Source of the DNA: Silvibacterium bohemicum
GTDB taxonomy: Bacteria; Acidobacteriota; Terriglobia; Terriglobales; Acidobacteriaceae
DNA: 64,000 bases
Assembly: GCF_001006305.1 (NCBI RefSeq)
Contig: NZ_LBHJ01000003.1
Span: 1,006,631 to 1,070,630, forward strand
Direction of reading: 5' to 3'
Shown here: piece after piece, positions 1 through 64,000 of the stretch
How positions within the stretch are numbered: the first letter of the stretch is position 1
How the letters are laid out: each line of letters starts with the position of its first letter
Notes under the pieces: model-generated
What the model was told of the DNA's origin: nothing
The model's database searches: none
Seen by the model: only the letters and a program-made list of their open reading frames with translations
Made by a program: the position numbers and the translations under genes

Positions 1-1
1 C

Positions 2-154
2 TGTCTTGGATACAACCGAAATAAGCGCCGAAGGCGCAATCGCCTGGACGGCGAGTCCTGCCCCACATCTCGCGTTTGAGATGTGGGAGACCGCTAGTGT
101 CTTGGATACAACCGAAATAAGCGCCGAAGGCGCAATTGCCTGGACGGCGAGTCC
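2..154. repeat. Composite intergenic repeat, copy A (57-bp direct repeats around a hairpin)
   Basis: Two 57-bp direct copies (2-58 and 98-154, one mismatch) each carry the small palindrome GCGCC-GAA-GGCGC and end in 'ctggacggcgagtcc'. Between them lies a hairpin with 10-bp perfect arms, CCCACATCTC at 62-71 and GAGATGTGGG at 78-87, and a 6-nt loop. The same parts recur near 3.85, 18.3, 32.2, 33.5, 35.1 and 62.6 kb. The right end stops two bases before the stop codon of the Wzi-like gene. Confidence 0.9.
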
Positions 155-155
155 C

Positions 156-1976
156 TTAGAAGTTCTTACTCTCTTTGGGATACCAGGTAATCTGCGCGGC
201 GGCGAGCGTGTCGTTCTGCTGGCCGGGCTTGTAGATCGGGGCCTTCCACTCTTCGCGCTGGAACCACCCGCGGATCTCGACGTCCTTCATCAGGCGCTTC
301 ACGACCGAGATCTGAAAGTCATTCTGCGTCGTGCCCAGGGGGATGAACTTCTGATCGGCCTTGGCATTGCGATACATGAACTGGATGTTCTCGCTCGGCG
401 ACAGGTGATAGGTCAGCCACGCCTGGCCGCCTTTCGAATCGCGCCCAATCCAGTCGGTAAAGAGGAAGCCCTTGTTGGTCGTCCCTTGAAGTTGTACTCC
501 CTCGGCGTAAAGAAAATCGCCGTAGACCCCTGCGTTTCTACTCACCGGATCGGTGGATGCGCCTTCGACGCGCAGGTCAAGATGTGTCAGCACGGGGAAA
601 TGCGAGAGATAAACTCCAGGCCTTACTGCCGAGCGCCGCGGTGCGCTGATGGGGTTGACGTCGTCATGGGCCTCGGAGTCCGAATAGAGTGACAGCCAGT
701 TGCGCAGATACGGCAAGCGATAATCGAAATCGAAGCTGCCAAAGCGCGCGCCTGGATCGTCGCGCGAAAACTTCTCCGCTGCCGTAACATTCTGCACACT
801 GAAGAAGCTTTTCAGGAACGTGTGAATCGTGATCGGTTCATGATCTTTGCCGCCCCAGATCACAGTGCGCTCGAATCCGAACTCCAGATTTTTCGAAGGC
901 TTGAAGCTGATCTTCTCCGCATGCACCCAGGGATCGTTCGGCGCGGTGTGGCCCTTTAGGCTGCCCACATAAAAGTCATAGCGTATCGGCCCGATCAGGC
1001 GCGAGATGCCGGGAATGCGAAGCGGCTCCACGCGATTGATCTCGAACGTGTAGATATTCTCGGCGTTCGTGCTCCACGACATGCTCGCGCCCTGTGCAGG
1101 GCTCAGCCAGTGATCCGTTTTGCCGAAGGAAACCTCGTGGCCGAGCAGATGATAAGAGAGGTTTGCCTCCATCACGCGAAAGGGATTGGCCTCGGCGATG
1201 GGCCCCTGAGGGATCGTAGCCTGCACCGGATTCGTCGCGTAGGGGATTAGATCAACGACGTTGGAGAGATACGCCGACAATGCGGGCGAATAACCAGCCG
1301 CGTTCGGCGCATGCTGGTACTCTCCGCGGAAATAAAGAGAGAATCGTCCCGCTTCCGCGCGCGTGCTGAAGCCGCTGTAGTTGCTGAAGCCCTCCTGATA
1401 CGGGCGGCCGTAATCGTTGACGATGGTCTGGCCGAGATGGAAGCTGTCGCGCAGGGGCGTGCCGCTGATGCCGCGCAGATTCGTGTAGGTGCTTTCCAGC
1501 TCGGCGTGCCGCACATGACCGCCGTTAGCGTCCTGCTGATCGGCGCCCAGCTCTTCACGGACGGCAAGGAATATCTCCAGCGCTTCCTCGTCGTTCGAAT
1601 GGGCATCGAGCTTGTCGCTCGTCTCCTGCAGCATGTGGACGATACTGAGGCGCGTCCAGGGACGAAGCCCGAGAAACGCGGTGTCCAGATAACCCAGCGC
1701 ATGCAGACGATCGAGCGCGGGATACATCCAGCTATCCATCGGCACATACGTCGAGCCCAGCGAGCTGTTATAGATGATCGGAATGGCCGGCCGATAGTCG
1801 GAGGGAACAGGCTGCTGTGCGGCTGCCGCAGGATCGACACCGGAATCAGGCATGGCTGCGCTGGCAAGATCGGCGGCAAGGTGGAAGGGATGATCCTCGC
1901 CAGCGGCTTGCGCTATTCCATGAAGGGGACAAAAGCTGAACGCAAACAGCAGGCCGGACGCTACAACAATTCTCAC
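156..1976 (-). CDS. Capsule assembly Wzi family outer-membrane protein
   Basis: A 606-residue protein with an N-terminal signal peptide (hydrophobic residues about 3-20, 'VVASGLLFAFSF', then an AQAAG cleavage-like site). The mature part has the Wzi-family opening (YVPMDSWMYPALDRLHALGYLD at about 76-97, seen here in pieces, then 'RPWTR') followed by alternating aromatic-rich strands expected of an outer-membrane beta-barrel. Wzi proteins attach or assemble surface polysaccharide. The length is in the usual range for acidobacterial members. Translation starts at GTG 1976, with a GAGG about six bases upstream; the stop codon abuts repeat copy A. The next gene upstream on this strand is an E1-like protein with no obvious link. 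The family call is firm; the exact polysaccharide partner cannot be read from sequence. Confidence 0.85.
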   Translation of the reverse strand: MRIVVASGLLFAFSFCPLHGIAQAAGEDHPFHLAADLASAAMPDSGVDPAAAAQQPVPSDYRPAIPIIYNSSLGSTYVPMDSWMYPALDRLHALGYLDTAFLGLRPWTRLSIVHMLQETSDKLDAHSNDEEALEIFLAVREELGADQQDANGGHVRHAELESTYTNLRGISGTPLRDSFHLGQTIVNDYGRPYQEGFSNYSGFSTRAEAGRFSLYFRGEYQHAPNAAGYSPALSAYLSNVVDLIPYATNPVQATIPQGPIAEANPFRVMEANLSYHLLGHEVSFGKTDHWLSPAQGASMSWSTNAENIYTFEINRVEPLRIPGISRLIGPIRYDFYVGSLKGHTAPNDPWVHAEKISFKPSKNLEFGFERTVIWGGKDHEPITIHTFLKSFFSVQNVTAAEKFSRDDPGARFGSFDFDYRLPYLRNWLSLYSDSEAHDDVNPISAPRRSAVRPGVYLSHFPVLTHLDLRVEGASTDPVSRNAGVYGDFLYAEGVQLQGTTNKGFLFTDWIGRDSKGGQAWLTYHLSPSENIQFMYRNAKADQKFIPLGTTQNDFQISVVKRLMKDVEIRGWFQREEWKAPIYKPGQQNDTLAAAQITWYPKESKNF

Positions 1977-2055
1977 TCACACCTCAAACGATTGGGGGCT
2001 ATCGATCTGCATCCTTTACAAATGCGAACTGCGGATGCAAACTGCCAGGCTGTTC

Positions 2056-2865
2056 TCAGGCTAGAGGATCGCCCTGGAGATGACAAGCCGCCCGCAGCTC
2101 CTTCTCAAACCTGCGTTCAGCGTCAGTCTTCCATCGTTTTGCGGGCAGGCCCTTGGTCTCCAGGTAGCGGTGCATCTTGTCGACAGGATTCTCATCGCCG
2201 TCGGGGATCGGTGCAAGTTCAATGACCGCCGGACCGCTGCCTTCACGGGTGCGAACGATCGATTCCTGCGCCACGCGATAGACAGCAACAATGTCATGCG
2301 CGTCGACGGAGATGTAGGGCAGCGTGGGATGAGTTTCCTTGAAAGCGACCGAATCGGCGAAGCCGTCATAGCTCTCCAGAACGAAGAGAATGGGCAGCTT
2401 CGCGCCCACCGCCGCAGCAAAGACGGCGTCGTAGTGCGAGAGCGAGTCATCCCCGCGACCGGCAAAGTCGAAGAGCACCAGCACGATGCCGTCGTTCTTC
2501 TCGATCCGGTTGTTCAATGCCACGGTAAGCGCTTCGATCAGCCGCTGGGCCAGGATCGCTGCCGATGGCGCCGCTGCGGCTTGCTCCAGAAGAGGTTTAA
2601 GCTTCGATCCCTTCACGCGATGCGCGAAGTGGGTCGGCGAGGGCAGAAGGATGGTGTCTTCGCGGCGGAGATCGAGCACCAGGCCCGCAGGGCCGGCCTC
2701 GCGATGAGCAGCCGCTGCCGGTTTGCCCGTGGAGCGAAGGTGCTCGTTCAACAATTGGCTCTCGATGAGCGTGTGAAAGAGCTGCTTGAATTTGTCTTGG
2801 CTAATGAGAGAGTGGCCGTTTTTTCCGGCCATCGCCGCAGCGGAGTCCTGCAAGGGTGAAGGCAT
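2056..2865 (-). CDS. Degenerate TPP-dependent dehydrogenase E1-alpha-like protein
   Basis: A 269-residue protein that follows the layout of the E1-alpha subunit of 2-oxoacid dehydrogenases: an N-terminal helix (FKQLFHTLIESQLLNEHLR), a central alpha/beta core, the stretch 'AVGAKLPILFVLES', and a C-terminal 'YISVDAHDIVAVYRVAQES...GSGPAVIEL' segment that matches the E1 pattern. It is roughly 60-100 residues shorter than a catalytic E1-alpha. Where the TPP-binding GDG...N motif should stand it reads 'LFDFAGRGDD', so the thiamine/Mg site looks lost. There is no E1-beta, E2 or E3 gene nearby. A non-catalytic or scaffold role is possible; a decayed but still open gene is the alternative. Start ATG 2865 is the first in frame; a second Met lies 12 codons on. 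Confidence 0.7.
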   Translation of the reverse strand: MPSPLQDSAAAMAGKNGHSLISQDKFKQLFHTLIESQLLNEHLRSTGKPAAAAHREAGPAGLVLDLRREDTILLPSPTHFAHRVKGSKLKPLLEQAAAAPSAAILAQRLIEALTVALNNRIEKNDGIVLVLFDFAGRGDDSLSHYDAVFAAAVGAKLPILFVLESYDGFADSVAFKETHPTLPYISVDAHDIVAVYRVAQESIVRTREGSGPAVIELAPIPDGDENPVDKMHRYLETKGLPAKRWKTDAERRFEKELRAACHLQGDPLA

Positions 2866-3072
2866 GATGGATGCGTTTGAAGTCCTTTGTGTGGCGATTG
2901 TAACGGAGAACCGGAGCCAGCGGGATGGCTGTTTCGACGATCTCTGTCGTCTGCCGTTTTAAAAGCTGGACGGCTCGCGCATCACTGCTTTCCAACCGCG
3001 AACGCGCAGGAAAAAGCCGTCGCCGTCGCCTTTGGATTGAGTTGCACGGTCAGGATTGCATACAATTCGAGT

Positions 3073-3588
3073 ATGAACGCTGCTGTACCGCTTCGCCGCT
3101 TTTCCCAACCTTCCAAGCAAGGATTTCGCTGGCTCCCTTTGCTTCTTCTTTTCACAGTCATCGGTGCTCCGGCGCTGTTCGCCCAAACCGCACCCACTCG
3201 CGGCCGCAAGTACGTGCCGCCACCGGATACGGCCAAGATTACGGTCGTCGTGACCAAGGAGACGAACGGCAAGCCGGTAGAGAACGCCGCCGTGATCTTT
3301 CATCCCATGAAAGACAACAAGGACGAGGGCAACCTCGAGCTGAAGACCAACGAAGATGGCAAAGCCGTCATCGACGTGATTCCGATCGGCGACACGGTGC
3401 GTCTGCAGGTGATCGCCAACGGCTACCAGACCTTCGGAGACGATTACCAGATCACCACCGACAGCAAAGAGATCCAGGTAAAGCTGAAGCGGCCGGCCCG
3501 ACAGTATTCGATCTACGAGAAGCATCCCGACACCCAAGAGGGCGGGGCAGACCCGGCTCCGGCGGCGAGCAAGCCTCCTCAGCAGTAG
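3073..3588 (+). CDS. Secreted protein with carboxypeptidase regulatory-like (Ig-like) domain
   Basis: A 171-residue protein. The ATG at 3073 puts a signal peptide at the N-terminus (basic stretch to residue 19, then WLPLLLLFTVIGAPALFAQ). Residues about 45-140 form a small beta-sandwich of the CarboxypepD_reg/PEGA kind (TVVVTKETNGKPVENAAVIF ... DTVRLQVIANGYQTF), the fold also found at the start of Oar-like TonB receptors. The tail is Pro/Ala rich. An upstream in-frame start exists but would put the signal peptide internally, so 3073 is preferred. Likely a periplasmic or surface-exposed structural protein; no enzyme motif is visible. Transcribed divergently from the E1-like gene. Confidence 0.75.
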   Translation: MNAAVPLRRFSQPSKQGFRWLPLLLLFTVIGAPALFAQTAPTRGRKYVPPPDTAKITVVVTKETNGKPVENAAVIFHPMKDNKDEGNLELKTNEDGKAVIDVIPIGDTVRLQVIANGYQTFGDDYQITTDSKEIQVKLKRPARQYSIYEKHPDTQEGGADPAPAASKPPQQ

Positions 3589-3663
3589 CGTAGAGCCCAC
3601 GCTGGGTTGATCCGGTCAAGGCACCATTTCAGATGCGACATGGGGCCTGACTTCATTTGATGG

Positions 3664-3751
3664 TCGTCATTCTGAGCCTGGCGAAGGATCTCCGCGATGC
3701 TGGTGCATAAACATCGCGAAGATTCTTCCTCCCTTCGGTCGTCAGAAGGAC
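3664..3751. repeat. 'gtcattctgag...gtcgtcag' dispersed repeat
   Basis: The element begins 'gtcattctgagc', continues 'gaaggatctccgcgatg' and ends 'gattcttcctcccttcggtcgtcag'. CGCGATG (3693-3699) and CATCGCG (3712-3718) can pair. Related copies lie at 4953-4980 and 18513-18600. Confidence 0.75.
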
Positions 3752-3845
3752 GGACTAACTTATGTTCCTTCCAGGAAGTCGCGTCTGTCGGCTGGCAATC
3801 CGTAAAGCCACAAATCAGGATTCCACAATCGCCGTTACCACTATG

Positions 3846-3918
3846 GATCGAGCGCTGAAGGCGCAATCGCCTGGACGGCCAGTCCTGCCTCTACATCTCG
3901 ATTTTGAGATGTGGGAGA
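3846..3918. repeat. Composite intergenic repeat, copy B
   Basis: Carries a mutated small palindrome (gcgctgaaggcgc), the phrase 'aatcgcctggacggccagtcctg' and the hairpin CTACATCTC-gatttt-GAGATGTGGG, in the same order as copy A. A C-to-T change in the left arm leaves a wobble pair. Confidence 0.85.
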
Positions 3919-3956
3919 CCTGCCTGGCAAAGAAGAGTCGGAAATAAAGAGATACA

Positions 3957-3992
3957 CCCTATTCCCTAACCCCTACCCCCTAAACCCTGAAC
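3957..3992 (-). repeat. G-rich TTTAGGGG tract after a stop codon (site A)
   Basis: On the minus strand, starting four bases after the stop codon of the membrane-protein gene, five G-runs of 3, 5, 4, 3 and 3 are separated by loops of 4, 2, 3 and 4 bases. That satisfies the usual four-tract quadruplex rule. It shares the core GTTTAGGGGGTAGGGG with site E at 27 kb. Confidence 0.8.
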
Positions 3993-3995
3993 TTT

Positions 3996-4520
3996 TCACC
4001 CGCGCCAGTGTTTAGCGAAGTGCATCAGCACATGCACTCCTGCCGCCGCTCCGAACAGCATAATCCCCAGCGCCATCGGCCGTCGCTTACGCCACAACAG
4101 AATCGTAGCCACGACAAAGATCGTCTCCGGTAGGAAGACGCCGACTGTCAGGTGGACCCACTGCCCGCCGGCCCGCGCAGCCGGGATGAGAGAGAAAGAT
4201 AGAAGCCAAAGCCCCACTCCGATCGCACCAACGGCCGCTGCCAGCCCGATCCCCGATACAAATCCGAGCGCTTTCTTTCCGCCTTCGTTCATACCTGCCT
4301 CCTTTTTGCTTCCTTGTTTTGAAAACCATCGCCTTACACCGCGCGCCGATTGCCTCCACATCGCTGTCGTACAGCCGAGAGCCCACCACAGCGCCGCCCA
4401 GTCGTTCTCGATGAAGTCCAGCTCGTGCAGCATGGCCCGCGCCCACTCTTCGTTTTCGGTGCGCGAGTGGCGCAGCACCGCGCGCAACAATCCGTAGGCC
4501 AGTCGCCGTAGAGAAGACAT
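3996..4520 (-). CDS. Small integral membrane protein, PadR-linked
   Basis: A 174-residue protein of no recognised family. The first about 70 residues are soluble and basic (LRRLAYGLLRAVLRHSRTENEEWARAMLHELDFIENDWAALWWALG), then come three hydrophobic segments (about 95-115, 126-146 and 153-166) separated by short charged loops (RKRRP). The ATG at 4520 is chosen because a GGAGG lies ten bases upstream, just behind the padR stop codon at 4537; a start eight codons earlier would overlap that stop region. Tight coupling to padR suggests that PadR controls it, as is common for PadR-membrane protein pairs. A G-rich tract follows the stop. Confidence 0.7.
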   Translation of the reverse strand: MSSLRRLAYGLLRAVLRHSRTENEEWARAMLHELDFIENDWAALWWALGCTTAMWRQSARGVRRWFSKQGSKKEAGMNEGGKKALGFVSGIGLAAAVGAIGVGLWLLSFSLIPAARAGGQWVHLTVGVFLPETIFVVATILLWRKRRPMALGIMLFGAAAGVHVLMHFAKHWRG

Positions 4521-4536
4521 CAGCCGTCTGCCTCCA

Positions 4537-4845
4537 TTAGCCATTCACCTCTTGGATCGAAGCCGGACGCAGCGCTCCCTTCGCCGGAGCCAGCCGATGC
4601 TCCCGTGCAAAGCGTGCGCCCTCCGCCGTAAGCCGGTACAGGTGTCTCGGAGGCCGTCCCTCCTCGCTGTTCTCCCACGAAGTCTCGAGCATCTCCCGCT
4701 CCGCCATGCGAATGAGGATCGGATACAGCGTGCCCGACTTCAGCCCGGTGTTGCGGCTGATGTCGTAGCCATACTTCCAATCCGCCGGAGAGTGCAGAAA
4801 AGCATCCAGAACCAGCAGCGTCTGTGGGGAAAGGCGAATCTTCAT
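4537..4845 (-). CDS. PadR family transcriptional regulator
   Basis: About 102 residues from the ATG at 4845. It shows the PadR winged-helix signature: 'LVLDAFLHSPADWKYGYDISRNTGLKSGTLYPILIRMAEREML' followed by the wing 'EEGRPPRHLYRLTAEGARFA'. It lacks the longer C-terminal helix of classical PadR, so it belongs to the small subfamily. A 24-base palindrome (4850-4873) begins four bases upstream of the start codon and overlaps a promoter, which suggests autoregulation. It is the first gene of a two-gene unit with the membrane protein at 3996-4520. An in-frame upstream ATG would translate the palindrome and is rejected. Confidence 0.85.
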   Translation of the reverse strand: MKIRLSPQTLLVLDAFLHSPADWKYGYDISRNTGLKSGTLYPILIRMAEREMLETSWENSEEGRPPRHLYRLTAEGARFAREHRLAPAKGALRPASIQEVNG

Positions 4846-4849
4846 TGGC

Positions 4850-4873
4850 GAAACTCTACATATATAGAGTTTC
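4850..4873. promoter_or_regulatory. Palindromic PadR-type operator
   Basis: GAAACTCTA-catata-TAGAGTTTC: perfect 9-bp arms with a 6-bp spacer, of the ACTCTA...TAGAGT kind typical for PadR operators. It covers the -10 and spacer of the promoter at 4853-4881 and ends four bases before the padR start codon. Assignment to this PadR is inference from position. Confidence 0.75.
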
Positions 4874-4881
4874 ACGGTCAA
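4853..4881 (-). promoter_or_regulatory. Predicted padR promoter
   Basis: On the minus strand TTGACC (4876-4881) and TAGAGT (4853-4858) are 17 bases apart. The expected start site falls at or within a few bases of the ATG at 4845, so the transcript would have little or no leader; no ribosome-binding site is visible between operator and ATG. Confidence 0.5.
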
Positions 4882-4952
4882 CGAAATTCGACGAAGGCTC
4901 TATGGGAATTTAACGAGTTTTCTGAGAAGCCACGAGAATGCGATGGCATTGT

Positions 4953-4980
4953 CGAGATTCTTCCTCCCGCTGGTCGTCAG
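4953..4980. repeat. Partial 'gattcttcctcc...gtcgtcag' repeat
   Basis: The string 'cgagattcttcctcccgctggtcgtcag' (given here by its ends) matches the right half of the element at 3664-3751. It lies in the gap between the ABC permease 3' end and padR. Confidence 0.65.
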
Positions 4981-5043
4981 CAGGGGATAGCCTCCCTCGA
5001 GACGAACCCAAATACCGGACTGCAGATCCCAGCAGTGAAGGAC

Positions 5044-5077
5044 TGAACCCTGAACGCTATCCCCTAGACCCTGCCGT
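5044..5077 (-). repeat. G-rich tract after a stop codon (site B)
   Basis: On the minus strand, directly after the permease stop codon, 'cggcaGGGtctaGGGGatagcgttcaGGG' (split by its runs) contains three G-runs. The phrase 'agcgttcaGGG' is shared with site D, and 'cggcaGGG' right after the stop is shared with site E. Confidence 0.7.
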
Positions 5078-5079
5078 TA

Positions 5080-6840
5080 TCACCCTTCCAGCCGGTACTT
5101 CGTCTCCGCCAACCGGTACAGCGGACGCCACACCAGCCGGTTGATCGTCACCACCATCAGCGCCATGATGATGGTAGCGAGCAGCAGAGTAGGGTAATTG
5201 CCATGCAGGCTGGCGGCGCTGATCTGCGCTCCTAGACCAGTCGTAGTCAGCGTCTTATCCTTCAGCTGAAAATACTCGGCCACAATGGACGCGTTCCATG
5301 CGCCGCCCGAGGCCGTGACCAGGCCGGTGATGAGAAACGGGAAGATGCCGGGCAGGATCACTGTGGTCCAGCGCTGCAGGCTAGTGAAGTGGAAGAGGTC
5401 GGAGACCTCCTTCAGGTCCGAAGGGATGGCCATCGCGCCCGCGATCACGTTGAATAGGATGTACCACTGCGTCCCCAGCATCATCAGCGCCACCGAGCCG
5501 ATGCCCAGTCCCAGCCCCAGCCGCGAAAGCGCCAGCAACAGGACAGGGAAAAGGGCAGTCGCCGGAAACGAGGCCGCGATCTGTGCCAGAGGCTGAGTGA
5601 TGTTCGCCAGCTTGGGATTGAAGCCGATGGCGACGCCGACCGGGATTGTCCAGAGAGAGGCCAGCAGCAGCGAAACGTTGACGCGCAGAAACGTCACCCC
5701 GGCGCCTTCGAAGAGCGCCAGCAGCTCATTCCCATGCACCTGGCGCAGCAGCAGGATCGCGCGGAAGGCGGCATAGACGATGGCGGCAATTGCGATCGTC
5801 GCTACCGTGATCATCGCGGCAGTCGATCTGCGGCTCGTCGGAGTCACAGTGCTCTCGCCGTGCGAAAAGCGGCGTTCGTTGCGGTGAGCGATACGCCGGT
5901 AAAGCTGTTCGCTGAGCGGAGCAAAGGTAGAGCGATGCAGCGTGCCCAGCAGGTTCGAATTGCGCAGCAGATGCAGCACCGGCGAAGTGATACGCACCGA
6001 AGCCTCGACGTTCTCGAACTTGAACTTGTCGCTCCACGCGATGATGGGCCGCCACAGCAGCTGATCGGTAAGTACGATGATCATGATCATCGTCACGATG
6101 CCGTAGATCATCGCCACCGTGTCGCCATTCGAGGCCGCCGTCTGCAGATACGATCCCAGGCCGGGCAGGCGGAAGTTGCGGCTGCCCACCGGAAACATCT
6201 CGCAGACCATCAGGAAGAACCATCCGCTCGCCACCGAAACCATGGAGTTCCACACCAGGCCGATGGTGGCGTAAGGCAGTTCCAGCTGAAACAGCCTCTG
6301 CCACGCCGAAAAGCGGTTGATGCTGCACGCCTCATTCAGCTCGCGGGGAATGCTCTTCAGCGACGAATAGAAGCTGAAGGCCATGTTCCAGACTTCGCCG
6401 GTAAAGATGAGCAGGATCGCGCCCAGCTCGATTCCGATCTGCTTGGAAGGGAAGAGCGACATCATGGCCAGCATCACGCCGGGCAGGAAGCTGAGCACTG
6501 GGATCGACTGCAGGATGTCGAGCGTGGCAATCATCAGCGCCTCGACGCGCTTGTTGTACGCGGCGATATACCCATAGCTGATAGCGAAGATCAAGCTGAG
6601 CAGATACGCCACGAAGATGCGCACCGTCGAATAAAAGGCATAGATCGGCAGATGCGCCGGCGAGCGATAGATCTGGACTTCTGGAATCGCGCCGCTGAAC
6701 CAGAACCGCGCCACCCACAGGATGGCGTAAAAGCCGGCCAGCAGCCCCGCCGCGACGGTCAGGTCGAGGAAGAAAGGCCAGGTCCGCTCGATCACCAGCT
6801 CGCGCGAAAAGGTATAGCGGGTTTTCAGCTGAGGGATCAC
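5080..6840 (-). CDS. NitT/TauT-type ABC transporter permease, two fused permease domains
   Basis: A 586-residue membrane protein with two copies of the binding-protein-dependent permease fold. The first half has helices from about residue 27 and the coupling loop 'SLKSIPRELNEACSINRFSAWQRLFQLELPYA'; the second half, after about residue 340, has a matching loop 'MAIPSDLKEVSDLFHFTSLQRWTTVILPGIFPFL'. A hydrophilic linker (about 270-335) joins them. Such fused permeases occur in the nitrate/sulfonate/bicarbonate-like group. It overlaps the ATPase gene by four bases (start 6840, ATPase stop 6837), so the two are translationally coupled. There is no periplasmic binding-protein gene in the window, so substrate and even direction remain open. 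A G-rich tract follows the stop. Confidence 0.85.
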   Translation of the reverse strand: MIPQLKTRYTFSRELVIERTWPFFLDLTVAAGLLAGFYAILWVARFWFSGAIPEVQIYRSPAHLPIYAFYSTVRIFVAYLLSLIFAISYGYIAAYNKRVEALMIATLDILQSIPVLSFLPGVMLAMMSLFPSKQIGIELGAILLIFTGEVWNMAFSFYSSLKSIPRELNEACSINRFSAWQRLFQLELPYATIGLVWNSMVSVASGWFFLMVCEMFPVGSRNFRLPGLGSYLQTAASNGDTVAMIYGIVTMIMIIVLTDQLLWRPIIAWSDKFKFENVEASVRITSPVLHLLRNSNLLGTLHRSTFAPLSEQLYRRIAHRNERRFSHGESTVTPTSRRSTAAMITVATIAIAAIVYAAFRAILLLRQVHGNELLALFEGAGVTFLRVNVSLLLASLWTIPVGVAIGFNPKLANITQPLAQIAASFPATALFPVLLLALSRLGLGLGIGSVALMMLGTQWYILFNVIAGAMAIPSDLKEVSDLFHFTSLQRWTTVILPGIFPFLITGLVTASGGAWNASIVAEYFQLKDKTLTTTGLGAQISAASLHGNYPTLLLATIIMALMVVTINRLVWRPLYRLAETKYRLEG

Positions 6841-8183
6841 TCGACCTCGACTCCCTCCACGCTCTCGGCTGTCTCGTCCACCTCGGGAAGGATGAAGCGG
6901 CGGCGGCTGGCGTCGAAGTCGAAGAGCTCGGCGTAGCGTCCCCAGTTGATGGCGGTATCCAGCTGGCGCTGCGTCTCCTCTTCGCTGAACTGCTCATCGA
7001 GCATATCCAGGAAGAAGTCCTCGGGAACCGTGTGATCGGTCTTGTTGTTGAGCGCGCGGGTGATCTGGCGCAGCAGCAGAACGTGCTCCAGCGCCGCCTT
7101 GCGGAAGACTTCCTTCTGCTTCAGAATCTCCGATTCCGCGTACTCGTGTCCCTCAGGGGTGATGGCGACATCGCCTTCCCCGACCTTTAGGAAGCCCAGC
7201 AGCGATGCCGCTTCGACAATCGGCAGCAGGTCGTCGATCTCGAAGGCCAGCTCGTCGGCCAGCCGATAGATGTCGGTGCGTCCGCCCAGGTCGATGATCA
7301 GCTCCAGCAATCCGGCAATGCCGCCGGGCCGGGCGTGGGGCAGCATCTCGTAGTGCATCTGGCGCTGGTCGCGGACCTTGCGGCCGGGCTCGAGATTGGG
7401 CATGTCCGGAGTGACATCGGGCCGGGTAAGCACCTTGTAGATGTAATCGACGAGTTGTGTGAAAGGCTGGCTCTTGCGGTCGCGGGGATGGGCCAGATTG
7501 GTGACCTTGAAGTCGGTGCGCACATGCCCCGGATTGCGGCCCAGCACGATGATGCGGTCGGCCAGCAGCACCGCCTCTTCGATGTTGTGGGTCACGATGA
7601 AGATCGATTGCGTAGGGATGGTCTTCTTCTGCCACAGCTCGAGCAGTTCGCTGCGCAGGTTTTCGGCGGTCAGCACGTCGAGTGCGGAGAATGGCTCGTC
7701 CATGAACAGCACTTCAGGCTCGACCACCAGGGCGCGGGCAAAACCCACGCGCTGCCGCATGCCGCCCGACAATTCTTTGGGATAAGCCGCCTGGAAACCG
7801 TCCAGACCCACGGTATCGAGGATCTTTATGCTGCGCTCGCGGCGCTCCGCCGCAGCCATGCCCCGCGCCTTGAGCGGCGCCTCGACGTTTTCGAGGACGG
7901 TAAGCCAGGGAAAGAGGGCAAAGCTCTGGAAGACGATCGATACATTGATGCGGACAGTCGAGATGGGCTTGCCGTGCCACAAAACCTCACCCGCAGAGGG
8001 CTGCGAGAGGCCGGCCAGCATGCGCAGCAGCGTCGATTTACCCGAGCCCGAGGGGCCGAGCAGAGCGACGATCTCGCCCGGAACGATGGACAGGTCCGTG
8101 GGTGAGATGACCTGGATGCGGTTCTCGCTCGGCTGAGCATAGAACTTCTCCACCTGCTGTGCACGAATGATTGGTTCGGCCAT
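6837..8183 (-). CDS. NitT/TauT-type ABC transporter ATP-binding protein with C-terminal AAA-associated domain
   Basis: A 448-residue protein. Residues about 6-240 are the ATPase: Walker A GPSGSGKST (43-51), Q-loop in 'VFQSFALFPW', signature LSGGMRQRV (138-146), Walker B with MDEP (161-164) and H-loop in 'IFIVTHNIEEAV'. From about residue 275 follows an extra domain ('LLELIIDLGGRTDIYRLADELAFEIDDLLPIVEAASLLGFLKVGEGDVAITPEG', abbreviated) of the AAA-associated C-terminal type, a winged-helix-like module that may sense a ligand or regulate the ATPase. It is the first gene of a two-gene operon with the fused permease. The start at 8183 is the first ATG; no strong ribosome-binding site is visible. 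Confidence 0.88.
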   Translation of the reverse strand: MAEPIIRAQQVEKFYAQPSENRIQVISPTDLSIVPGEIVALLGPSGSGKSTLLRMLAGLSQPSAGEVLWHGKPISTVRINVSIVFQSFALFPWLTVLENVEAPLKARGMAAAERRERSIKILDTVGLDGFQAAYPKELSGGMRQRVGFARALVVEPEVLFMDEPFSALDVLTAENLRSELLELWQKKTIPTQSIFIVTHNIEEAVLLADRIIVLGRNPGHVRTDFKVTNLAHPRDRKSQPFTQLVDYIYKVLTRPDVTPDMPNLEPGRKVRDQRQMHYEMLPHARPGGIAGLLELIIDLGGRTDIYRLADELAFEIDDLLPIVEAASLLGFLKVGEGDVAITPEGHEYAESEILKQKEVFRKAALEHVLLLRQITRALNNKTDHTVPEDFFLDMLDEQFSEEETQRQLDTAINWGRYAELFDFDASRRRFILPEVDETAESVEGVEVE

Positions 8184-8538
8184 CGCTCACGTTCCGCCTA
8201 ATAGAATTTGGTGACCATTTCGATTGACAAGGTCAAAACAGATACAGCTCTTTGACGATGGGGGATGAATTCGGGTCGCAAGCTGCGAGATTTCATCAAT
8301 GCACGGCGTCTCACCGTGCCCATCCCGCGTCTTTATTGTAAGTTGCTCGGATTGCAGGAGGATGAAGCATCCTCACACGGACAGCGTATCATCTTAGTGG
8401 GCAGTTTCCTTGCGGACATCGTCCGACGGGTTTCTGATCTGCCGAACTCTTTGTGGCTGCAGTTTTCTACGAAACCAGGCTGATGAAGATGTTTCTCAGT
8501 GCAATCAAACAAGACAGAAAGTGATGTGAACGAGCGAA
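8184..8538. other. Divergent intergenic region, no gene recognised
   Basis: A 355-bp gap between the ABC operon (minus) and the response regulator (plus). A 72-codon open frame inside has no family features and is not called. A small TTGAC-aag-GTCAA palindrome lies at 8224-8236. No convincing promoter pair was found by eye. Confidence 0.6.
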
Positions 8539-8910
8539 ATGCCCGAAACCCAGGTAAAGCCCAAGGTGCTGGTCGCCGACGACGAGCGTGTGATTGCAGA
8601 TACTCTAGCCATTATTCTGAACCAGAGCGGATTTGAGGCCACGGCGGTCTATAGCGGCGAAAAGGCCGTAGAGACTGCGAAGACGCTCAAGCCGGATATG
8701 CTCATCAGCGACGTAATCATGACCGATCTGAACGGCATCGACGCCGCGATCAAGATTCGCGCCCTTCTGCCCTCCTGCAAGATTCTGCTGTTTTCGGGGC
8801 AGGCCGCAACCGCCGACCTGTTGGACCGCGCGCGCGTCCAGGGCCACGAGTTCGAAATACTCGCCAAGCCGGTACATCCGCAGGATCTGCTGGCGCGACT
8901 CAGAAGCTAA
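8539..8910 (+). CDS. Stand-alone response regulator receiver domain (CheY-like)
   Basis: A 123-residue single receiver domain. The acidic pair is D14-D15 in 'VADDE', the phospho-acceptor is D58 in 'LISDVIM', the switch residue is S86 in 'LFSGQ', and K110 in 'LAKPVHP' is the conserved lysine. No DNA-binding or enzymatic output domain is present and no histidine kinase gene is adjacent, so the partner is unknown. Single-domain regulators of this kind act by protein contact. A three-run G-rich tract begins eleven bases after the stop codon. Confidence 0.88.
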   Translation: MPETQVKPKVLVADDERVIADTLAIILNQSGFEATAVYSGEKAVETAKTLKPDMLISDVIMTDLNGIDAAIKIRALLPSCKILLFSGQAATADLLDRARVQGHEFEILAKPVHPQDLLARLRS

Positions 8911-8920
8911 AAAAGCAGCG

Positions 8921-8940
8921 TTTAGGGGATAGGGTTTGGG
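8921..8940 (+). repeat. G-rich tract after a stop codon (site C)
   Basis: On the plus strand, eleven bases after the response-regulator stop, TTTAGGGGATAGGGTTTGGG has three G-runs. The orientation relative to the gene is the same as at the other four sites. Confidence 0.7.
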
Positions 8941-9027
8941 TTGTAGTTCCGACCCTCACCCCCGCCTGCTCTTGCGATAGTAGACGCTGTCTCATAAAAG
9001 ATCCGTAGCGAGAACGGTCCGTATCAG

Positions 9028-9047
9028 GGCGCGACTTCAGTCGCGCC
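9028..9047. repeat. TTCA-loop hairpin (copy 1)
   Basis: GGCGCGAC-TTCA-GTCGCGCC: an 8-bp perfect stem and a TTCA loop. It shares the flanks 'gtctcataaaag' and 'gtatcagg' with the copy at 39926-39945 but differs in stem bases on both arms. Confidence 0.85.
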
Positions 9048-9114
9048 GCCTCGATCCCCGAAGCGCCGACCTTCAGTTCCGGAATAGAGCCGGCAGCTAG
9101 CTGCAAGAACTACA

Positions 9115-9140
9115 CCCTGAACGCTCCCCCCTAAACCCTA
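9115..9140 (-). repeat. G-rich tract overlapping the recR stop codon (site D)
   Basis: On the minus strand the sequence 'aGGGtttaGGGGGGagcgttcaGGG' contains the recR stop codon TAG (9131-9133) at its second loop. Three G-runs are present. The last residues of RecR are therefore encoded by the repeat. Confidence 0.7.
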
Positions 9141-9736
9141 TAGTTGAATCTGCCCTCCAACGCCCGCGTCATCGTCACTTCATCCGCGTATTCGATATCG
9201 CTGCCCGCCGGCACTCCGGTGGCGATGCGGCTGATGCGCGCGCTGCCCGTGCGCAGCAGATCGGCGAGGTAGTGCGCCGTGGCTTCGCCTTCGACGGTCG
9301 GCGACGTGGCGAGAATCACCTCGTCGATATCGCCCTTGGCCACGCGCGCCTCCAGGCTCTCGATGCGCAGGTGTTCCGGGCCCACGCCGTGCAGCGGTGA
9401 AAGCGTCCCGTGCAGGATGTGGTAGACACCGTTGTAACCCCGCGTCTTTTCGATAGTGGCGATATTCGTCGGCTCCTCCAGCACGCAAATGAGCCGCTGA
9501 TTACGCGTGGGACTGGAACAATAGACGCAGGGATCTATATCGGTGATGTTGTTGCAGATGGAGCAGAGGCGCAGCTGCGCCTTCACCTCGCGCACCGCCG
9601 TGGCCAGCGCCTCGGCATCGTCTCCGCTGGAGCGCAGGATGTGAAATGCCAGCCGCTGCGCGCTCTTGGCGCCGATGCCAGGCAGCTTGCGCAGCTCCTC
9701 GATGAGCCGCGCCATGGGTTCCGCAAATCGTGCCAC
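9131..9736 (-). CDS. recR: Recombination mediator protein RecR
   Basis: A 201-residue protein from a GTG at 9736 (VARFAEPMARLIEELRKLP). It has the helix-hairpin-helix 'LPGIGAKSAQRLAFHIL', a four-cysteine zinc finger (CSICNNITDIDPCVYC) and a Toprim domain ('ICVLEEPTNIATIEKT', 'EVILATSPTVEGEATAHYL'). RecR works with RecO/RecF to load RecA at gaps. The length matches the family. The frame stays open far upstream (to 10129) but that part has no RecR similarity; the conserved 'RFAEPMARL' N-terminus and an AAAGG about 12 bases upstream support the GTG. The usual dnaX-ybaB neighbours are absent. The C-terminus runs into the G-rich repeat. Confidence 0.93.
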   Translation of the reverse strand: MARFAEPMARLIEELRKLPGIGAKSAQRLAFHILRSSGDDAEALATAVREVKAQLRLCSICNNITDIDPCVYCSSPTRNQRLICVLEEPTNIATIEKTRGYNGVYHILHGTLSPLHGVGPEHLRIESLEARVAKGDIDEVILATSPTVEGEATAHYLADLLRTGSARISRIATGVPAGSDIEYADEVTMTRALEGRFNYRV

Positions 9737-9914
9737 AGGATGCCAATACCTTTCCAGCTTCGTTTGTAGCAGAGTTGGGCCCGGGGCGCAGCCGGACAAG
9801 GCAACTCCTTTGCTAAGCTGGCTCCCGGGAGTACATTCCGGAAGCAGTGCGCTCCGGAAGCAGTGCGTTTCCGCAACGAAGGAAAGCCATCGCCCTGCAA
9901 TTACGGGAGGTCGA

Positions 9915-10385
9915 GTGACGCGCGAGTATCCAGCCGCTCCGCTGGTCGGCGTGGGTGCCGTGGTTCTGGATGGCGACCGGGTGCTGCTCATCCGCCGCGG
10001 CCAGGAGCCGATGAAAGGACAGTGGTCGATTCCCGGCGGAGCCCTCGAAGTCGGCGAAACCCTGCTCGAAGGCGTGCGCCGCGAAGTTCTCGAAGAGACC
10101 GGCCTCGATATCGAACCGGTAGCCCTCATCGAAGTGCTCGACCGAATCGCGCGAGACGCCGATGGACGAGTGCAGTATCACTACGTCCTGGTCGATTATC
10201 TCTGCCGCGTCACCGGAGGCGATCTTCATTGCGCAACCGATGCCACCGAAGCCCGATGGGCCTCGCGCGAAGAGCTGGAGGGTGTGGCAGCGTTCACCGT
10301 CGCCGTCATCGAGAAGGCCATGGCCCTCCACGCGGCCCCCAGCGCGTCTATTCCACCGGCTGTACCGTCGAATCAAGGGAATTGA
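9915..10385 (+). CDS. Nudix hydrolase (ADP-ribose pyrophosphatase-like)
   Basis: A 156-residue protein. The Nudix box GX5EX7REUXEEXGU is complete in 'GALEVGETLLEGVRREVLEETGL', here at about residues 41-62 (quoted in part). The surrounding sheet 'VGVGAVVLDGDRVLLIRRGQEPMKGQWSIPGG' is typical of NUDT/MutT-like ADP-ribose or nucleotide-sugar hydrolases. The GTG at 9915 is chosen because GGGAGG (9905-9910) lies four bases upstream. It is transcribed divergently from recR. Nudix families cannot be told apart by sequence with certainty, so the substrate is left open. Confidence 0.88.
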   Translation: MTREYPAAPLVGVGAVVLDGDRVLLIRRGQEPMKGQWSIPGGALEVGETLLEGVRREVLEETGLDIEPVALIEVLDRIARDADGRVQYHYVLVDYLCRVTGGDLHCATDATEARWASREELEGVAAFTVAVIEKAMALHAAPSASIPPAVPSNQGN

Positions 10386-10435
10386 CGGCGATTCAATTTG
10401 GTTTTAGCTGTATTAGCAATGGATAGGGACAACGT

Positions 10436-11419
10436 TTGAACGAATCTTCCGCTGTTTCAAGCCCGTCTTCAGCACGCGAAATGCGATTGCGCATCCTCCT
10501 GGTCGTGATCTGCTTCTTCGCTGGATTCAGCATTCTGGTATGGATGCGTCCCATCCGCGTGCTGCTCACGCTGGCTGATGTGGCCCTGCGCTGGGAGGGG
10601 ATGCATAGCGAATACACGAGCGTCGATGGCCATCGCATTCACTACTACGCCGGTGGCACGGGCAAGCCCGTCGTTCTGCTCCACGGGCTGGGCGGCCGCT
10701 CCGAGGACTGGACCATCCTGATCCCTTATCTTCTGCACAATGGCTACCGCGTCTACGCGCCGGATCTTCTGGGCTATGGCCGCTCAGATCGGCCGCGCGA
10801 CGCAGCCTACTCCATTCCCCAGGAAGCCGGCATCGTCGAGCGCTTCATCGCAGACCAGGGCCTCAAGCAGACCGACCTGACCGGCTGGTCGATGGGCGGC
10901 TGGATCGCCATGCGCGTTGCTCTGGACAATCCTCAGGCCATCCGCCGGCTGATTGTCTTTGACAGCGCCGGGCTGCGCTTCGCTCCGGCCTACGATCCCA
11001 CCCTGTTCTTCGCCGACACCGCGCCAAGGCTGTCCCAGTTGAATGATCTGCTGTCGACGGGGAAGGCTCCAAGACTGGCGGGTTTTATCGAGAGAGATGT
11101 GCTGCGCGTGCTGGCCCGCGACGGCTGGGTCATTCAGCGAAGTCTGCAATCGATGATGACCGGCACGGATATCGTCGACGGCAAGGTATCGGAGCTGAAG
11201 ATGCCCTTTCTGATCCTGTGGGGCAAGCAGGATCAGATCACGCCCGTCTCTCTCGGATACGATCTGCACGTCCAGGCCCCGCAATCGGTGCTCGAAGTCT
11301 ACGACGGCTGCGGCCACCTGGCGCCGCGCCAATGCGTCCCCCGCATCGGCCCACGGATCGTGCAGTTCCTCAATGCCGAACCGGCTCCGAGCGGTGGCGC
11401 GATTGAGATTCCCCGCTAA
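10436..11419 (+). CDS. Membrane-anchored alpha/beta hydrolase
   Basis: A 327-residue protein. After a short basic N-terminus comes one membrane helix (about 17-36, 'LRILLVVICFFAGFSILVW'), then an alpha/beta-hydrolase domain: oxyanion motif 'LLHGLGG', nucleophile elbow 'GWSMGG', acid in 'LILWGKQDQITP' and histidine in 'DGCGHLAP'. The fold and motif spacing fit the lipase/haloperoxidase-like group. TTG at 10436 is preferred as start because AGGGA lies six bases upstream; an ATG at 10481 has no ribosome-binding site and would cut the cytoplasmic tail. Substrate unknown. Confidence 0.82.
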   Translation: MNESSAVSSPSSAREMRLRILLVVICFFAGFSILVWMRPIRVLLTLADVALRWEGMHSEYTSVDGHRIHYYAGGTGKPVVLLHGLGGRSEDWTILIPYLLHNGYRVYAPDLLGYGRSDRPRDAAYSIPQEAGIVERFIADQGLKQTDLTGWSMGGWIAMRVALDNPQAIRRLIVFDSAGLRFAPAYDPTLFFADTAPRLSQLNDLLSTGKAPRLAGFIERDVLRVLARDGWVIQRSLQSMMTGTDIVDGKVSELKMPFLILWGKQDQITPVSLGYDLHVQAPQSVLEVYDGCGHLAPRQCVPRIGPRIVQFLNAEPAPSGGAIEIPR

Positions 11420-11480
11420 GACTTAATGACCCCTTCTCGCTTCCTGCACCAGCCACACCTAGTATCCTGAAAAGGCGACT

Positions 11481-12578
11481 ATGACATATCCCACAAACAA
11501 TCTCAGGATCAAATCCAGCCGAATTGTTCTTCCTCCCATCTTCCTCGAAGAGGAGCTGCCCGTTACCGAGAACGCCTCGCGCACGGTCTTTGACGCGCGT
11601 CGCCAGATCGTGGACATCCTCAACGGATCGGACGATCGCCTCCTCGTCGTGGTGGGCCCCTGCTCCATCCACGATCCCATCGCCGCTCGGGAGTACGCGG
11701 GCCTGCTGAAGGAAGCCATCGCCGAGCTCTCCGGCGAGCTCATGCTCGTCATGCGCGTCTACTTTGAGAAGCCGCGCACCACGCTGGGCTGGAAGGGCCT
11801 GATCAACGATCCCTACTTCGACGAGTCCTTCCGTATCAGCGACGGACTGCGTATTGCGCGCCGCCTCCTCCTCGATCTGGCGGAGATGGGAGTGCCTGCC
11901 GGTACAGAATTCCTGGACATGATCTCGCCGCAATACATGTCCGACCTGGTCAGCTGGGGAGCCATCGGCGCGCGAACCACGGAGAGCCAGGTGCATCGCC
12001 AGCTCGCCTCGGGGCTCTCGTGTCCGGTCGGATTCAAGAACGGCACGTCAGGTAATGTGCAGATTGCGATTGAGGCTATCCTCTCCGCAAGCCAGCCGCA
12101 CACCTTTCTGGGGACCTCGGAAACCGGGCAGGCCGCAATTCTTCTGACCTCCGGCAACCAGGATTGCCATGTCATCCTGCGCGGCGGCCGTCAGGTCACG
12201 AACTACGATGCCGCCTCTGTCACATCAACCGTCGAGCAGATGGAAAAGGCGGGCGCCAAGCCGCGCATCATGATCGACTTCAGCCACGCCAATAGCGGCA
12301 AGGATCATCGCAAGCAGGCTGCGGTCTGCCATTCCGTATCCGAGCAGGTCGCGGACGGCACGGAGCACATCATGGGAGCCATGATCGAGAGCAATCTCGT
12401 TGCCGGATCGCAGTCTCTCGTCAAGGGCAGGACGCTTGTCTATGGACAGAGCATCACCGACGCCTGCATCGATTGGCCCGAGACGCAAACCCTCCTGCAT
12501 GAACTTGCCGGGGCAGTGCGGAAACGGCGAGCGAATGTTGGCACCGGGCAGCTTGAGTCCCGGGAAACGCGTGTCTAA
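11481..12578 (+). CDS. aroG: 3-deoxy-7-phosphoheptulonate (DAHP) synthase, class I
   Basis: A 365-residue enzyme for the first step of the shikimate pathway, joining phosphoenolpyruvate and erythrose 4-phosphate. Class I AroF/G/H motifs are intact: 'VVVGPCSIHDP', 'LMLVMRVYFEKPRTTLGWKG', 'GARTTESQVHRQLASG', 'PVGFKNGTSG', 'HVILRGG' and 'IDFSHANSGKDH'. The length is close to the E. coli isoenzymes. Which feedback type (Phe, Tyr or Trp) it is cannot be judged safely, so the symbol is generic. It converges with ubiX. Confidence 0.95.
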   Translation: MTYPTNNLRIKSSRIVLPPIFLEEELPVTENASRTVFDARRQIVDILNGSDDRLLVVVGPCSIHDPIAAREYAGLLKEAIAELSGELMLVMRVYFEKPRTTLGWKGLINDPYFDESFRISDGLRIARRLLLDLAEMGVPAGTEFLDMISPQYMSDLVSWGAIGARTTESQVHRQLASGLSCPVGFKNGTSGNVQIAIEAILSASQPHTFLGTSETGQAAILLTSGNQDCHVILRGGRQVTNYDAASVTSTVEQMEKAGAKPRIMIDFSHANSGKDHRKQAAVCHSVSEQVADGTEHIMGAMIESNLVAGSQSLVKGRTLVYGQSITDACIDWPETQTLLHELAGAVRKRRANVGTGQLESRETRV

Positions 12579-12617
12579 GGTCTGAAGAGAAAGCCTTTGC
12601 GCTTTGAGTCTAGCGGC

Positions 12618-13205
12618 TCACTCGCCCTTCCAGACGTAGGCATCTTTCTGCGGAAGTCCGATATGGGCTAGCACGCGATAGACAAACTGGCGGGCCATCT
12701 CGACCGAATCCACGGGATGGTTGTAGAAGGCGGGGATCACCGGAAAGATGGTGGCTCCCGCGTCCGCAGCCAGCGTCATGTTGCGCAGGTGGATCTTGTT
12801 GAACGGCGTCTCGCGCACGCAGAGGATCAGCGGACGCCGCTCCTTGAGAGATACATCTGCGGCGCGCTCGATCAGGTTCTGCGCCAGCCCATTGGCGATG
12901 CCGGCCAGCGTTCCCATGCTGCACGGCAGCACGATCATTCCCGCGCTCGGATAGCTGCCGCTAGCGATAGACGCTCCGATGTCGTTCTCGTTGTGCTGCT
13001 GAATCTTTTCCGACGCGCGGCCGAGCAGCTTCTCAACCAGGCCGTTGCGCCCGCTCAACTGCATCTCCTCCGCCAGAACGCGCAGCGCGCTCTCCGAGGC
13101 GATGAAGTGGATGCGGCTCACGCGCGAGTCGGCGTCGAGCGCGAAAAGAAGCTGCTGGCCGAATACGGCCCCGCTGGCTCCGGTGATGGCGACGGTCAGA
13201 TGCAC
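12618..13205 (-). CDS. ubiX: Flavin prenyltransferase UbiX
   Basis: A 195-residue protein of the UbiX/Pad1 family, which prenylates FMN to make the cofactor of UbiD-type decarboxylases. Seen are the FMN-binding start 'LTVAITGASGAVFG', the 'LPCSMGTLAGIANGLAQNLIERAADV' segment (abbreviated), 'RPLILCVRETPFNKIHLRNM' (the substrate-phosphate loop), and 'IFPVIPAFYNHP'. No ubiD gene lies in the window. It follows the class II aldolase gene on the same strand after a 96-bp gap with a degenerate repeat, so it may share its transcript. Confidence 0.93.
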   Translation of the reverse strand: MHLTVAITGASGAVFGQQLLFALDADSRVSRIHFIASESALRVLAEEMQLSGRNGLVEKLLGRASEKIQQHNENDIGASIASGSYPSAGMIVLPCSMGTLAGIANGLAQNLIERAADVSLKERRPLILCVRETPFNKIHLRNMTLAADAGATIFPVIPAFYNHPVDSVEMARQFVYRVLAHIGLPQKDAYVWKGE

Positions 13206-13217
13206 TTACTACAGATT

Positions 13218-13274
13218 ACAGGGACTCGCCGTCTGAAGGATGTTGGCACCCATCTCAGAGTCGAGATAGGTGGC
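13218..13274. repeat. Degenerate composite repeat copy (G)
   Basis: The words 'cagggactcgccgtctgaagg' and the hairpin 13245-13274 (ggcacccatctc-agagtc-gagataggtggc, 10 of 12 positions paired) resemble the composite element but have diverged. Confidence 0.6.
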
Positions 13275-13301
13275 ACCCGGTTTGTTCGATGCGGGATTCT
13301 C

Positions 13302-14006
13302 TTAGACTGCGTTCTGCGTATATTTCGCCTTGGCCCACACCAGCTGCTGCAGCTGCTCCTTGGTGAGCGCCTGCGTGCTGCCAAGCTGATGGGCCGCCAG
13401 CCGGATCATGGCCAGATGCTCGACCGTTTCCATCTTCAAAAAGGCATCCAGAAGAGTCGCGCCATAGCTCACCGCGCCGTGATTGGCCATCAGGATAGCC
13501 TCATGGCCGGGCAGAAAGGGCTCCAGGCTGGCTGGAACCTCATCCGTCCCTGTCGTCGCATATTCGGCCAGCGGAACGCTGCCCAGGGTCATGGCGGCTT
13601 CCTGGCAAAGCATCTCATCCAAGCCGCGTCCGGCGCAGGCGAAGGCCGTCGCCACTGGAGGATGGGCATGAACCACGGCATTCACATCGTCGCGATGGCG
13701 GTAAACGGCCAGGTGCATGCTCAGCTCGCTGGTCGCCCTCTTGGAGCCGGCGACATGCCGGCCGTCCAGATCGACGATCACCATGTCGGCCGATCGCATC
13801 AGGTACTTACTGGTGCCGGTGGGCGTGACCAAAAGGCGATCATCGTCCAGCCGCACGGAAAGGTTCCCGGAGGTTCCGGGCATGAAGCCGAGCCTATAGA
13901 GCCATTTGCCGAAGCGGACCAGCTCCCGCCTCAACTCGCACGCTTTCTCACAGTTCCGGTCAGCCAAGGTCACCGTCTCTCGAATTTCAACGCGTTCCTC
14001 TATCAT
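13302..14006 (-). CDS. Class II aldolase/adducin family protein
   Basis: A 234-residue protein of the fuculose-phosphate aldolase fold. Visible motifs are 'GTSGNLSVRL', 'VTPTGTSKYLM', the metal-binding 'VVHAHPPVATAFA' (two His) and 'MANHGAVSYGATLLDAF' (third His), plus acidic 'LDEMLCQEAAM'. Such enzymes cleave or epimerise sugar phosphates, or, in the MtnB branch, dehydrate methylthioribulose phosphate. It starts 23 bases after the radical SAM gene and is probably co-transcribed with it. The precise reaction is not determined by the sequence. Confidence 0.85.
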   Translation of the reverse strand: MIEERVEIRETVTLADRNCEKACELRRELVRFGKWLYRLGFMPGTSGNLSVRLDDDRLLVTPTGTSKYLMRSADMVIVDLDGRHVAGSKRATSELSMHLAVYRHRDDVNAVVHAHPPVATAFACAGRGLDEMLCQEAAMTLGSVPLAEYATTGTDEVPASLEPFLPGHEAILMANHGAVSYGATLLDAFLKMETVEHLAMIRLAAHQLGSTQALTKEQLQQLVWAKAKYTQNAV

Positions 14007-14029
14007 GCGGCACTTTCACCGATAGTTCT

Positions 14030-15055
14030 TTACAAAATCTTGAATGGGGAAAGATTCGGAGCGGGAGTGGGCCTGGGAGCGACCTTCTCCTGCAGCTTTT
14101 TCCATGTTTTACCGATCCGAAGCGACGCTGTAAAGAGGTGCCCGGCATTCAGGGATCCCGCCACGCGATGATGACCCACCGCGGCCAGTCCCATCGACGC
14201 CATGCAGCCGCACTGCGCGCAGTCGGGCTCTCCTCCAAACTGGCAGGGCGTGATCTGCGTCGTGAGATCGGCGGAGATGGTTTCCGTCGTCTGCGCGAAG
14301 ATGCACTCTTCGGGGCTGGAGGGCGGCGACGCCATCTCCTGAATCAGCTCTTCCGGCATCGCCAGCACAGGATACAACGGACGCAGCCGCCGCAGCTCTG
14401 CGATGACCGAAGCCCGTTGCGTGGCGGTGAGAATCTCCGGATCGGTCGCTCCGCGCTGCGGTGTGAACAGGCTGAACCAGATGCGCTCGATCTGCGGCCG
14501 CCCATTCCAGAACTGCACGAACTCCTCCAGGTAGCCGGGACGCTCTGCGATCTGCGCGGTAATGGTGCAGTGGATGGTGACGCGGGCATCTTCGATGCTC
14601 TTGAGAATGCGCTCGTAGGTCGCAGGCTTGCGCCGCGCGTCGTGCTCCGGCTGCAGACCGTCGATCGAGACAGCGACGTGGACCTTCTTCAAATTTGTCC
14701 ACGCGGCAGGGATGACGCGGAAGGCGCTGGTGACCACCTGCGTATGAATGCCGCGGCGATTGATCTCCGGCAGCAGCACATCCAGCTCGCGATAACGCAC
14801 CAGCGGATCGCCGCCCACCAGCGAGACATGCACCGGCTTCTTCTCGTCGATGAGCGCGAGCACGCGGGTGACAAGCTCCTCTCCCTTGAAATCGGAGAGC
14901 TGGCGCAGCTGCACATCGCTGCCCAGATGGGCGGCGTCGAAGGCGTAGCAGCCAGGGCAGCGCAGCGGGCACTCCTTGGTGATCTCGATCGAGAGCGATG
15001 GGGCGCGTCCGGCAAGGATCGTACCCCACGCCTTAAAAATATCCGAGCTCTTCAT
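14030..15055 (-). CDS. Radical SAM protein
   Basis: A 341-residue protein with the CxxxCxxC [4Fe-4S] motif at C29, C33 and C36 ('ECPLRCPGCY'), the 'SLVGGDPLVRY' SAM-contact stretch and 'HVAVSIDGLQPEHD'. A second cysteine group lies near the C-terminus ('EECIFAQ...ITPCQFGG...DCAQCGC'), which could hold an auxiliary cluster in the style of SPASM-type proteins. Start ATG 15055 has GGAG about six bases upstream. It leads a likely unit with the class II aldolase and perhaps ubiX. The substrate is unknown; the family is diverse, including peptide and sugar modification. Confidence 0.85.
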   Translation of the reverse strand: MKSSDIFKAWGTILAGRAPSLSIEITKECPLRCPGCYAFDAAHLGSDVQLRQLSDFKGEELVTRVLALIDEKKPVHVSLVGGDPLVRYRELDVLLPEINRRGIHTQVVTSAFRVIPAAWTNLKKVHVAVSIDGLQPEHDARRKPATYERILKSIEDARVTIHCTITAQIAERPGYLEEFVQFWNGRPQIERIWFSLFTPQRGATDPEILTATQRASVIAELRRLRPLYPVLAMPEELIQEMASPPSSPEECIFAQTTETISADLTTQITPCQFGGEPDCAQCGCMASMGLAAVGHHRVAGSLNAGHLFTASLRIGKTWKKLQEKVAPRPTPAPNLSPFKIL

Positions 15056-15331
15056 TCAATCTCCAACCATCGGATGACATCCAGGCCACTCGACGTTCCA
15101 ATCTCGTAAACGGTTGAACAGGAGCGAAACTTAAACAACTCCCACGTATAGGTAATAGACGCGCGAAAGGCAAAGTCCGATCCGTAAAGAGAAGTTCGAA
15201 GAGATATACACAATGGATGCCCACTGCGGTTCCGGCATCGTCCCGTTGTGGAAATATCTTCAAGCCCGTCATGCCGATTTCATTTATCAGCGGCAACGAT
15301 TTAAAATCAAAAGTTAGGCTTGGAAGAAAAT

Positions 15332-15880
15332 ATGTCGCGCAAAAAATCTCTGACGGCCGTTCTCGGAGCACTGCTGGTGCTGCTTGCAGTGCCGTCTGTC
15401 AGAGCCGGCAACATCACGCCGCACGCCGCTCAGCCCGTCTACCGGCTGCGTCTCTACCATCTCCACACCGGAGAGCGGCTCGATGTCGTCTATCGCATCG
15501 GCGATCGATATCTGCCCGAAGGCATCGCCCGCCTGGATCACTTCCTGCGTGACCATCGCACCGGCGATGTGAAGGACTACGATGTGCGCGAGTTCGACCT
15601 GCTGCACGATCTGCTCGCCAAGCTCGATCACCCTGACAGCGAGATCGACATCGTCTGCGGCTATCGCACGCCATGGAGCAACAACTACCTTCGCGAGCAC
15701 ACGCACGGTGTCGCCGAGCACAGCCAGCACATGGAAGCCAAGGCCATCGACATCCGCATCCCCGGCGTTCCCACTGACCGGGTACGGGATGCTGCGCTCT
15801 CCCTCGGGCGCGGCGGCGTGGGCTACTACGCGCAATCCGATTTCGTGCACGTAGACGTAGGCCGCGTTCGCCGCTGGTAG
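15332..15880 (+). CDS. DUF882/MepK-like peptidoglycan endopeptidase (M15 fold)
   Basis: A 182-residue exported protein. The signal peptide is SLTAVLGALLVLLAVPSVRAG. The mature part has the YcbK/DUF882 pattern: 'DIVCGYRTPWSNNYLRE', 'SQHMEAKAIDIRIPG' and 'DFVHVDVGRVRRW', in which His and Asp residues bind zinc as in D-Ala-D-Ala peptidases of family M15. The E. coli member MepK cuts 3-3 mDap cross-links. ATG 15332 is used with GGAAG just upstream; a TTG four codons earlier is the alternative. It converges with an L,D-transpeptidase gene that would make the bonds it cuts. Confidence 0.88.
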   Translation: MSRKKSLTAVLGALLVLLAVPSVRAGNITPHAAQPVYRLRLYHLHTGERLDVVYRIGDRYLPEGIARLDHFLRDHRTGDVKDYDVREFDLLHDLLAKLDHPDSEIDIVCGYRTPWSNNYLREHTHGVAEHSQHMEAKAIDIRIPGVPTDRVRDAALSLGRGGVGYYAQSDFVHVDVGRVRRW

Positions 15881-15915
15881 ATCCGATCTAAAAGTCCAGA
15901 TCTACAAATCCAGGG

Positions 15916-17610
15916 CTATGGATACGGCGGACCCTTCGCCAGCACCGCGTTCAGCGAGCGGTCATGCCCGTAGATGTCATCGAAGAAATAAACCTCGCCA
16001 TTCTCCTCGACCTCGGCAGTGAGATAAAGAATGAGCACCGGCACCGGATGGGTGAGGTTCACCTGCTGATTGTCGGGGCCGGAGTCCATCGCCGCGCGAA
16101 CGCGATCCGGCGTCCATTGCGGTTGATCCTGGAGCAGCCACGCGGCCAGGTCCGCAGGCTTTTCGAGGCGGATGCAACCGTGGCTGAAGTCGCGGCGCGA
16201 CTGGGAGAAGAGCTGCGGCGCGGGCGTGCTATGCAGATAAACATTGTGCTCGTTGGGGAAGATGAACTTCACCAGTCCCAGCGAGTTTGTCGGCCCGGGC
16301 TTCTGGCGCACCGCTAATTTTCCGGAACGCAGCTGGGCCAGGATATCGGCGTTGACGGCGCTGCTGGTGATGACCTTGCCGCTCTGGTCGGTAATCTCGA
16401 AATTCTTGGCGGAGAGATAGCCCGGGTTCTTCTGCAGCGACGGGACGATCTCGGCTCGCACGATGCTGATGGGGACATTCCAGTACGGCCGGAAGATGAG
16501 ATAGCGCATGTTCTGCGCAAAAATCGGGGTTTCGTTGCGCACCGCCTTGCCGACGACGACGTTCATGCGCAAAGCAACATGGTGATCGGGTGTAAAGATG
16601 CGCAGCACGAACTCCGGAACATTGACGACGATGGGCGGCTGCGGAAAATCAGGCGGCAGCCAGCGCCAGCGCTCGAGCGCATCCTGAAGCTGCGTGACGC
16701 GTTGGCTTAGCGGCGTATTGAGCTGGCGCAGGGTATCGCTGCCCAGCTTGCCGCTGGCAAGCAGACCGTGGCGGCTCTGGAAGTGCTTGACCGCATCCGC
16801 GAGCGCGCTGTCGTAGACGCCGGGGGTGAGAACGGCATTCTGCGGCAGGTCGCCGAGCAGCCGCAGCCGGTCGGCAAGCGGTCCGGCTCCTGCGTACGTA
16901 TCTCCTGCAGAAAGCGGCTTCGCGACGTCAGGCAGTTGCGTGCCCTTGTCCTGTGCGGCCAGCGTGAGATAGGTCTGCAGAGCTGCTTCGGTGCGCTGGT
17001 ATCCCGGAAACTGCGGCTCGACCGCATTCAGCACCTGAGCCACGTCGTTCGAAGGAAGCAACTTTTGCGCGAGCAGCTGCGGCAGATCGTACTTCTTCTG
17101 ATCGACATCGATGCCGAACTGGAAATGTCGTGGATCGACTCGGCCAATGTGCAGGTCGGAGATGTAGCGCATGGTGCTGACCGTCAGCGCCGCATCGAAG
17201 TGGGCGATCGTCTCCGGATTGCCGCCCATGGTCTTGAGCGCCTCGATGCGCTGCGCCCAGAGCAGGGCATCGTACTCATCGGGATTAAGACCCTTCTGGC
17301 GGCTGTTGCCGAAAGCAGCGATGACTGCCAGCGCCTGCGGCGTGGGCTGCCCGTTGCGAATCCACACGGGCGCGTAGCTCTCGCTCTCATAAAAGCGCTG
17401 GACGTGTCCGCGATAATCGGTGAAATTGGGCCAGTGCAGATCGGAGAGCGTTCCGGCATCGGCGATGGCATGCAGCTGCGCGGAGACCGCGGACGCATCG
17501 GCTGTATTGCCGGAAGCGAGCGGGGCGGCTTGAGACTTGCAGCCGAGGGTGATGAGCCAGAGAAATGCCAACAGCACAGCGGCAGGGTCGAAATGCCTCT
17601 TCTTGCGCAT
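15916..17610 (-). CDS. Murein L,D-transpeptidase (LdtD/YcbB-like)
   Basis: A 564-residue periplasmic enzyme with a signal peptide (residues about 8-27). In order it has a helical scaffold domain, a peptidoglycan-binding module (about 255-290, 'TPGVYDSALADAVKHFQSRHGL'... in part) and a C-terminal YkuD catalytic domain with the active-site motif 'FSHGCIRLEKP' preceded by 'NVYLHSTP'. The catalytic Cys is present. Size and order match the YcbB type that forms 3-3 cross-links in peptidoglycan. It converges with the MepK-like gene 36 bp away; the two genes are also neighbours in E. coli (ycbB-ycbK), though in a different orientation. Confidence 0.92.
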   Translation of the reverse strand: MRKKRHFDPAAVLLAFLWLITLGCKSQAAPLASGNTADASAVSAQLHAIADAGTLSDLHWPNFTDYRGHVQRFYESESYAPVWIRNGQPTPQALAVIAAFGNSRQKGLNPDEYDALLWAQRIEALKTMGGNPETIAHFDAALTVSTMRYISDLHIGRVDPRHFQFGIDVDQKKYDLPQLLAQKLLPSNDVAQVLNAVEPQFPGYQRTEAALQTYLTLAAQDKGTQLPDVAKPLSAGDTYAGAGPLADRLRLLGDLPQNAVLTPGVYDSALADAVKHFQSRHGLLASGKLGSDTLRQLNTPLSQRVTQLQDALERWRWLPPDFPQPPIVVNVPEFVLRIFTPDHHVALRMNVVVGKAVRNETPIFAQNMRYLIFRPYWNVPISIVRAEIVPSLQKNPGYLSAKNFEITDQSGKVITSSAVNADILAQLRSGKLAVRQKPGPTNSLGLVKFIFPNEHNVYLHSTPAPQLFSQSRRDFSHGCIRLEKPADLAAWLLQDQPQWTPDRVRAAMDSGPDNQQVNLTHPVPVLILYLTAEVEENGEVYFFDDIYGHDRSLNAVLAKGPPYP

Positions 17611-17691
17611 GACCCATTAAAACATCGCTCCGGGTCAGCGCCCACGCTCGGGTGAAAACATTCGTGACCGAATTCGCCTGCCGAGCATCAT

Positions 17692-17708
17692 GGAACTGGA
17701 GGAGTTCC
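17692..17708 (+). promoter_or_regulatory. Hairpin with the Shine-Dalgarno in its loop
   Basis: GGAACT-GGAGG-AGTTCC: a 6-bp perfect stem whose 5-nt loop is exactly the ribosome-binding site (17698-17702), ten bases before the peroxiredoxin ATG at 17713. It could present or modulate the site, but a chance palindrome cannot be excluded. Confidence 0.5.
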
Positions 17709-17712
17709 ATCC

Positions 17713-18309
17713 ATGCGAGCAGATATCGTCCCCGGCGCAGTATTTCCTGACTATGAATTGACCGACCACACGGCCAAGCGCCGTAAGCTTTCCGAGCTGC
17801 AAGGCAACGATCCGCTGATCCTGGTGTTGAGCCGGGGCGCATTTTGCCCCAAGGATCGCCGGCAGACCGAGGGGCTGATCGAACTCCATCGCGAGATGGA
17901 GGTGGGCTACAGCCGGCTGGTCACGATCAGCACCGACACCCTAGCGGAAATGAACGAATTCCGCACCGGCCTCGACGCCCACTGGACGTTTCTATCTGAC
18001 CCAGCCCGCACGGTTCAGAAAGATCTCGACATCGCGGAGTACACCGACCCCGTGCATAATCCGATGATCCCGTACACGCTGGTTCTCGAGCCGGGACTGA
18101 TCGTCTACAAAATCTACAACGGCTATTGGTTCTTCGGACGCCCCACGTTGGAAGAGCTACGCCAAGATCTCCGCGCCGTCGGCACGAAGTTCCGTCCCGA
18201 CTGGGACATCACTACGCCGGAGCAAAAAGCAGCATGGGAAAAAGGCGAGAAGGACCGCTTCTACCCCTACGGCAAGAGCTACGCCAAGGTCTTCAGCGAA
18301 CAGCACTGA
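17713..18309 (+). CDS. Peroxiredoxin-like redoxin-domain protein
   Basis: A 198-residue cytoplasmic protein with an AhpC/TSA-type thioredoxin fold: 'GAVFPDYELTDHTAKRRKLSELQGNDPLILVLSRGAFCPKDRRQ' (in part) carries the likely peroxidatic Cys45, followed by 'LVTISTDTLAEMNEFR', 'FLSDPARTVQKDLDIAEYTD' and 'IPYTLVLEPGLIVYKIYNGYWFFGRP'. The CxxC second cysteine of thioredoxin-like members is absent, so it would be a 1-Cys type or use a distant resolving thiol. The AhpC-like 'PxxxTxxC' is changed to 'LSRGAFC'. A long charged tail follows residue 160. It converges with purB across a repeat-filled gap. Confidence 0.82.
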   Translation: MRADIVPGAVFPDYELTDHTAKRRKLSELQGNDPLILVLSRGAFCPKDRRQTEGLIELHREMEVGYSRLVTISTDTLAEMNEFRTGLDAHWTFLSDPARTVQKDLDIAEYTDPVHNPMIPYTLVLEPGLIVYKIYNGYWFFGRPTLEELRQDLRAVGTKFRPDWDITTPEQKAAWEKGEKDRFYPYGKSYAKVFSEQH

Positions 18310-18333
18310 TAGAAAGCGAAATAGTTCGGGTGC

Positions 18334-18454
18334 CCCACATCTCGCTTTTGAGATGTGGGATTCCACACCTCTGTTATGACCACGGATCAGGCTCCGAAAG
18401 GCGCAATCGCCTGGACGGCCAGTCCTGCCCCACATCTCGCTTTTGAGATGTGGG
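18334..18454. repeat. Composite intergenic repeat, copy C (two hairpins)
   Basis: Two identical hairpins CCCACATCTC-gctttt-GAGATGTGGG (18334-18359 and 18429-18454), each followed by 'attcca', flank the phrase 'gcgcaatcgcctggacggccagtcctg' given by its parts. It is the reciprocal of copy A, where one hairpin is flanked by two phrases. Confidence 0.9.
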
Positions 18455-18512
18455 ATTCCACAATGAAACGAAGGCAACTCGCGAACTCAACCCACAAAAA
18501 ACTTTTAAAAAA

Positions 18513-18600
18513 CGTCATTCTGACGACCAAAGGGAGGAAGAATCTCTGCGCGGTTTGCGCATTCACACCGCTGAGATTCTTCATACGATCGGAGTGACGA
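18513..18600. repeat. 'gtcattctgacgacc' dispersed repeat with inverted arms
   Basis: Begins 'gtcattctgacgaccaaaggg'-like and contains GAAGAATCTC (18537-18546) paired with GAGATTCTTC (18573-18582). It is related to the elements at 3664 and 4953. It ends next to the purB stop codon (18602). Confidence 0.75.
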
Positions 18601-18601
18601 G

Positions 18602-19921
18602 TCACTCTTCCTCACTCGTCAGCACCCGCGCAAAGATAGCATCCACGTTCTTCAACTGGCGCCCGAGATCGAACGTCCTCTCCAGCTTCTCTTTGCTAAG
18701 CCGCCCGGTGATCGCCGGATCGCCGGCCACCAGATCGCGGAAGACCAGATCGTTCTGCCACGCATTCATGGCATGAGTCTGGACTAGTCGATAAGCGTCC
18801 TCGCGCAGCATTCCCGCCTCAGCCAGATCGAGCAGCAGCTGACCGCTGAAGATCAGACCCCCAGTCGACTCGAGATTTTTCTTCATGCGCTCGGGATAGA
18901 CCAGCAGCTTGTCGATCAGGTTCGTAGTCTTGGCCAGCAGGTAATCGGTGAGGATCGTCGAGTCGGGGAAGATGACCCGCTCTGCCGACGAGTGTGAGAT
19001 GTCGCGCTCGTGCCATAGCGCTACGTTTTCGTACGCCGTCTGCGCGTTGGCGCGCACCACGCGGGCCAGTCCGCTGATCTGCTCGCAGGTGATGGGGTTG
19101 CGCTTGTGCGGCATCGCCGACGAGCCCTTCTGCTTGGGCGAGAAATACTCCTCGGCCTCGCGCACTTCGGTGCGCTGCAGGTGGCGAATCTCGGTGGCGA
19201 TCTTGTCCAGCGTCGCAGTGATGATGGCCAGCGTCGAGATGTAGTGTGCATGGCGATCGCGCTGGATCACCTGCGTCGCGACGAACGCCGGCTCCAGCCC
19301 CAGCCTGACGCAGATGCGCTCCTCGTGCTCCGGCTTCAGATGTCCGAAAGTTCCTACCGCGCCCGACAGCTTGCCAATGCGAATCTGCTCCGCTGCTGCG
19401 TCGAATCTCGCAACGTTGCGGCGGATCTCGGCATACCAGTTCAGCAGCTTCAGTCCGAACGTCGTCGGCTCGGCGTGAACCCCATGGGTGCGGCCGATGA
19501 TCGGCGTGTGCTTGAACTCGATGGCCCGCCGCTTGAGCACCTCGGCAAGATCGACGAGGTCCTGGCGGATGAGAGCCGAAGCATCCTTAAGCTGCAAAGC
19601 CTGCGCCGTATCCACCACGTCGGTCGAAGTCAGACCATAGTGCAGCCAGCGCGATTCGGGACCGACATGCTCGGCCACCGCGGTGGTGAAAGCGATTACG
19701 TCGTGGCGCACCTCCGCCTCGATCTCCAGCGCGCGAGCGGCCAGCGCCGCAGCCGGAATGGCGCTCCCGCGCTCGCGGATGGCCTTCGCCGCCTCGACCG
19801 GCACAATGCCGTCCTCAGCCAGGGTTTCGCTCGCGGCAGTTTCTACTTCGAGCCACTTGCTGAATTTATTTTCGTCACTCCAGATATGGCCCATCTGCGG
19901 CCGGGTATAGCGGGCGATCAA
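18602..19921 (-). CDS. purB: Adenylosuccinate lyase
   Basis: A 439-residue enzyme that splits SAICAR and adenylosuccinate in purine synthesis. The N-terminus 'IARYTRPQMGHIWSDENKF' and the fumarase-superfamily signature 'GSSAMPHKRNPITCEQ' are typical, as are 'HYGLTSTDVVDTAQALQL' and 'RTHGVHAEPTTFGLKL'. TTG at 19921 is taken as the start because GGAGGA lies about eight bases upstream and the family begins there; the frame is open for 43 more codons upstream but without similarity. The length then fits the bacterial family. No other purine gene is in the window. Confidence 0.95.
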   Translation of the reverse strand: MIARYTRPQMGHIWSDENKFSKWLEVETAASETLAEDGIVPVEAAKAIRERGSAIPAAALAARALEIEAEVRHDVIAFTTAVAEHVGPESRWLHYGLTSTDVVDTAQALQLKDASALIRQDLVDLAEVLKRRAIEFKHTPIIGRTHGVHAEPTTFGLKLLNWYAEIRRNVARFDAAAEQIRIGKLSGAVGTFGHLKPEHEERICVRLGLEPAFVATQVIQRDRHAHYISTLAIITATLDKIATEIRHLQRTEVREAEEYFSPKQKGSSAMPHKRNPITCEQISGLARVVRANAQTAYENVALWHERDISHSSAERVIFPDSTILTDYLLAKTTNLIDKLLVYPERMKKNLESTGGLIFSGQLLLDLAEAGMLREDAYRLVQTHAMNAWQNDLVFRDLVAGDPAITGRLSKEKLERTFDLGRQLKNVDAIFARVLTSEEE

Positions 19922-19977
19922 CGAGACTTCCTCCTCGGGTGTTGCCGAACCTCTTATTGTATCGTTGGGAACTTGCC

Positions 19978-20011
19978 GGGACTGGCTGTCCAGGCGTCTA
20001 TGCCTCCGGCG
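19978..20011. repeat. Degenerate fragment of the composite repeat
   Basis: 'gggactggctgtccaggcg' followed by 'tctatgcctccggcg' resembles the 'aggactxgccgtccaggc' end of the composite element. It has no CCCACATCTC hairpin. Confidence 0.5.
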
Positions 20012-20114
20012 TAAAGTTTTTCTTGAAGTTATTGCCATGAAGCCGTTCAAAATAATCGCAGTGACGCAGGGTGCATCCTAGTAGAAGGCAAATATAGGAA
20101 TCTGAAAGGAATTT

Positions 20115-20345
20115 ATGTCAGACGTAGTTACAGTTGCGCATTTTACGGAGCCGCTTGAGGCGGAGATGGCGCGTCTGCGGTTGCAGTCCGCGGGGATCGA
20201 AACGTTTTTGTCAGGCGAGAATGCGCGGATTCTCGAGCCCGGCCTGGGGCCGCTGGAGTTGCAGGTGAGCTCCGAAGACGAGGTCGACGCACGAGCCGTG
20301 CTGGCCGATCCCGGCTTGCCGAATGAAGGCCTGACTGCCGAGTGA
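20115..20345 (+). CDS. DUF2007 family putative signal-transducing protein
   Basis: A 76-residue protein of the DUF2007 family: 'VTVAHFTEPLEAEMARLRLQSAGIETFLSGEN' (in part) and 'LELQVSSEDEVDARAVLAD' form a small ferredoxin-like alpha/beta fold. The family is annotated as putative signal-transducing but no mechanism is established. AAAGGA lies six to seven bases before the ATG. The gene stands alone. Confidence 0.8.
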   Translation: MSDVVTVAHFTEPLEAEMARLRLQSAGIETFLSGENARILEPGLGPLELQVSSEDEVDARAVLADPGLPNEGLTAE

Positions 20346-20408
20346 AAGTAGAAATGAATCGGGATCCCATGAGACGCCGGATCCTTACCCCATCCGGCGG
20401 GGGATGCC

Positions 20409-20678
20409 CTAGCCGGTAGCAAGCCTCCCGCCCAGCCCCAGGCGCACAGTCATCTCTTCATAGAGAAAGCCCTGGCCTGGGCGATAGGGTTGCACCCATT
20501 CGCCATCGATCACGAATTGCGGGATAGCCCGTTTGCCGACGTGCTCGATCACCTCGGCCGCCGCTCCCGGCGTGGCCTCGATATCGATCTCGGTGAAGGG
20601 AATGTTGTTCTTTTCGAGGAAGCGCTTGGCCTCGCGGCAGTCACGGCACCAGGAGGCGGAATAGACCAGCATTTGCAT
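20409..20678 (-). CDS. Glutaredoxin-family protein
   Basis: An 89-residue thioredoxin-fold protein. The active-site pair is CRDC in 'YSASWCRDCREAKRFLEKNNIPFTEID' (in part); the cis-proline is in 'RAIPQFVIDG' and the C-terminal helix is short. It probably reduces disulfides or transfers electrons; the Arg-Asp dipeptide between the cysteines differs from the classical CPYC. ATG 20678 is chosen; a TTG two codons upstream and an ATG two codons downstream are alternatives. No ribosome-binding site is visible. Confidence 0.85.
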   Translation of the reverse strand: MQMLVYSASWCRDCREAKRFLEKNNIPFTEIDIEATPGAAAEVIEHVGKRAIPQFVIDGEWVQPYRPGQGFLYEEMTVRLGLGGRLATG

Positions 20679-20832
20679 GCGCAATATAATAGCGAACGGA
20701 ATGTATTACTGGTAAGTAGAACGTAAGGACGAGGCCAAAATTCTCTCCGCCGGGCAGGATTTCCGGGCCGCGCGACGCCAGCCCCAGCGCATTAGCCCCG
20801 CGTTCCAGTGACGAGACGCAGGGCTAACGGCC

Positions 20833-21558
20833 TCATTCATCGAGCCGAAAGACAACATTGATGCTGGTCTCCACCTCGACCGGCTCTCCATTCAACTCAT
20901 AAGGCTGATACCGCGCCCGCGCGATGGCCTCAATCGCTGCCTGGACCAGCAGCGGCGGTCCGCTGACCGCGTGCGCGTTCTCGACCGCGCCAGTCTTGGA
21001 GATAGTGGCCTCCACAACCACCGTTCCCTGGATGCGAGCGCTCTTGGCGATCACCGGATAGACAGGCCGGATCGGCGCCAGCAGCCGTCCCGCCGCAACT
21101 CCAGCCGAGACGCGAAGCGGCCCCGCTCGTGGTTTGGCCGCGGACACCACATGGGGTGTCAGGGCGGTATCGGACCCGAAAAGCCCGCGCACGTCTCCCG
21201 GAGTGGACGATCCGAGGCCCACAACACCGATGCCTACTTCCGGTGGTCCCGGCGCATCGGTCACGTTCATCGCCGCGTGGGCTGGAATGCGGCTGGGCAT
21301 GGTGAGCGAGGCGAGCGTCGTAGGCATCGCCGGACGACTCACCACAGCATGTTCCGGCAGATTCGCACGCATCGGCGGAGGAGGCGGCGCAATCAGCAGC
21401 CGGGTCAGCGCCTGCCGCGGCAAAGCATCGGGATAGAGATACGGAATAAGAATGAGCACGGCAAGAATTGCCGCCTGCAGAAAAAACGAAGCACCCGCCA
21501 GCCTGCTGCTGCGCGTGCGGATCCGTCCCGTGGACTCAACCAGACTGTCTTCAAACAT
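20833..21558 (-). CDS. tonB: Energy transducer TonB
   Basis: A 241-residue protein: cytoplasmic N-terminus, one membrane helix (about 26-45, 'FFLQAAILAVLILIPYLYP'), a Pro/Ala-rich periplasmic spacer ('LLIAPPPPPMRANLPEH') and a C-terminal TonB domain (about 155-241) with 'VVVEATISKTGAVENAHAVSGPPLL' in part and 'ARYQPYELNGEPVEVETSINVVFRLDE' in part. It would carry proton-motive energy to TonB-dependent receptors such as that at 43-47 kb. ATG 21558 has GAGAGG immediately upstream. No exbB/exbD genes are adjacent. Confidence 0.9.
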   Translation of the reverse strand: MFEDSLVESTGRIRTRSSRLAGASFFLQAAILAVLILIPYLYPDALPRQALTRLLIAPPPPPMRANLPEHAVVSRPAMPTTLASLTMPSRIPAHAAMNVTDAPGPPEVGIGVVGLGSSTPGDVRGLFGSDTALTPHVVSAAKPRAGPLRVSAGVAAGRLLAPIRPVYPVIAKSARIQGTVVVEATISKTGAVENAHAVSGPPLLVQAAIEAIARARYQPYELNGEPVEVETSINVVFRLDE

Positions 21559-21653
21559 AACCTCTCCCAAAAAGCTGATTTGAGAGAGAGCGAGACACCT
21601 GTTTGGTTAGACACCGGGCGCGGCTAAAAGGCGGTCAGCTGAAGATCGGGTAT

Positions 21654-21806
21654 CTGAAAAGCTGGTGGCTATGAAGCGGGTAGCTTGCATTCACTTGGCG
21701 ATGATCCTGCTATCTGGAGAGCAATGACTTGCGTGAGAAAAGCGAATTTGCTCCCGCGTTGCTAACCGCTTTTTAGCGATCCGCTTCATAGCCACCAGCT
21801 TTTCAG
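21654..21806. repeat. 26-bp perfect inverted repeat with 101-bp spacer (MITE-like)
   Basis: The arms at 21654-21679 (ctgaaaagctggtggctatg...) and 21781-21806 are exact reverse complements over 26 bases. Outside them 'ggcgg' (21631-21635) and 'ccgcc' (21821-21825) continue an imperfect pairing, so most of the gap between tonB and the next gene can fold into one long hairpin. No coding capacity or clear target-site duplication was seen. Confidence 0.85.
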
Positions 21807-21830
21807 CGACCCGCTTTTCAGCCGCCTCTT

Positions 21831-23009
21831 TCATATCTTAAGAAAGATCCGCTGCCGATAAAGCACATACGTAGGCACCCAACAAACCGCCACAAAAGCC
21901 AACGAAAAAATCAACGACGCCAGCGACGCATTCGGCACCACATGCGCGATGCCCCGATAACACCATTGCTGCAGGTTCACGCCCGCACCCATGTGGATGT
22001 TATCGATAGCCCCAGCCAGCAGCTCCGAAAAGACGTAGGCGAAGATCGCGTTCGTCCCAAAGACCAGCAGCGGCCTGGACCACGCAGAGGATTTGGCCGC
22101 GTCAGGCCTGGACTGGTTTCTCACATCCTTGGACTGATTGCGCAGATCGATGAGCCACACACTCAACGCCAGCAGCAGCAAACTCAGCCCCGCGGCGAGA
22201 AGCACGTAAGAGCTGGTCCACAGCTTCTTGTTGATTGGAAAAGTAAAGTTCCACACCGCTCCCAGGACGACACCGCCCATCCCCGCAAGTGCGATGCCGC
22301 GAGCCTTCTCCGCCAGCGGACGGGCCGTTCGCAGCCAGATGCCGGTGAGCATTCCGATCAGCGCCGTCGCCAGCGCGGGAATGGTGCTGAGCAGGCCCTC
22401 GGGATCGCGCGTGTGCTCGTAGAGATGCGATGCCGAGAAGATGTGCCGGTCGAGCCACGCCACCAGGTTGCGGTCGGGATCGAGCAGCGGAATATCGCGC
22501 CCCGGCAATCCATAGCCGGGAACGGGAACGTAGCGCATAAGAATCCAGTAGGCCGCGAGTGCGCCAACCGCAACCGCGGCCTTGCTGCGCCATCCCGGAG
22601 CAACAAGATAAAACGTAGCTACCAGCAGGTAGCAGATCGCGATGCGAGGCAGCACTCCATAGACGCGCCAGGTGTCGAGATGAAAGTAAGGGAAGTTGTT
22701 GACCAGCTGCCCGAACAGAAAGAGAATGACCGCGCGGCGCAGCGTGTGCAGGAAGATCGACATCCGGCTTGCGCCCTGCGCCATGCGCGAGGCGGTCGAG
22801 AAGACGGTGGAAATGCCCACCAGGAAGAGAAATGTCGGAAAGACCAGATCGGTGGGCGTGAAGCCGTTCCACGCCGCGTGCTTCAGCGGCCAGTAGGCGT
22901 GGCGCTCATCTCCGTTATTGTTGACCAGGATCATGAAGCCGATGTCCAGCCCTCGAAAGATGTCGAGCGAGAGCATGCGTGCAGGCTTGGCTGCGGTGGA
23001 AGCATTCAT
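21831..23009 (-). CDS. HGSNAT-like transmembrane N-acetyltransferase family protein (DUF5009/NagX-like)
   Basis: A 392-residue membrane protein with about ten predicted helices. It opens with the family signature 'RMLSLDIFRGLDIGFMILVNN' (in part) and 'LKHAAWNGFTPTDLVFPTFLFLVG'. His44 in 'KHAAWNG' sits where, from memory of the family, the active-site histidine of human heparan-alpha-glucosaminide N-acetyltransferase lies. Members acetylate amino sugars across a membrane or have been proposed as sugar transporters. It overlaps the upstream GH89 gene by four bases (23006-23009), so the two are translationally coupled and probably act on the same amino sugar. An acyltransferase-3 protein would look different, so confidence in the family is good. 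Confidence 0.85.
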   Translation of the reverse strand: MNASTAAKPARMLSLDIFRGLDIGFMILVNNNGDERHAYWPLKHAAWNGFTPTDLVFPTFLFLVGISTVFSTASRMAQGASRMSIFLHTLRRAVILFLFGQLVNNFPYFHLDTWRVYGVLPRIAICYLLVATFYLVAPGWRSKAAVAVGALAAYWILMRYVPVPGYGLPGRDIPLLDPDRNLVAWLDRHIFSASHLYEHTRDPEGLLSTIPALATALIGMLTGIWLRTARPLAEKARGIALAGMGGVVLGAVWNFTFPINKKLWTSSYVLLAAGLSLLLLALSVWLIDLRNQSKDVRNQSRPDAAKSSAWSRPLLVFGTNAIFAYVFSELLAGAIDNIHMGAGVNLQQWCYRGIAHVVPNASLASLIFSLAFVAVCWVPTYVLYRQRIFLKI

Positions 23010-25228
23010 TCTTGCGGGCCCTTTGCAAGCGAAGATGAGTTAGGCATCAGCTTAAGCCTTCTTGCGATCTCTGTCGCTGCCTGATACGCGTCGCCCTCAG
23101 GAACAGCCGGGTAGCTCTTCGTCTCGTGATTCCATCGGTCGCCAAAGGCATACCAGTCGATAGGCTGCGCAGGCTGTCCGCTGGACAGCGAATCGCGAAG
23201 ACTGTCGAAATACATGCGCCACCGCAGCAAGTAATAATCATTGACCAGGCCGGCCCAATCCTTGTTGCCGTACTCATGAAGATGGCCGTCCTCGCTGGCC
23301 TTGCGGTCGCCCCAGGTGGTCAGAATGGAGCGCGCGTCATAGTTCAGACGATCCGATTCCTCGGCTGAAGACGACCACTGCGGAACATACGAGAGCCAGC
23401 GTCCGAGAAGAAAATACTGGTTGGTGCGCAGCAGCCGATCCTCTAGCCGCATGCGTTCCTGAAACTCGGACGTCAGCCGGTCGAAAGCCTCTTTGTCTTT
23501 GCCGTCGTATGCTGCCTTGATTTCAGGCAGCAGCTCGCGCGCACTGTTCGCCAGCACCTGTCGCGCGATATCGACCAGATCGTACTGATATGTCTCGGTC
23601 GTGCGGAGAGCAGGCGCCGCCTGCAACAGCTCGGTGAGAGCCGGCGCGAGATCGTCACGGTTATAGCGCAACTCGTCGGGAGCCGACAAATCCGCATGCT
23701 TTGCGGTCAGAGACGGCTGAGCGTTGAAGAGGGAATCAGCCGACGCGTCCCGCTCGCCATGCCCCTGCACACCGTCGGCGCGGTAGCCATACGCGGTCTT
23801 CAGCAGAATCTGCCAGGCGCGTTCCGCATGCGCGTCCTCCGCGCCATAGCGACGACCTGTATAAGCGCGCGTCCACTCCGGCAAATCAACAGGCTCCGCA
23901 TGCCACGCCATTTCGGTGTACAGATCGAAGGCGTAGGGATTGGTGTCGAGCCCTTCGGTGAACAGCGCGATACCGCGAATCTTGCTGCCCGGCCGCTTCG
24001 CCATCTCCGGAAGCCGCACTGCATAGTCGTAAAGCGGCGCGCCCAGCGTAGTGCGTCCGCCGAACTCCCACAGGCCGCCATAGAGCCACGGCGCGCCGAG
24101 AAAATCCTTCTCGCGGGTTTCGCGTGGAACACGGCCCTGCTCGATGTCGGCAATTAGGACGCGGCTGGTGTCGAGTGACGAGAGCAGCTGCGGCGTGGGT
24201 TCTTTCTGCCACGCCATCATGAACCAGATCGCCCCCGGGTTCGACTTCTCGAGCGCATCCTGAACGGCCTTCGCGCCGGCCGCTTCCGGAACATCGCCCG
24301 AGGTTCCGCCCTCCTGGAAGATATTCATGTCGAACATTGGAGAGTCGCCGAAGAGCTCACGCTGATGGCGATAGAACGATGCAGCCAAAGTCGCGAACTG
24401 CGGGTCGCGCGGATCGAGCCAGCCGGGCCGTGTGAAACCATTCCATTCGCCCTGCGGAATGACATGCGCTCCTGGATGCGTCTCCGCGAAATCGGCAGGC
24501 ACGATGCCGTAATACCCGGGCAGCACCGGCGCAATGCCCAGACTACGCAGCGAAGCGATCAGCTGCTTCGCAGACTCCGCCCGCTTCTTCAAAAGCTCCA
24601 GCGAGATGGGCTCGTCGAAGCAGCACATGTTGCCCATCAGCTGCCAGTTCTGGTGAGCAGGCTGCGTGATCCAGCGGCGGATGGCTTCATCCGAATACCC
24701 CGCGTCGCGGAAGGTTTGGTAGAGCACATAATCCGTGCCGCGCTCAATGAGCACCGCGTTGATCCCGCTCAGCGCCAGAATATCGATCTCACGCTGCCAG
24801 CGCTTCTGGTCCCAATAAGGCGCGGTATAGCCATCGACATTTTCGTTGAGCGCATAGCGCCAGGGGTAGAGCGCAGGCCTCTTGATAGGCTGCGCCGGCG
24901 CCGGCAGTTGGAGTGCAGCCGACCCGAGCTGCAAGCCATTGGTCGACACCTGCAAATGGGCTACTTCTTTCAGGTAGGTATTCACTCCATAAAGGAGCGT
25001 GGGGACGGTCGCCCCCTCGACCTCGATGTGCCCTTGAGTCCCGGAGATACGAAAGAAATCCCGCCCGTCTTTCGGCTGGCTCAGTATCAGATGAAACTGC
25101 GGCGCGAGCCGGGGCATGAGTCGAAGGAGTACCTCTTGCGCGGGCTCAGTGGTAGATTGGGCGAAGGCCCGAAATGAAGCGAGGCAGACCGCGCCGAGCA
25201 GAAGATGCTTCCAGATCATGCGGTCCAA
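23006..25228 (-). CDS. Alpha-N-acetylglucosaminidase, GH89 (NAGLU-like)
   Basis: A 740-residue exported enzyme. Signal peptide: MIWKHLLLGAVCLASFRAFAQ (in part). Residues about 30-105 form the small N-terminal alpha/beta domain; about 115-440 is a TIM barrel ('PWRYALNENVDGYTAPYWD', 'INAVLIERGTDYVLYQTF'); the rest is the all-helical C-terminal domain. E306 in 'MNIFQEGG' and E425 in 'ALFTEGLDTN' are the likely acid/base and nucleophile; they are 119 residues apart, close to the spacing in human NAGLU. GH89 removes terminal alpha-linked GlcNAc from heparan-like glycans or host/fungal glycoconjugates. The downstream partner is the HGSNAT-like gene. Confidence 0.92.
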   Translation of the reverse strand: MDRMIWKHLLLGAVCLASFRAFAQSTTEPAQEVLLRLMPRLAPQFHLILSQPKDGRDFFRISGTQGHIEVEGATVPTLLYGVNTYLKEVAHLQVSTNGLQLGSAALQLPAPAQPIKRPALYPWRYALNENVDGYTAPYWDQKRWQREIDILALSGINAVLIERGTDYVLYQTFRDAGYSDEAIRRWITQPAHQNWQLMGNMCCFDEPISLELLKKRAESAKQLIASLRSLGIAPVLPGYYGIVPADFAETHPGAHVIPQGEWNGFTRPGWLDPRDPQFATLAASFYRHQRELFGDSPMFDMNIFQEGGTSGDVPEAAGAKAVQDALEKSNPGAIWFMMAWQKEPTPQLLSSLDTSRVLIADIEQGRVPRETREKDFLGAPWLYGGLWEFGGRTTLGAPLYDYAVRLPEMAKRPGSKIRGIALFTEGLDTNPYAFDLYTEMAWHAEPVDLPEWTRAYTGRRYGAEDAHAERAWQILLKTAYGYRADGVQGHGERDASADSLFNAQPSLTAKHADLSAPDELRYNRDDLAPALTELLQAAPALRTTETYQYDLVDIARQVLANSARELLPEIKAAYDGKDKEAFDRLTSEFQERMRLEDRLLRTNQYFLLGRWLSYVPQWSSSAEESDRLNYDARSILTTWGDRKASEDGHLHEYGNKDWAGLVNDYYLLRWRMYFDSLRDSLSSGQPAQPIDWYAFGDRWNHETKSYPAVPEGDAYQAATEIARRLKLMPNSSSLAKGPQE

Positions 25229-25343
25229 TTTACTGAAAACATGCCCACGCAGGATACCTTGTTCCCTACAGCCTTGAGTGCGCCCGGCCCGCTGGGATAA
25301 GACTGACGCTGTTTGGCGGCTCTCAGATTGGCACCTGCCATTT

Positions 25344-25369
25344 CCACTTTCGTAAAAGTGGCGATTTTT
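25344..25369 (+). terminator. Terminator-like hairpin in the NAGLU/GGDEF gap
   Basis: CCACTTT-cgta-AAAGTGG (25344-25361) is a 7-bp stem followed after three bases by TTTTT on the plus strand. No plus-strand gene ends upstream (NAGLU starts at 25228 on the other strand), so it could end a short untranslated transcript or act as an attenuator for the GGDEF gene. Confidence 0.4.
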
Positions 25370-25606
25370 GGACTAATTGTTGACAATAGCAAATTTCCCA
25401 AGAATCCCGAAAGGGAACAGCCGTATTCTTGCGTTTCATCCCCACCTGGGCCAGTTTGATCTTCTTTTCTTTTGGCATCTGACATTGAGAGACCGAAGTT
25501 ATCGCGCCGGTCCAACTATGACGATTTACCTGTGGACTGTGCGGCCATTATCCCTCCCCCGTCGAGCTATCGAGAGACCGGCGTCATTTTCCGGCGCCGG
25601 AGCCAA

Positions 25607-26581
25607 ATGATGGGCACCCGCTGGGTTGAACATATCCAGGCCCGCGGTCGGGAGCATCTTATGCCGCAAAGTCAGATCGATATCGCGATGAAGGTCATCG
25701 ACCGCGTCGATACGATGCTGGGGTACTGGGATCGAAACCTGCGCTGCCGCTTCGTCAACGCCGCCTATCCAGCGTGGTTCGGACGCACCCGGGAAGAAAT
25801 TCTGAAGATGACGAAGAAGGAGCTGCTCGGACCTTTCTTCGAGCTCGAATGGCCTTATATCTCGGGTGTTCTGAGCGGCCAGCCGCAGGTCTTCGAGCGG
25901 GACTTCACGCTCCCCGATGGCTCAATTCGCCACACCATAGCGTCGTACTATCCGGATATCGCGAACGGAATCGTGCAGGGCTTCTCCGTCCAGGTGACCG
26001 ACGTGACTCCGTTGAAGAGGTTGGAAATTGAGCTGCAAGCCGCAAAGAAACAGGCCGAGATGCTCGCCACGCACGATTTTCTTACCGGTCTCCCCAACCG
26101 CGTCCTGCTCATGGATCGCATCTCCGCAGCCATGATGCGCGCCGAGCGTGAAGGCGGCGTGGTCGGCCTGGTGGCCATCGACATCGACGAATTCAAAAAC
26201 GTGAACGACAGCTATGGACACGAAGCAGGAGACTTCGTCCTCAAGAGCATCGCCAATCGCATGAAAGAGGCCATCCGCGCGACCGATACCGTGACCCGGC
26301 TGGGCGGGGATGAGTTTCTTCTCCTGGCCGCCGATGCCGAAGGAGTTCCAGGAATCGAATCGGCCATCGCCCGCGTGCAGCGCGCTGTCAATCAACCGCT
26401 GGAGTACAACGGCATCGCTCTGACGCCGAGCATCAGCTGCGGAGCCGCCATCTTTCCCTCCAATGGGAAGAACCCGAACGAACTGCTGGTTAGCGCCGAT
26501 GCAGCGCTGTATCAAGCCAAGCGCCAAGGCAAGAGCTGTCTTGTCCTAGCCGTTCAGTCTCGGGAACCAGAAATATCTTAG
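25607..26581 (+). CDS. PAS-GGDEF diguanylate cyclase
   Basis: A 324-residue cytoplasmic protein. A PAS domain (about residues 25-145, 'MLGYWDRNLRCRFVNAAYPAWFGRTREEIL' in part) is followed by a short coiled linker and a GGDEF domain (about 155-320) with 'THDFLTGLPNRVLL', 'IDIDEFKNVNDSYGHEAGD' and the active site 'RLGGDEFLLLA'. The intact GGDEF suggests synthesis of cyclic di-GMP under control of the PAS sensor. No RxxD inhibitory site was spotted just upstream. The start is uncertain: ATG 25607 (GGAG four bases upstream) is used; ATG 25661 has a well-placed GGGAG, and a TTG at 25472 is also in frame. Confidence 0.88.
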   Translation: MMGTRWVEHIQARGREHLMPQSQIDIAMKVIDRVDTMLGYWDRNLRCRFVNAAYPAWFGRTREEILKMTKKELLGPFFELEWPYISGVLSGQPQVFERDFTLPDGSIRHTIASYYPDIANGIVQGFSVQVTDVTPLKRLEIELQAAKKQAEMLATHDFLTGLPNRVLLMDRISAAMMRAEREGGVVGLVAIDIDEFKNVNDSYGHEAGDFVLKSIANRMKEAIRATDTVTRLGGDEFLLLAADAEGVPGIESAIARVQRAVNQPLEYNGIALTPSISCGAAIFPSNGKNPNELLVSADAALYQAKRQGKSCLVLAVQSREPEIS

Positions 26582-26653
26582 CCGGCATAACGACAATTTG
26601 CCGGGTCTCTCCCGTACGGAGATATAGGGATCGCAATGTTAGGCTGAAAAGAA

Positions 26654-26947
26654 ATGAAGCTCAAGATTGCTGCGATTCGTTCGGGCTCCGATCCCGTCGG
26701 CGAACTGCCCGGTGGATCGTTCCATCGCTGGCTGGAAACGCCCCTGACCTGCCCCAAATGCGACGTGACTTACAACCTCGCTGTCGAGTGGGAACAGGCG
26801 ATCGACCGATTCTTCCCCGAAAACTCACGCGCCCTCATCAACCTGCTCAAAAAGGCAATCATCATGGGCCACGCCGGAGACCATCAGGTCGCGCACTTCG
26901 AAACCGCAGGCGTAGTGGTGAAGAGCTTTCCCGCAACGAAGAAGTAA
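26654..26947 (+). CDS. Small conserved-looking protein with a CPKC pair, function unknown
   Basis: A 97-residue protein not assigned to a named family. It has one CPKC pair ('LTCPKCDVTYNLAVEWEQ'), which might be half of a zinc ribbon, and a helical C-terminal part ('ALINLLKKAIIMGHAGDHQVAHFETAGVVV' in part). There is no signal peptide. Codon use looks normal and the start ATG is preceded by a GAAAAGAA stretch. It lies 72 bp after the GGDEF gene on the same strand, so it could share its transcript. Confidence 0.55.
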   Translation: MKLKIAAIRSGSDPVGELPGGSFHRWLETPLTCPKCDVTYNLAVEWEQAIDRFFPENSRALINLLKKAIIMGHAGDHQVAHFETAGVVVKSFPATKK

Positions 26948-26992
26948 GAGCCTAGCCGAGGAACGTAGTTCCGAACACCGCGAAGATCTAAT

Positions 26993-27031
26993 CCCCAAAC
27001 CCCTACCCCCTAAACCCTCCACCCGACCCCC
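26993..27031 (-). repeat. G-rich TTTAGGGG tract after a stop codon (site E)
   Basis: On the minus strand, six bases after the MFS stop codon, six G-runs (5, 3, 3, 5, 4 and 4) are separated by 2-4 bases, an ideal quadruplex-forming pattern. A 20-base core is identical to site A at 3.97 kb. Confidence 0.85.
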
Positions 27032-27036
27032 TGCCG

Positions 27037-28620
27037 TTAATGTCCCGCCGCCGGAGCAACATGCTTCGGCGGCTTGCGCATGATGAAGGGCAGCGGAATA
27101 AGGCAGGCAATAGTGACGCTCAGCGCCCAAAACGCATTCTGATAGCTAAGCATGGAAGCCTGCCGGAGCATGGTCTGGTAGGCCTGTCCCGTAGCCATCT
27201 GCGTGGCCTGATCGGCGCCCCGGCCCAGGCTCATCAGCGCTGTTTTTGTAGCGTCGACGAAGTGGGTATACGCCGGACTGCCCGAGACCACGTTGGCGGC
27301 CAGCGCCGTCTGGTGCGTTTGCTGCGTCCGCTCGATGAAGGTGGTGAGCATGGCCGTGCCTACCGAGCCTCCCAGATTGCGAGCGAAGTTGGAGAAGCTC
27401 GAGATCTGGTTGTTCTTGTCGCGCGGCACGCCCACATAATTCAGCGTGCTGATGGGAATGAAGACAAAAGCCAGTCCCGCGACCTGGAACATCCTCCACA
27501 ACACGATGGTCGAGAAGCCGACATCTAGATCGAGACGCGTGAGGTTATAGAGTCCTACGGCAGTGACCGTGTAGCCGATCGCCACCATGAGCCGCGCGTC
27601 CATCCTGCTGACCAGGCGTCCGGCGATAGGCATCATGAACATCAGCACCACCGCCCCCGGCGAGATAGCCTCGCCCGCTCGCTGTGCCGTATAGCCCATC
27701 AATACCTGAAGAAACTGCGGGATGATCACCGTCGAGCCGAAGAGCACCATGCCCAGGACGAACTGCAGAAAGACGGCGGTTCCGAAATTGCGATTCTTGA
27801 GCAGCTTGAGGTCGACAATGGGGTCGGGGTGGTGCCACTCCCACCACACGAAGAAGGTCAGCGCACAGGCTGCGAGGATGGCGAAGAAGGTGATCTTGGG
27901 ATCGCCGAACCAATCCTTCTCCTGTCCCTTGTCGAGCACAAACTCCAGGCATCCGACACCCAGCGCCACCAGTCCCAATCCAACCGTATCTACCTTGCCG
28001 ATGTTCTTGGTCTTCACCTTCAGGTAGGGAGGATCTTCGACCATGCGATGGCTGAGATACAGCGAAATAAGGCCGACCGGCACGTTGATAAAGAAGATCC
28101 AGTGCCAGTTGAAGTTGTCGGTGATCCATCCGCCCAGAGTCGGGCCGATGGCGGGGGCGCACACCACCGCCATTCCATAGACGGCGAAGGCCTGCCCGCG
28201 CTTGGCGATGGGAAAGGTGTCGGCGAGAATAGCCTGCTCGCTGGGAGCCAGCCCGCCGCCCCCGGCTCCCTGCAGAATGCGGGCCAGGATCAGCAGCGGC
28301 AGCGTGGGCGCAAGGCCGCACAGCATGGAGCAGCAGGTGAACATGATGACGCAGGCCATGTAAAAGCGCTTGCGTCCGAAGCGCGCCATCAGCCATCCGG
28401 AGATGGGCAGCACAATCGCGCTCGACACCAGGTAGCTGGTCAGCACCCAGGTGGCTTCCTCCTGGCTGGCGCCTAGCGATCCGGCGATGTGCGGCAGCGC
28501 CACGTTGGCGATCGAGGTGTCGAGCACCTCCATAAACGTGGCCAGGGTGACGGTGAGCGCAATAGCCCACGGATTGTGGGCCGGTTTCCAGTCATGAATA
28601 TCAATGGACTGCTCTGGCAA
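27037..28620 (-). CDS. DHA2-family MFS multidrug efflux transporter (EmrB/QacA-like)
   Basis: A 527-residue inner-membrane protein with about 14 helices. Diagnostic stretches are 'FMEVLDTSIANVALPHIAGSLG', 'WVLTSYLVSSAIVLPISGWL' (motif D1/A region), 'RFGRKRFY', 'LQGAGGGGLAPSEQAIL' (motif C-like) and 'GPTLGGWITDNFNWHWIFFINVPVG' in part. It would expel drugs or other amphiphiles in exchange for protons. In Gram-negative bacteria EmrB usually works with an EmrA (HlyD) adaptor and an outer-membrane channel, neither of which is next to it. A G-rich tract follows the stop. Confidence 0.9.
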   Translation of the reverse strand: MPEQSIDIHDWKPAHNPWAIALTVTLATFMEVLDTSIANVALPHIAGSLGASQEEATWVLTSYLVSSAIVLPISGWLMARFGRKRFYMACVIMFTCCSMLCGLAPTLPLLILARILQGAGGGGLAPSEQAILADTFPIAKRGQAFAVYGMAVVCAPAIGPTLGGWITDNFNWHWIFFINVPVGLISLYLSHRMVEDPPYLKVKTKNIGKVDTVGLGLVALGVGCLEFVLDKGQEKDWFGDPKITFFAILAACALTFFVWWEWHHPDPIVDLKLLKNRNFGTAVFLQFVLGMVLFGSTVIIPQFLQVLMGYTAQRAGEAISPGAVVLMFMMPIAGRLVSRMDARLMVAIGYTVTAVGLYNLTRLDLDVGFSTIVLWRMFQVAGLAFVFIPISTLNYVGVPRDKNNQISSFSNFARNLGGSVGTAMLTTFIERTQQTHQTALAANVVSGSPAYTHFVDATKTALMSLGRGADQATQMATGQAYQTMLRQASMLSYQNAFWALSVTIACLIPLPFIMRKPPKHVAPAAGH

Positions 28621-28797
28621 ACGAATTCCAATCGCGTTTTTGCCCAGCTTGCGGGCGGAATGTGGGGGGATTACCGGCTAGATTATCAGTTCTTGCCGCC
28701 CACAAAGATGCGTCGCGATTGCTCTCGGATTCATTTCTCGCGCGATCGGTAATCATCGCCGTCAGCTGTGTCCGGAAACGGGCGGCTGATCCGCAGA

Positions 28798-30225
28798 CTA
28801 TTCGGCCACCACCGCGCTCGCGCGAAGATGCATCCGGTGCCCGCTGGCCACCGCCCCCGCGTCCGGCGCCAGCCGGAGAGCGTCGATGAGCGAGAGCAGG
28901 ACCAGCCCCGACACCGCAAGGATGGCGAAATGAAAATCTCGCAGCGCCGGAGGATTGGTGTGGTGGCCGCGCAGCCATCCCGAGGCCCGAACCAGCGCCG
29001 CGCCGATAGCTATGCCCATACTTCCCGAGAGCTGCACCACCGCGCTGAAAAATCCGTTGGCGCGGCTCATGTGCGCCGGAGGAATATCTGCATACGCCAA
29101 AGTCCCGATGCTGGTGAACTGCATCGAGCGCAGCGCCCCGTGCGCGAACAGCACCACTGCGATGATGGCGATAGGCATGTGCGGCGTAAGGGTCGCACAC
29201 AATGCCACCGAAACCGCCGCCATCACACCATTGACCAGCAGCACCTGGCGGAATCCGAAGCGGCGCAGCACCGGAATCACTGCTGCCTTCATCGAGAGAT
29301 CGCCCGCGAAGAGAATCAGCAAGTAGAGTCCGGCGTGAAAGGCATTCAGCCCGAAGCCGATTTGAAACATCAGCGGCAGCAGAAAAGGCAGCACGCTGAC
29401 CGCAATGCGAAACAGCGAGCCTCCGTAGATCGATTGCGCATAGCTCGGCAGCTTGAGCGAGATCAGGTCGATGAGCGGAAACTCCGCGTGGCGCGCGGTG
29501 AGCACGGCGATCACTCCCGCTCCAATGCTGATCGCCATCAGGATGAGCGCCAGCGGCACGTCGGTGTGGTCCTTGGAGAGTGCCTCGAGCGCATAGACAA
29601 AGAGCGTTGAGGCGATCCCCGCGAAAACAAAGGTTCGCCAGTCGAAGCGATGTTTGGCCTCGGAAAATTCATTCGTGATCCAGGCCAGCGTGAGCCCCAG
29701 TGCAATGATGCCCAGCGGCACGTTCAGGAAGAAGATCCAGCGCCAGCTCCAATATGTGGTGATGAACCCGCCCAGCGGCGGCCCAATGACCGGCGCAGAA
29801 AGTGCGGGCCAGGTAATGTAAGCGATGGCCTTACCCAGATCCTCTTTCGGAGTGGCGCGCAGCACGATCAGGCGCCCGACCGGCACCATCATCGCGCCGC
29901 CCACGCCCTGCACAATGCGCGCCAGCACGAACTCCGTCACGTTATTCGAGAATCCGCAGAGAATCGAGGCCAGCGTGAAGACCATGATGGCAGCGGCAAA
30001 GACAGTTCGCGAGCCCATGCGGTCGGCCATCCATCCGCTGATGGGGATGAAGACGGCCAGCGTCAGCATATACGCGGTCATGCCCACATTCAGGCTCACC
30101 GCGCTGGCATGGAACGCCCGCGCCATCTGCGGCAGCGCCGTGGCGATAATCGTGCCGTCGAGCAGCTCCATGAACATGGCCGCGGCTACCAGGCTTGTAA
30201 CCAGAAAAGGGGAACGGGTTTTCAT
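28798..30225 (-). CDS. MFS transporter, DHA2-like
   Basis: A 475-residue protein with the same plan as the downstream gene: 'FMELLDGTIIATALPQMARAF', 'AYMLTLAVFIPISGWMADRMGSRTVF' in part, 'RIVQGVGGAMMVPVGRLIV' and 'APVIGPPLGGFITTYWSWRWIFFLNVPLG' in part. About 14 membrane helices are expected. It is clearly related to but not a recent copy of the 27037-28620 gene; the two are 177 bp apart on the same strand. The substrate is unknown. The C-terminal tail is hydrophilic and short. Confidence 0.88.
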   Translation of the reverse strand: MKTRSPFLVTSLVAAAMFMELLDGTIIATALPQMARAFHASAVSLNVGMTAYMLTLAVFIPISGWMADRMGSRTVFAAAIMVFTLASILCGFSNNVTEFVLARIVQGVGGAMMVPVGRLIVLRATPKEDLGKAIAYITWPALSAPVIGPPLGGFITTYWSWRWIFFLNVPLGIIALGLTLAWITNEFSEAKHRFDWRTFVFAGIASTLFVYALEALSKDHTDVPLALILMAISIGAGVIAVLTARHAEFPLIDLISLKLPSYAQSIYGGSLFRIAVSVLPFLLPLMFQIGFGLNAFHAGLYLLILFAGDLSMKAAVIPVLRRFGFRQVLLVNGVMAAVSVALCATLTPHMPIAIIAVVLFAHGALRSMQFTSIGTLAYADIPPAHMSRANGFFSAVVQLSGSMGIAIGAALVRASGWLRGHHTNPPALRDFHFAILAVSGLVLLSLIDALRLAPDAGAVASGHRMHLRASAVVAE

Positions 30226-30313
30226 TCGCTCACTACAATCTTCCTACATCCAGCGTGCAGAAGGGATAAAGACGCTGGAGCGAAGTGCGTGCGGCTGGGG
30301 AAAGTGAAATGCG

Positions 30314-31162
30314 TCAGGCAGCGACCTGCTTAGGCTTTTTGCCAAGCAGGTAGAAGATGCCGATGAGCGCGAAGACGCTGCCCATCGCGGCCAGGCCCAT
30401 CACCCGCAGGATAGCGACCGTGTAGCGGCCCTGGGTGGGCGAGTAGCTGCAACAATAAATCAGCACCATGTCGCTGAGCGAGCCGATCCTGTGATTGCTG
30501 GCCTGGATCACGGCCAGGCGAACATCGCGCGGCTGATACTCGATGCCCGAGAGATACTTCGACATGCGTCCGTCAGGCGTAGCGATCATGATCACGCTGG
30601 AGTGCGCGAACTGGTCCAGCTTGCCGTCGGGCCCCGGAACGCGCACGTAGTGGAAGCCCGTCGCCGTGGCTAAGTCGGTAATCGCCTGCTGCTGTCCGGT
30701 AAGAAAATGAACGTGAGCCGCCGCATCCGGACTATCCAGCATGGAAACAAAATGCTGCTTGGCCTCAACTGAATCACCCGGCGTGTCCGAGGGATCGATG
30801 CTGGCGACGACAATCTCGTATTCATGGCCGACGTGGAAGCCCGTCTGCTTCAGCGACTGCGCCATGCCATGCAGCACCTGCGGGCAGAGCATTCCACACT
30901 TGAAGTAAACCAGCGCCATCACTACCGGTTTGTCGCTGAAATAGCGGCCAAGAGCCACATCCTGGCCAGATTCATCGCGGAAATGGTCCTGCAGCGGCAG
31001 CGTAGAGTTGAGACGCTGATCGATGCCCGAATTTTTGAGGTATGCAGGCGCGCTCTGCGCCGAAGCCCCCAGCGGCTTATCCGCGGAATATGCGCCCTGC
31101 GCGAAGCAGGGAATGGAGGTCAGAGCGGCAAGCAGCGTGGCGACGATTGCGAGGCGGTGCAT
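30314..31162 (-). CDS. SCO1/SenC family protein (copper chaperone / redox factor)
   Basis: A 282-residue protein with an N-terminal signal (LAIVATLLAALTSIPCFAQ) and a C-terminal membrane helix (about 252-272, 'VMGLAAMGSVFALIGIFYLLG'). The thioredoxin-fold SCO domain has the copper-binding 'FKCGMLCP' (CxxxC) and a distant His in 'QFAHSSVIMI'. SCO proteins load copper into the CuA site of cytochrome c oxidase. No oxidase subunit lies in the window. A C-terminal anchor instead of the usual N-terminal one is noteworthy; such doubly anchored forms occur in some bacteria. Confidence 0.88.
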   Translation of the reverse strand: MHRLAIVATLLAALTSIPCFAQGAYSADKPLGASAQSAPAYLKNSGIDQRLNSTLPLQDHFRDESGQDVALGRYFSDKPVVMALVYFKCGMLCPQVLHGMAQSLKQTGFHVGHEYEIVVASIDPSDTPGDSVEAKQHFVSMLDSPDAAAHVHFLTGQQQAITDLATATGFHYVRVPGPDGKLDQFAHSSVIMIATPDGRMSKYLSGIEYQPRDVRLAVIQASNHRIGSLSDMVLIYCCSYSPTQGRYTVAILRVMGLAAMGSVFALIGIFYLLGKKPKQVAA

Positions 31163-31193
31163 CGTCTTTTAGGATACGCTCTTCCCCCAGCCG

Positions 31194-32063
31194 CTATTTC
31201 AGCAAGCCAGAGCTGTCCAGCCAGTTGTAGAAGAGCTGAGGCCATTCGGCTACATTGGCCGGATTCGTCGGACGTATGCCGAAGCCGTGGCCGATGCCCG
31301 CGAATACGTGCATCTCCACGCTGACGCCCGCAGCTTTCATCTTGCCGTAGAGCGCTGGCACACCTTCAGAGATGTCGGGCCGGTCTTGCTCGCCGCAAGC
31401 CAGAAAGGCCGGAGGTGTGCTCTTGCCCAGCCGCATCTCGTGCGGGATACCCGGATAGATCAAGGCCTGAAAGGCCGTCCTGCTGCTTTCGCGATCGATG
31501 GGATCGGTAGAACCGGCAACGCCCGCGTCGGAACGCGTAGCCGCAAGCGCCGCCAGTTCGCCTCCGGCGGAAAATCCCATGACTCCGATGCGGTCAGGAT
31601 TCACGTTCCACTCATGCGCGCGGCTGCGAATCAGACGAAGCGCGCGCTGTGCATCCTGCAGCTCCGTGCCTTCGACGGTGTAGGTCGAACCCGCTTCGCG
31701 AGCCAGCCGGTATTTGAGAACGAAGGCGGCAATGCCGTGCTTGCTCAGCCAGTCCGCGACGGCATACCCCTCATGGTCGATCCAGATTTCGCGGTGGCCA
31801 CCGCCGGGAATGACCAGCACCGATGTGCCGGTAGCTATACCTGCGGCGGGAAGATACACGGTAATCGACGGATGATGAACGCTGGAGACAACATGATCTC
31901 CAGCCGGAGTAACGCGCACCGCCTCAGGAGCGGTTTTACCCTCCGAGCCCGGAGCAACGCCCTTCCACAGCTCAACGACAGGCTGCTGCGCAAAAGCAGG
32001 CCTACAAAAAACCGTAGCCATCACCAGCCAAACAACAAATCGAGCCACCTTTGCGGTCGTCAT
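31194..32063 (-). CDS. Secreted alpha/beta hydrolase (esterase/acetylxylan-esterase-like)
   Basis: A 289-residue protein with a signal peptide (FVVWLVMATVFCRPAFAQ). The hydrolase domain has the oxyanion-hole 'VLVIPGGGHREIW', nucleophile elbow 'GVMGFSAGGELAALAA', and the C-terminal acid and His in 'FLACGEQDRPD' and 'FAGIGHGFG'. The pattern fits the BD-FAE/esterase-lipase group often active on acetylated or feruloylated plant polysaccharides. It lies 31 bp upstream of the SCO gene on the same strand. Substrate inferred only from family. Confidence 0.83.
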   Translation of the reverse strand: MTTAKVARFVVWLVMATVFCRPAFAQQPVVELWKGVAPGSEGKTAPEAVRVTPAGDHVVSSVHHPSITVYLPAAGIATGTSVLVIPGGGHREIWIDHEGYAVADWLSKHGIAAFVLKYRLAREAGSTYTVEGTELQDAQRALRLIRSRAHEWNVNPDRIGVMGFSAGGELAALAATRSDAGVAGSTDPIDRESSRTAFQALIYPGIPHEMRLGKSTPPAFLACGEQDRPDISEGVPALYGKMKAAGVSVEMHVFAGIGHGFGIRPTNPANVAEWPQLFYNWLDSSGLLK

Positions 32064-32313
32064 GAAAAAGTCACCTCAGCGGTCACCACAAATTCTGTCA
32101 TCCTGAATGGTTTTAGGTAGGGCATGGCTTCAGCCATGCCATAAAACACCCGAACAAATACGGCTTCAGCCCCTGAGGTATGTCTCCATATCTCCGTAAT
32201 AAACGCTTAGAAAACAAGAACCGGGTGCCCCACATCTCGCTTCTGAGATGTGGGATTCCACGACCGTAGTTATCATCACGAATCTTGCGCCGAAGGCGCA
32301 ATCGCCTGGACGG
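32064..32313. other. Repeat-rich gap
   Basis: 250 bp between two minus-strand genes. It contains a TTCA-loop hairpin (32121-32140), a second less perfect 'ggcttcagccc' copy near 32162, and composite repeat copy D (32229-32322). No gene is supported. Confidence 0.75.
32121..32140. repeat. TTCA-loop hairpin (copy 2)
   Basis: GGCATGGC-TTCA-GCCATGCC, an 8-bp perfect stem of exactly 20 nt like the copies at 9028, 36193 and 39926, with different but compensated stem bases. Confidence 0.85.
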
Positions 32314-32322
32314 CTAGTCCTG
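32229..32322. repeat. Composite intergenic repeat, copy D
   Basis: Hairpin CCCACATCTC-gcttct-GAGATGTGGG (32229-32254), palindrome GCGCC-GAA-GGCGC (32287-32299) and the phrase 'aatcgcctggacggc' with 'tagtcctg'. The stop codon of the Gfo/Idh gene (TAG, 32314-32316 on the minus strand) lies inside the phrase. Confidence 0.9.
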
Positions 32323-33456
32323 TGGCAGCGGCTTCAAGGTGATCGTCTTCCCCTCGGCCGCCGAATGCCTTGCCGCATCCAGAATCTGCACCACCGTCAT
32401 ATTCGTTGCGAGCCCGGTCAGATCGTCCTTCGGATCGAGCTGCTTGCGAACCACTACCGCCAGATAGTGCAGGGAAGTATCCTCGGGCGGAGTGAGCGGC
32501 GTTGCCGTGCTCTCTTCTTCCGCTCCGCGATCGCTGGTGCGAACCTTGATCTCCGTAGGATTCACCGCAATCGCATACGCCGTGGTCCCATAGATTTCCA
32601 TGTCCTTGCGGCCGAAGGTCCAGTTCCATGACGGCATGAGCACCGCCTGCGTATGCGGATAGCGCAGGATGATGGTCGCATCGTCGTCCACATGCGGATA
32701 GATGCCGGGCTTGTCGGTCTGCGCTACAGCCGTAACCGATATTGGTGCTTCGCCATGCATCAGCACCGTCATGAGGTCGGCTCCGTAGCAGCCGAAGTCG
32801 TAGAGCGCTCCAGCGCCGTTGAGCGCGGGGTCGGTCAGCCACTTCAGGAACTCGGGCTGCACGTTGATCTCCTTCGGCCCGCCGTGACCGTCGTGCACCA
32901 CAACCTTGCGCACCTCGCCCAGCTTGCCCGCGGCCGCCATATCCATCACCGCTTTGTTGCTCGAGTACCAGGTGGTCTCATAGTTCACCATCACCTGAAT
33001 ATGGTGCTCGCGCGCGGCTTTCCGAATGGCCAGCGCATCGGCCACGGAGAGAGTGAGCGGCTTCTCGACCATCACGTCGAGATTGTGCGCCGCTGCCGCT
33101 TCGATCACCCGCCGATGGTCGCCGACCGAGGTGTAAACCAGCAGCGCCTGTGGATGCCGGGCGGCAATCGCCTCATCCAGGCTCGAATAGAACAGGCTGT
33201 GGTCGAGATGAAAATTCTTCTCCGCCTTCTCGCGTAGCGCCGGGTCGGCATCGACGACACCCACCAGCTCGGCCTCATGCTGGCGCGGGAAAGCGCCTAG
33301 AAAGCCATCGACGTGTCCGTGCTCAAGGCCCACAATAACCACGCGAACCGGCTGATCGGACTGTGCGTGAGCGGAAAGAATGTTTGCGGTGAAAAGTGCA
33401 GCAGAAAGAAAAACAGCAGCGGGGAGTTTCCTGCGGAATGCCATGCCTTTCATCAT
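32314..33456 (-). CDS. Exported Gfo/Idh/MocA family oxidoreductase
   Basis: A 380-residue protein with a signal peptide (FRRKLPAAVFLSAALFTANILSAHA in part). The Rossmann domain carries 'VVIVGLEHGHV', 'LVGVVDADPALREKA' and the catalytic-site 'VMVEKPLTLS'; the C-terminal domain has 'GAGALYDFGCYGADLM'. Members oxidise or reduce sugars and related compounds with NAD(P). The first glycine motif reads GLEHGH instead of GxGxxG, so dinucleotide binding may be altered. An exported member is usual in Bacteroidetes and Acidobacteria. Its final codons and stop codon come from composite repeat D. Confidence 0.85.
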   Translation of the reverse strand: MMKGMAFRRKLPAAVFLSAALFTANILSAHAQSDQPVRVVIVGLEHGHVDGFLGAFPRQHEAELVGVVDADPALREKAEKNFHLDHSLFYSSLDEAIAARHPQALLVYTSVGDHRRVIEAAAAHNLDVMVEKPLTLSVADALAIRKAAREHHIQVMVNYETTWYSSNKAVMDMAAAGKLGEVRKVVVHDGHGGPKEINVQPEFLKWLTDPALNGAGALYDFGCYGADLMTVLMHGEAPISVTAVAQTDKPGIYPHVDDDATIILRYPHTQAVLMPSWNWTFGRKDMEIYGTTAYAIAVNPTEIKVRTSDRGAEEESTATPLTPPEDTSLHYLAVVVRKQLDPKDDLTGLATNMTVVQILDAARHSAAEGKTITLKPLPQD

Positions 33457-33510
33457 AAGACGTCAGTCACGATTCGGAGATCCGCCGTCACAGATGGAGA
33501 GCCGTGAGAT

Positions 33511-33596
33511 CCCATGTCTCAAAAGCGAGACATGGGGCACCCGGCACCGGTGGAGGGATTTTGCGCCGAAGGCACGGATCGCTGGACGCGTAGTCC
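33511..33596. repeat. Composite intergenic repeat, copy E (compensated hairpin)
   Basis: The hairpin 33511-33536 is CCCATGTCTC-aaaagc-GAGACATGGG; relative to the other copies it is inverted (its loop is the reverse complement of gctttt) and carries two base changes that are matched on the opposite arm. The phrase at 33561-33596 ('gcgccgaaggcacgg...ctggacgcgtagtcc', abbreviated) is degenerate. Confidence 0.8.
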
Positions 33597-33681
33597 ATTG
33601 CCACTGGTTCTTGGCCAGTGTTAGCCTCGGAGTGTTCCGTTTCCATCGAATTCATTTCGTACCCGGGAGACACACCCATTC

Positions 33682-35082
33682 ATGCAGACGAGCTATAACG
33701 GACTGCCCCTGCCCGCGGGCGGCGAGGCGATCCAGTACGCCGACGGCAAGTTCACCGTCCCCAATCACCCCATCATTCCTTTCATCGAAGGCGACGGTAC
33801 CGGACGCGACATCTGGCGCGCCTCGCAGCGTGTCTTCGATGCGGCTGTAGAGAAGGCTTACGGCGGCAAGCGGTCGGTGAAGTGGTTCGAAATTTACGCC
33901 GGCGAAAAAGCTTATCGCGAGTTCAAGAACTGGCTGCCCGACGACTCCGTGGCTGCTGCCAGGGATCTCCGCGTCTCCATCAAGGGACCGCTGACCACGC
34001 CGGTAGGCGGCGGCATCCGCTCACTGAACGTGGCCCTGCGCCAGATCATGGATCTCTACACCTGCGTGCGTCCGGTAAAGTATTACGCCGGCGTGCCCAG
34101 CCCGGTAAAACATCCTGAAAAACTCGACGTCGTGATCTTCCGCGAGAACACCGAAGACGTGTACGCGGGCATCGAGTTCCGCGAAGGCACGCCCGAGGTC
34201 AAGAAGCTGATCAGCTTTCTCAACGACGAGATGCTGAAGGGCGGCAAGAAGAAGATTCGCGAAGATTCGGGTGTAGGCATCAAGCCCATCTCCATCACCG
34301 GAACCAAACGGCTGGTGCGCAACGCGATCAAATACGCGCTGGAGTACGGCCGCAAGTCGGTCACGCTCGTCCATAAGGGCAACATCCAGAAATTCACCGA
34401 AGGCGCATTCCGCGAGTGGGGCTACGAGGTCGCGGTCGATGAGTTTCGCGACCAGGTAGTGACCGAGCGTGAGAGCTGGATCCTCGGCAATCAGGAAGCG
34501 AATCCTAAACTCACCGTCGAGGAGAACGCGGCATTGATCGAACCCGGCCTGGAGTTCGGATCGGACGACTTCCGCAAAGAGCTTTTCGCGGAAGTCAAAT
34601 CCGTCCTCGATTCGATCGGCAAATCGCACGGCAACGGCCAGTGGAAGAAGAAAGTCCTCATCAACGACCGTATCGCCGACTCCATCTTCCAGCAGGTCAT
34701 CATCCGGCCCGAGGAGTATTCCATCCTCGCCTGCCCCAATCTCAACGGCGATTACATCTCTGACGCCTGCGCGGCGCAGGTGGGCGGCCTGGGCATTGCC
34801 CCAGGCGCCAACATTGGAGACGGATACGCGGTCTTCGAAGCCACGCACGGCACGGCGCCCAAATATGCCGATAAGGATGTCATTAATCCCGGCTCGGTCA
34901 TGCTCTCCGGCGTGATGTTGTTTGAATTTCTCGGCTGGAAGGAAGCTGCGAAGCTGATCGAGTCGTCTATAGAGAAAACCATTCAGCAAAAGTTCGTGAC
35001 CTACGACTTCGAGCGCCAGATGCAGGGCGCAACGAAGGTGAAGACCAGCGAATTTGCCACACACATGATTGCAAATATGTAG
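33682..35082 (+). CDS. icd: NADP-dependent isocitrate dehydrogenase
   Basis: A 466-residue TCA-cycle enzyme that decarboxylates isocitrate to 2-oxoglutarate. Motifs: '[15 protein letters not shown]', the substrate loop '[22 protein letters not shown]' in part (phosphorylatable Ser region of the E. coli type), '[16 protein letters not shown]', '[19 protein letters not shown]' and '[20 protein letters not shown]'. It is somewhat longer than E. coli Icd. GGGAG lies 12 bases upstream. The stop codon TAG forms the start of a composite repeat copy. mdh follows 84 bp downstream on the same strand. Confidence 0.95.
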
Positions 35083-35115
35083 GACTGGCCGTCCAGGCAA
35101 TCGCGCCTTCGGCGC
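35080..35115. repeat. Composite repeat phrase fused to the icd stop codon (copy H)
   Basis: 'TAGGACTGGCCGTCCAGG' and 'caatcgcgccttcggcgc' run inverted relative to copies B-D. The T of the stop codon is followed directly by the repeat end AGGACT. The GCGCC-TTC-GGCGC palindrome is at 35103-35115; the CCCACATCTC hairpin is absent. Confidence 0.85.
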
Positions 35116-35166
35116 AAACCCTGACTTAGTCTCGGCCTTAACGTGTTGTTTTAAAGAAGGAGAAGC

Positions 35167-36093
35167 ATGCGAAAGAAAGTAACGATTGTCGGCGCAGGAA
35201 ACGTGGGCGCAACGGCTGCGCACTGGATTGCGTCGAAGGAATTGGCGGACGTCGTCCTCATCGATGTAGTCGAGGGCATTCCGCAGGGCAAGGGGCTCGA
35301 TCTGCTCGAGGCCATGCCCATCGAGAAGCGCGACGCGCACATCATCGGCACCAACGACTACGCCGACACGGCGAATTCCGACGTCGTCGTGATTACGGCT
35401 GGCATTCCGCGCAAGCCAGGCATGAGCCGCGACGATTTGCTGCAGACCAATTACAAAATCATGTCGGACGTGGTCGGCAAGGTCGTCGCCAACTCGCCGG
35501 ACAGCATCCTCGTCATCGTTTCGAATCCTCTCGACGCCATGGCTCAGGCCGCTTATCGCCAGGCGAAGTTCAATCGCGAACGCGTCATCGGCATGGCCGG
35601 CGTACTCGACTCGGCGCGCTTCCGCACCTTCATCGCCGAAGAGCTGAAGGTCTCGGTCGAGAACGTGACGGCGTTCGTCCTCGGAGGCCACGGCGACACC
35701 ATGGTTCCTCTGCCGCGTTATTCAACGGTGGCCGGTATACCCATCACCGAGCTGATCGAGAAATCGCGCCTCGATGCCATCGTGCAGCGTACGCGCGACG
35801 GCGGCGCGGAGATTGTGAAGTATCTGAAGACGGGCAGCGCCTACTACGCTCCTTCAGCCGCAGCGGTCGAGATGGTCGAGGCCATCCTCAAGGACAAGAA
35901 AAAGATTTTGCCTTGCGCCGCATATCTCGAAGGCGAGTACGGCATCAGCGGATACTACATCGGCGTGCCTTGCAAGCTGGGAGCCCGCGGACTCGAGCAG
36001 ATCATCGAGATCAAGCTGACTCCCGAGGAAGATGCTGCACTGAAGAAGAGCGCCGAGGCCGTCAAGGAGCTCTGCGCAGTCATCGGCGTCTAG
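35167..36093 (+). CDS. mdh: Malate dehydrogenase (LDH-like type)
   Basis: A 308-residue enzyme converting malate and oxaloacetate with NAD. The NAD motif is '[17 protein letters not shown]', an acidic residue ends strand 2 ('VVLIDVVEG'), the active loop is '[17 protein letters not shown]', and the catalytic His is in '[17 protein letters not shown]'. The substrate-specificity position (Arg in 'PRKPG') supports malate rather than lactate. AGAAGGAG precedes the ATG. It follows icd, so two TCA-cycle genes are together. A hairpin with a pyrimidine tail at 36292 may end the transcript. Confidence 0.95.
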
Positions 36094-36192
36094 GCTTCGC
36101 GCCTGGTGACACGCGGCTTCGCCTCGATCTCGGCCTGCCTTTCTGGCGGGCTCGGGTTGATGAAAAACCTGCGATTTGTTCCTCGGAGGGAG

Positions 36193-36212
36193 CGTGAGGC
36201 TTCAGCCTCACG
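36193..36212. repeat. TTCA-loop hairpin (copy 3)
   Basis: CGTGAGGC-TTCA-GCCTCACG, 8-bp perfect stem; a smaller relative AGGGC-ttca-GCCCT follows at 36233-36246. Confidence 0.85.
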
Positions 36213-36291
36213 ATTATGTCAATGAAATTCAGAGGGCTTCAGCCCTGGGCTTTTCTTTCCTAAACTAGATCCAGCATTGCCATCAATTACC

Positions 36292-36320
36292 GCCCGCCTT
36301 TCTGGCGGGCCTTCTCTTTT
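36292..36320 (+). terminator. Probable intrinsic terminator downstream of mdh
   Basis: GCCCGCC-tttct-GGCGGGC (36292-36310), a 7-bp GC stem, is followed by CTTCTCTTTT. A weaker relative (cctgcctttctggcggg) lies at 36136-36150. The distance to the mdh stop (about 200 bp) is long, so the link is tentative. Confidence 0.5.
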
Positions 36321-36829
36321 GCGCGGCAATCCGTTTCCATATCCGTGCATCTAAGCGGGAATAATCCCCCGATTAGGGGTGTTCTTTTCTCCAGAGGGAT
36401 CGACGGGACGCATCGCGTGGCAGATGGGCGCCTAAGGCGTTCTAACCCAAAGATTCAGGATGTTAGCGGACAATTTTTAACGTTTGCTATAGATGCAACA
36501 CTTTGTCTTAGAAGACCTAAGTCAAGCAAGGCTTTCATGATTCTGCGGAAATTTCAGGGCATAAGAGAAGCGTTCTCGCGGGCGGATCAATCCACAAATC
36601 GGCGGTATTGGTTGACAAATGCTCATCGGCAAGCCATGCTTAGGCAGAAGCCGAGCACGAGTGGCCAGGCGTTTTTCGCCGCGACTTTTTTACGAACGCC
36701 ATGCGTTCCCAGTGGGCCAGCAGGCCCTTTCCGCGCGCCAAGCGCGAATTTGTTTGGAATTACTTTTCGAAATAACCGGAAGTATGTTTCGAGTAGGCCA
36801 GCAACCACACTAATCAACCTGGGGGAAAT
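36321..36829. other. Long untranslated stretch upstream of the UDP-sugar dehydrogenase
   Basis: Together with the preceding hairpins this makes a 736-bp gap. It is less GC-rich than its surroundings, contains small palindromes (aatccccc-gatta-ggggt near 36363; GGCGCC-taa-GGCGt near 36428) and no recognisable gene; a 162-codon frame across it has no family features. TTGACA at 36613 lacks a good -10. It probably contains the promoter and leader of the downstream gene. Confidence 0.55.
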
Positions 36830-38245
36830 ATGAGCCAACCGGTGTCAATCGCAGTCGTAGGTTCCGGGTACGTAGGCCTGGTGGCCGCGGCCTGCTTCGC
36901 TGAAATGGGTCATCACGTAATCTGCGTCGATAACGATGAATCCAAGGTCAAAATGCTGCGCGAAGGCGGCATCCCGATCCACGAAGATTATCTGCCTGAG
37001 CTGCTCAATCGCCATCGCTTGAACAAGGTCGAGTTCACCTCCGATCTCAAGTCGGCGACCCAGCGTTCGCAGGCCATCTTCATCGCCGTCGGAACCCCGC
37101 AGAGCAAGACCGGCAGCGCTGATCTCTCCTATGTCGACGCCGTCGCCAGCGAGATTGCCCGCTCCATCGATGGCTACAAAGTCATCGTCGAGAAGAGCAC
37201 CGTTCCGGTCTACACCAACGAATGGATTCGCCGCGTGATCGAGCGCAATGGCGTACCCAAGGATCTCTTCGACGTAGCCTCGAACCCCGAGTTCCTGCGT
37301 GAAGGCACGGCCGTGGTCGACTTCCTGCATGCCGATCGCATCGTGGTTGGCGTCGAAAGCGAGCGCGCCGGCAAGCTGATGAGCGATATTTATGCCCCTC
37401 TCACCTCGGGCGAATACTACAAACTGCCGCAGGCGGTTCCGGGCAGCCTGAACGAGAACAATCCTCCGCCCTTCCTGCTCACTTCCACCAAGGCCGCGGA
37501 GCTCATCAAGCATGCCTCGAACGCCTTTCTGGCCATGAAGATTTCCTTCATCAACGTCGTCTCCAACATCTGCGAAGCGGTCGGCGCCGACGTGGAGCAG
37601 GTGGCCAAGGGTATCGGCAGTGACTCGCGCATCGGACCCAAGTTCCTCCGCGCCGGCATCGGTTACGGCGGCTCCTGCTTCCCGAAAGACGTTGCGGCAT
37701 TCCGCTATGTCGCCGAGCAGCTGGGCGTCGACTTCGACCTGCTCAAGGAAGTCGAGTCCATCAACGAAGAGCAGAAGAAGCGCTTCTTCCAGAAGGTGCG
37801 TGCCGCTCTCTGGACCTTCCGCGGCAAGAAGCTCGGCGTACTCGGCCTCGCCTTCAAGGGTGGCACCGATGACATCCGCGAGTCTCCAGCACTCGACATC
37901 GTGGAGCAGTTGCTGAAGGAGGGCGCACACATCGCGGCCTTCGATCCGGCTGCAACCCCGCGCGCCAAGGAAGTAATTCCGCCGTCCGCCTTCATGCGTT
38001 ACGTCGACGATCCCTACGAGGCCGCAGCCGATGCCGATGCGCTGCTGATCCTCAGCGACTGGCACGAGTTCAGCGAGCTTGATCTGGACAAGTTGCATTA
38101 CACGCTGCGTTACCCGATCGTGATCGATGGACGCAACCTGTACGATCCGGCCGAGATGATCGAGCGCGGCTTCAACTACCTCAGCGTGGGACGCCCCGCA
38201 CACCAGCACACACGCGACCTGACCGTCGGACATCGCCTCCCGTAG
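36830..38245 (+). CDS. ugd: UDP-glucose 6-dehydrogenase family protein
   Basis: A 471-residue enzyme making UDP-glucuronate (or a related uronate) for surface polysaccharides. Motifs: 'VAVVGSGYVGLVAAACFAEMGHHV' in part, 'FIAVGTPQ', 'VEKSTVPVYT', 'SNPEFLREGTAVVDF', 'LIKHASNAFLAMKISFIN', and the catalytic-Cys stretch 'GIGYGGSCFPKDVAAF'. The C-terminal domain has 'LGVLGLAFKGGTDDIRESPA'. A GDP-mannose dehydrogenase is the main alternative. GGGGGAA lies just before the ATG. A strong bidirectional terminator follows at 38266. Confidence 0.93.
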   Translation: MSQPVSIAVVGSGYVGLVAAACFAEMGHHVICVDNDESKVKMLREGGIPIHEDYLPELLNRHRLNKVEFTSDLKSATQRSQAIFIAVGTPQSKTGSADLSYVDAVASEIARSIDGYKVIVEKSTVPVYTNEWIRRVIERNGVPKDLFDVASNPEFLREGTAVVDFLHADRIVVGVESERAGKLMSDIYAPLTSGEYYKLPQAVPGSLNENNPPPFLLTSTKAAELIKHASNAFLAMKISFINVVSNICEAVGADVEQVAKGIGSDSRIGPKFLRAGIGYGGSCFPKDVAAFRYVAEQLGVDFDLLKEVESINEEQKKRFFQKVRAALWTFRGKKLGVLGLAFKGGTDDIRESPALDIVEQLLKEGAHIAAFDPAATPRAKEVIPPSAFMRYVDDPYEAAADADALLILSDWHEFSELDLDKLHYTLRYPIVIDGRNLYDPAEMIERGFNYLSVGRPAHQHTRDLTVGHRLP

Positions 38246-38265
38246 TCCGCATTGCTAAAACAACT

Positions 38266-38298
38266 CTGCGGCGCCGAAGATATTCTTCGGCGCCGCAG
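38266..38298. terminator. Bidirectional intrinsic terminator
   Basis: A 15-bp perfect GC-rich stem (left arm CTGCGGCGCCGAAGA, right arm 38284-38298) with loop TAT. It is preceded by AAAACA and followed by TGTTTT, so both strands have a U-run. It lies between ugd and the converging aminotransferase gene. Confidence 0.9.
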
Positions 38299-38335
38299 CT
38301 GTTTTGGGCTTGTTGACTACAGGTTCTCAGGCGTC

Positions 38336-39586
38336 TTATCGCGCCGATGCCGCCAGCCCCACGCCGTCTTTCTGAAACATGTGGCGAATCCCCCGTAGCG
38401 CCTGGCGTGTTCTTTCCTCGTTCTCGATGAGCGAGAAGCGGACGTGGCCGTCTCCATACTCTCCAAAGCCCACGCCGGGGCTCACAGCAACCTTCGCTTC
38501 CTTGAGCAAAAGCGTCGAAAACTCCAGCGACCCTAAATGCTTGTACGGCTCTGGAATAGGAGCCCACACGAACATCGTCGCCTTGGGCAGAGCCACCTCC
38601 CAGCCCAGCTTGTTGAGCCCTTGCACCAGCACATCGCGACGGCAGCGGTAAATCTCACATATATCAGTTACACATTCCTGCGGCCCTTCGAGCGCCAGGA
38701 TGGACGCGACCTGAATCGGCGTGAATGTCCCGTAGTCGAAGTAGCTCTTGAGGCGTGAGAGCGCGGAGACCAGCGTCTTGTTGCCCACCATGAAGCCTAC
38801 GCGCCATCCCGGCATGTTGTAGCTCTTCGAGAGCGTGAAGAACTCGACCGCGATATCGCGAGCTCCCGGCACTTCGAGGATCGAGGGCGCGCGAAAGCCG
38901 TCGAAGACAATATCGGCGTACGCCAGATCGTGTACCAGATAGATTCCATGCTGCCGGCACAGGTCCACAACGCGCTCGAAAAAGCTGAGATCGACACATT
39001 GCGTGGTCGGATTGGCAGGGAAGTTGAGGATCAGCATCTTCGGCTTGGGATACATCAGCGGGATGGTCTGTTCCAGTTCCGCGAGAAAGCTGTCCGTGTC
39101 GTGAATAGCCACGCTGCGGATGTTCGCGCCCGCGATGACCGGTCCGTAGATGTGAATCGGATAGCTGGGATTGGGCACCAGCACCACATCGCCCTGGTCG
39201 AGCGTGGCCAGGCAGAGGTGCGCAATGCCTTCCTTCGAGCCGATGGTGACGATGGCCTCGGTGTCGGGATCGATCGCGACGTTGTAGCGGCGCTCGTACC
39301 AATGCGCAATCGCGCGGCGCAGCCTGGGGATGCCCTTGGAAAGGGAATAGCGGTGCGTGTCCGGCTTGCGCGCTGCCTCAATCATCTTGTCCACAATGTG
39401 TTGCGGCGTGGCCCCGTCGGGATTGCCCATGCCGAAGTCAATGATGTCTTCGCCCCTGCGGCGCGCGGAGGCCTTCAGCTCGCCGGTGATGTTGAAGACG
39501 TAGGCTGGGAGGCGCTTGATTCTGGAGAACTCTTCCAAGGTTTCCTCGGGTAATTTGATTCCAACTATTGTCTCAGAAAGCAGCAT
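38336..39586 (-). CDS. Alanine aminotransferase-like PLP enzyme (AlaC type)
   Basis: About 416 residues, fold type I aminotransferase. N-terminal '[40 protein letters not shown]' (in part) is nearly diagnostic for the AlaC/YfdZ group, which makes alanine from pyruvate and glutamate. PLP site: 'NFPANPTTQ', '[15 protein letters not shown]' and the Schiff-base Lys in '[16 protein letters not shown]'; the substrate-carboxylate Arg is in '[19 protein letters not shown]' in part. The start is unsure: ATG 39586 is used; an ATG 24 codons upstream (39658) adds a hydrophobic segment without similarity. Confidence 0.88.
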
Positions 39587-39736
39587 CAAAGCAGAGGGCA
39601 GGGAAAGCAAAACCTCTTGCCAAGGAACCGCAGCCAGCAATGTCGTCGCATAAATCACACGCTCCCCGCCGCACTCAAAATCGCGTGAAACGATTTTCCG
39701 TTTCCTGCACTATCCAAGCGTCGAGAAGAGGCGGCT

Positions 39737-39830
39737 TCTAGAGGCTGTCTGGCTCTGTTGATATCCGCCTCTCTCTCGAAACTTGTCATCCTGAGCGAGC
39801 AAAGCGAGTCGAAGGACCTGCAGTTTGCCC
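39737..39830. repeat. 'gtcatcctgag...gaaggacctgcag' dispersed repeat
   Basis: The parts 'agaggctgtctggc', 'ttgtcatcctgagcgag' and 'cgaaggacctgcagt' occur in the same order at 62383-62475. It is a subtype of the element at 3664-3751. Confidence 0.7.
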
Positions 39831-39925
39831 GCGCAACCACCAATTTTGTGCTTGCACCCCACACATTGAATTCAGGGGGAAGCATGTCAACACAGCTCGG
39901 CTGTCTCATGAAAGTTTCGTATCAG

Positions 39926-39945
39926 GGCACGACTTCAGTCGTGCC
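39926..39945. repeat. TTCA-loop hairpin (copy 4)
   Basis: GGCACGAC-TTCA-GTCGTGCC, 8-bp perfect stem. Flanked by 'gtctcatgaaag' and 'gtatcagg' as at 9028-9047. Confidence 0.85.
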
Positions 39946-40013
39946 GCTTCGGACTCTGGAATGACTGGACTTTAGCCCTGGAAGGGCTCTCATCAATCGG
40001 GATGAGACCAGTT

Positions 40014-40619
40014 TTAGTAAAGGGCGTCGCCCGCTTCGCCTGCGACCGATTCAAGAAAGCTTGCCAGGAGGGCGATGCGAGGCTGCGCCAGACGTCGCGT
40101 GGGCTCCAGGCGAATCTGCGAAGGCAGCTGAGCAAGAGATTTGCGCAGGACGGTGACAATGTCGCTGAAGCGGGGATAGCGGGTGTCGCGCCCCACCTTG
40201 GAGACGTTGCGCAGAATGCCGATGGCGCCCAGCTGCTCCAGGATGTCGGCATCGCGAAGGATGGTGGCTTCGAGGGTTTGTGGATCGTCATGCGGCTGGT
40301 GCGTGCGGATGGCGTCGAGAACGGCAGGGATTTTTTCAGAAGGGAAGCCGGATTGCATAAGTAAATCCGGAGTACGGGAGCAGGCATAGTGAACATGATC
40401 CCACCGTTGCAAAGCTTCGATCTCTTCCGGCCGATTGCCCACGAAGACTCCGAGATCGTGAAGCCACGCTGCCGCAAAGACAACGTCGTCATCGTAGGCC
40501 ATGTCTTCGCCGATCTGCCGGGTAAGAGCGTAGAGCCGCGGCTGATGGCCAAACTTGTCTACGGGACGCGCTTCTTCTTCGATGATACGTACGATTGCGC
40601 TGCGAAAATCCTGGCTCAT
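40014..40619 (-). CDS. HD-domain phosphohydrolase
   Basis: A 201-residue single-domain protein. Metal-site residues follow the HD pattern: His in 'KFGHQPRLYALTRQI', HD in 'FAAAWLHDLGVF', His in 'WDHVHYAC' and 'IRTHQPHDDP', and Asp in 'ILRDADILEQLGAIG'. Members act on nucleotides or other phosphate esters; the substrate is unknown. It resembles the YedJ-like group of small HD hydrolases. It is transcribed away from the glycosyltransferase region and not in an obvious operon. Confidence 0.82.
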   Translation of the reverse strand: MSQDFRSAIVRIIEEEARPVDKFGHQPRLYALTRQIGEDMAYDDDVVFAAAWLHDLGVFVGNRPEEIEALQRWDHVHYACSRTPDLLMQSGFPSEKIPAVLDAIRTHQPHDDPQTLEATILRDADILEQLGAIGILRNVSKVGRDTRYPRFSDIVTVLRKSLAQLPSQIRLEPTRRLAQPRIALLASFLESVAGEAGDALY

Positions 40620-41167
40620 GCGTTCATCTTATTGCAACATCCTGCCATCGGTGTCGCGCGATGATTCCAGCGATGTCGGGCAACAATCTTTCGTTTATTC
40701 CGAAACCAAAGGAAGGTTTCATCCGTGTTCTATGCAGAGAAACTATTCAAAATTGCAACCGTGAACCACACATTTATCCAGAAAACTCCTACTCATCGTT
40801 CTGACCAACTATCGCCCGCGTGTATGCATTGCTCACTGTTTCAAGATCGAGCAACCGGGTTACGAGAGATTGTTAAAAGAGGTACTTGGAAAGCCGGACG
40901 GAATGCTATATTAGTCACCGAATCGAAGTCTTTTTTACTCGACGGAGCCTCGCTGCCTTGAACTATCGCTGAGGCAGGTTCCACTGGGGTTTCGGGGCCA
41001 CGCACGATGTCGGGTTTGTTTGAATTGTGTGATCCGCTGCTCAGCCTTCACTTGCTACTTCCACTGCTCACTGGATGCGCCGCAAACTTGTCGGATCGAT
41101 TGTAGTCAAGGTGCGGCACTGGAAGTTCGACGGCTAGTTTCTAACAACGATAGGCTTTCGGAACTGC
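40620..41167. other. Long AT-richer gap upstream of the polysaccharide glycosyltransferase
   Basis: 548 bp with no recognisable gene. It is visibly richer in A and T than the genes around it. A CTGCCT...AGGCAG hairpin (about 40952-40978) lies near the right end, followed by 'ggggtttcggggccacgcacgatg', which has a faint likeness to cyclic di-GMP riboswitch sequence but lacks the conserved receptor parts. Probably promoter and leader of the 41168 gene. Confidence 0.55.
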
Positions 41168-42679
41168 ATGGCAACTACTGAATACTTATCAAAATTACCC
41201 GGCGAGGATCGGGATCGGCAGGTCCAGGCACTGCCCGTCAGCAAGAAGAGCTGGGGCAGAATTGCAGACCCCGGCGCCATTGCCATGATGCTGAGCGACG
41301 CCGTGGTTATTCTGATGGCATTCGGCGTCGCCATTGTCCTGCGCGGAATTTTGTATCACAAGGCCAGCCGCTTTGTTGCTTTCACTCACGACGTAGCCGG
41401 GGCCCCGGTCAGCGCAGTGCTGGTCGGCGGATTCATCCTCGCGTACCTCCTGGTGGCGCATCGCTACGGATTGTTTTCTCCGTTGCCGCAGGCCAGCGAG
41501 CTTCACACCTTCCGCCTGACGGCGCAAGCATCCCTCAATGCCGGCCTTCTGCTATGCGGCGGCCTGTACATGACCGGCGCTTTCTCCGTCTCGCGATTGC
41601 TGGTGATCCTGCTCATCGCCGCCGCTATCGTCGCACTCTCCGTTCATCGCGCCCTCTGGAGACGCACAAGATTCCGTCAATATGAGCGCGGGCTGGAAAC
41701 ACGAAATGTAGTGATTCTGGGCACCAATCATTTCAGCTGCGCCGTAGGCCAGCATATCGAGAGAGATATCCGTCTCGGCTATCGCCTGCGCGGCTATGTC
41801 GCCACTCCCGATTCCATCCCAGGCTGCGAAGTGCCGAGCCATCAGCTGTTGGGCGGCATCGACTGCATACGCCAACTCACCCGGCTGCATTTCATCGATG
41901 AAGTAGTAATCGCCGAACCCTGCTCGACTGAGCAGGTCATCCGCCTGGTCGAAGAGGCGCGCGAGCTGGACCTGGATATTCGCACCATCTCAGGATACTT
42001 CGGCGAGCTCACAGCGGATACCCCGATCGAATATCTCGGAGCATTTCCCGTCGTCTCGCTCCATCGCAGCAAGACGCGAGCCATCGCCCTGGCGCTTAAG
42101 CGAGGAGTCGACATCGCGCTCTCGCTGGCCGCGCTGATCCTTGTCTTTCCCACCATGCTGGCCATTGCCATCGCCATCAAGATCGAAGGCAACGGATCCA
42201 TCTTCTATGTCTCCGAGCGCATCGGTAAGCGTGGCCGGGTCTTTCCGTGCTTCAAGTTCCGCACCATGGTGAAGGATGCAGACCGCATGAAGAAGGGAAT
42301 TGCCGCTCTCAACGAGCGAGACGGCATCCTCTTCAAGGTCACTAACGATCCCCGCATCACCCGGGTCGGGCGAATGCTCCGTAAATACAGCCTCGACGAG
42401 CTGCCGCAGTTCCTCAACGTCCTGCGCGGCGAGATGAGCATCGTCGGTCCGCGGCCTCCCATCGCCAGCGAAGTCGAGAAGTACGAGCTCGAGCACTTCC
42501 GCCGCCTCGAAGTGCTGCCCGGCCTGACCGGCCTATGGCAGGTGCAGGCGCGGCAGGATTCCTCCTTCGCCAAGTACATCGCGCTCGACACCGCCTACGT
42601 CGAGAATTGGAGCTTCTGGCTGGATCTCAAGATCCTCATGCGAACAGCCGAAGTAGTCCTCCGCGGCACCGGCACTTAG
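41168..42679 (+). CDS. Undecaprenyl-phosphate glycosylphosphotransferase (exopolysaccharide initiation)
   Basis: A 503-residue membrane enzyme that puts the first sugar phosphate on undecaprenyl phosphate. Residues about 38-160 form four to five membrane helices, about 170-280 a nucleotide-binding-like domain, and after a helix (about 305-325, 'VDIALSLAALILVFPTMLAIAI' in part) the bacterial sugar transferase domain: 'SIFYVSERIGKRGRVFPCFKFRTM', 'DELPQFLNVLRGEMSIVGPRPP' in part and 'LPGLTGLWQVQAR'. It belongs to the WbaP/CpsE/WcaJ superfamily. With ugd and Wzi it suggests capsule or EPS synthesis, but no other glycosyltransferases follow it. Confidence 0.92.
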   Translation: MATTEYLSKLPGEDRDRQVQALPVSKKSWGRIADPGAIAMMLSDAVVILMAFGVAIVLRGILYHKASRFVAFTHDVAGAPVSAVLVGGFILAYLLVAHRYGLFSPLPQASELHTFRLTAQASLNAGLLLCGGLYMTGAFSVSRLLVILLIAAAIVALSVHRALWRRTRFRQYERGLETRNVVILGTNHFSCAVGQHIERDIRLGYRLRGYVATPDSIPGCEVPSHQLLGGIDCIRQLTRLHFIDEVVIAEPCSTEQVIRLVEEARELDLDIRTISGYFGELTADTPIEYLGAFPVVSLHRSKTRAIALALKRGVDIALSLAALILVFPTMLAIAIAIKIEGNGSIFYVSERIGKRGRVFPCFKFRTMVKDADRMKKGIAALNERDGILFKVTNDPRITRVGRMLRKYSLDELPQFLNVLRGEMSIVGPRPPIASEVEKYELEHFRRLEVLPGLTGLWQVQARQDSSFAKYIALDTAYVENWSFWLDLKILMRTAEVVLRGTGT

Positions 42680-43100
42680 AACACGCTCTAATCCTCGCTG
42701 AACGCACCCGCCGCTCTCTTCCAGTGGTGTCCTCTGTCGCGGCTGCACATCTGATCGCAGACAGTGGAATTTTCTTTGCTTACATTCTCACCGTTAACGA
42801 AAGCTTCCTCTTCAGCAGAAGAGCACCGCGGCCATCACAGTCGAGAGCGAAATTTATTCCCTCCAGTAGCGCATCAGTTTTCATCACGCCAAGCTTTTGA
42901 TCGCGCGAAAGTAATCCGTCGGTGACACCCAGAAACTGACCACTATCCGTCAAATTGGCGTGAAATTTTTGCTAAAAAATAAATCACTTACCAACTTATT
43001 TCAGTGGTGCGGGACTCATTCCTGATCTCCGCGCCAAAACTTAAAGACATCGGCGCACCTAAGATTGCCGGGCCAGGCTGTACTTTCTTTCGGAGGACTT
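42680..43100. other. Upstream region of the TonB-dependent receptor
   Basis: 421 bp without a recognisable gene. An A/T-rich patch at about 42950-42995 (caaattggcg, then tgaaatttttgctaaaaaataaat in part) is the best place for a promoter, but no clear -35/-10 pair with 17-bp spacing was found. Confidence 0.5.
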
Positions 43101-46100
43101 TTGACCAGACGCCGTCTCTCTGCAGCAGTCGTGTTTCTGCTGATCGCCATAGCTGTACGCAGTTTCCCCCAGAACGCGAACACTTCGCTCCGCGGCGTTG
43201 TTCAAGATCCCACCAGCGCAGTTGTCCCCGGAGCCAAAATCATCCTGGCCGATCCGGCCAACGGCAGCAGGTTCGCTGCCACATCGAACGGCTCGGGTGA
43301 ATATGTCTTCGCTCAGATTCCGCCTGCCAAGTACACGATCACAGTTTCGGCCACGGGCTTCGGCAACCAAACCAAGACGGCCGAGCTGCTGGTCAATCAG
43401 CCCGCCACCATTGATTTCACCGTCTCAGTCCAGGCCAGCAGTGAAGTGATCAATGTGAGCGCTGAAGCGCAAACGTTGAATACCACGGACGCTTCGCTCG
43501 GCGGCTCGATGAACAATTCGCTGATCCAGGCATTACCGAGCGAAGGCCGCAACGTCCCCGACCTGCTCTCGCTGCAACCTGGCGTGCTCAATCTCGGACA
43601 AAATTCCGGCAGGCCTTCCAATCCCAACGAGCAAAACGATCCGCGCAGCGGCGCGGTCAACGGCGGCCGTTCCGACCAGGGCAACATCACCGTCGATGGG
43701 CTCGACGACAATGATCAGGTCAACGGTTTCGCATTCACCGGAGTGCTCCGTGAAACCCAGGATTCGGTCGAGGAATTCCGCGTAACCACCGGGAATGCCG
43801 GCGCCGATCAGGGCCGCTCTTCCGGCGCGCAGGTTAGCCTGGTCACTAAGTCCGGAACCAACCAATTCCACGGCGCTCTCTATGAATACAATCGGCCCAC
43901 TTTCACCGTAGCCAATGACTGGTTCAACAAGGCAGCTGAATTAGGCAACGGTCAGGCGAATACGCCTCCTAAGCTCATCCGCAATACCTTTGGCGGTGCG
44001 CTCGGCGGCCCGATCCTCAAAAACAAGCTCTTCTTCTTTGCCAACTACGAAGGCCAGCGCCAGGCGGAGAACCAGATTGTGAGCGAGATCGCTCCCACCG
44101 CGAGTTACAAGCAGGGAATCATCACTTATCAGGGCGACAGCGCAGCCGGCGCGCTTCAGAACACTTCCATCTCGGCCGCGCAAGTTACAGCACTCGATGC
44201 CGGCTGCCAAGCGTGCAATACCTCTAGCTATCCCAACGGCCCTGGTCCCAATCCCAACATTCTCAGCTACCTCAATCAGTACCCCACAGCCAACGGAACG
44301 ACCCTCGGCGACGGACTGAATACCGGCTCTTTCACTTTCTCCTCACCGAATCCCGTTGCGCTGAATACCACGATCGTCCGCCTTGATTACACTCCTGACG
44401 ACAAACAGCGCATCTTCGTGCGCGGCAACTTCCAGAAGGACACCACACTAGGCACGGAACAATTTCCCGGACAGGGTCCTTCTTCCACGTTGGTGGACAA
44501 CACGAAGGGACTGGCCGCTGGCTATACGTATACCTTCACTCCCAACCTCATCAACGACCTTCGCTATGGCTATATACGCCAGGGCTTTGGCAACCTCGGG
44601 GCCGGCAGCGGCGACTACGTCAACATCAAATTCCTTACGTCGCTCACCTCCGAGAACCGCAATACCATCATCAGCGTGCCGGTGAACAACATCGTTGATA
44701 ACCTGAGCTGGACTAAGGGGAAACACACTGTCGCATTCGGAGGAAACTGGCGGCTCGTCCATCAGAATCGCACCTCCGACTCGAACTCCTTTAACGTCGC
44801 CAGCACCAATCCCCTCTGGCTTGCGGGCAATCCTCCTGACCCGTCCACGATTGGTGGCCTCCCTGTAGACGCCGGTTTTTCGCAATCTTACCTGGAGGCT
44901 TACGCTAATCTGGTCGGCACCGTGCCCGACGTTACAACGACCGAGAACTATCAGGTCACGAGCGCCACATCCGGCTCCTTGCTTGGCGACGGTGCGCCTC
45001 TCGCGCGCCATTTCAAAGCCAACGAATTCGAATGGTACGTTCAAGATTCCTGGCATGCCACACCCAAGCTCACGATGACCTTTGGCATACGGCACAGCAT
45101 CCTGCAAACTCCTTGGGAAACGCACGGTCAGCAGGTCGCTCCCACCATCGATACTCACGCCTGGTTCACGGAGCGTGAAGCTGCCGCTCAGCAAGGACAG
45201 GTATATGAGCCAAACCTGGCCTTTAGTCCAAGTGGGCCCTTCTACAACAAGCCGGGCTATTGGCCCAAGCAGAAGGCGAACTTTGCTCCGCGTGCCTCTT
45301 TCGCTTATGCTCTTGACTCGAAGACCTCGATTCGCGCCGGCTTCGGAATCTTCTTCGATCACTATGGCGAGCAACTGGTGAGCACCTTCGATCAGAACGG
45401 CTCCTTCGGAATCAATTCTCAGATCGAGAGTCCCGCCGACGCTTACAATTTCGAAAACGCTCCTCGTTACGTCAACAACCGTACCTTTCCGCCCATCAGT
45501 AACGGGATAGCGCCGGCAACCATCAGCTATCCCTACACGGCACCCACAAATAACTTTGCAATCAGCTGGGGCTTAGACAACCACCTCAAGACTCCTTACT
45601 CCGAATCCATCGACTTATCGGTGCAGCGTCAGCTTCCCGGCGGTTTCACCCTCGAGACGAACTATGTTGGCCGCCTCGGGCGTCATCTTTTGCAAAGCCT
45701 CGATCTCGCCCAGCCCGTCGACTTCGTCGATAATAAAGGCGGAGGAGACTACTTCACCGCCGGCACTCAGCTCGCCAAGCTGGTTGATGCCAATGGCGGC
45801 AGGGCTCCCGCTCCGGTTCCCGCCATCAAATACTTTGAAGACGTCTTTCCATTTATGGCTGGATACGAATATGCGGGTGAGAGCGCTACCCAGGCCATCT
45901 ATGACCTGGAGTGGGCACCCAACCGCAGCACTCTGGGAGAGACCAACGCTCTCGCCGACCTTGACTTCTCCTGCCTTTACGGCTGCCCGCTGGGTACCCG
46001 TTTCTGGCAAAATCAGTTCTCCTCTCTGTATGCGCTGTCCACCATTGGCGTGAGCTACTACAACGCCGGTCAATTTATCCTCCGTCATCCCACCAGTCAT

Positions 46101-46844
46101 GGATTGAATCTTGATTTCAGTTACACCCTATCGAAATCCATCGACATGGGGTCGGACACGGAACGCGGCAATGAAACCTCCAACCTTTCTAACGACGGGT
46201 CGTTCAGTGCCATCCTGAACACTTGGAAGCCCTCTCTCAATCGAGCTCCTTCAGACTTCGACACCCGGCATCTCATCACCGCCGACTGGGTTTATCAGCT
46301 TCCCGTCGGTCAGGGAAAGCAGTTTCTCGGCTCGACAAGCGCCGCTGCCAACGCCGTCATTGGCGGCTGGCAGTGGTCAGGCATCAATCGCTGGACCAGC
46401 GGACTGCCTTTTGGTGTAACCGAGCCTGGTTTCACCACCGACTGGAACGATTCAAGCTTCGGTGTCGTGACAGGCAAGGTTCAGTTGCACAAGCACGTCG
46501 TCAACGGAGCCCCGCAGATCTTTGCCAATCCAAACGCAATCAATTCCGGAATACTCACGGGCGGGCCTATCCGTCTTCCTTATCCGGGTGAGGCCGGAGA
46601 ACGTAACAACTTCCGCGGCGACGGCATCTTTGGCATCGACTCCGGTCTATCCAAAACCTGGGGGATGAAAGAATATGGAGCTCTCAAGTTTGCCTGGGAG
46701 GTTTTCAACGTCACCAACAGCGTGCGCTTCAACACCAGCCCCAACGATCTAGGGCAGGGCCTGGGCACCGGCAGCCTCGGTGTCTACAATGCAACCCTCT
46801 CCACACCTCGCCGTATGCAATTCTCCTTGCGCTACGACTTCTAA
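43101..46844 (+). CDS. TonB-dependent receptor, Oar-like, with carboxypeptidase regulatory domain
   Basis: A 1,247-residue outer-membrane protein. Signal peptide: RRRLSAAVVFLLIAIAVRSF in part. Residues about 30-110 are the CarboxypepD_reg domain ('TSLRGVVQDPTSAVVPGAKI', 'SGEYVFAQIPPAKYTITVSA'). A plug domain follows (about 120-230, 'ALPSEGRNVPDLLSLQPGV', 'ITVDGLDDNDQVNG') and then a long 22-strand barrel ending in an aromatic residue ('RRMQFSLRYDF'). The type is abundant in Acidobacteria and thought to import oligosaccharides or peptides. TTG 43101 is chosen because GGAGG lies four bases upstream; the in-frame TTG at 43065 would bury the signal peptide. A strong terminator follows. Confidence 0.93.
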   Translation: MTRRRLSAAVVFLLIAIAVRSFPQNANTSLRGVVQDPTSAVVPGAKIILADPANGSRFAATSNGSGEYVFAQIPPAKYTITVSATGFGNQTKTAELLVNQPATIDFTVSVQASSEVINVSAEAQTLNTTDASLGGSMNNSLIQALPSEGRNVPDLLSLQPGVLNLGQNSGRPSNPNEQNDPRSGAVNGGRSDQGNITVDGLDDNDQVNGFAFTGVLRETQDSVEEFRVTTGNAGADQGRSSGAQVSLVTKSGTNQFHGALYEYNRPTFTVANDWFNKAAELGNGQANTPPKLIRNTFGGALGGPILKNKLFFFANYEGQRQAENQIVSEIAPTASYKQGIITYQGDSAAGALQNTSISAAQVTALDAGCQACNTSSYPNGPGPNPNILSYLNQYPTANGTTLGDGLNTGSFTFSSPNPVALNTTIVRLDYTPDDKQRIFVRGNFQKDTTLGTEQFPGQGPSSTLVDNTKGLAAGYTYTFTPNLINDLRYGYIRQGFGNLGAGSGDYVNIKFLTSLTSENRNTIISVPVNNIVDNLSWTKGKHTVAFGGNWRLVHQNRTSDSNSFNVASTNPLWLAGNPPDPSTIGGLPVDAGFSQSYLEAYANLVGTVPDVTTTENYQVTSATSGSLLGDGAPLARHFKANEFEWYVQDSWHATPKLTMTFGIRHSILQTPWETHGQQVAPTIDTHAWFTEREAAAQQGQVYEPNLAFSPSGPFYNKPGYWPKQKANFAPRASFAYALDSKTSIRAGFGIFFDHYGEQLVSTFDQNGSFGINSQIESPADAYNFENAPRYVNNRTFPPISNGIAPATISYPYTAPTNNFAISWGLDNHLKTPYSESIDLSVQRQLPGGFTLETNYVGRLGRHLLQSLDLAQPVDFVDNKGGGDYFTAGTQLAKLVDANGGRAPAPVPAIKYFEDVFPFMAGYEYAGESATQAIYDLEWAPNRSTLGETNALADLDFSCLYGCPLGTRFWQNQFSSLYALSTIGVSYYNAGQFILRHPTSHGLNLDFSYTLSKSIDMGSDTERGNETSNLSNDGSFSAILNTWKPSLNRAPSDFDTRHLITADWVYQLPVGQGKQFLGSTSAAANAVIGGWQWSGINRWTSGLPFGVTEPGFTTDWNDSSFGVVTGKVQLHKHVVNGAPQIFANPNAINSGILTGGPIRLPYPGEAGERNNFRGDGIFGIDSGLSKTWGMKEYGALKFAWEVFNVTNSVRFNTSPNDLGQGLGTGSLGVYNATLSTPRRMQFSLRYDF

Positions 46845-46858
46845 CTCTCAGCCTGACC

Positions 46859-46898
46859 AAATGCCGGAGGCGTCACGCTCTCCGGCATTTTTCTTTTC
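46859..46898 (+). terminator. Intrinsic terminator of the TonB-dependent receptor gene
   Basis: AAATGCCGGAG (46859-46869) pairs with CTCCGGCATTT (46880-46890), 11 bp with a 10-nt loop, followed by TTCTTTTC. It starts 15 bases after the stop codon. Confidence 0.9.
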
Positions 46899-47366
46899 AG
46901 CAGCTGTGACATCGGCACGTCTCGCCGTGAAGACCTTCGATCCACGAAAATGTGCATCCTGTGTTCTACACGAAACTCCAACACCGTATGGCCTTAGAGA
47001 GCGTCAACCAGGGCTTACTTCGGTCGCCCGCGCACAGGAAATGGAGTTTTCAATGTACGTGACGGGGAACTCCGAAAGTGAAACGACCGTTACTTGAAAA
47101 AATTGCGGGATTTGTATGAAATAAAGACAGATACCGATGCCATTGGCATCAACACTTGAACTATACAGAATATACGTTATCGGACGTTGATGTAGTTTCT
47201 TTATGTTCCTTGCTGACGCCGGGTTTGCGTCACAGCATCACCACGATCAACGCTCCGTGAGCGCCGCTTTTGCAACATTTGCGTCAGCGCGGTCGATCAT
47301 CCAGAGTCGCTCCACTTTGGTAAGCCGCTGCCTCAGGAGTTCCCATATTCGGGTGCCACGGTTCCC
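46899..47366. other. Gap at the left edge of the accessory block
   Basis: No intact gene is seen between the receptor terminator and the gene remnant at 47367. Base composition becomes more AT-rich (for example around 47090-47205). Open frames here lack family features; part may be the decayed 5' half of the remnant. Confidence 0.55.
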
Positions 47367-47570
47367 GTGCCGGCTTCTTCGATCACGTCTCGAAAGTATG
47401 AGAACGGCTGGATGAGCGACCTTGAAGCAGCGAACTTCCCTATCGCCGGCAGCATGTTGAACGATCTATCAATAACGCTCGACAATGAAATGCAGCGGAA
47501 GGTCTTTGAGTGGGCGATCAAGACAACGATGGTTCTACATGGGAATAAATTCGCTGCTGGCGTGTCATGA
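47367..47570 (+). pseudogene. Remnant of a GWMSxLE...WAxKTxMV protein (HNH-associated family)
   Basis: The frame reads 'ENGWMSDLEAANFPI' and 'QRKVFEWAIKTTMVLHGNKF' before a stop. From memory, many bacterial hypothetical proteins with an N-terminal HNH-like zinc motif have 'CxxCNNGWMSxLE' followed some 40 residues later by 'WAxKTAMVxE'. Here the cysteines before GWMS are lost ('SRKYENGWMS') and the frame stops soon after, with other open frames continuing. This looks like a decayed gene. The family assignment is by motif only. Confidence 0.45.
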
Positions 47571-47753
47571 GCTACATGCGGAGAATGCAGATTCCCGAAG
47601 TCCTCGCCTAAAATTGGCCTCCCCTTGGCAATCGCGCGGCAACTACGACTCGACGTCAATGGCAAACTGAAAACGTTATGGCTGTGCTAGCCGTATATCG
47701 GCCAAAAAGCACCCTCACTTACTGATCACTTCCACAGCAAAGGATGCGCAAGC

Positions 47754-48971
47754 ATGAGCGACGATAAGCCTCCCACTGGAATAGCACTTTCAGCACTCGA
47801 TCCGACTTTTCGGGATCATCCTAGCCTATACATAGACCAGCTTCGATCAGAGGAACCTGTGCATCAAGATCGGGAATTCGACAGAATCGTGCTCACACGT
47901 GCCGAGGATATCGAATCTGTTCTGAACGATCGTAAATTGGCTAAGGATCCGCGGAAATCCAGGCCAGGCTCTTTCGCGCGTGTCATAGAAAGAGTGGATG
48001 ATGATTACAAGCCGACCATGTTGTTCGCGGACCCTCCCGATCACAAGCGTCTTCGCGACCTGGTTTCGAAGGCATTCAATCAGCAATCCGTCGATGCCAT
48101 ACGACCACGCATCGTTGAAATAGGAAATCGACTTCTGGACGAGATTCCCGATCCTGATCGCTTCGACGTTATCGAAGCCTATGCAAATCCCCTGCCGACA
48201 ATCGTGATCGCCGCAATGCTGGGGATCGACGACAAGGATAGAGAAGATTTTAAGCACTGGTCTGACAGTCAGGTAATTGGCTTCAATCCCAGGCGCACCG
48301 TAGAAGAAACTGCTGTACTCGTGGCGGGACGCAAAGCATTGAACGAATATTTCGCAAGGATTATCGATCAGCGCCGCAAAGAACGTGGGTCCGACCTTAT
48401 TAGCAATCTCATATCGGCCGAAGAAGTAGGACAGAAACTCACAGAACGGGAGATCGTCGACGTTTGTATCCTGCTGCTCATCGCCGGGAATGTTACGACA
48501 ACCGACCTGATTGGCAACGCCGTTCTGGCACTCATCAACAATCCGGAGGAACGGGATAAACTCACTACGCGGCCCGAACTAATTCGCGATGCAGTTGAAG
48601 AGGTCTTGCGTTACGACTCGCCGGTCGTGAATGCGACTCGCATTGCAACCAAGCCCATGCAGATGGGAGGAGTGGATATCGGGGAGGGGCAAAGCATCAC
48701 AACGCTATTGTTCGGTGCGAATCACGATCCGGCAGCACATCCCAACCCGGAGAAGTTTGATATCGAGCGCCAGGACAAAAAGCACTCTTCTTTCGGAGGT
48801 GGCATTCACTACTGTCTCGGAGCACCGCTCGCACGCGTGGAAGCACAGATCGCCATCCCACTGCTATTGACGAGGTTTCCTAAGCTTCGCCTCATGGCCG
48901 GCCATCACCCAATGCGGAAATCATTGCCATCTTTCAATGGCCTGGAAGCTCTATGGGTCGACACGGATTAG
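47754..48971 (+). CDS. Cytochrome P450
   Basis: A 405-residue class I bacterial P450. The haem-thiolate loop is 'SSFGGGIHYCLGAPLARVEA' with C354; the K-helix ExxR is E283-R286 in 'VEEVLRYDSPV'; the C-helix 'DHKRLRDLVSKAF' is normal. The oxygen-activating I-helix reads 'LLIAGNVTTTD' (A244-T249): the Thr is present but the usual acidic residue before it is Val. It hydroxylates or otherwise oxidises an unknown organic substrate and needs a ferredoxin partner that is not encoded nearby. It stands just after the gene remnant and opens the accessory block. Base use is less GC-rich than in core genes. Confidence 0.93.
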   Translation: MSDDKPPTGIALSALDPTFRDHPSLYIDQLRSEEPVHQDREFDRIVLTRAEDIESVLNDRKLAKDPRKSRPGSFARVIERVDDDYKPTMLFADPPDHKRLRDLVSKAFNQQSVDAIRPRIVEIGNRLLDEIPDPDRFDVIEAYANPLPTIVIAAMLGIDDKDREDFKHWSDSQVIGFNPRRTVEETAVLVAGRKALNEYFARIIDQRRKERGSDLISNLISAEEVGQKLTEREIVDVCILLLIAGNVTTTDLIGNAVLALINNPEERDKLTTRPELIRDAVEEVLRYDSPVVNATRIATKPMQMGGVDIGEGQSITTLLFGANHDPAAHPNPEKFDIERQDKKHSSFGGGIHYCLGAPLARVEAQIAIPLLLTRFPKLRLMAGHHPMRKSLPSFNGLEALWVDTD

Positions 48972-49008
48972 TCTTAGCAAAAAGAATCAATGTCGAGTGC
49001 GAATTCTC

Positions 49009-49680
49009 TTAAACCTCGGAGCCGCTGCTGAATGTAGGTGGCGGCAACGCAGCATATGAATCAAATTTACCCGATTTCCAGATATCCGCGACGTCCCCAG
49101 CTTCTGATTCCATCTCAGAGAGAAACTGTTGGACGTAGGGCAATCGCAACGCAAAGAGCCTGCGTCCTTCATCGGTCTGAACGTATTCCGAAGCAATTTC
49201 AATCTTTCTCTTGTACCACTCTATCGCCTCAAAAGGCGCTAGCCCCATCTGCCCGAACATTGAAAAAACGCGGGCGATACCCACCGCCGCCAGGCCATCG
49301 AGTTTATCTGCGTCAAACAGAACTCTTGCCTCGTCTGTAGATGGCTTGATAGTACGGACATGTTCTGAGGAGTGTTCCGCAATGACCGTAAGAACATCGC
49401 TTGCACGATCATTCGGACAACCCGCCTGCCGCAGAATTTCCTCTGCCGCCAGCAGGCTCAACTCCACATGTTCCGCTTTCCTTCCAGTTGGCTGGTCAAC
49501 ATCGTGTAAGAGCACCGCAAGCTCGAGAAGCTCATAATCGACGCCTTGGATGGTTGCGGCAATCTTAAGAGCATTATGCATTACACGCTCTATGTGGTCG
49601 AAACGATGTGCAACCGATTGTTCGGAATTACTTACTCGTTTTAAAACTTCGCTCTTAACACAACTCGTCAGCTTCGACAT
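49009..49680 (-). CDS. HD-domain hydrolase (YpgQ/YedJ-like)
   Basis: A 223-residue protein with the metal ligands His in 'VAHRFDHIERVMHNALKIA', HD in 'ELAVLLHDVDQP', His in 'EHVELSLLAAEEIL' and 'VIAEHSSEHV', and Asp in 'LFDADKLDGLAAVGIARVF'. The pattern is that of small HD phosphohydrolases acting on nucleotides. ATG 49680 has GAGGAG about six bases upstream, which decides the start over an ATG eight codons earlier. It is convergent with the P450 gene and 86 bp downstream of the bicupin. Confidence 0.85.
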   Translation of the reverse strand: MSKLTSCVKSEVLKRVSNSEQSVAHRFDHIERVMHNALKIAATIQGVDYELLELAVLLHDVDQPTGRKAEHVELSLLAAEEILRQAGCPNDRASDVLTVIAEHSSEHVRTIKPSTDEARVLFDADKLDGLAAVGIARVFSMFGQMGLAPFEAIEWYKRKIEIASEYVQTDEGRRLFALRLPYVQQFLSEMESEAGDVADIWKSGKFDSYAALPPPTFSSGSEV

Positions 49681-49765
49681 GCTGTCTCCTCGCCCGGACA
49701 TCACGACTGCCGAGCGGAAAGCGTCACCTGGCGATGATAGCCTTCCCTCAGCAGAGGCGCGTTGC

Positions 49766-51001
49766 CTAAGACTTGGTCAATGGGTCAATAGGATTGATTC
49801 GTGGCACAAGAAGCGGATCTTCGTCTGTGAAAGGAAATCGAGGAAGCGCTGAGGGCTCAACTTTAAACGTCGCCGCCAACACATCGCGGGAATAACATCC
49901 AACTGCCGTTCTTACGCCGATGTCCCCTGGAGAAACTTGATCGAAGAAGACGAGCAATTTGAGATCACCGTCGCCGATGTCCTCGAAGTGGTGCGGATAC
50001 GCCCGTGGTATGAAATAGACATCTCCTTGATTCATCTCGAATGTGTCGGCCGATCCATCCGGGCTCACGATCGTCATCCGGCCTTTTCCCTTGGCTATGT
50101 ATCCCATCTCCGCAGTCTCGGGATGCCAATGTAATTCGCGCATTCCCTGATTGGTAAGATCCACGGAGAACATTGCAATATTCTGGAGGGCCGGCCAAAG
50201 CTTGGCGAGAGCCGTACGGGCTGTGCCTGCTTCGGAATTCCGCTGTGGCAAAGCCGCCTCGATGGAATACTTGTAGGGATTGTTCTCTTTGTCTTGGACT
50301 TCAATCACGGCCGCGGTCGTTCGATGCCCTATTTCAGTGTTCTGCCGCGTCCTTTTCAAATTGGCGAAGTCAGATGCAGGCAAGCCAAAGCTGTTACCGA
50401 GAACAGCATCACTGAAACAGCCAAAGGTGCCGGAGAGACTGAAGTCCTCCGGGCTCTCGTGTGAAAACCCAAGAATGATTTCACCTTCTTGCGTGCCAAT
50501 GTTCTCGACGTGATGGAGAGCGCCGGATGGCACAAAAAACATCTCGCCGGCGGATATGACGAAACTGTTTCTGGCCTCGCCGTTGCTGGCGATCGTTACA
50601 AGGTGCTCTCCGTGCAGGCAATATCCCAGCTCGTGCGCATTTGCGTGCCAGTGTGGCTCTCGAACACCTTTTGGCGCGAGAAGCAAACGGCGAATCGAGA
50701 GCCGCTCAAGCACGGGCAGATCGCTCACATCGATGCGAGTCTGGCTGCCAAAGTCACCGGCGAAATACGGCTTTTTCTTAGTGACCGAAGTGATATGCGG
50801 AGAAGCGGCGGCCTGATTGCCTGGAGCCGCTATTTTCCCGGCAGTCTCAGCGCTGCTCGCCGAATGATCGGCTTCGCCCTTGCTGGTCTGCCCGAACACA
50901 TGAGGGGCCATCAGAGTTCCCGCGCCTATGGTTGCTGCCGCCGCACCTAGAAAAGAACGGCGGCTCAAGGATTTCTCGTCTTCCGCTTCGATCGCTTTCA
51001 C
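49766..51001 (-). CDS. Tat-exported bicupin (oxalate decarboxylase-like)
   Basis: A 411-residue protein. The twin-arginine signal is 'SRRSFLGAAAATIGAG'. Two cupin domains follow, each with a complete metal site: H117, H119, E124 with H163/H164 ('EPHWHANAHELGY', 'ALHHVEN'), and H291, H293, E298 with H337/H338 ('ELHWHPETAEMGY', 'YPHHFEDIG'). That is the Mn-binding plan of oxalate decarboxylase/oxidase bicupins. The lid with the catalytic Glu ('SENST' in OxdC) is not recognisable, so another small-acid or dioxygenase reaction is possible. Start codon GTG 51001. No formate or oxalate gene lies nearby. Confidence 0.85.
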   Translation of the reverse strand: MKAIEAEDEKSLSRRSFLGAAAATIGAGTLMAPHVFGQTSKGEADHSASSAETAGKIAAPGNQAAASPHITSVTKKKPYFAGDFGSQTRIDVSDLPVLERLSIRRLLLAPKGVREPHWHANAHELGYCLHGEHLVTIASNGEARNSFVISAGEMFFVPSGALHHVENIGTQEGEIILGFSHESPEDFSLSGTFGCFSDAVLGNSFGLPASDFANLKRTRQNTEIGHRTTAAVIEVQDKENNPYKYSIEAALPQRNSEAGTARTALAKLWPALQNIAMFSVDLTNQGMRELHWHPETAEMGYIAKGKGRMTIVSPDGSADTFEMNQGDVYFIPRAYPHHFEDIGDGDLKLLVFFDQVSPGDIGVRTAVGCYSRDVLAATFKVEPSALPRFPFTDEDPLLVPRINPIDPLTKS

Positions 51002-51367
51002 TACTTCGTCTCTCTTCGTTCATGCAATATTGGGAGTCCTCCATGTGAGGAAACTACAACCGAACAGGAACTTCAAGTTCATCCGGCAATGAACAGCCTT
51101 CTTTCTTTCGAGGCCGGTTTCAAGATGTTCAGCCGTCCCGCGAAATCAAGATCGCGACTCATTTGTCAGTTGCAGACCATCTGCTTTCGCAGGCCCCTGT
51201 GAATAAAAACACTCCAGGTGGCAAATTATGCCCATGTTTTTATCTTACAAACGAGATTGTTGTCACAAGAAGGTTGCGCGGATAAACCGACCGGCACATA
51301 AGCCTGAAACCCACGATGGTGAATGTGGGTCATCTCCAAGTGAAGCCAGTTGGCGATCTTGCCGGGC
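51002..51367. other. Gap between bicupin and haloalkane dehalogenase genes
   Basis: 366 bp with no supported gene. AT-rich around 51200-51270 (cctgtgaataaaaacac; tgtttttatcttac). An ACCCAC...GTGGGT hairpin (51309-51330) lies downstream of the dehalogenase stop. The bicupin promoter should be in the left part. Confidence 0.55.
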
Positions 51368-52240
51368 TTAGGGGAGCATCTTCAACCACGCGGCTATCTC
51401 CTGTCCGATCGTATCCGGATGATCTTCCTGCAGGTAGTGGAGTCCATGTCCGAGATCGACAGCGTGGCATGACTTCAGATGTGTGCGATAGAACTCCGCT
51501 CGAGCCGGTGGAATAAAAATACCGGGCTGGGCATGAAAGAAAAGCTTTGGCGTATCCGTTGACAGCAGCCACTCATGATAAGCAACTGCCATCGCGTAGA
51601 CGTCGCTCGGGGAGCCAGCAATCGGAAGTTCATTTGGAAACCGATAAATAGGCTCCCTATCGTTCGCGTTGAGGAAGGGACGACGATACTCTTCCATCTC
51701 GTGAGCAGAAAGGTGACGTACGACTCCACTGGGCAGGCCTTGCTCAATGAAAATGTTGTGATCGATCACCAGCGACCGCCCGATCGCCGGATCCCGGAGT
51801 GTCTTGAGATACTCGTATGCTGTTGTACCGAGGTCCAGCCAGGTCGGAACCGGAGCGATGAACTCCATCAGCGCCAGGCCTTTGACTTGCGTCGAATGAC
51901 GCCGCGCCCAGTCGAGTCCCAGCGCAGAACCCCAATCGTGCAGGACCAATATCACGTCCGTTAGGTTGAGTGCCTCGATGAATACTTGCAAATAGCTCGC
52001 GTGATCTTCTATCCGATAGGAGAGATTGGGCCGGTCAGAATGTCCAAACCCGATCAGGTCCGGCGCCACACAACGTACGTGCGGTGCGACGTGTGGGATC
52101 ACATTTCTCCAGAGATAGGACGAGGTGGGATTGCCATGTAGAAACAGCGCAACGGTTTCTTTCCCTTCGCTCAAGCCTTCATCCACGTACGCCATCTTTG
52201 AGTTGAGAACTTCTACATATTTCATCGAACGCTGGGTCAC
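51368..52240 (-). CDS. Haloalkane dehalogenase
   Basis: A 290-residue alpha/beta hydrolase that replaces a halogen by OH. All catalytic elements of the HLD-II (DhaA-like) type are present: halide-binding Asn37 in 'HGNPTSSYLW', nucleophile Asp102 with Trp103 in 'LHDWGSALG', acid Glu126 in 'ALMEFIAPVPTW', and His268 in 'GHGLHYLQEDHPDTIG'. The acid position after strand 6 and the cap sequence agree with DhaA. GTG 52240 has GGAGA seven bases upstream. It is followed closely (38 bp upstream on the same strand) by the aldo/keto reductase gene, so both are probably in one operon. Confidence 0.92.
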   Translation of the reverse strand: MTQRSMKYVEVLNSKMAYVDEGLSEGKETVALFLHGNPTSSYLWRNVIPHVAPHVRCVAPDLIGFGHSDRPNLSYRIEDHASYLQVFIEALNLTDVILVLHDWGSALGLDWARRHSTQVKGLALMEFIAPVPTWLDLGTTAYEYLKTLRDPAIGRSLVIDHNIFIEQGLPSGVVRHLSAHEMEEYRRPFLNANDREPIYRFPNELPIAGSPSDVYAMAVAYHEWLLSTDTPKLFFHAQPGIFIPPARAEFYRTHLKSCHAVDLGHGLHYLQEDHPDTIGQEIAAWLKMLP

Positions 52241-52278
52241 GTATATCTCCGATCGAGCTTGATTCGAGCAATGCAGCC

Positions 52279-53265
52279 TTACTTCCCTGCGTCGCCTCTT
52301 CGGTACACACTGCTTATTTCGTCCAGTTTCGCCTTCGCTGCATTATCGAGTTTGTAGTCTGCCGCGGCCAATGTGTCGGTCAGTTGATTGAGGCGGCTGG
52401 CTCCCAGAATGACTGACGTAACAACGGGGTTCGCAAGAACCCAAGCTATAGATAAGGTTGTGACCGGTATCTTTTGTTGTTCAGCAATCTCGTCAATTTT
52501 GCCAACCGACTCGAACTCACGCTCGTGCCAATACCGAGCGTGATACATCTTTCCAAATCCTCCGAGCTCTGTCGAGAAGCGGCCCGTGTCAGGCGTGTCG
52601 CCGTGTTTATATCGGCCGCTTAAAAGCCCTCCGGCCAGTGGGTTGTACGGAATGACAGCAATGCCTTCCTCCTGGGCCAACGGAAACAGTTCACGTTCGA
52701 CCTCCCGAAACAAGAGGTTGTAACGCGGCTGGACGGAAACGAAACGAGTCATCTTTTGCAACGCCTGCAGACCGAGGGCCCTGGCCAGACGATAAGCGAG
52801 GAAGTTGGATACGCCGATATAGCGCGCCTTGCCAGAGCGCACAATCACGTCCACCGCTTCAACCATTTCGTCGAGCGGGGTCGCCGGATCGTCCATGTGC
52901 AGTTGATATAGGTCGACGTAATCCGTATTGAGGTGGCGTAGCGAGTCGTCGATAGCGTCCAGGAGGTGCTTCCGTGAGTTGCCTTGATCCCACGCAGCTG
53001 ATCCCATCCGACCACCGCCTTTGGTCGCGAGAATAAATTGACCACGCTTGCCGCGAAGCCAGCGGCCTGTGATGACCTCCGAGGTGCCTGCCTCCGCTCC
53101 CGGCGGATAAATGTCCGCAGTGTCGATTAAGTTCACGCCTGCCTCGGCTACCCGATCAAGCATGCGATGCGCCTCTGCTTCGTCCGTCTGTTTTCCAAAT
53201 GTTCCAGTGCCGAGACACAAACGGGAAACCGTTAGCCCCGTTCGACCGAATTTCGTGAACTCCAT
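52279..53265 (-). CDS. Aldo/keto reductase
   Basis: A 328-residue NADPH-dependent reductase. The catalytic tetrad is visible: Asp and Tyr in 'NLIDTADIYPPG', Lys in 'ILATKGGG', His in 'LYQLHMDDPATP'. The NADP site is 'GASRLNQLTDTLAA'. Opening residues 'KFGRTGLTVSRLCLGTGTFG' are typical of the YghZ/AKR11-13-like bacterial group. It is the first gene of a unit with the haloalkane dehalogenase and is divergent from the MFS gene; the 246-bp gap between them has three palindromes of the TATAGC type. Confidence 0.92.
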   Translation of the reverse strand: MEFTKFGRTGLTVSRLCLGTGTFGKQTDEAEAHRMLDRVAEAGVNLIDTADIYPPGAEAGTSEVITGRWLRGKRGQFILATKGGGRMGSAAWDQGNSRKHLLDAIDDSLRHLNTDYVDLYQLHMDDPATPLDEMVEAVDVIVRSGKARYIGVSNFLAYRLARALGLQALQKMTRFVSVQPRYNLLFREVERELFPLAQEEGIAVIPYNPLAGGLLSGRYKHGDTPDTGRFSTELGGFGKMYHARYWHEREFESVGKIDEIAEQQKIPVTTLSIAWVLANPVVTSVILGASRLNQLTDTLAAADYKLDNAAKAKLDEISSVYRRGDAGK

Positions 53266-53305
53266 ATCGACTCCTTCCGCTCCTCATTGGCCAGCGGCCA
53301 AGATG

Positions 53306-53321
53306 TATAGCGATGGATATA
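53306..53321. promoter_or_regulatory. TATAGC-type palindrome 1 (putative TetR operator)
   Basis: TATAGCGATGGATATA, 41 bases upstream of the aldo/keto reductase start. Its reverse complement matches site 2 (53347) at 14 of 16 positions. Confidence 0.5.
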
Positions 53322-53346
53322 TTTATAGCGAATTCCAGGAGCGTTG

Positions 53347-53362
53347 TATATCGATGGCTATA
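53347..53362. promoter_or_regulatory. TATAGC-type palindrome 2 (putative TetR operator)
   Basis: TATATCGATGGCTATA, 82 bases upstream of the aldo/keto reductase start. Confidence 0.5.
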
Positions 53363-53476
53363 TTACGTCTGGAAATCGACGTGATCGAATCGAGCCGGTC
53401 CTCCTCGAGCGAGGCAATTCTTTCGCCATAAGGAAGAAAATCATCGGGCACGGAATAAAGTCTCCGCTCATGGTTC

Positions 53477-53492
53477 TATAGCAATAGCTAAA
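53477..53492. promoter_or_regulatory. TATAGC-type palindrome 3 (putative TetR operator)
   Basis: TATAGCAATAGCTAAA, 19 bases upstream of the MFS start codon; 14 of 16 positions match the perfect palindrome beside the TetR gene (56918-56933). Confidence 0.6.
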
Positions 53493-53511
53493 TTACTCGA
53501 ATGGAGCTTGT

Positions 53512-54699
53512 ATGCGACCCGCAAAACCAGCCACAGCCCTGACGCCTTCATGGGTCGTCGTTGGCCTCGCGATGGGACCGGCGGTCGCTCTCGGTTTTGC
53601 GCGCTTTGCCTACGCGCTGCTGCTTCCGTCAATGCGTACCGCCCTTGGATGGAGTTTCGCGGACGCGGGAGCGATGAACACCGCCAACGCAGCTGGTTAT
53701 TTGATTGGGGCGCTCTTCGCAACGCCCATCGGGAAACGAGTAGGTGACAGGCGCGTCTTCGCGGCCAGCCTACTCTTGACCGCGGTGGCGGTGAGCGTCT
53801 CAGGTCTTTCGGCCGACTTCCCCGTGCTATTGGCGTTACGCGCGATCGCAGGTTTTACGGGTGCGCTCGTCTTCGTGTGCGGCGCCGGATTGGCTTCAGC
53901 CGCCGCGAAAGGTGGTTCCAGGAAACGCGCTCCCACGCTGTTGGGCGTGTATTTCTCCGGGGCCGGCATCGGCATCACGGCATCGGCTCTCGTGGTTTCT
54001 CCCTTGCTGGAAAGGGTCAGTTGGCGAGGTGGCTGGCTAGCGTTAGGCGCTCTCGCACTCTCTGCCACAATATTCGGCTGGTGGGTCTTGGATCGCGCTC
54101 CCGAACCGGCCCATGCCCTCGCGGGATCGGCATTCGACGGCTGGTCGCCGCGTTTCATGATGTGCATACTGCTGGCGTATGGCCTCTTCGGCGTAGGTTA
54201 CATCTCCTACGCGACGTTCATCATCGCGTATCTACGGAGCAACGAAGGGTTCTCGGCGGCTGACGTCACACACTTTTGGTCGATACTCGGCATCGCTTCT
54301 GTGGCCACCGCCTTTGCTTGGGGGCCGATCCTCGGCCGGCTGAAGGGTGGCTGGGGAACAGCGGCGACTCTTTGCGGCGTAACCGTTGGGGTTGCTCTAC
54401 CTCTCCTATGGAAGGGACACGGCGTAGGATATCTATCCGCCATTCTCTTCGGCGGCTCATTTCTCGCTGTTATTACTGCCGTGACATCGTTCGCGCGCCG
54501 GGCGGCGAAGCCGCATGCTTGGACTGCCGCCATTGCTGCATTGACCATCGCGTTGGGAATCGGACAGAGCGTTGGGCCTGTGTTGACTGGTGCGTTCTCC
54601 GACAAGGCGAATGGCTTGCGGGCAGGCCTCTGGCTTTCGGTGGGTATCCTCGCAATCGCCACTCTGGTCGCGGCTTTCCAACCTGAACCGGCGCCTTAG
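53512..54699 (+). CDS. YbfB/YjiJ family MFS transporter
   Basis: A 395-residue membrane protein with 12 predicted helices. The first helix 'WVVVGLAMGPAVALGFARFAYALLLPSM' in part, with the FARFAYALLLP stretch, is typical of the YbfB/YjiJ group; motif A appears as 'GKRVGDRRVFAAS'. Other stretches are 'RAIAGFTGALVFVCGAGL' and 'ARRAAKPHAWTAAIAALTIALGIGQSVGP' in part. Direction and substrate are unknown, but its place opposite the reductase-dehalogenase unit and beside a TetR-type site suggests export of a toxic compound. Confidence 0.88.
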   Translation: MRPAKPATALTPSWVVVGLAMGPAVALGFARFAYALLLPSMRTALGWSFADAGAMNTANAAGYLIGALFATPIGKRVGDRRVFAASLLLTAVAVSVSGLSADFPVLLALRAIAGFTGALVFVCGAGLASAAAKGGSRKRAPTLLGVYFSGAGIGITASALVVSPLLERVSWRGGWLALGALALSATIFGWWVLDRAPEPAHALAGSAFDGWSPRFMMCILLAYGLFGVGYISYATFIIAYLRSNEGFSAADVTHFWSILGIASVATAFAWGPILGRLKGGWGTAATLCGVTVGVALPLLWKGHGVGYLSAILFGGSFLAVITAVTSFARRAAKPHAWTAAIAALTIALGIGQSVGPVLTGAFSDKANGLRAGLWLSVGILAIATLVAAFQPEPAP

Positions 54700-54851
54700 C
54701 CAAGCCGGCAGCCGTCACGTTCTGGAAGAAGTGTTACGACTCTACCTCAGCAACTCCAATGTTCGATAGGGAGATCTGCTCTGCATTTTTCGTAGTTAAA
54801 CCTGGGCGATAAGCGCGCGATATCGCCGAGATTGAAATCGCAAATTTCCGA

Positions 54852-54866
54852 TTATAAGACTTATAA
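54852..54866. promoter_or_regulatory. TTATAAG/CTTATAA palindrome upstream of the MBL-DUF1330 unit
   Basis: TTATAAG-A-CTTATAA has 7-bp perfect arms around one base; an additional half site CTATAAG lies at 54879-54885. It ends 29 bases before the ATG. A regulator binding site is likely; which regulator is unknown. It does not match the TATAGC sites. Confidence 0.5.
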
Positions 54867-54895
54867 ACTACTTCCCCTCTATAAGGATTTGAACT

Positions 54896-55771
54896 ATGAG
54901 TGTATTTATGATTGGCGAGCTCCAGATTGATAGAGTTGCGGAGTACGCCTTACCTTTTCCGCCGCAGGACTTCTTTGTCGGCCTGTCAAAAGACGCGCTG
55001 AATTCAGAGGCCGGCTCGCTCGGTCCAGATTACTTCGACAAAACATCTGGCATGGTATTACTAAGCTCGCATAGCTGGGTAATACGCACCAAACATCACA
55101 ACGTCCTCATCGACACCTGTGTTGGTAATCATAAGAAGCGTCTCATTCCGGCATTCAATCAAATCGAAACTCCCTATCTCGAGCGGCTCGCCGCCGTAAG
55201 CCTGTCTCCAGACGACATCGACTTTGTCATATGCACCCACCTGCACTTCGATCACATCGGATGGAATACGAAGCTCGAGAATGGCCGCTGGGTACCGACC
55301 TTCTCTAAGGCGCGCTATCTTTTCGGTAGCCGGGAGTTCGACAACACGCAGTCGCTCGCATTCTCTCCCGAGCCGCACGGCGAAGACGTCATCTACAAGG
55401 ACAGCATCCTGCCGGTGGCGGAATCTGGTCAGATGGTGCTGGTCGAAGATGGATATGCCCTCGACGACAACCTCGTGATGGAGGCGGCGCCGGGACACAC
55501 ACCGGGACACATGGTAGTTCGCGCGAAAGCGCACGGCAAAACGGTCCTGTTCGTCGGCGACTTGATCTATCACCCCATCCAGACCAGATACCCGGAAGTA
55601 AACACCATATTCTGCGCTGATCCTCAACTCGCGGTTGCAACGCGGCGCCGCTATCTCGGCGAGTGCGCCGATAACGGCCATCTCCTGGCTGCGGCGCATC
55701 TAGGAGCACCGCACTATGGCAGAATTAGCCGCGACGGAGATGCCTTTCGCTTCCACCCCGGCCACGAATAA
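54896..55771 (+). CDS. Metallo-beta-lactamase-fold hydrolase
   Basis: A 291-residue protein of the MBL superfamily. Zinc ligands: 'CTHLHFDHIGWN' (HxHxDH), His in 'AAPGHTPGH', Asp in 'LFVGDLIYHP', and a C-terminal His in 'AAAHLGAPHYG'. The family includes lactonases, arylsulfatase-like and other hydrolases; the sequence is of the cytosolic 'MBL fold metallo-hydrolase' kind without a signal peptide. AAGGAT precedes the ATG. The DUF1330 gene follows after 27 bp, so the two form an operon. Confidence 0.9.
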   Translation: MSVFMIGELQIDRVAEYALPFPPQDFFVGLSKDALNSEAGSLGPDYFDKTSGMVLLSSHSWVIRTKHHNVLIDTCVGNHKKRLIPAFNQIETPYLERLAAVSLSPDDIDFVICTHLHFDHIGWNTKLENGRWVPTFSKARYLFGSREFDNTQSLAFSPEPHGEDVIYKDSILPVAESGQMVLVEDGYALDDNLVMEAAPGHTPGHMVVRAKAHGKTVLFVGDLIYHPIQTRYPEVNTIFCADPQLAVATRRRYLGECADNGHLLAAAHLGAPHYGRISRDGDAFRFHPGHE

Positions 55772-55798
55772 GTAGTTCACCAGATAGGAGGAAACGCA

Positions 55799-56092
55799 AT
55801 GGCAATCTACTTCATCAGCTTGCTGGATATACATGATTCCCAAGGCTTCGGAGAGTACGTACCGCGCGCAGCCTCTGCGCTGTCCGCCGCGGGCGGCGAA
55901 ATTCTCGCGCTCGACGATAATCCGGTAACTCACGAGGGCACACTGCCAGGCAGCCGCGTGATCCTGCTGAAGTTCGAAGACAAGGCATCGTTCGAAAAAT
56001 GGTACGAGGGCGAGGCCTATCGGCCTGTCAAACCGATACGTCTAAATTCGGCGATCACGCATTTCGGCGCCACAGTACAAGGGATGAAATGA
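55799..56092 (+). CDS. DUF1330 family protein
   Basis: A 97-residue protein of the ferredoxin-like alpha+beta DUF1330 family: 'YFISLLDIHDSQGFGEYVPRAAS' in part, 'GGEILALDDNPVTHEGTLPGSRVILLKFEDKASFEKWYEGEAY' in part. Members are small dimeric-barrel proteins without a firmly known activity, often beside catabolic genes. TAGGAGG lies about six bases upstream of the ATG. It is the second gene after the MBL hydrolase. A 12-bp perfect hairpin follows at 56169. Confidence 0.87.
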   Translation: MAIYFISLLDIHDSQGFGEYVPRAASALSAAGGEILALDDNPVTHEGTLPGSRVILLKFEDKASFEKWYEGEAYRPVKPIRLNSAITHFGATVQGMK

Positions 56093-56168
56093 TGTCGAGC
56101 TTCCGGCTCAGAGAAGCTTCCCCGCGAGTTTGCGGCTCACGACGCAGACAAGGAGTTGACTATGTTGG

Positions 56169-56199
56169 TCGAAGGTTCCTAAGTGAAAGGAACCTTCGA
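56169..56199. terminator. Perfect 12-bp hairpin between converging genes
   Basis: TCGAAGGTTCCT pairs with AGGAACCTTCGA around 'aagtgaa'. It sits between DUF1330 (plus) and the TetR gene (minus). No U-run follows on either strand, so it may work as a Rho-assisted or RNA-end-stabilising structure. A six-codon frame with its own AAGGAG (ATG 56162) ends inside the left arm. Confidence 0.5.
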
Positions 56200-56267
56200 A
56201 ACTGCTATCGAGTAACTTCGACAACCACACCATCGTGGTCTGTTCAGTTTCTCAACAACGGCTGCTG

Positions 56268-56849
56268 TCATCGGGGCCAAGCCTGCATTGCCCTCGCTAC
56301 CGTGCGATGGAGGTCTTTACGGCTTGCTCCCGCTTGCGAATCCATGGCCATTCCCCATCTGACGACAAGGATGAATCGCGTGAGTTCGTCCGGGTCAGAA
56401 TCAGGAGGAAGATCGCCGGCGGATTTGGCATCTCGGAAGCGCTTGCGCAGTTTTGCCTGACGCACTCGTCCGCGCTTTGCCAGTTCGCGCCGTATCTCAA
56501 TCGCATCATCCGAACATGGCAGCGAGCAGTTCACAATAAGACATCCGCGTGGGTGTAAAGCATCGCTGTAGGTATTGGCGCTTCCGTAGAGCACGCCTTC
56601 GGCGACGCCTCGTGCTGTAGGTTGACGCAAAGCTTCTTCCATGAAGCCAAGATAGGTGGCCTGATAGTGCTCAATCACTCTCCAGAAGAGGTTGTCTTTG
56701 CTCTGGAATGCAAAGTAAAAGCTCGGAGGCGTAATGCCCATAGCTTGCGTCAGGTTTGCAAGCGAGGTCTGCTCATAGCCATTCCTCCAGAAGAGGTCGG
56801 TCGCAATCTCGATGGCCTTGTCAATGTCGAACACGCGTGGACGTGCCAT
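56268..56849 (-). CDS. TetR/AcrR family transcriptional regulator
   Basis: A 193-residue repressor-type regulator. Residues about 8-54 form the TetR helix-turn-helix: 'IDKAIEIATDLFWRNGYEQTSLANLTQAMGITPPSFYFAFQSKDNLFWRVIEHY' in part. The C-terminal region ('GCLIVNCSLPCSDDAIEIRRELAKRGRVRQAKL' in part) fits the TetR_C group with a GCLxxN motif. GGAGGAG lies seven bases before the ATG. A perfect TATAGC-AAAA-GCTATA palindrome lies 69 bp upstream, between this gene and the divergent aminotransferase; similar sites occur beside the aldo/keto reductase and MFS genes. Confidence 0.92.
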   Translation of the reverse strand: MARPRVFDIDKAIEIATDLFWRNGYEQTSLANLTQAMGITPPSFYFAFQSKDNLFWRVIEHYQATYLGFMEEALRQPTARGVAEGVLYGSANTYSDALHPRGCLIVNCSLPCSDDAIEIRRELAKRGRVRQAKLRKRFRDAKSAGDLPPDSDPDELTRFILVVRWGMAMDSQAGASRKDLHRTVARAMQAWPR

Positions 56850-56917
56850 ATGTTTCTCCTCCAGGTCAGCAAGTCTCGAACTGGGATCTCGTCAATTCTA
56901 CCAATTTCATCATAAAA

Positions 56918-56933
56918 TATAGCAAAAGCTATA
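56918..56933. promoter_or_regulatory. Perfect TATAGC-AAAA-GCTATA palindrome (putative TetR operator)
   Basis: Six-bp perfect arms and a 4-bp centre in the gap between the TetR gene and the divergent aminotransferase. Three related sites lie at 53306, 53347 and 53477. Autoregulation by this TetR is the simplest reading. Confidence 0.65.
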
Positions 56934-57059
56934 CAATCTCGCCGATGGGCCGGCGAAGAGCGGATGAAGTTAGTGTGGCGGACATACTCTCTTCCCTGCC
57001 CCGTTTCCTGCCCTCGAAGAGAAACCTGTCCTCCAGTTATCTCCCGCAAAGGAGCAAAA

Positions 57060-58190
57060 ATGCCATCGAATCTCACTCGCCGTTCACTCATCAGGACTTC
57101 AGGACTTATGCTTGGAGCAGGCTTTTTACCCGCATCCGCTGTCACTGCGGAGAAGCCTCCACAAAACCTTATCCATCTCAACCTGAACGAGAACGCCTTT
57201 GGACCCTCACCCAATGTGGCTTCAGCTATCGAGCGCGAGTTTGTCCGCCTCTCACGCTACGCCGATGCGGCATCCGCTCAAGCCTTCGCCGAGCAGATCG
57301 CAGCCTACGAGCGCGTGCCCGTGGAGCAGGTGGTGTTGGGTGAAATCCTTGGCGCACTCGGGCTCTACCTCGGCAGCCAGAAAGGTCCAGGCGGAGAATT
57401 CGTCTACTCCACGCCAGGCTATCTTGCGCTCATTGATGCCGCTTCTCGCGTCGGCGGCATCGGCGTTCCCGTGCCGCTCGATGCGCAGTATGCGAATGAC
57501 CTCGCAGCGCTCGCGGCGAAGGTCAGCGCAGAGACTCGCGCCGTATATCTCATCAATCCGCACAACCCAACCGGCACTCTCAGCGACAACGTGGCCTTCA
57601 AACGCTTTCTTCGCGAGGTCTCACAGCAGGCGCCGGTGATCGTAGACGAGGCCTATCTCGAATACACCGCCGATTTTGAGGCTCGCTCCGCCGTATCGCT
57701 CGTCCGCGAAGGCGCGAACGTCCTCGTCTTCCGCACATTTGACAAAATTCATGGCCTTGCAGGACTTCCCATCGGATATACCCTGGCTCCGCAGCCGCTC
57801 GCCGACGCTCTGCACAAACAAGGACTCGGCGATGCTGAATCACTGGGCCGCCTCAACATAGCCGCAGCTTCCGCCGCGCTCGCCGACATTAACCATGTCC
57901 GCCAAGTCCGTTCTATCGTCGCCGACGAGCGCGCCAAGTGGGTCGCTGTTCTTGATGAAATGAAGCTACCGCACACCGACACGCAGGCCAGCTTCATCTT
58001 CTTCGACGCAGGCCGCCCACAGGCGCAGCTCGCCGCAGCCCTGCGCACCGAAGGCGTGGAGATAGGCCGGACCTTCCCGCCCTATACCAATTGGGCTCGC
58101 GTCACCATTGGGCAGCCCGAGGAGAATCACATCGTCCAGCAGCAGATAAGAAAAATCCTCACATCACATGAAGATTCTCATCAAAGATGA
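57060..58190 (+). CDS. Tat-exported PLP-dependent aminotransferase (HisC-like)
   Basis: A 376-residue fold-type-I enzyme with a twin-arginine signal 'NLTRRSLIRTSGLMLGAGF'. The mature part has 'HLNLNENAFGPSPNV', the PLP phosphate and ring contacts 'NPHNPTGTLS' and 'IVDEAYLEY', and the Schiff-base Lys in 'TFDKIHGLAGLPIGY', all of the histidinol-phosphate/aromatic aminotransferase subgroup. ATG 57060 has GGAG seven bases upstream and gives a clean Tat signal; the frame is open 32 codons further. Tat export fits a cofactor-loaded enzyme. Its substrate outside the cytoplasm is unknown. It is divergent from the TetR gene. Confidence 0.88.
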   Translation: MPSNLTRRSLIRTSGLMLGAGFLPASAVTAEKPPQNLIHLNLNENAFGPSPNVASAIEREFVRLSRYADAASAQAFAEQIAAYERVPVEQVVLGEILGALGLYLGSQKGPGGEFVYSTPGYLALIDAASRVGGIGVPVPLDAQYANDLAALAAKVSAETRAVYLINPHNPTGTLSDNVAFKRFLREVSQQAPVIVDEAYLEYTADFEARSAVSLVREGANVLVFRTFDKIHGLAGLPIGYTLAPQPLADALHKQGLGDAESLGRLNIAAASAALADINHVRQVRSIVADERAKWVAVLDEMKLPHTDTQASFIFFDAGRPQAQLAAALRTEGVEIGRTFPPYTNWARVTIGQPEENHIVQQQIRKILTSHEDSHQR

Positions 58191-58237
58191 TTACTTGCTC
58201 AATGCTCGGTCACTCGCCACCAGCCTTCCGTTTGTGG

Positions 58238-59092
58238 CTAAAGCGATCTTCGAAACATACCAGGAGTCATGCCGGTAAATCGACGGAAAGTACGGGCGAG
58301 ATGGTGTTGGTCTGCAAAACCGCAAGAGAGTGCTACAGCAGCCAGCGACATCGTACCTTTGCGAATGAGCAATTGAGCGCGCTCAATCCGTTGACTGAGC
58401 ACAAACTGGTGAGGCGTAACCCCCATGCTCTGCCGAAAACCTCGGATATAGTGCGACCGGCTTAGCCCAACCTCTGCTGCCAGATCGATTAATCGGATGT
58501 CGCAATCCAGATTTTCCTGAATATATTCAATGCTCTTTCGCAGAAGGGCTGGAGCCAATCCACCGGCTGACTCCATGCGCGGCGAGTTCGATGCGGGATA
58601 CTTATTCCATAGGTAATGGGCCAAAGAAGTTGCAACGCTGTCTGTGAACAGGCTGCCGTTTTCATAATTACTCAACGCCTCGTCAAGCAGGATTTGTGAC
58701 AGACGAGCTAATTGAACATCGCGCAGCACTGGAAACGTCTGAATGTCGGGGACCAGATACCTTGTTTCCTGACTTACTTCTCGCATCAACTCGTCGGCGA
58801 GAACGATTACTCCTGAATCTGCCGGACGGTCGAGCGTATATGTTCGAGAGCGATCATATTCACAAATTGCGATGTCGCCGGCCATGATGTCAGCCGCGAC
58901 AAATCCCGACTTCCCCTTCCACTTTCCGGAAAAGTCCGAAAGCATGAGGCCCAAGCTGATGTGCCGGATTGCAGGAGTATCCCAATCTCCTTTCGGCGCA
59001 GTCGCCGTGAAGACTTCTACGAGTCTCGATCGTACCCCCGGTCTCCCGTTGCTAGCCGATTCGATTGCGTGATTTCCAGCACTTTTGTTCAC
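58238..59092 (-). CDS. AraC family transcriptional regulator
   Basis: A 284-residue protein. The N-terminal about 170 residues are a sensor part of no clear family; residues about 180-284 carry the AraC double helix-turn-helix: 'YIQENLDCDIRLIDLAAEVGLSRSHYIRGFRQSMGVTPHQFVLSQRIERAQLLI' in part, and 'LAAVALSCGFADQHHLARTFRRFTGMTPGMFRR' in part. The second part is the canonical AraC signature. It converges with the aminotransferase and is divergent from the SnoaL-like gene, the likely target. Confidence 0.92.
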   Translation of the reverse strand: MNKSAGNHAIESASNGRPGVRSRLVEVFTATAPKGDWDTPAIRHISLGLMLSDFSGKWKGKSGFVAADIMAGDIAICEYDRSRTYTLDRPADSGVIVLADELMREVSQETRYLVPDIQTFPVLRDVQLARLSQILLDEALSNYENGSLFTDSVATSLAHYLWNKYPASNSPRMESAGGLAPALLRKSIEYIQENLDCDIRLIDLAAEVGLSRSHYIRGFRQSMGVTPHQFVLSQRIERAQLLIRKGTMSLAAVALSCGFADQHHLARTFRRFTGMTPGMFRRSL

Positions 59093-59145
59093 AGAATGGT
59101 CCCATTATGCAGGCTTCATTGGCCGGAGTTTGTTCTCCTAGGGAG

Positions 59146-59715
59146 ATGATGGGACTTCAGTACATTCCGCTTCAAAAATTGACTGCAGAACAGCAGCAGC
59201 TCAGCGATCTTTGGGATGAACACCTTATGAACGAGTTTGCAACCAAGGATGCATCCTCTGCTCTGACCACGATGGTTGATGATGCGCAAGTGAATCATGT
59301 TCCGGTTCTTACCGGTGGTGTTGGCCGTGAGCAGTTAAAACATTTCTACTCGAAATATTTCATTCCACAGATGCCGTCTGACACGCAGACGGTTCCTGTT
59401 TCGCGCACAGTCGGCTCGGACCGGCTCGTGGATGAGATGATCGTGCGCTTTACTCATGACATCGCAATGGACTGGATGCTCCCCGGGCTCGCACCCACGG
59501 GGAAATATGTAGAGGTTGCTCTCGCTGTGATCGTTCAGTTTCGCGAAGGCAAGATGTTCAGCGAGCGGATCTACTGGGATCAGGCTTCCGTTCTAGTACA
59601 ACTTGGCTTATTGGACGACTCAACATTACCCGCTGTGGGATCGGCCACGGCGCATAAGGTGTTAGATCCCTCTCTTCCTTCGAATGAGTTGATGAAACGT
59701 GCTTCCGTACGATAG
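59146..59715 (+). CDS. SnoaL/NTF2-like fold protein (ester-cyclase type)
   Basis: About 189 residues. It looks like a SnoaL-like alpha+beta cone: 'LWDEHLMNEFATKDASSALTTMVDDAQVNHVPVLTGGVGREQLKHFYSKYF' in part, then 'DEMIVRFTHDIAMDWMLPG', 'VEVALAVIVQFREGKMFSERIYWDQASVLVQLGLL' in part. The 'ERIYWDQ' stretch is common in SnoaL-like proteins of catabolic clusters. The start is uncertain: ATG 59146/59149 follow GGGAG closely, and an ATG at 59107 is also in frame. Divergent from the AraC gene with almost no gap, so it may be AraC-controlled. Confidence 0.78.
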   Translation: MMGLQYIPLQKLTAEQQQLSDLWDEHLMNEFATKDASSALTTMVDDAQVNHVPVLTGGVGREQLKHFYSKYFIPQMPSDTQTVPVSRTVGSDRLVDEMIVRFTHDIAMDWMLPGLAPTGKYVEVALAVIVQFREGKMFSERIYWDQASVLVQLGLLDDSTLPAVGSATAHKVLDPSLPSNELMKRASVR

Positions 59716-60166
59716 GAGACGGAACAGCTAGTCTCATTTGCTTCATCAGCGGCCCAACCGGGGTTTGTGCTAACCAGTCGACATATTTTGTGCGGCAAAG
59801 GATGCGGAGAATACCGACCCTTTGCCGCCGTTCACTTTTGTGCTGGCAACTTTGAAGGGTGCATTTCATAAGTGCGACTGCATAAAACCCTATTTGTTTC
59901 TCCGACTGTGAAGACGAGCGGTATTGTGAAATAGCCGATTTGGTCGTCTGAACATAGTGTTGTTGTTCGCTGAGCATCGGATGACCGGCCATAGTCCGGT
60001 CACCGATGTTTAGCAACCGTCGCTGCCGAAATGGATGTCGAGGTCACCGCACTCTGCAAGCATTTGGGTTCGCTTGATCGGAACAAATAACTGATGTCAG
60101 CTTCTTCAGGATTGCAACAGCCTTTGCTTCCGGCAGCGAGCAGCGCACATAGAAATCGGCAACTAG
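59716..60166. other. Gap at the right edge of the accessory block
   Basis: 451 bp without a recognisable gene. A hairpin with 13 pairs and a one-base bulge lies at 59975-60008. A 152-codon frame on the minus strand overlaps the SnoaL-like gene and has no family features. Confidence 0.6.
59975..60008. terminator. Bulged hairpin (13 bp) in the gap between converging genes
   Basis: CATCGG-a-TGACCGG pairs with CCGGTCA-CCGATG around 'ccatagt'. It lies between the SnoaL-like gene (plus) and the acyltransferase (minus). A short TTT follows on the plus strand; as a terminator it is tentative. Confidence 0.4.
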
Positions 60167-60766
60167 CTATTCAGGAAAGAAATGCGCAAGCCGCTTGGCC
60201 ATGAGTGCAGGTTCGAGCTCTGGATCGTATGCCGACGCACCACGAGTCATCAGCAGATCCGCCCACGGCAGCTCCTTCGTCTGCAATTCGCGAAATGCAA
60301 CCAGCGCGTCCACGCTGCCGATCACCTTGGCCGGCACGCCGCTCACGATCTTGCCCTCCGGAACATCGCGCGTCACCAACGCTCCGGCGGCAACGATTGC
60401 ATTCGGTCCGATGGTGACGTTCGGCATGATGATCGAGTTGTGGCCGATGAATACATTGTCCTTTAGACGCACCGGTCCCACGGCGTCTAGAACCACGCCA
60501 TAAGCTCGATTCAGCATCCCCACCGAGCCGTCGTGTCCGAATACCGTGCAGGTCGCCATCTGCACATTGTTGCCGATTTCAACGTACTTCGGGTCCGTGA
60601 AGACCGTCGTCGGCATGATGTAGCAGAAGTCGCCCTGGGCCTGAAACGTCTTCCGCTCCCGCAGAAAGCGAGCATATTCGTCGCCCGAGGGGCGGCATAC
60701 CCGCAGATATAGGCCGTGCAATCGTCCAGTGCGGAAAGCGATCCTGCGAATCAGTCCCCTGATCAT
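60167..60766 (-). CDS. Left-handed beta-helix acyltransferase
   Basis: A 199-residue member of the hexapeptide-repeat acyltransferases. The N-terminal helical part is 'IRGLIRRIAFRTGRLHGLYLRV' in part; repeats run from about residue 50 to 160 ('VEIGNNVQMATCTVFGHDGSV', 'VRLKDNVFIGHNSIIMPNVTIGPNAIVAAGALVTRDVPEG' in part, 'IVSGVPAKVIG'). The likely catalytic His is in 'FIGHNSI'. Such enzymes O-acetylate sugars or transfer acyl groups from CoA or ACP. The gene is divergent from an acyl carrier protein gene 227 bp away, which suggests, but does not prove, an ACP-linked donor. Confidence 0.88.
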   Translation of the reverse strand: MIRGLIRRIAFRTGRLHGLYLRVCRPSGDEYARFLRERKTFQAQGDFCYIMPTTVFTDPKYVEIGNNVQMATCTVFGHDGSVGMLNRAYGVVLDAVGPVRLKDNVFIGHNSIIMPNVTIGPNAIVAAGALVTRDVPEGKIVSGVPAKVIGSVDALVAFRELQTKELPWADLLMTRGASAYDPELEPALMAKRLAHFFPE

Positions 60767-60992
60767 TTACCATTCACCTCAAATATCGCGTGTATCTCTC
60801 ACAAACCGAACGCACTTGCTCTCACCAGTCTAGCCTGATGCGAGGCTCCAGGTGGCGCAAAACCGATGCCCGCCGGCTCCCCCTAAAGTAAGCCCTCGCC
60901 GCGTCTTCTCTGTCGCCATTTTGGCCAGACTTGCACCAGTTTTGATTAACATGAGTGCAGAACAAACACATTCAAGGAGTGGAGCACGCCCC

Positions 60993-61253
60993 ATGGCTGA
61001 TCTAACGGCAGATTCTGTCCTCGCTGGCCTTCAACCCATCTTCGAAGACGTCCTGGATGAGCCAGGCATCGAAATCACCCGCGATTCGAATGCCCTCAAC
61101 ACTCCCAACTGGGATTCCCTGGCCCACATCGAAATTCTCGAGACGGTGCAGCGCCGCTTCAAGGTAAAGTTCGGCCTCATGGAGCTGCAGAAGCTCAAGA
61201 CCGTAGGCGACCTCGTCGACCTGGTGCTGGAGAAGTCACAGCCCGCTAATTAG
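60993..61253 (+). CDS. Acyl carrier protein
   Basis: An 86-residue carrier protein. The phosphopantetheine attachment Ser is in 'NTPNWDSLAHIEILETVQ' (DSL motif), and helices 2-4 follow ('FKVKFGLMELQKLKTVGDLVDLVLEK' in part). It is acidic overall. It is not beside fab genes, so it is probably a specialised carrier rather than the fatty-acid AcpP. ATG 60993 has GGAG about eight bases upstream; an in-frame ATG at 60951 adds 14 polar residues. Confidence 0.88.
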   Translation: MADLTADSVLAGLQPIFEDVLDEPGIEITRDSNALNTPNWDSLAHIEILETVQRRFKVKFGLMELQKLKTVGDLVDLVLEKSQPAN

Positions 61254-61361
61254 CTGGCCCCCACAGAGCAGCTCCAACTCCCTTCCCCTTTCCCTCAGGA
61301 TGAGAGAGGAAAAGCAGCATCTCGTGTCCACCCCGGGAATCTGTTAAGTGTGCTGTTCTCG

Positions 61362-61526
61362 ATGAACCTGGCGCCGCAAAGTCCAAAGGCATTCCCTGTC
61401 TCCTACTACTTCATGGGCCTGCGGCTGATCCTGCTCGCCGCACTCATCGGAGCACTGCTCTACATTGTGGGACTTCCAACGCACCGGACACGGCGTAAAC
61501 AGACCGGCAGGCGCGGCGATGGTTAA
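61362..61526 (+). CDS. Predicted 54-residue single-pass membrane protein
   Basis: A short open frame, ATG 61362 to TAA 61526, encodes a protein with one hydrophobic helix ('LRLILLAALIGALLYIVGL') followed by a strongly basic tail ('RTRRKQTGRRGDG'), the layout of a small N-out/C-in membrane protein. A GTG four codons upstream is also in frame. No ribosome-binding site is clear. It ends 20 bp before the hemQ ribosome-binding region and could be co-transcribed with hemQ. No known family recognised; it could be a chance frame, but the positive-inside composition is suggestive. Confidence 0.5.
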   Translation: MNLAPQSPKAFPVSYYFMGLRLILLAALIGALLYIVGLPTHRTRRKQTGRRGDG

Positions 61527-61546
61527 ACTGGTGGAAGGAGAGTGAC

Positions 61547-62383
61547 GTGTCCGATTCGCCCAGTGTTCCTATTACCCTCGAAGGTTCCAGTGTTCTTCAC
61601 CAGATGTTCCGGTTTGATTGGGAGGCTTGGAAGAAGCTCTCGAACGAAGACCAGCGCAAAATCCAGGAAGAGGCCGCAAGTCTCTTCGGAAAGTGGGAAA
61701 ACAGCTCCGCTGAGTCCGCACGAAATCAGTCGGCGCTCTTCTCGCTAATCGGGCATAAGGGAGATCTGATCTTTGTCCACTTTCGCGAGTCCTTCACCGA
61801 GCTGAATCGTGTTGAGCTCGAGCTCGCCCAGACCGGTCTCAACGCATTCCTCACCCCGCAGCATTCCTACCTCTCCGTCGTCGAGCTTGGCCTCTATGAG
61901 TCCTCGGCGAAGACCTACGCCGATCTCGCCGGAAAGGGATTCACCCCGAGCTCTGCCGAGTGGAATGCAGGCATCCAGGAAGTGATTCAGCGCCAGACCG
62001 TCGCGATGGAGAAGCGTCTCTTCCCGGCCATCCCCCCGGCGAAGTATCTCTGCTTCTATCCCATGGACAGGCGCCGTGGCGAAGCGAAGAACTGGTATAA
62101 GGAGACGATCGAGGAGCGTCAACGCATGATGCACGAGCACGGCATGATCGGCCGTCGCTACGCTGACTCGGTGCGCCAGATCATCACCGGCTCCATCGGC
62201 TTCGACGATTGGGAGTGGGGCGTCGATCTCTTTGCAGAAGATCCCATCGTCTTCAAGAAGCTGATCTACGAAATGCGCTTCGACGAGGTCAGCGCCGTCT
62301 ACGCGCTATTCGGGCAGTTCTTCATCGGAGTCAGGGTGCAAGCAGCAGACCTCGCCCAGTGGTTTGGGGGCAAGCTCGTCTAG
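61547..62383 (+). CDS. hemQ: Coproheme decarboxylase HemQ (chlorite-dismutase family)
   Basis: A 278-residue enzyme that makes haem b from coproheme with peroxide, the last step of the coproporphyrin-dependent pathway. The C-terminal half carries the family stretches 'YLCFYPMDRRRGEAKNWY' (with the Tyr needed for the reaction), 'MMHEHGMIGRRYADSVRQIITGSIGFDDWEWGVDLFAEDP' in part (with the likely proximal His in HEHG) and 'YEMRFDEVSAVYALFGQFFIG' in part. The absence of the distal Arg of true chlorite dismutases was judged only by eye. GTG 61547 has GGAAGGAG six bases upstream. No other haem genes are in the window. Confidence 0.92.
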   Translation: MSDSPSVPITLEGSSVLHQMFRFDWEAWKKLSNEDQRKIQEEAASLFGKWENSSAESARNQSALFSLIGHKGDLIFVHFRESFTELNRVELELAQTGLNAFLTPQHSYLSVVELGLYESSAKTYADLAGKGFTPSSAEWNAGIQEVIQRQTVAMEKRLFPAIPPAKYLCFYPMDRRRGEAKNWYKETIEERQRMMHEHGMIGRRYADSVRQIITGSIGFDDWEWGVDLFAEDPIVFKKLIYEMRFDEVSAVYALFGQFFIGVRVQAADLAQWFGGKLV

Positions 62384-62426
62384 AGGCTATCTGGCCAGCT
62401 AACATCCTCCGAATCTTTCAGAAGTT

Positions 62427-62475
62427 GTCATCCCGACCGTAGCGAAGCGAAGTGGAGGGACCTGCAGTCCTCCCG
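62427..62475. repeat. 'gtcatcccgac...gagggacctgcag' dispersed repeat
   Basis: Shares order and wording with 39784-39830, including 'agcgaag' and 'ggacctgcagt' and the preceding 'gaggct(a/g)tctggc'. Confidence 0.65.
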
Positions 62476-62607
62476 AAGCCCGCACGGCAACAGAGCCGCC
62501 TCAATATCCCATGCACTTGTAACTCATATAGACTAGCCCGCGGTGAAAAGAGCGGCCAATCTTCGAATCTCAGACCGCTGGCCGCTCTTTCAGAAACATA
62601 AGATGCC

Positions 62608-62645
62608 GGTATTCCCACATCTCGATGTTGAGATGTGGGGATACC
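62608..62645. repeat. Extended CCCACATCTC hairpin (copy F)
   Basis: CCCACATCTC-gatgtt-GAGATGTGGG (62614-62639) is extended on both sides by GGTAT/ATACC with one wobble, giving a 16-bp stem. No 'ctggacggc' phrase accompanies it. Confidence 0.85.
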
Positions 62646-62704
62646 GAAACAGCCTGGAGACTAACTGGCCCTGTTGGCACCTATGAGCACGAGGAAGCAC
62701 GTCC

Positions 62705-63364
62705 TTAAGCTGCCCAACCAGAACCCCGAATAACGCTGCAGAAATTGCCGCGAACAAACTTGGGATCTTTGTCCGCGAGCACATCGGACTTCACGTTGCC
62801 GAAGGTGGTCTCAGGTTTCTTGTGAATGCCATCGTAGAAGGCCTGGATGATGTCTTCTTTGAAATTCGCGGAGCGCGGATATTCGGCGACAATTGCATTG
62901 CGAATCTCGTCCGGGTATTCAGGATAGGTAAGGCCGAGCACATCCATCTCGACACCCGCCGTCACCAGCGCCACCACGGGGTGCATGTACTGCGGGATGC
63001 CCGGAGTCGTGTGCAGCGCGATGGCCGTCCACACCGTATCGAGATCATGCTGCGCAATCCCACGCGCCTTCAGAAAAGCCCTCGCCTCGTTGGCTCCATC
63101 CACCTCGAAGCGGTCCGCAGCGCTGCTGTAACTCGGCATCAGCCCGATGTCATGGAACATCGCGCCGGCATACAGCAGCTCGGGATCGAACTCGAGGCCG
63201 CGCCTTTTCCCAGCGATCGCGCCGAAGTAATACACACGGCTGGAGTGGTTGAACAGCAGTTCGGTCTCCGTGTCCCGAATGAACTCTTTGATTTCCCGCG
63301 CAAGCTGGGAATCAGGGACGCTGACACCAGAGATCAACTTCACTGAAGTATTTGCGGACATCAT
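62705..63364 (-). CDS. HD-domain hydrolase (cyanamide hydratase-like)
   Basis: A 219-residue protein. The metal ligands appear as His in 'LLFNHSSRVYYFGA', HD in 'LLYAGAMFHDIGLM', His in 'AIALHTTPG' and Asp further on. The order 'RFEVDGANEARAFLKARGI' and 'HTTPGIPQYMHP' is that of the HD family related to fungal cyanamide hydratase, which is often paired with DJ-1-type genes. ATG 63364 is chosen: GGAGG lies seven bases upstream. It is divergent from the GlxA-type regulator, a possible functional pair. The substrate is unknown. Confidence 0.85.
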   Translation of the reverse strand: MMSANTSVKLISGVSVPDSQLAREIKEFIRDTETELLFNHSSRVYYFGAIAGKRRGLEFDPELLYAGAMFHDIGLMPSYSSAADRFEVDGANEARAFLKARGIAQHDLDTVWTAIALHTTPGIPQYMHPVVALVTAGVEMDVLGLTYPEYPDEIRNAIVAEYPRSANFKEDIIQAFYDGIHKKPETTFGNVKSDVLADKDPKFVRGNFCSVIRGSGWAA

Positions 63365-63472
63365 GTGCTTCCTCCTTTGAGCTTTCTTACAGGACTTACA
63401 GTAGCCCTCGCCCAAAGGAATCGCCATGACACAGTTCCGGCAATTTCGGACATCCGAATTTAAAATGAAGAG

Positions 63473-64000
63473 ATGCGCAAAGTTGTCATCAGCGGTCCCC
63501 CGCCCGTGCAGATCCTCGATGTCACCGGTCCCCTTGAGGTATTCTCGAACATCTCCGACTACTATGTGCAGGTCGTTGCCTCCGATGGCTCAGATCAGCT
63601 GCTGACAAACCGCGGCATCAAACTCGGCGGTGCCGTCCCGCGCAACAGCGTCTCCGGTCCTATCGACACCCTCGTCATCGCCGGAGGCCCGGGCGCGGAG
63701 AGCGGAGAGTATGACCCCGAGTACGTGCGTTGGATTGCGGACGCAGCAGCCAGGTCGCGTCGTGTCGCCTCGATCTGCACCGGAGCATTCCTCCTTGCAG
63801 CGGCAGGCCTGCTCGATGGCAGGAAAGCAGTGACTCATTGGAACTTCTGCGACCGGCTCGCCAAAGAGTTCCCCATGGTGAACGTTCTTTCGAATCCCAT
63901 CTTCCTCCGTGACGGCTCGATCTACACCTCTGCGGGCATCACCGCGGGAATCGATCTCACCCTGGCTCTCGTCGAAGAGGATCATGGTCACCACGCAGCG
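63473..64000 (+). CDS. GlxA-family transcriptional regulator, DJ-1/PfpI N-terminal part (cut by window end)
   Basis: The first 176 codons run to the window edge. The sequence begins 'MRKVVISGPPPVQILDVTGP', then 'VSGPIDTLVIAGGPGAES', the nucleophile elbow 'ASICTGAFLLAAAGLLDGRKA' in part with a conserved Cys, and 'THWNFCDRLAKEFP'. This is the DJ-1/PfpI (GATase-like) sensor domain of GlxA/FtrA-type AraC regulators; an AraC helix-turn-helix is expected beyond position 64000. A stand-alone DJ-1/PfpI protein is the alternative. It is divergent from the HD hydrolase with a 108-bp gap. Confidence 0.85.
   Translation, partial: MRKVVISGPPPVQILDVTGPLEVFSNISDYYVQVVASDGSDQLLTNRGIKLGGAVPRNSVSGPIDTLVIAGGPGAESGEYDPEYVRWIADAAARSRRVASICTGAFLLAAAGLLDGRKAVTHWNFCDRLAKEFPMVNVLSNPIFLRDGSIYTSAGITAGIDLTLALVEEDHGHHAA

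Follow-up and report, generated by a model that had tools for sequence, protein, structure and literature searches.

Two overlapping genes in a 64,000-nucleotide stretch of the Silvibacterium bohemicum genome (the window) raise the question of whether an exported glycosidase and a membrane acetyltransferase act in turn on one sugar. The first gene encodes a homologue of GH89, a known alpha-N-acetylglucosaminidase family, the second a homologue of the human lysosomal acetyltransferase HGSNAT, and the stop of the first overlaps the start of the second by four bases, as the original prediction had it (coding strand across the junction: ...CAAGAATGAATGCT...; Table 1). We consider it somewhat better than even, at a probability of about 0.55, that the two form a coupled periplasmic module which acetylates and then cleaves terminal alpha-linked glucosamine.

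Table 1 Features of the locus, in positions of the window.
Feature	Positions	Strand	Details
GH89 alpha-N-acetylglucosaminidase homologue	23006..25228	minus	740 aa from TTG 25228
HGSNAT-like (TmAT superfamily) membrane acetyltransferase homologue	21831..23009	minus	392 aa, ATG start
ATGA overlap, GH89 stop/HGSNAT-like start	23006..23009	minus	4 bases, translational-coupling type
TonB energy-transducer homologue	20833..21570	minus	Pfam TonB_C E 1.1e-19

The GH89 homologue matched the Pfam families NAGLU_N (E 5e-16), NAGLU (E 3e-94) and NAGLU_C (E 1e-75), all above cut-off, with the N-terminal, TIM-barrel and C-terminal domains all present, and matched PDB entry 2vc9 at E 9.5e-107. An in-frame ATG at 25219, giving 737 aa and the N-terminus MIWKHLLLGAVCLASFRAFAQ, is a likelier signal-peptide start than the TTG; judged by eye, this N-terminus carries a Sec-type signal. 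E306 and E425 (numbered from the TTG) align with the Gln positions of the Clostridium perfringens CpGH89 double mutant in 4a4a, the catalytic glutamates of that enzyme being E483 and E601 and the E483Q/E601Q mutant having been described in PMC8225759. Both residues are invariant across the two GH89 subfamilies that we encountered.

Comparison of the HGSNAT-like protein with human HGSNAT (8vkj, phmmer E 1.7e-22) placed His44 of its KHAAWNG motif on human His297 in KHASWNG, and D16, R19, M26, N30, H44, D54, R92, R115 and E204 on human D272, R275, M282, N286, H297, D307, R345, R372 and E499, respectively. In the human enzyme H297 and D307 are the catalytic dyad, N286 stabilises the acetyl carbonyl, R275, R345 and M282 contact acetyl-CoA, and R372 and E499 contact glucosamine (PMC11199644). 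The window protein thus keeps the His-Asp dyad, the oxyanion Asn, the DxxR motif, the Arg contacts to acetyl-CoA and the glucosamine-binding Arg/Glu, and the catalytic, acetyl-CoA and glucosamine residues were invariant in 14 homologues with identities down to 37%. An AlphaFold2 model (pLDDT 81.8, pTM 0.85) has the 10-TM TmAT fold, superposing on 8vkj (VIA) with Z 39.3 and 2.5 A across 345 residues, with TM 0.73–0.78 by Foldseek; HGSNAT structures matched at Z 33–39, followed by the acyltransferase GWT1 at Z ~20, all further matches lying at Z ≤5.6 and known transporters scoring Z ≤5. For the modelled topology, counting positive-inside residues gave a neutral result (9 in, 10 out). Pfam at E 0.001 returned no match for the window protein, HGSNAT_cat (PF07786) included, a family that is matched by its close homologues at loci L016 and L002. 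HGSNAT itself belongs to the TmAT superfamily; the paper on it reports that no DUF5009 protein has been confirmed by experiment (PMC12423673). The original prediction had taken E306, E425 and His44 as signs that both proteins are active, and had proposed structure prediction and alignment as a check; by these comparisons the model folds like HGSNAT, the catalytic His and both glutamates are retained, and both proteins may well be active enzymes.

The same prediction called for a survey of how often the two families adjoin, and adjacency recurs in related genomes. GH89 of the window type was found in nine of 247 genomes of the phylum, with an HGSNAT-like gene directly behind it in all nine (9/9); two of these genomes hold a second GH89 as well, with a TAT signal and 25–27% identity to the GH89 of the window, and each of these second genes is overlapped by an HGSNAT gene of its own. 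When species genomes were scanned more widely, 80 GH89 loci emerged; relatives of the window are over-represented in this sample, and its genomes are not independent. Two of its 26 acidobacterial loci were cut off, which left 24 testable; HGSNAT adjoins GH89 in 16 of these (15 behind, 1 in front), and in two more it is on the same strand at a distance of 4 kb, beyond an opposite-strand insertion. The remaining six have no local HGSNAT, though five of these six genomes hold one elsewhere (50–61% identity). HGSNAT adjoined GH89 at none of 28 loci of the Dyella type and other Proteobacteria, where the GH89 of Dyella and its relatives shares 55–60% identity and nine of 15 Dyella-type genomes have no HGSNAT at all, and at one of 25 Bacteroidota loci, where it stands directly in front (L088). 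On these counts, a GH89-HGSNAT operon common to all bacteria can be rejected: the pairing, absent at the GH89 genes of Rhodanobacteraceae and nearly so in Bacteroidota, is genuine, though clade-specific. Since the Dyella-type GH89 stands without HGSNAT, GH89 does not need this partner, and as an HGSNAT orthologue also occurs (L129) in a genome with no GH89 match, the two are not strictly interdependent.

In the HGSNAT tree, the partner in the window falls within a mostly GH89-linked group, for which support as a whole is weak (87/50), and the unlinked members inside it point to losses. Another, starred group unites the HGSNATs of the second GH89 type with that of L060, where the gene order is reversed, and the L088 protein of Bacteroidetes forms a separate, long branch. 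Because the HGSNATs of the window, of the second type with L060 and of L088 are separate in the tree, it looks as if the association with GH89 arose independently at least three times. An adjacency that is recurrent and was repeatedly formed speaks for terminal alpha-glucosamine being acetylated and then cleaved in one coupled step.

The surroundings of the pair in the window are plain: the HGSNAT-like gene has GH89, TonB, GGDEF and MFS genes as neighbours, and no inositol, PI-PLC or GH92 gene adjoins the pair. The TonB homologue, 3' of the pair on the same strand, is a possible operon member, and its relatives (~42–53% identity) divergently adjoin HGSNAT paralogues in four other genomes. A different HGSNAT paralogue (L004) adjoins GH18. 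Myo-inositol oxygenase (MIOX) and PI-PLC are present in the genome of the window on contigs other than that of the pair, and another locus of the same genome reads TBDT-PHP-PI-PLC-GH92-U803-PHP-HGSNAT paralogue, the last sharing 50% identity with the window protein. Sequence searches of Pfam and the PDB found no relative of U803 (803 aa).

Neighbourhoods in relatives are richer. At L022 the order is GH89, HGSNAT, sugar transporter, LacI regulator, MIOX, at L019 the GH89-HGSNAT pair is divergent from transporter, LacI and MIOX, and at L031 MIOX lies 5 kb from GH89. L029 carries in a row MIOX, a TonB-dependent receptor, a GH92 alpha-mannosidase, GH89 and HGSNAT, and L070 a receptor, GH92, an opposite-strand phosphatase-like gene, GH89 and HGSNAT. 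L039 groups GH89 with a receptor, a phosphoesterase, PI-PLC and the same LacI, whilst L046 groups it with the same transporter and with IolE-, IolB- and IolG-like genes (called by the Pfam families AP_endonuc_2, KduI/IolB and GFO_IDH_MocA). L129 runs from transporter through LacI, MIOX, a receptor (67% identical to that of L029), phosphoesterase and PI-PLC to the HGSNAT orthologue at its end. MIOX lay within 6 kb of GH89 at three of 26 loci against 0.04 expected (P 1e-5), with L029 as a further case, and HGSNAT within 15 kb of PI-PLC three times against 0.28 expected (P 0.003), where neither P value takes account of shared ancestry and both distances were picked after the loci had been seen; with related genomes, the proximity of HGSNAT to PI-PLC is only moderately significant. 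A LacI-type site, ACGTAAGCGCTTACGT, stands 5' of MIOX in L019, and variants of it precede the L022 transporter gene and the L039 TonB receptor gene. This operator was not found in the genome of the window, where the LacI homologue (50% identity) lies away from the pair, and the loci compared have no palindromic operator 5' of GH89 in common.

From family membership and conserved residues, a route can be proposed. The 10-TM protein would draw on cytoplasmic acetyl-CoA, and His44, together with Asp54 and Asn30, would N-acetylate a non-reducing alpha-GlcN on the periplasmic side, where Arg115 and Glu204 would hold the acceptor. The exported GH89 would then cut off the resulting alpha-GlcNAc, and the freed sugar could enter ordinary GlcNAc catabolism (nagA was present in all eight GH89 genomes searched, that of the window included). 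As GH89 is known as an alpha-N-acetylglucosaminidase family, a free-amine GlcN would need such prior acetylation. It is the neighbourhoods of the relatives, not the pair itself, that direct attention to inositol glycans: PI-PLC, phosphoesterases, GH92 and MIOX may supply the remaining steps, often from distant loci of the genome, with GH92 presumably acting on mannose, PI-PLC-like enzymes freeing the head group and MIOX consuming the inositol. That the substrates are inositol glycans released from GPI anchors or from the GIPC lipids of fungi or plants is a possibility that we rate a little short of even, the candidate linkages being GlcN alpha1-2/1-6 Ins and GlcN(Ac) alpha1-4GlcA alpha1-2 Ins. 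Free-amine GlcN alpha-linked to inositol, usually beneath mannose, occurs in GPI cores and in one class of fungal GIPC (PMC6151786), and plant GIPCs carry GlcNAc or GlcN alpha1-4GlcA alpha1-2 inositol, including GlcN-GlcA-IPC (PMC9113257). More tentatively still, Acidobacteria may possess a dedicated inositol-glycan pathway in which the HGSNAT homologue acetylates alpha-GlcN across the inner membrane before GH89 cuts. If so, the logic of lysosomal HGSNAT and NAGLU would operate in bacteria, turned on another glycan, the eukaryotic GIPC or GPI; the pair could then provide small bacterial models of two Sanfilippo disease enzymes, and possibly tools to strip GlcN from GPI and GIPC glycans.

Three other readings have to be weighed against the coupled module. 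The membrane protein might work as proposed for its bacterial relative NagX, acetylating free periplasmic glucosamine for entry as GlcNAc, with GH89 acting independently and both feeding the GlcNAc pathway. NagX has fitness data from five bacteria behind it (PMC9007349), the window protein matches the NagX model NF046061, and GH89 elsewhere adjoins NagB- and NagP-like genes, for example at L063 (by eye). The match of 160.8 bits is, however, far under the curated equivalog cut-off of 480, and among the acidobacterial loci read, as in the window, no nag genes were recognised next to the pair. Moreover, the product of GH89 is already acetylated, so this arrangement would not explain why the ATGA-coupled pairing should turn up in two GH89 subfamilies, and we regard it as unlikely. 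The membrane protein might instead import the GlcNAc released by GH89, the uptake route raised as an option by the original prediction, and so be a sugar transporter as proposed for the related TfMurT, which is distantly related to NagX (PMC9007349) and is reported to be a MurNAc transporter (PMC5790795). Against this stand the structural matches, led by HGSNAT and GWT1 with known transporters far below, the invariant catalytic dyad and acetyl-CoA contacts, and the separate sugar-transporter genes that adjoin the pair at other loci; an acetyltransferase fold with its residues in place makes import a most improbable role.

The pair might also repeat the lysosomal chemistry on heparan-like GlcN-GlcA polysaccharides in the periplasm, as the heparan sulfate frame of the original prediction would imply. 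Both families and their chemical order do match the lysosomal pathway, and activity on heparosan oligosaccharides is known for one bacterial GH89 (PMC8225759), but the Hepar_II_III domain (PL12/PL21 type) is absent from this genome and was found in only one of eight GH89 genomes, the hosts come from soil, the loci read showed no recognisable uronidase or GAG lyase, and the neighbourhoods point to inositol glycans. We therefore hold a heparan or heparosan module to be very unlikely. What stands of the proposed coupled route for terminal glucosamine is its periplasmic acetylate-then-cleave core, which the kept active sites and the recurrent adjacency favour at the level of sequence; its heparan setting is not supported.

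Parts of this scheme have known counterparts. The single-protein idea is already known from NagX (SO_3504-type), proposed from fitness data as a periplasmic glucosamine transacetylase (PMC9007349), and a bacterial HGSNAT-like membrane protein with a conserved His, proposed to transfer cytoplasmic acetyl-CoA onto a periplasmic amino sugar, is common to both; the window protein differs in falling under the equivalog cut-off, in being paired with GH89 instead of nag genes, and in its proposed acceptor, the end of a glycoside rather than free glucosamine. In the literature searched we came upon no account of a bacterial NAGLU-HGSNAT pair and no relevant paper on GPI utilisation loci. CpGH89 and Bt3590 of Bacteroides thetaiotaomicron share with the window enzyme the GH89 fold family, secretion and both catalytic glutamates (compared with CpGH89), yet act on mucin GlcNAc alpha1-4Gal or heparosan, whereas the subfamily of the window comes linked with an acetyltransferase and, among relatives, with inositol genes. 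Microbial release of inositol phosphate glycans, GlcN(Ac)-bearing ones included, from plant GIPC is known for the GIPC phospholipase C of Botrytis (PMC11496612), a fungal sphingomyelinase-type enzyme, in whose description breakdown of the glycan by a GH89/HGSNAT pair does not figure. The closest likeness is with human HGSNAT and NAGLU, which belong to the same families, have the same catalytic residues and work in the order expected here, acetylation across a membrane followed by cleavage of alpha-GlcNAc. In the window, however, the pair would work in a bacterial periplasm from overlapping genes of one operon, the membrane protein is without the N-terminal luminal domain of human HGSNAT, and the gene context of its bacterial relatives is that of inositol glycans, not of glycosaminoglycans.

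The run of seven genes at L130 in the window's own genome (contig C11, 466000-485900), which includes a paralogue of the HGSNAT-like protein, is a candidate inositol-glycan utilisation locus. Its 803 aa protein, for which searches for Pfam and PDB relatives found none, has a 51% homologue adjoining HGSNAT in another genome (G139, locus L147), and may be a new glycosidase.

Features at the HGSNAT-like genes
Feature	Position	Strand or note
L130 run: TBDT-PHP-PI-PLC-GH92-803 aa protein-PHP-HGSNAT paralogue	1857-15410 of L130	seven genes, one strand
TonB-like protein gene next to HGSNAT-like gene	window 20833-21570	-

TonB-like proteins adjoin HGSNAT paralogues in the window and at L141, L142, L145 and L151, across several genomes and differing subclades, with varying gene orientations.

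A phosphoinositide module recurs in Acidobacteria (loci L132, L133, L134, L135 and L136): PI-PLC-C1, a TonB receptor, myo-inositol oxygenase (MIOX) and LacI occur in all five. Four of these loci also have a GRP/TMEM144-like transporter, and some include a phosphoesterase, PHP or IolB-like gene. The LacI-type palindrome ACGTAAGCGCTTACGT is likely the operator of an inositol regulon in some relatives, with a perfect copy upstream of MIOX (L019:4191) and near-perfect copies upstream of a sugar transporter (L022:10540) and a TonB receptor (L039:9310); it was not found in the window's genome.

Conserved Bacteroidales loci within L075-L091 carry two tandem, divergent GH89 genes and lack HGSNAT. They also encode a member of the Gly_kinase family (PF02595), a protein of endonuclease/exonuclease/phosphatase-like type and lipoproteins that are uncharacterised.

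The genome that holds the window pair also holds a NagX-like setting (L004, contig C16), where a DUF5009 paralogue directly follows a GH18 chitinase gene, close to a gene resembling a DeoR-type regulator.
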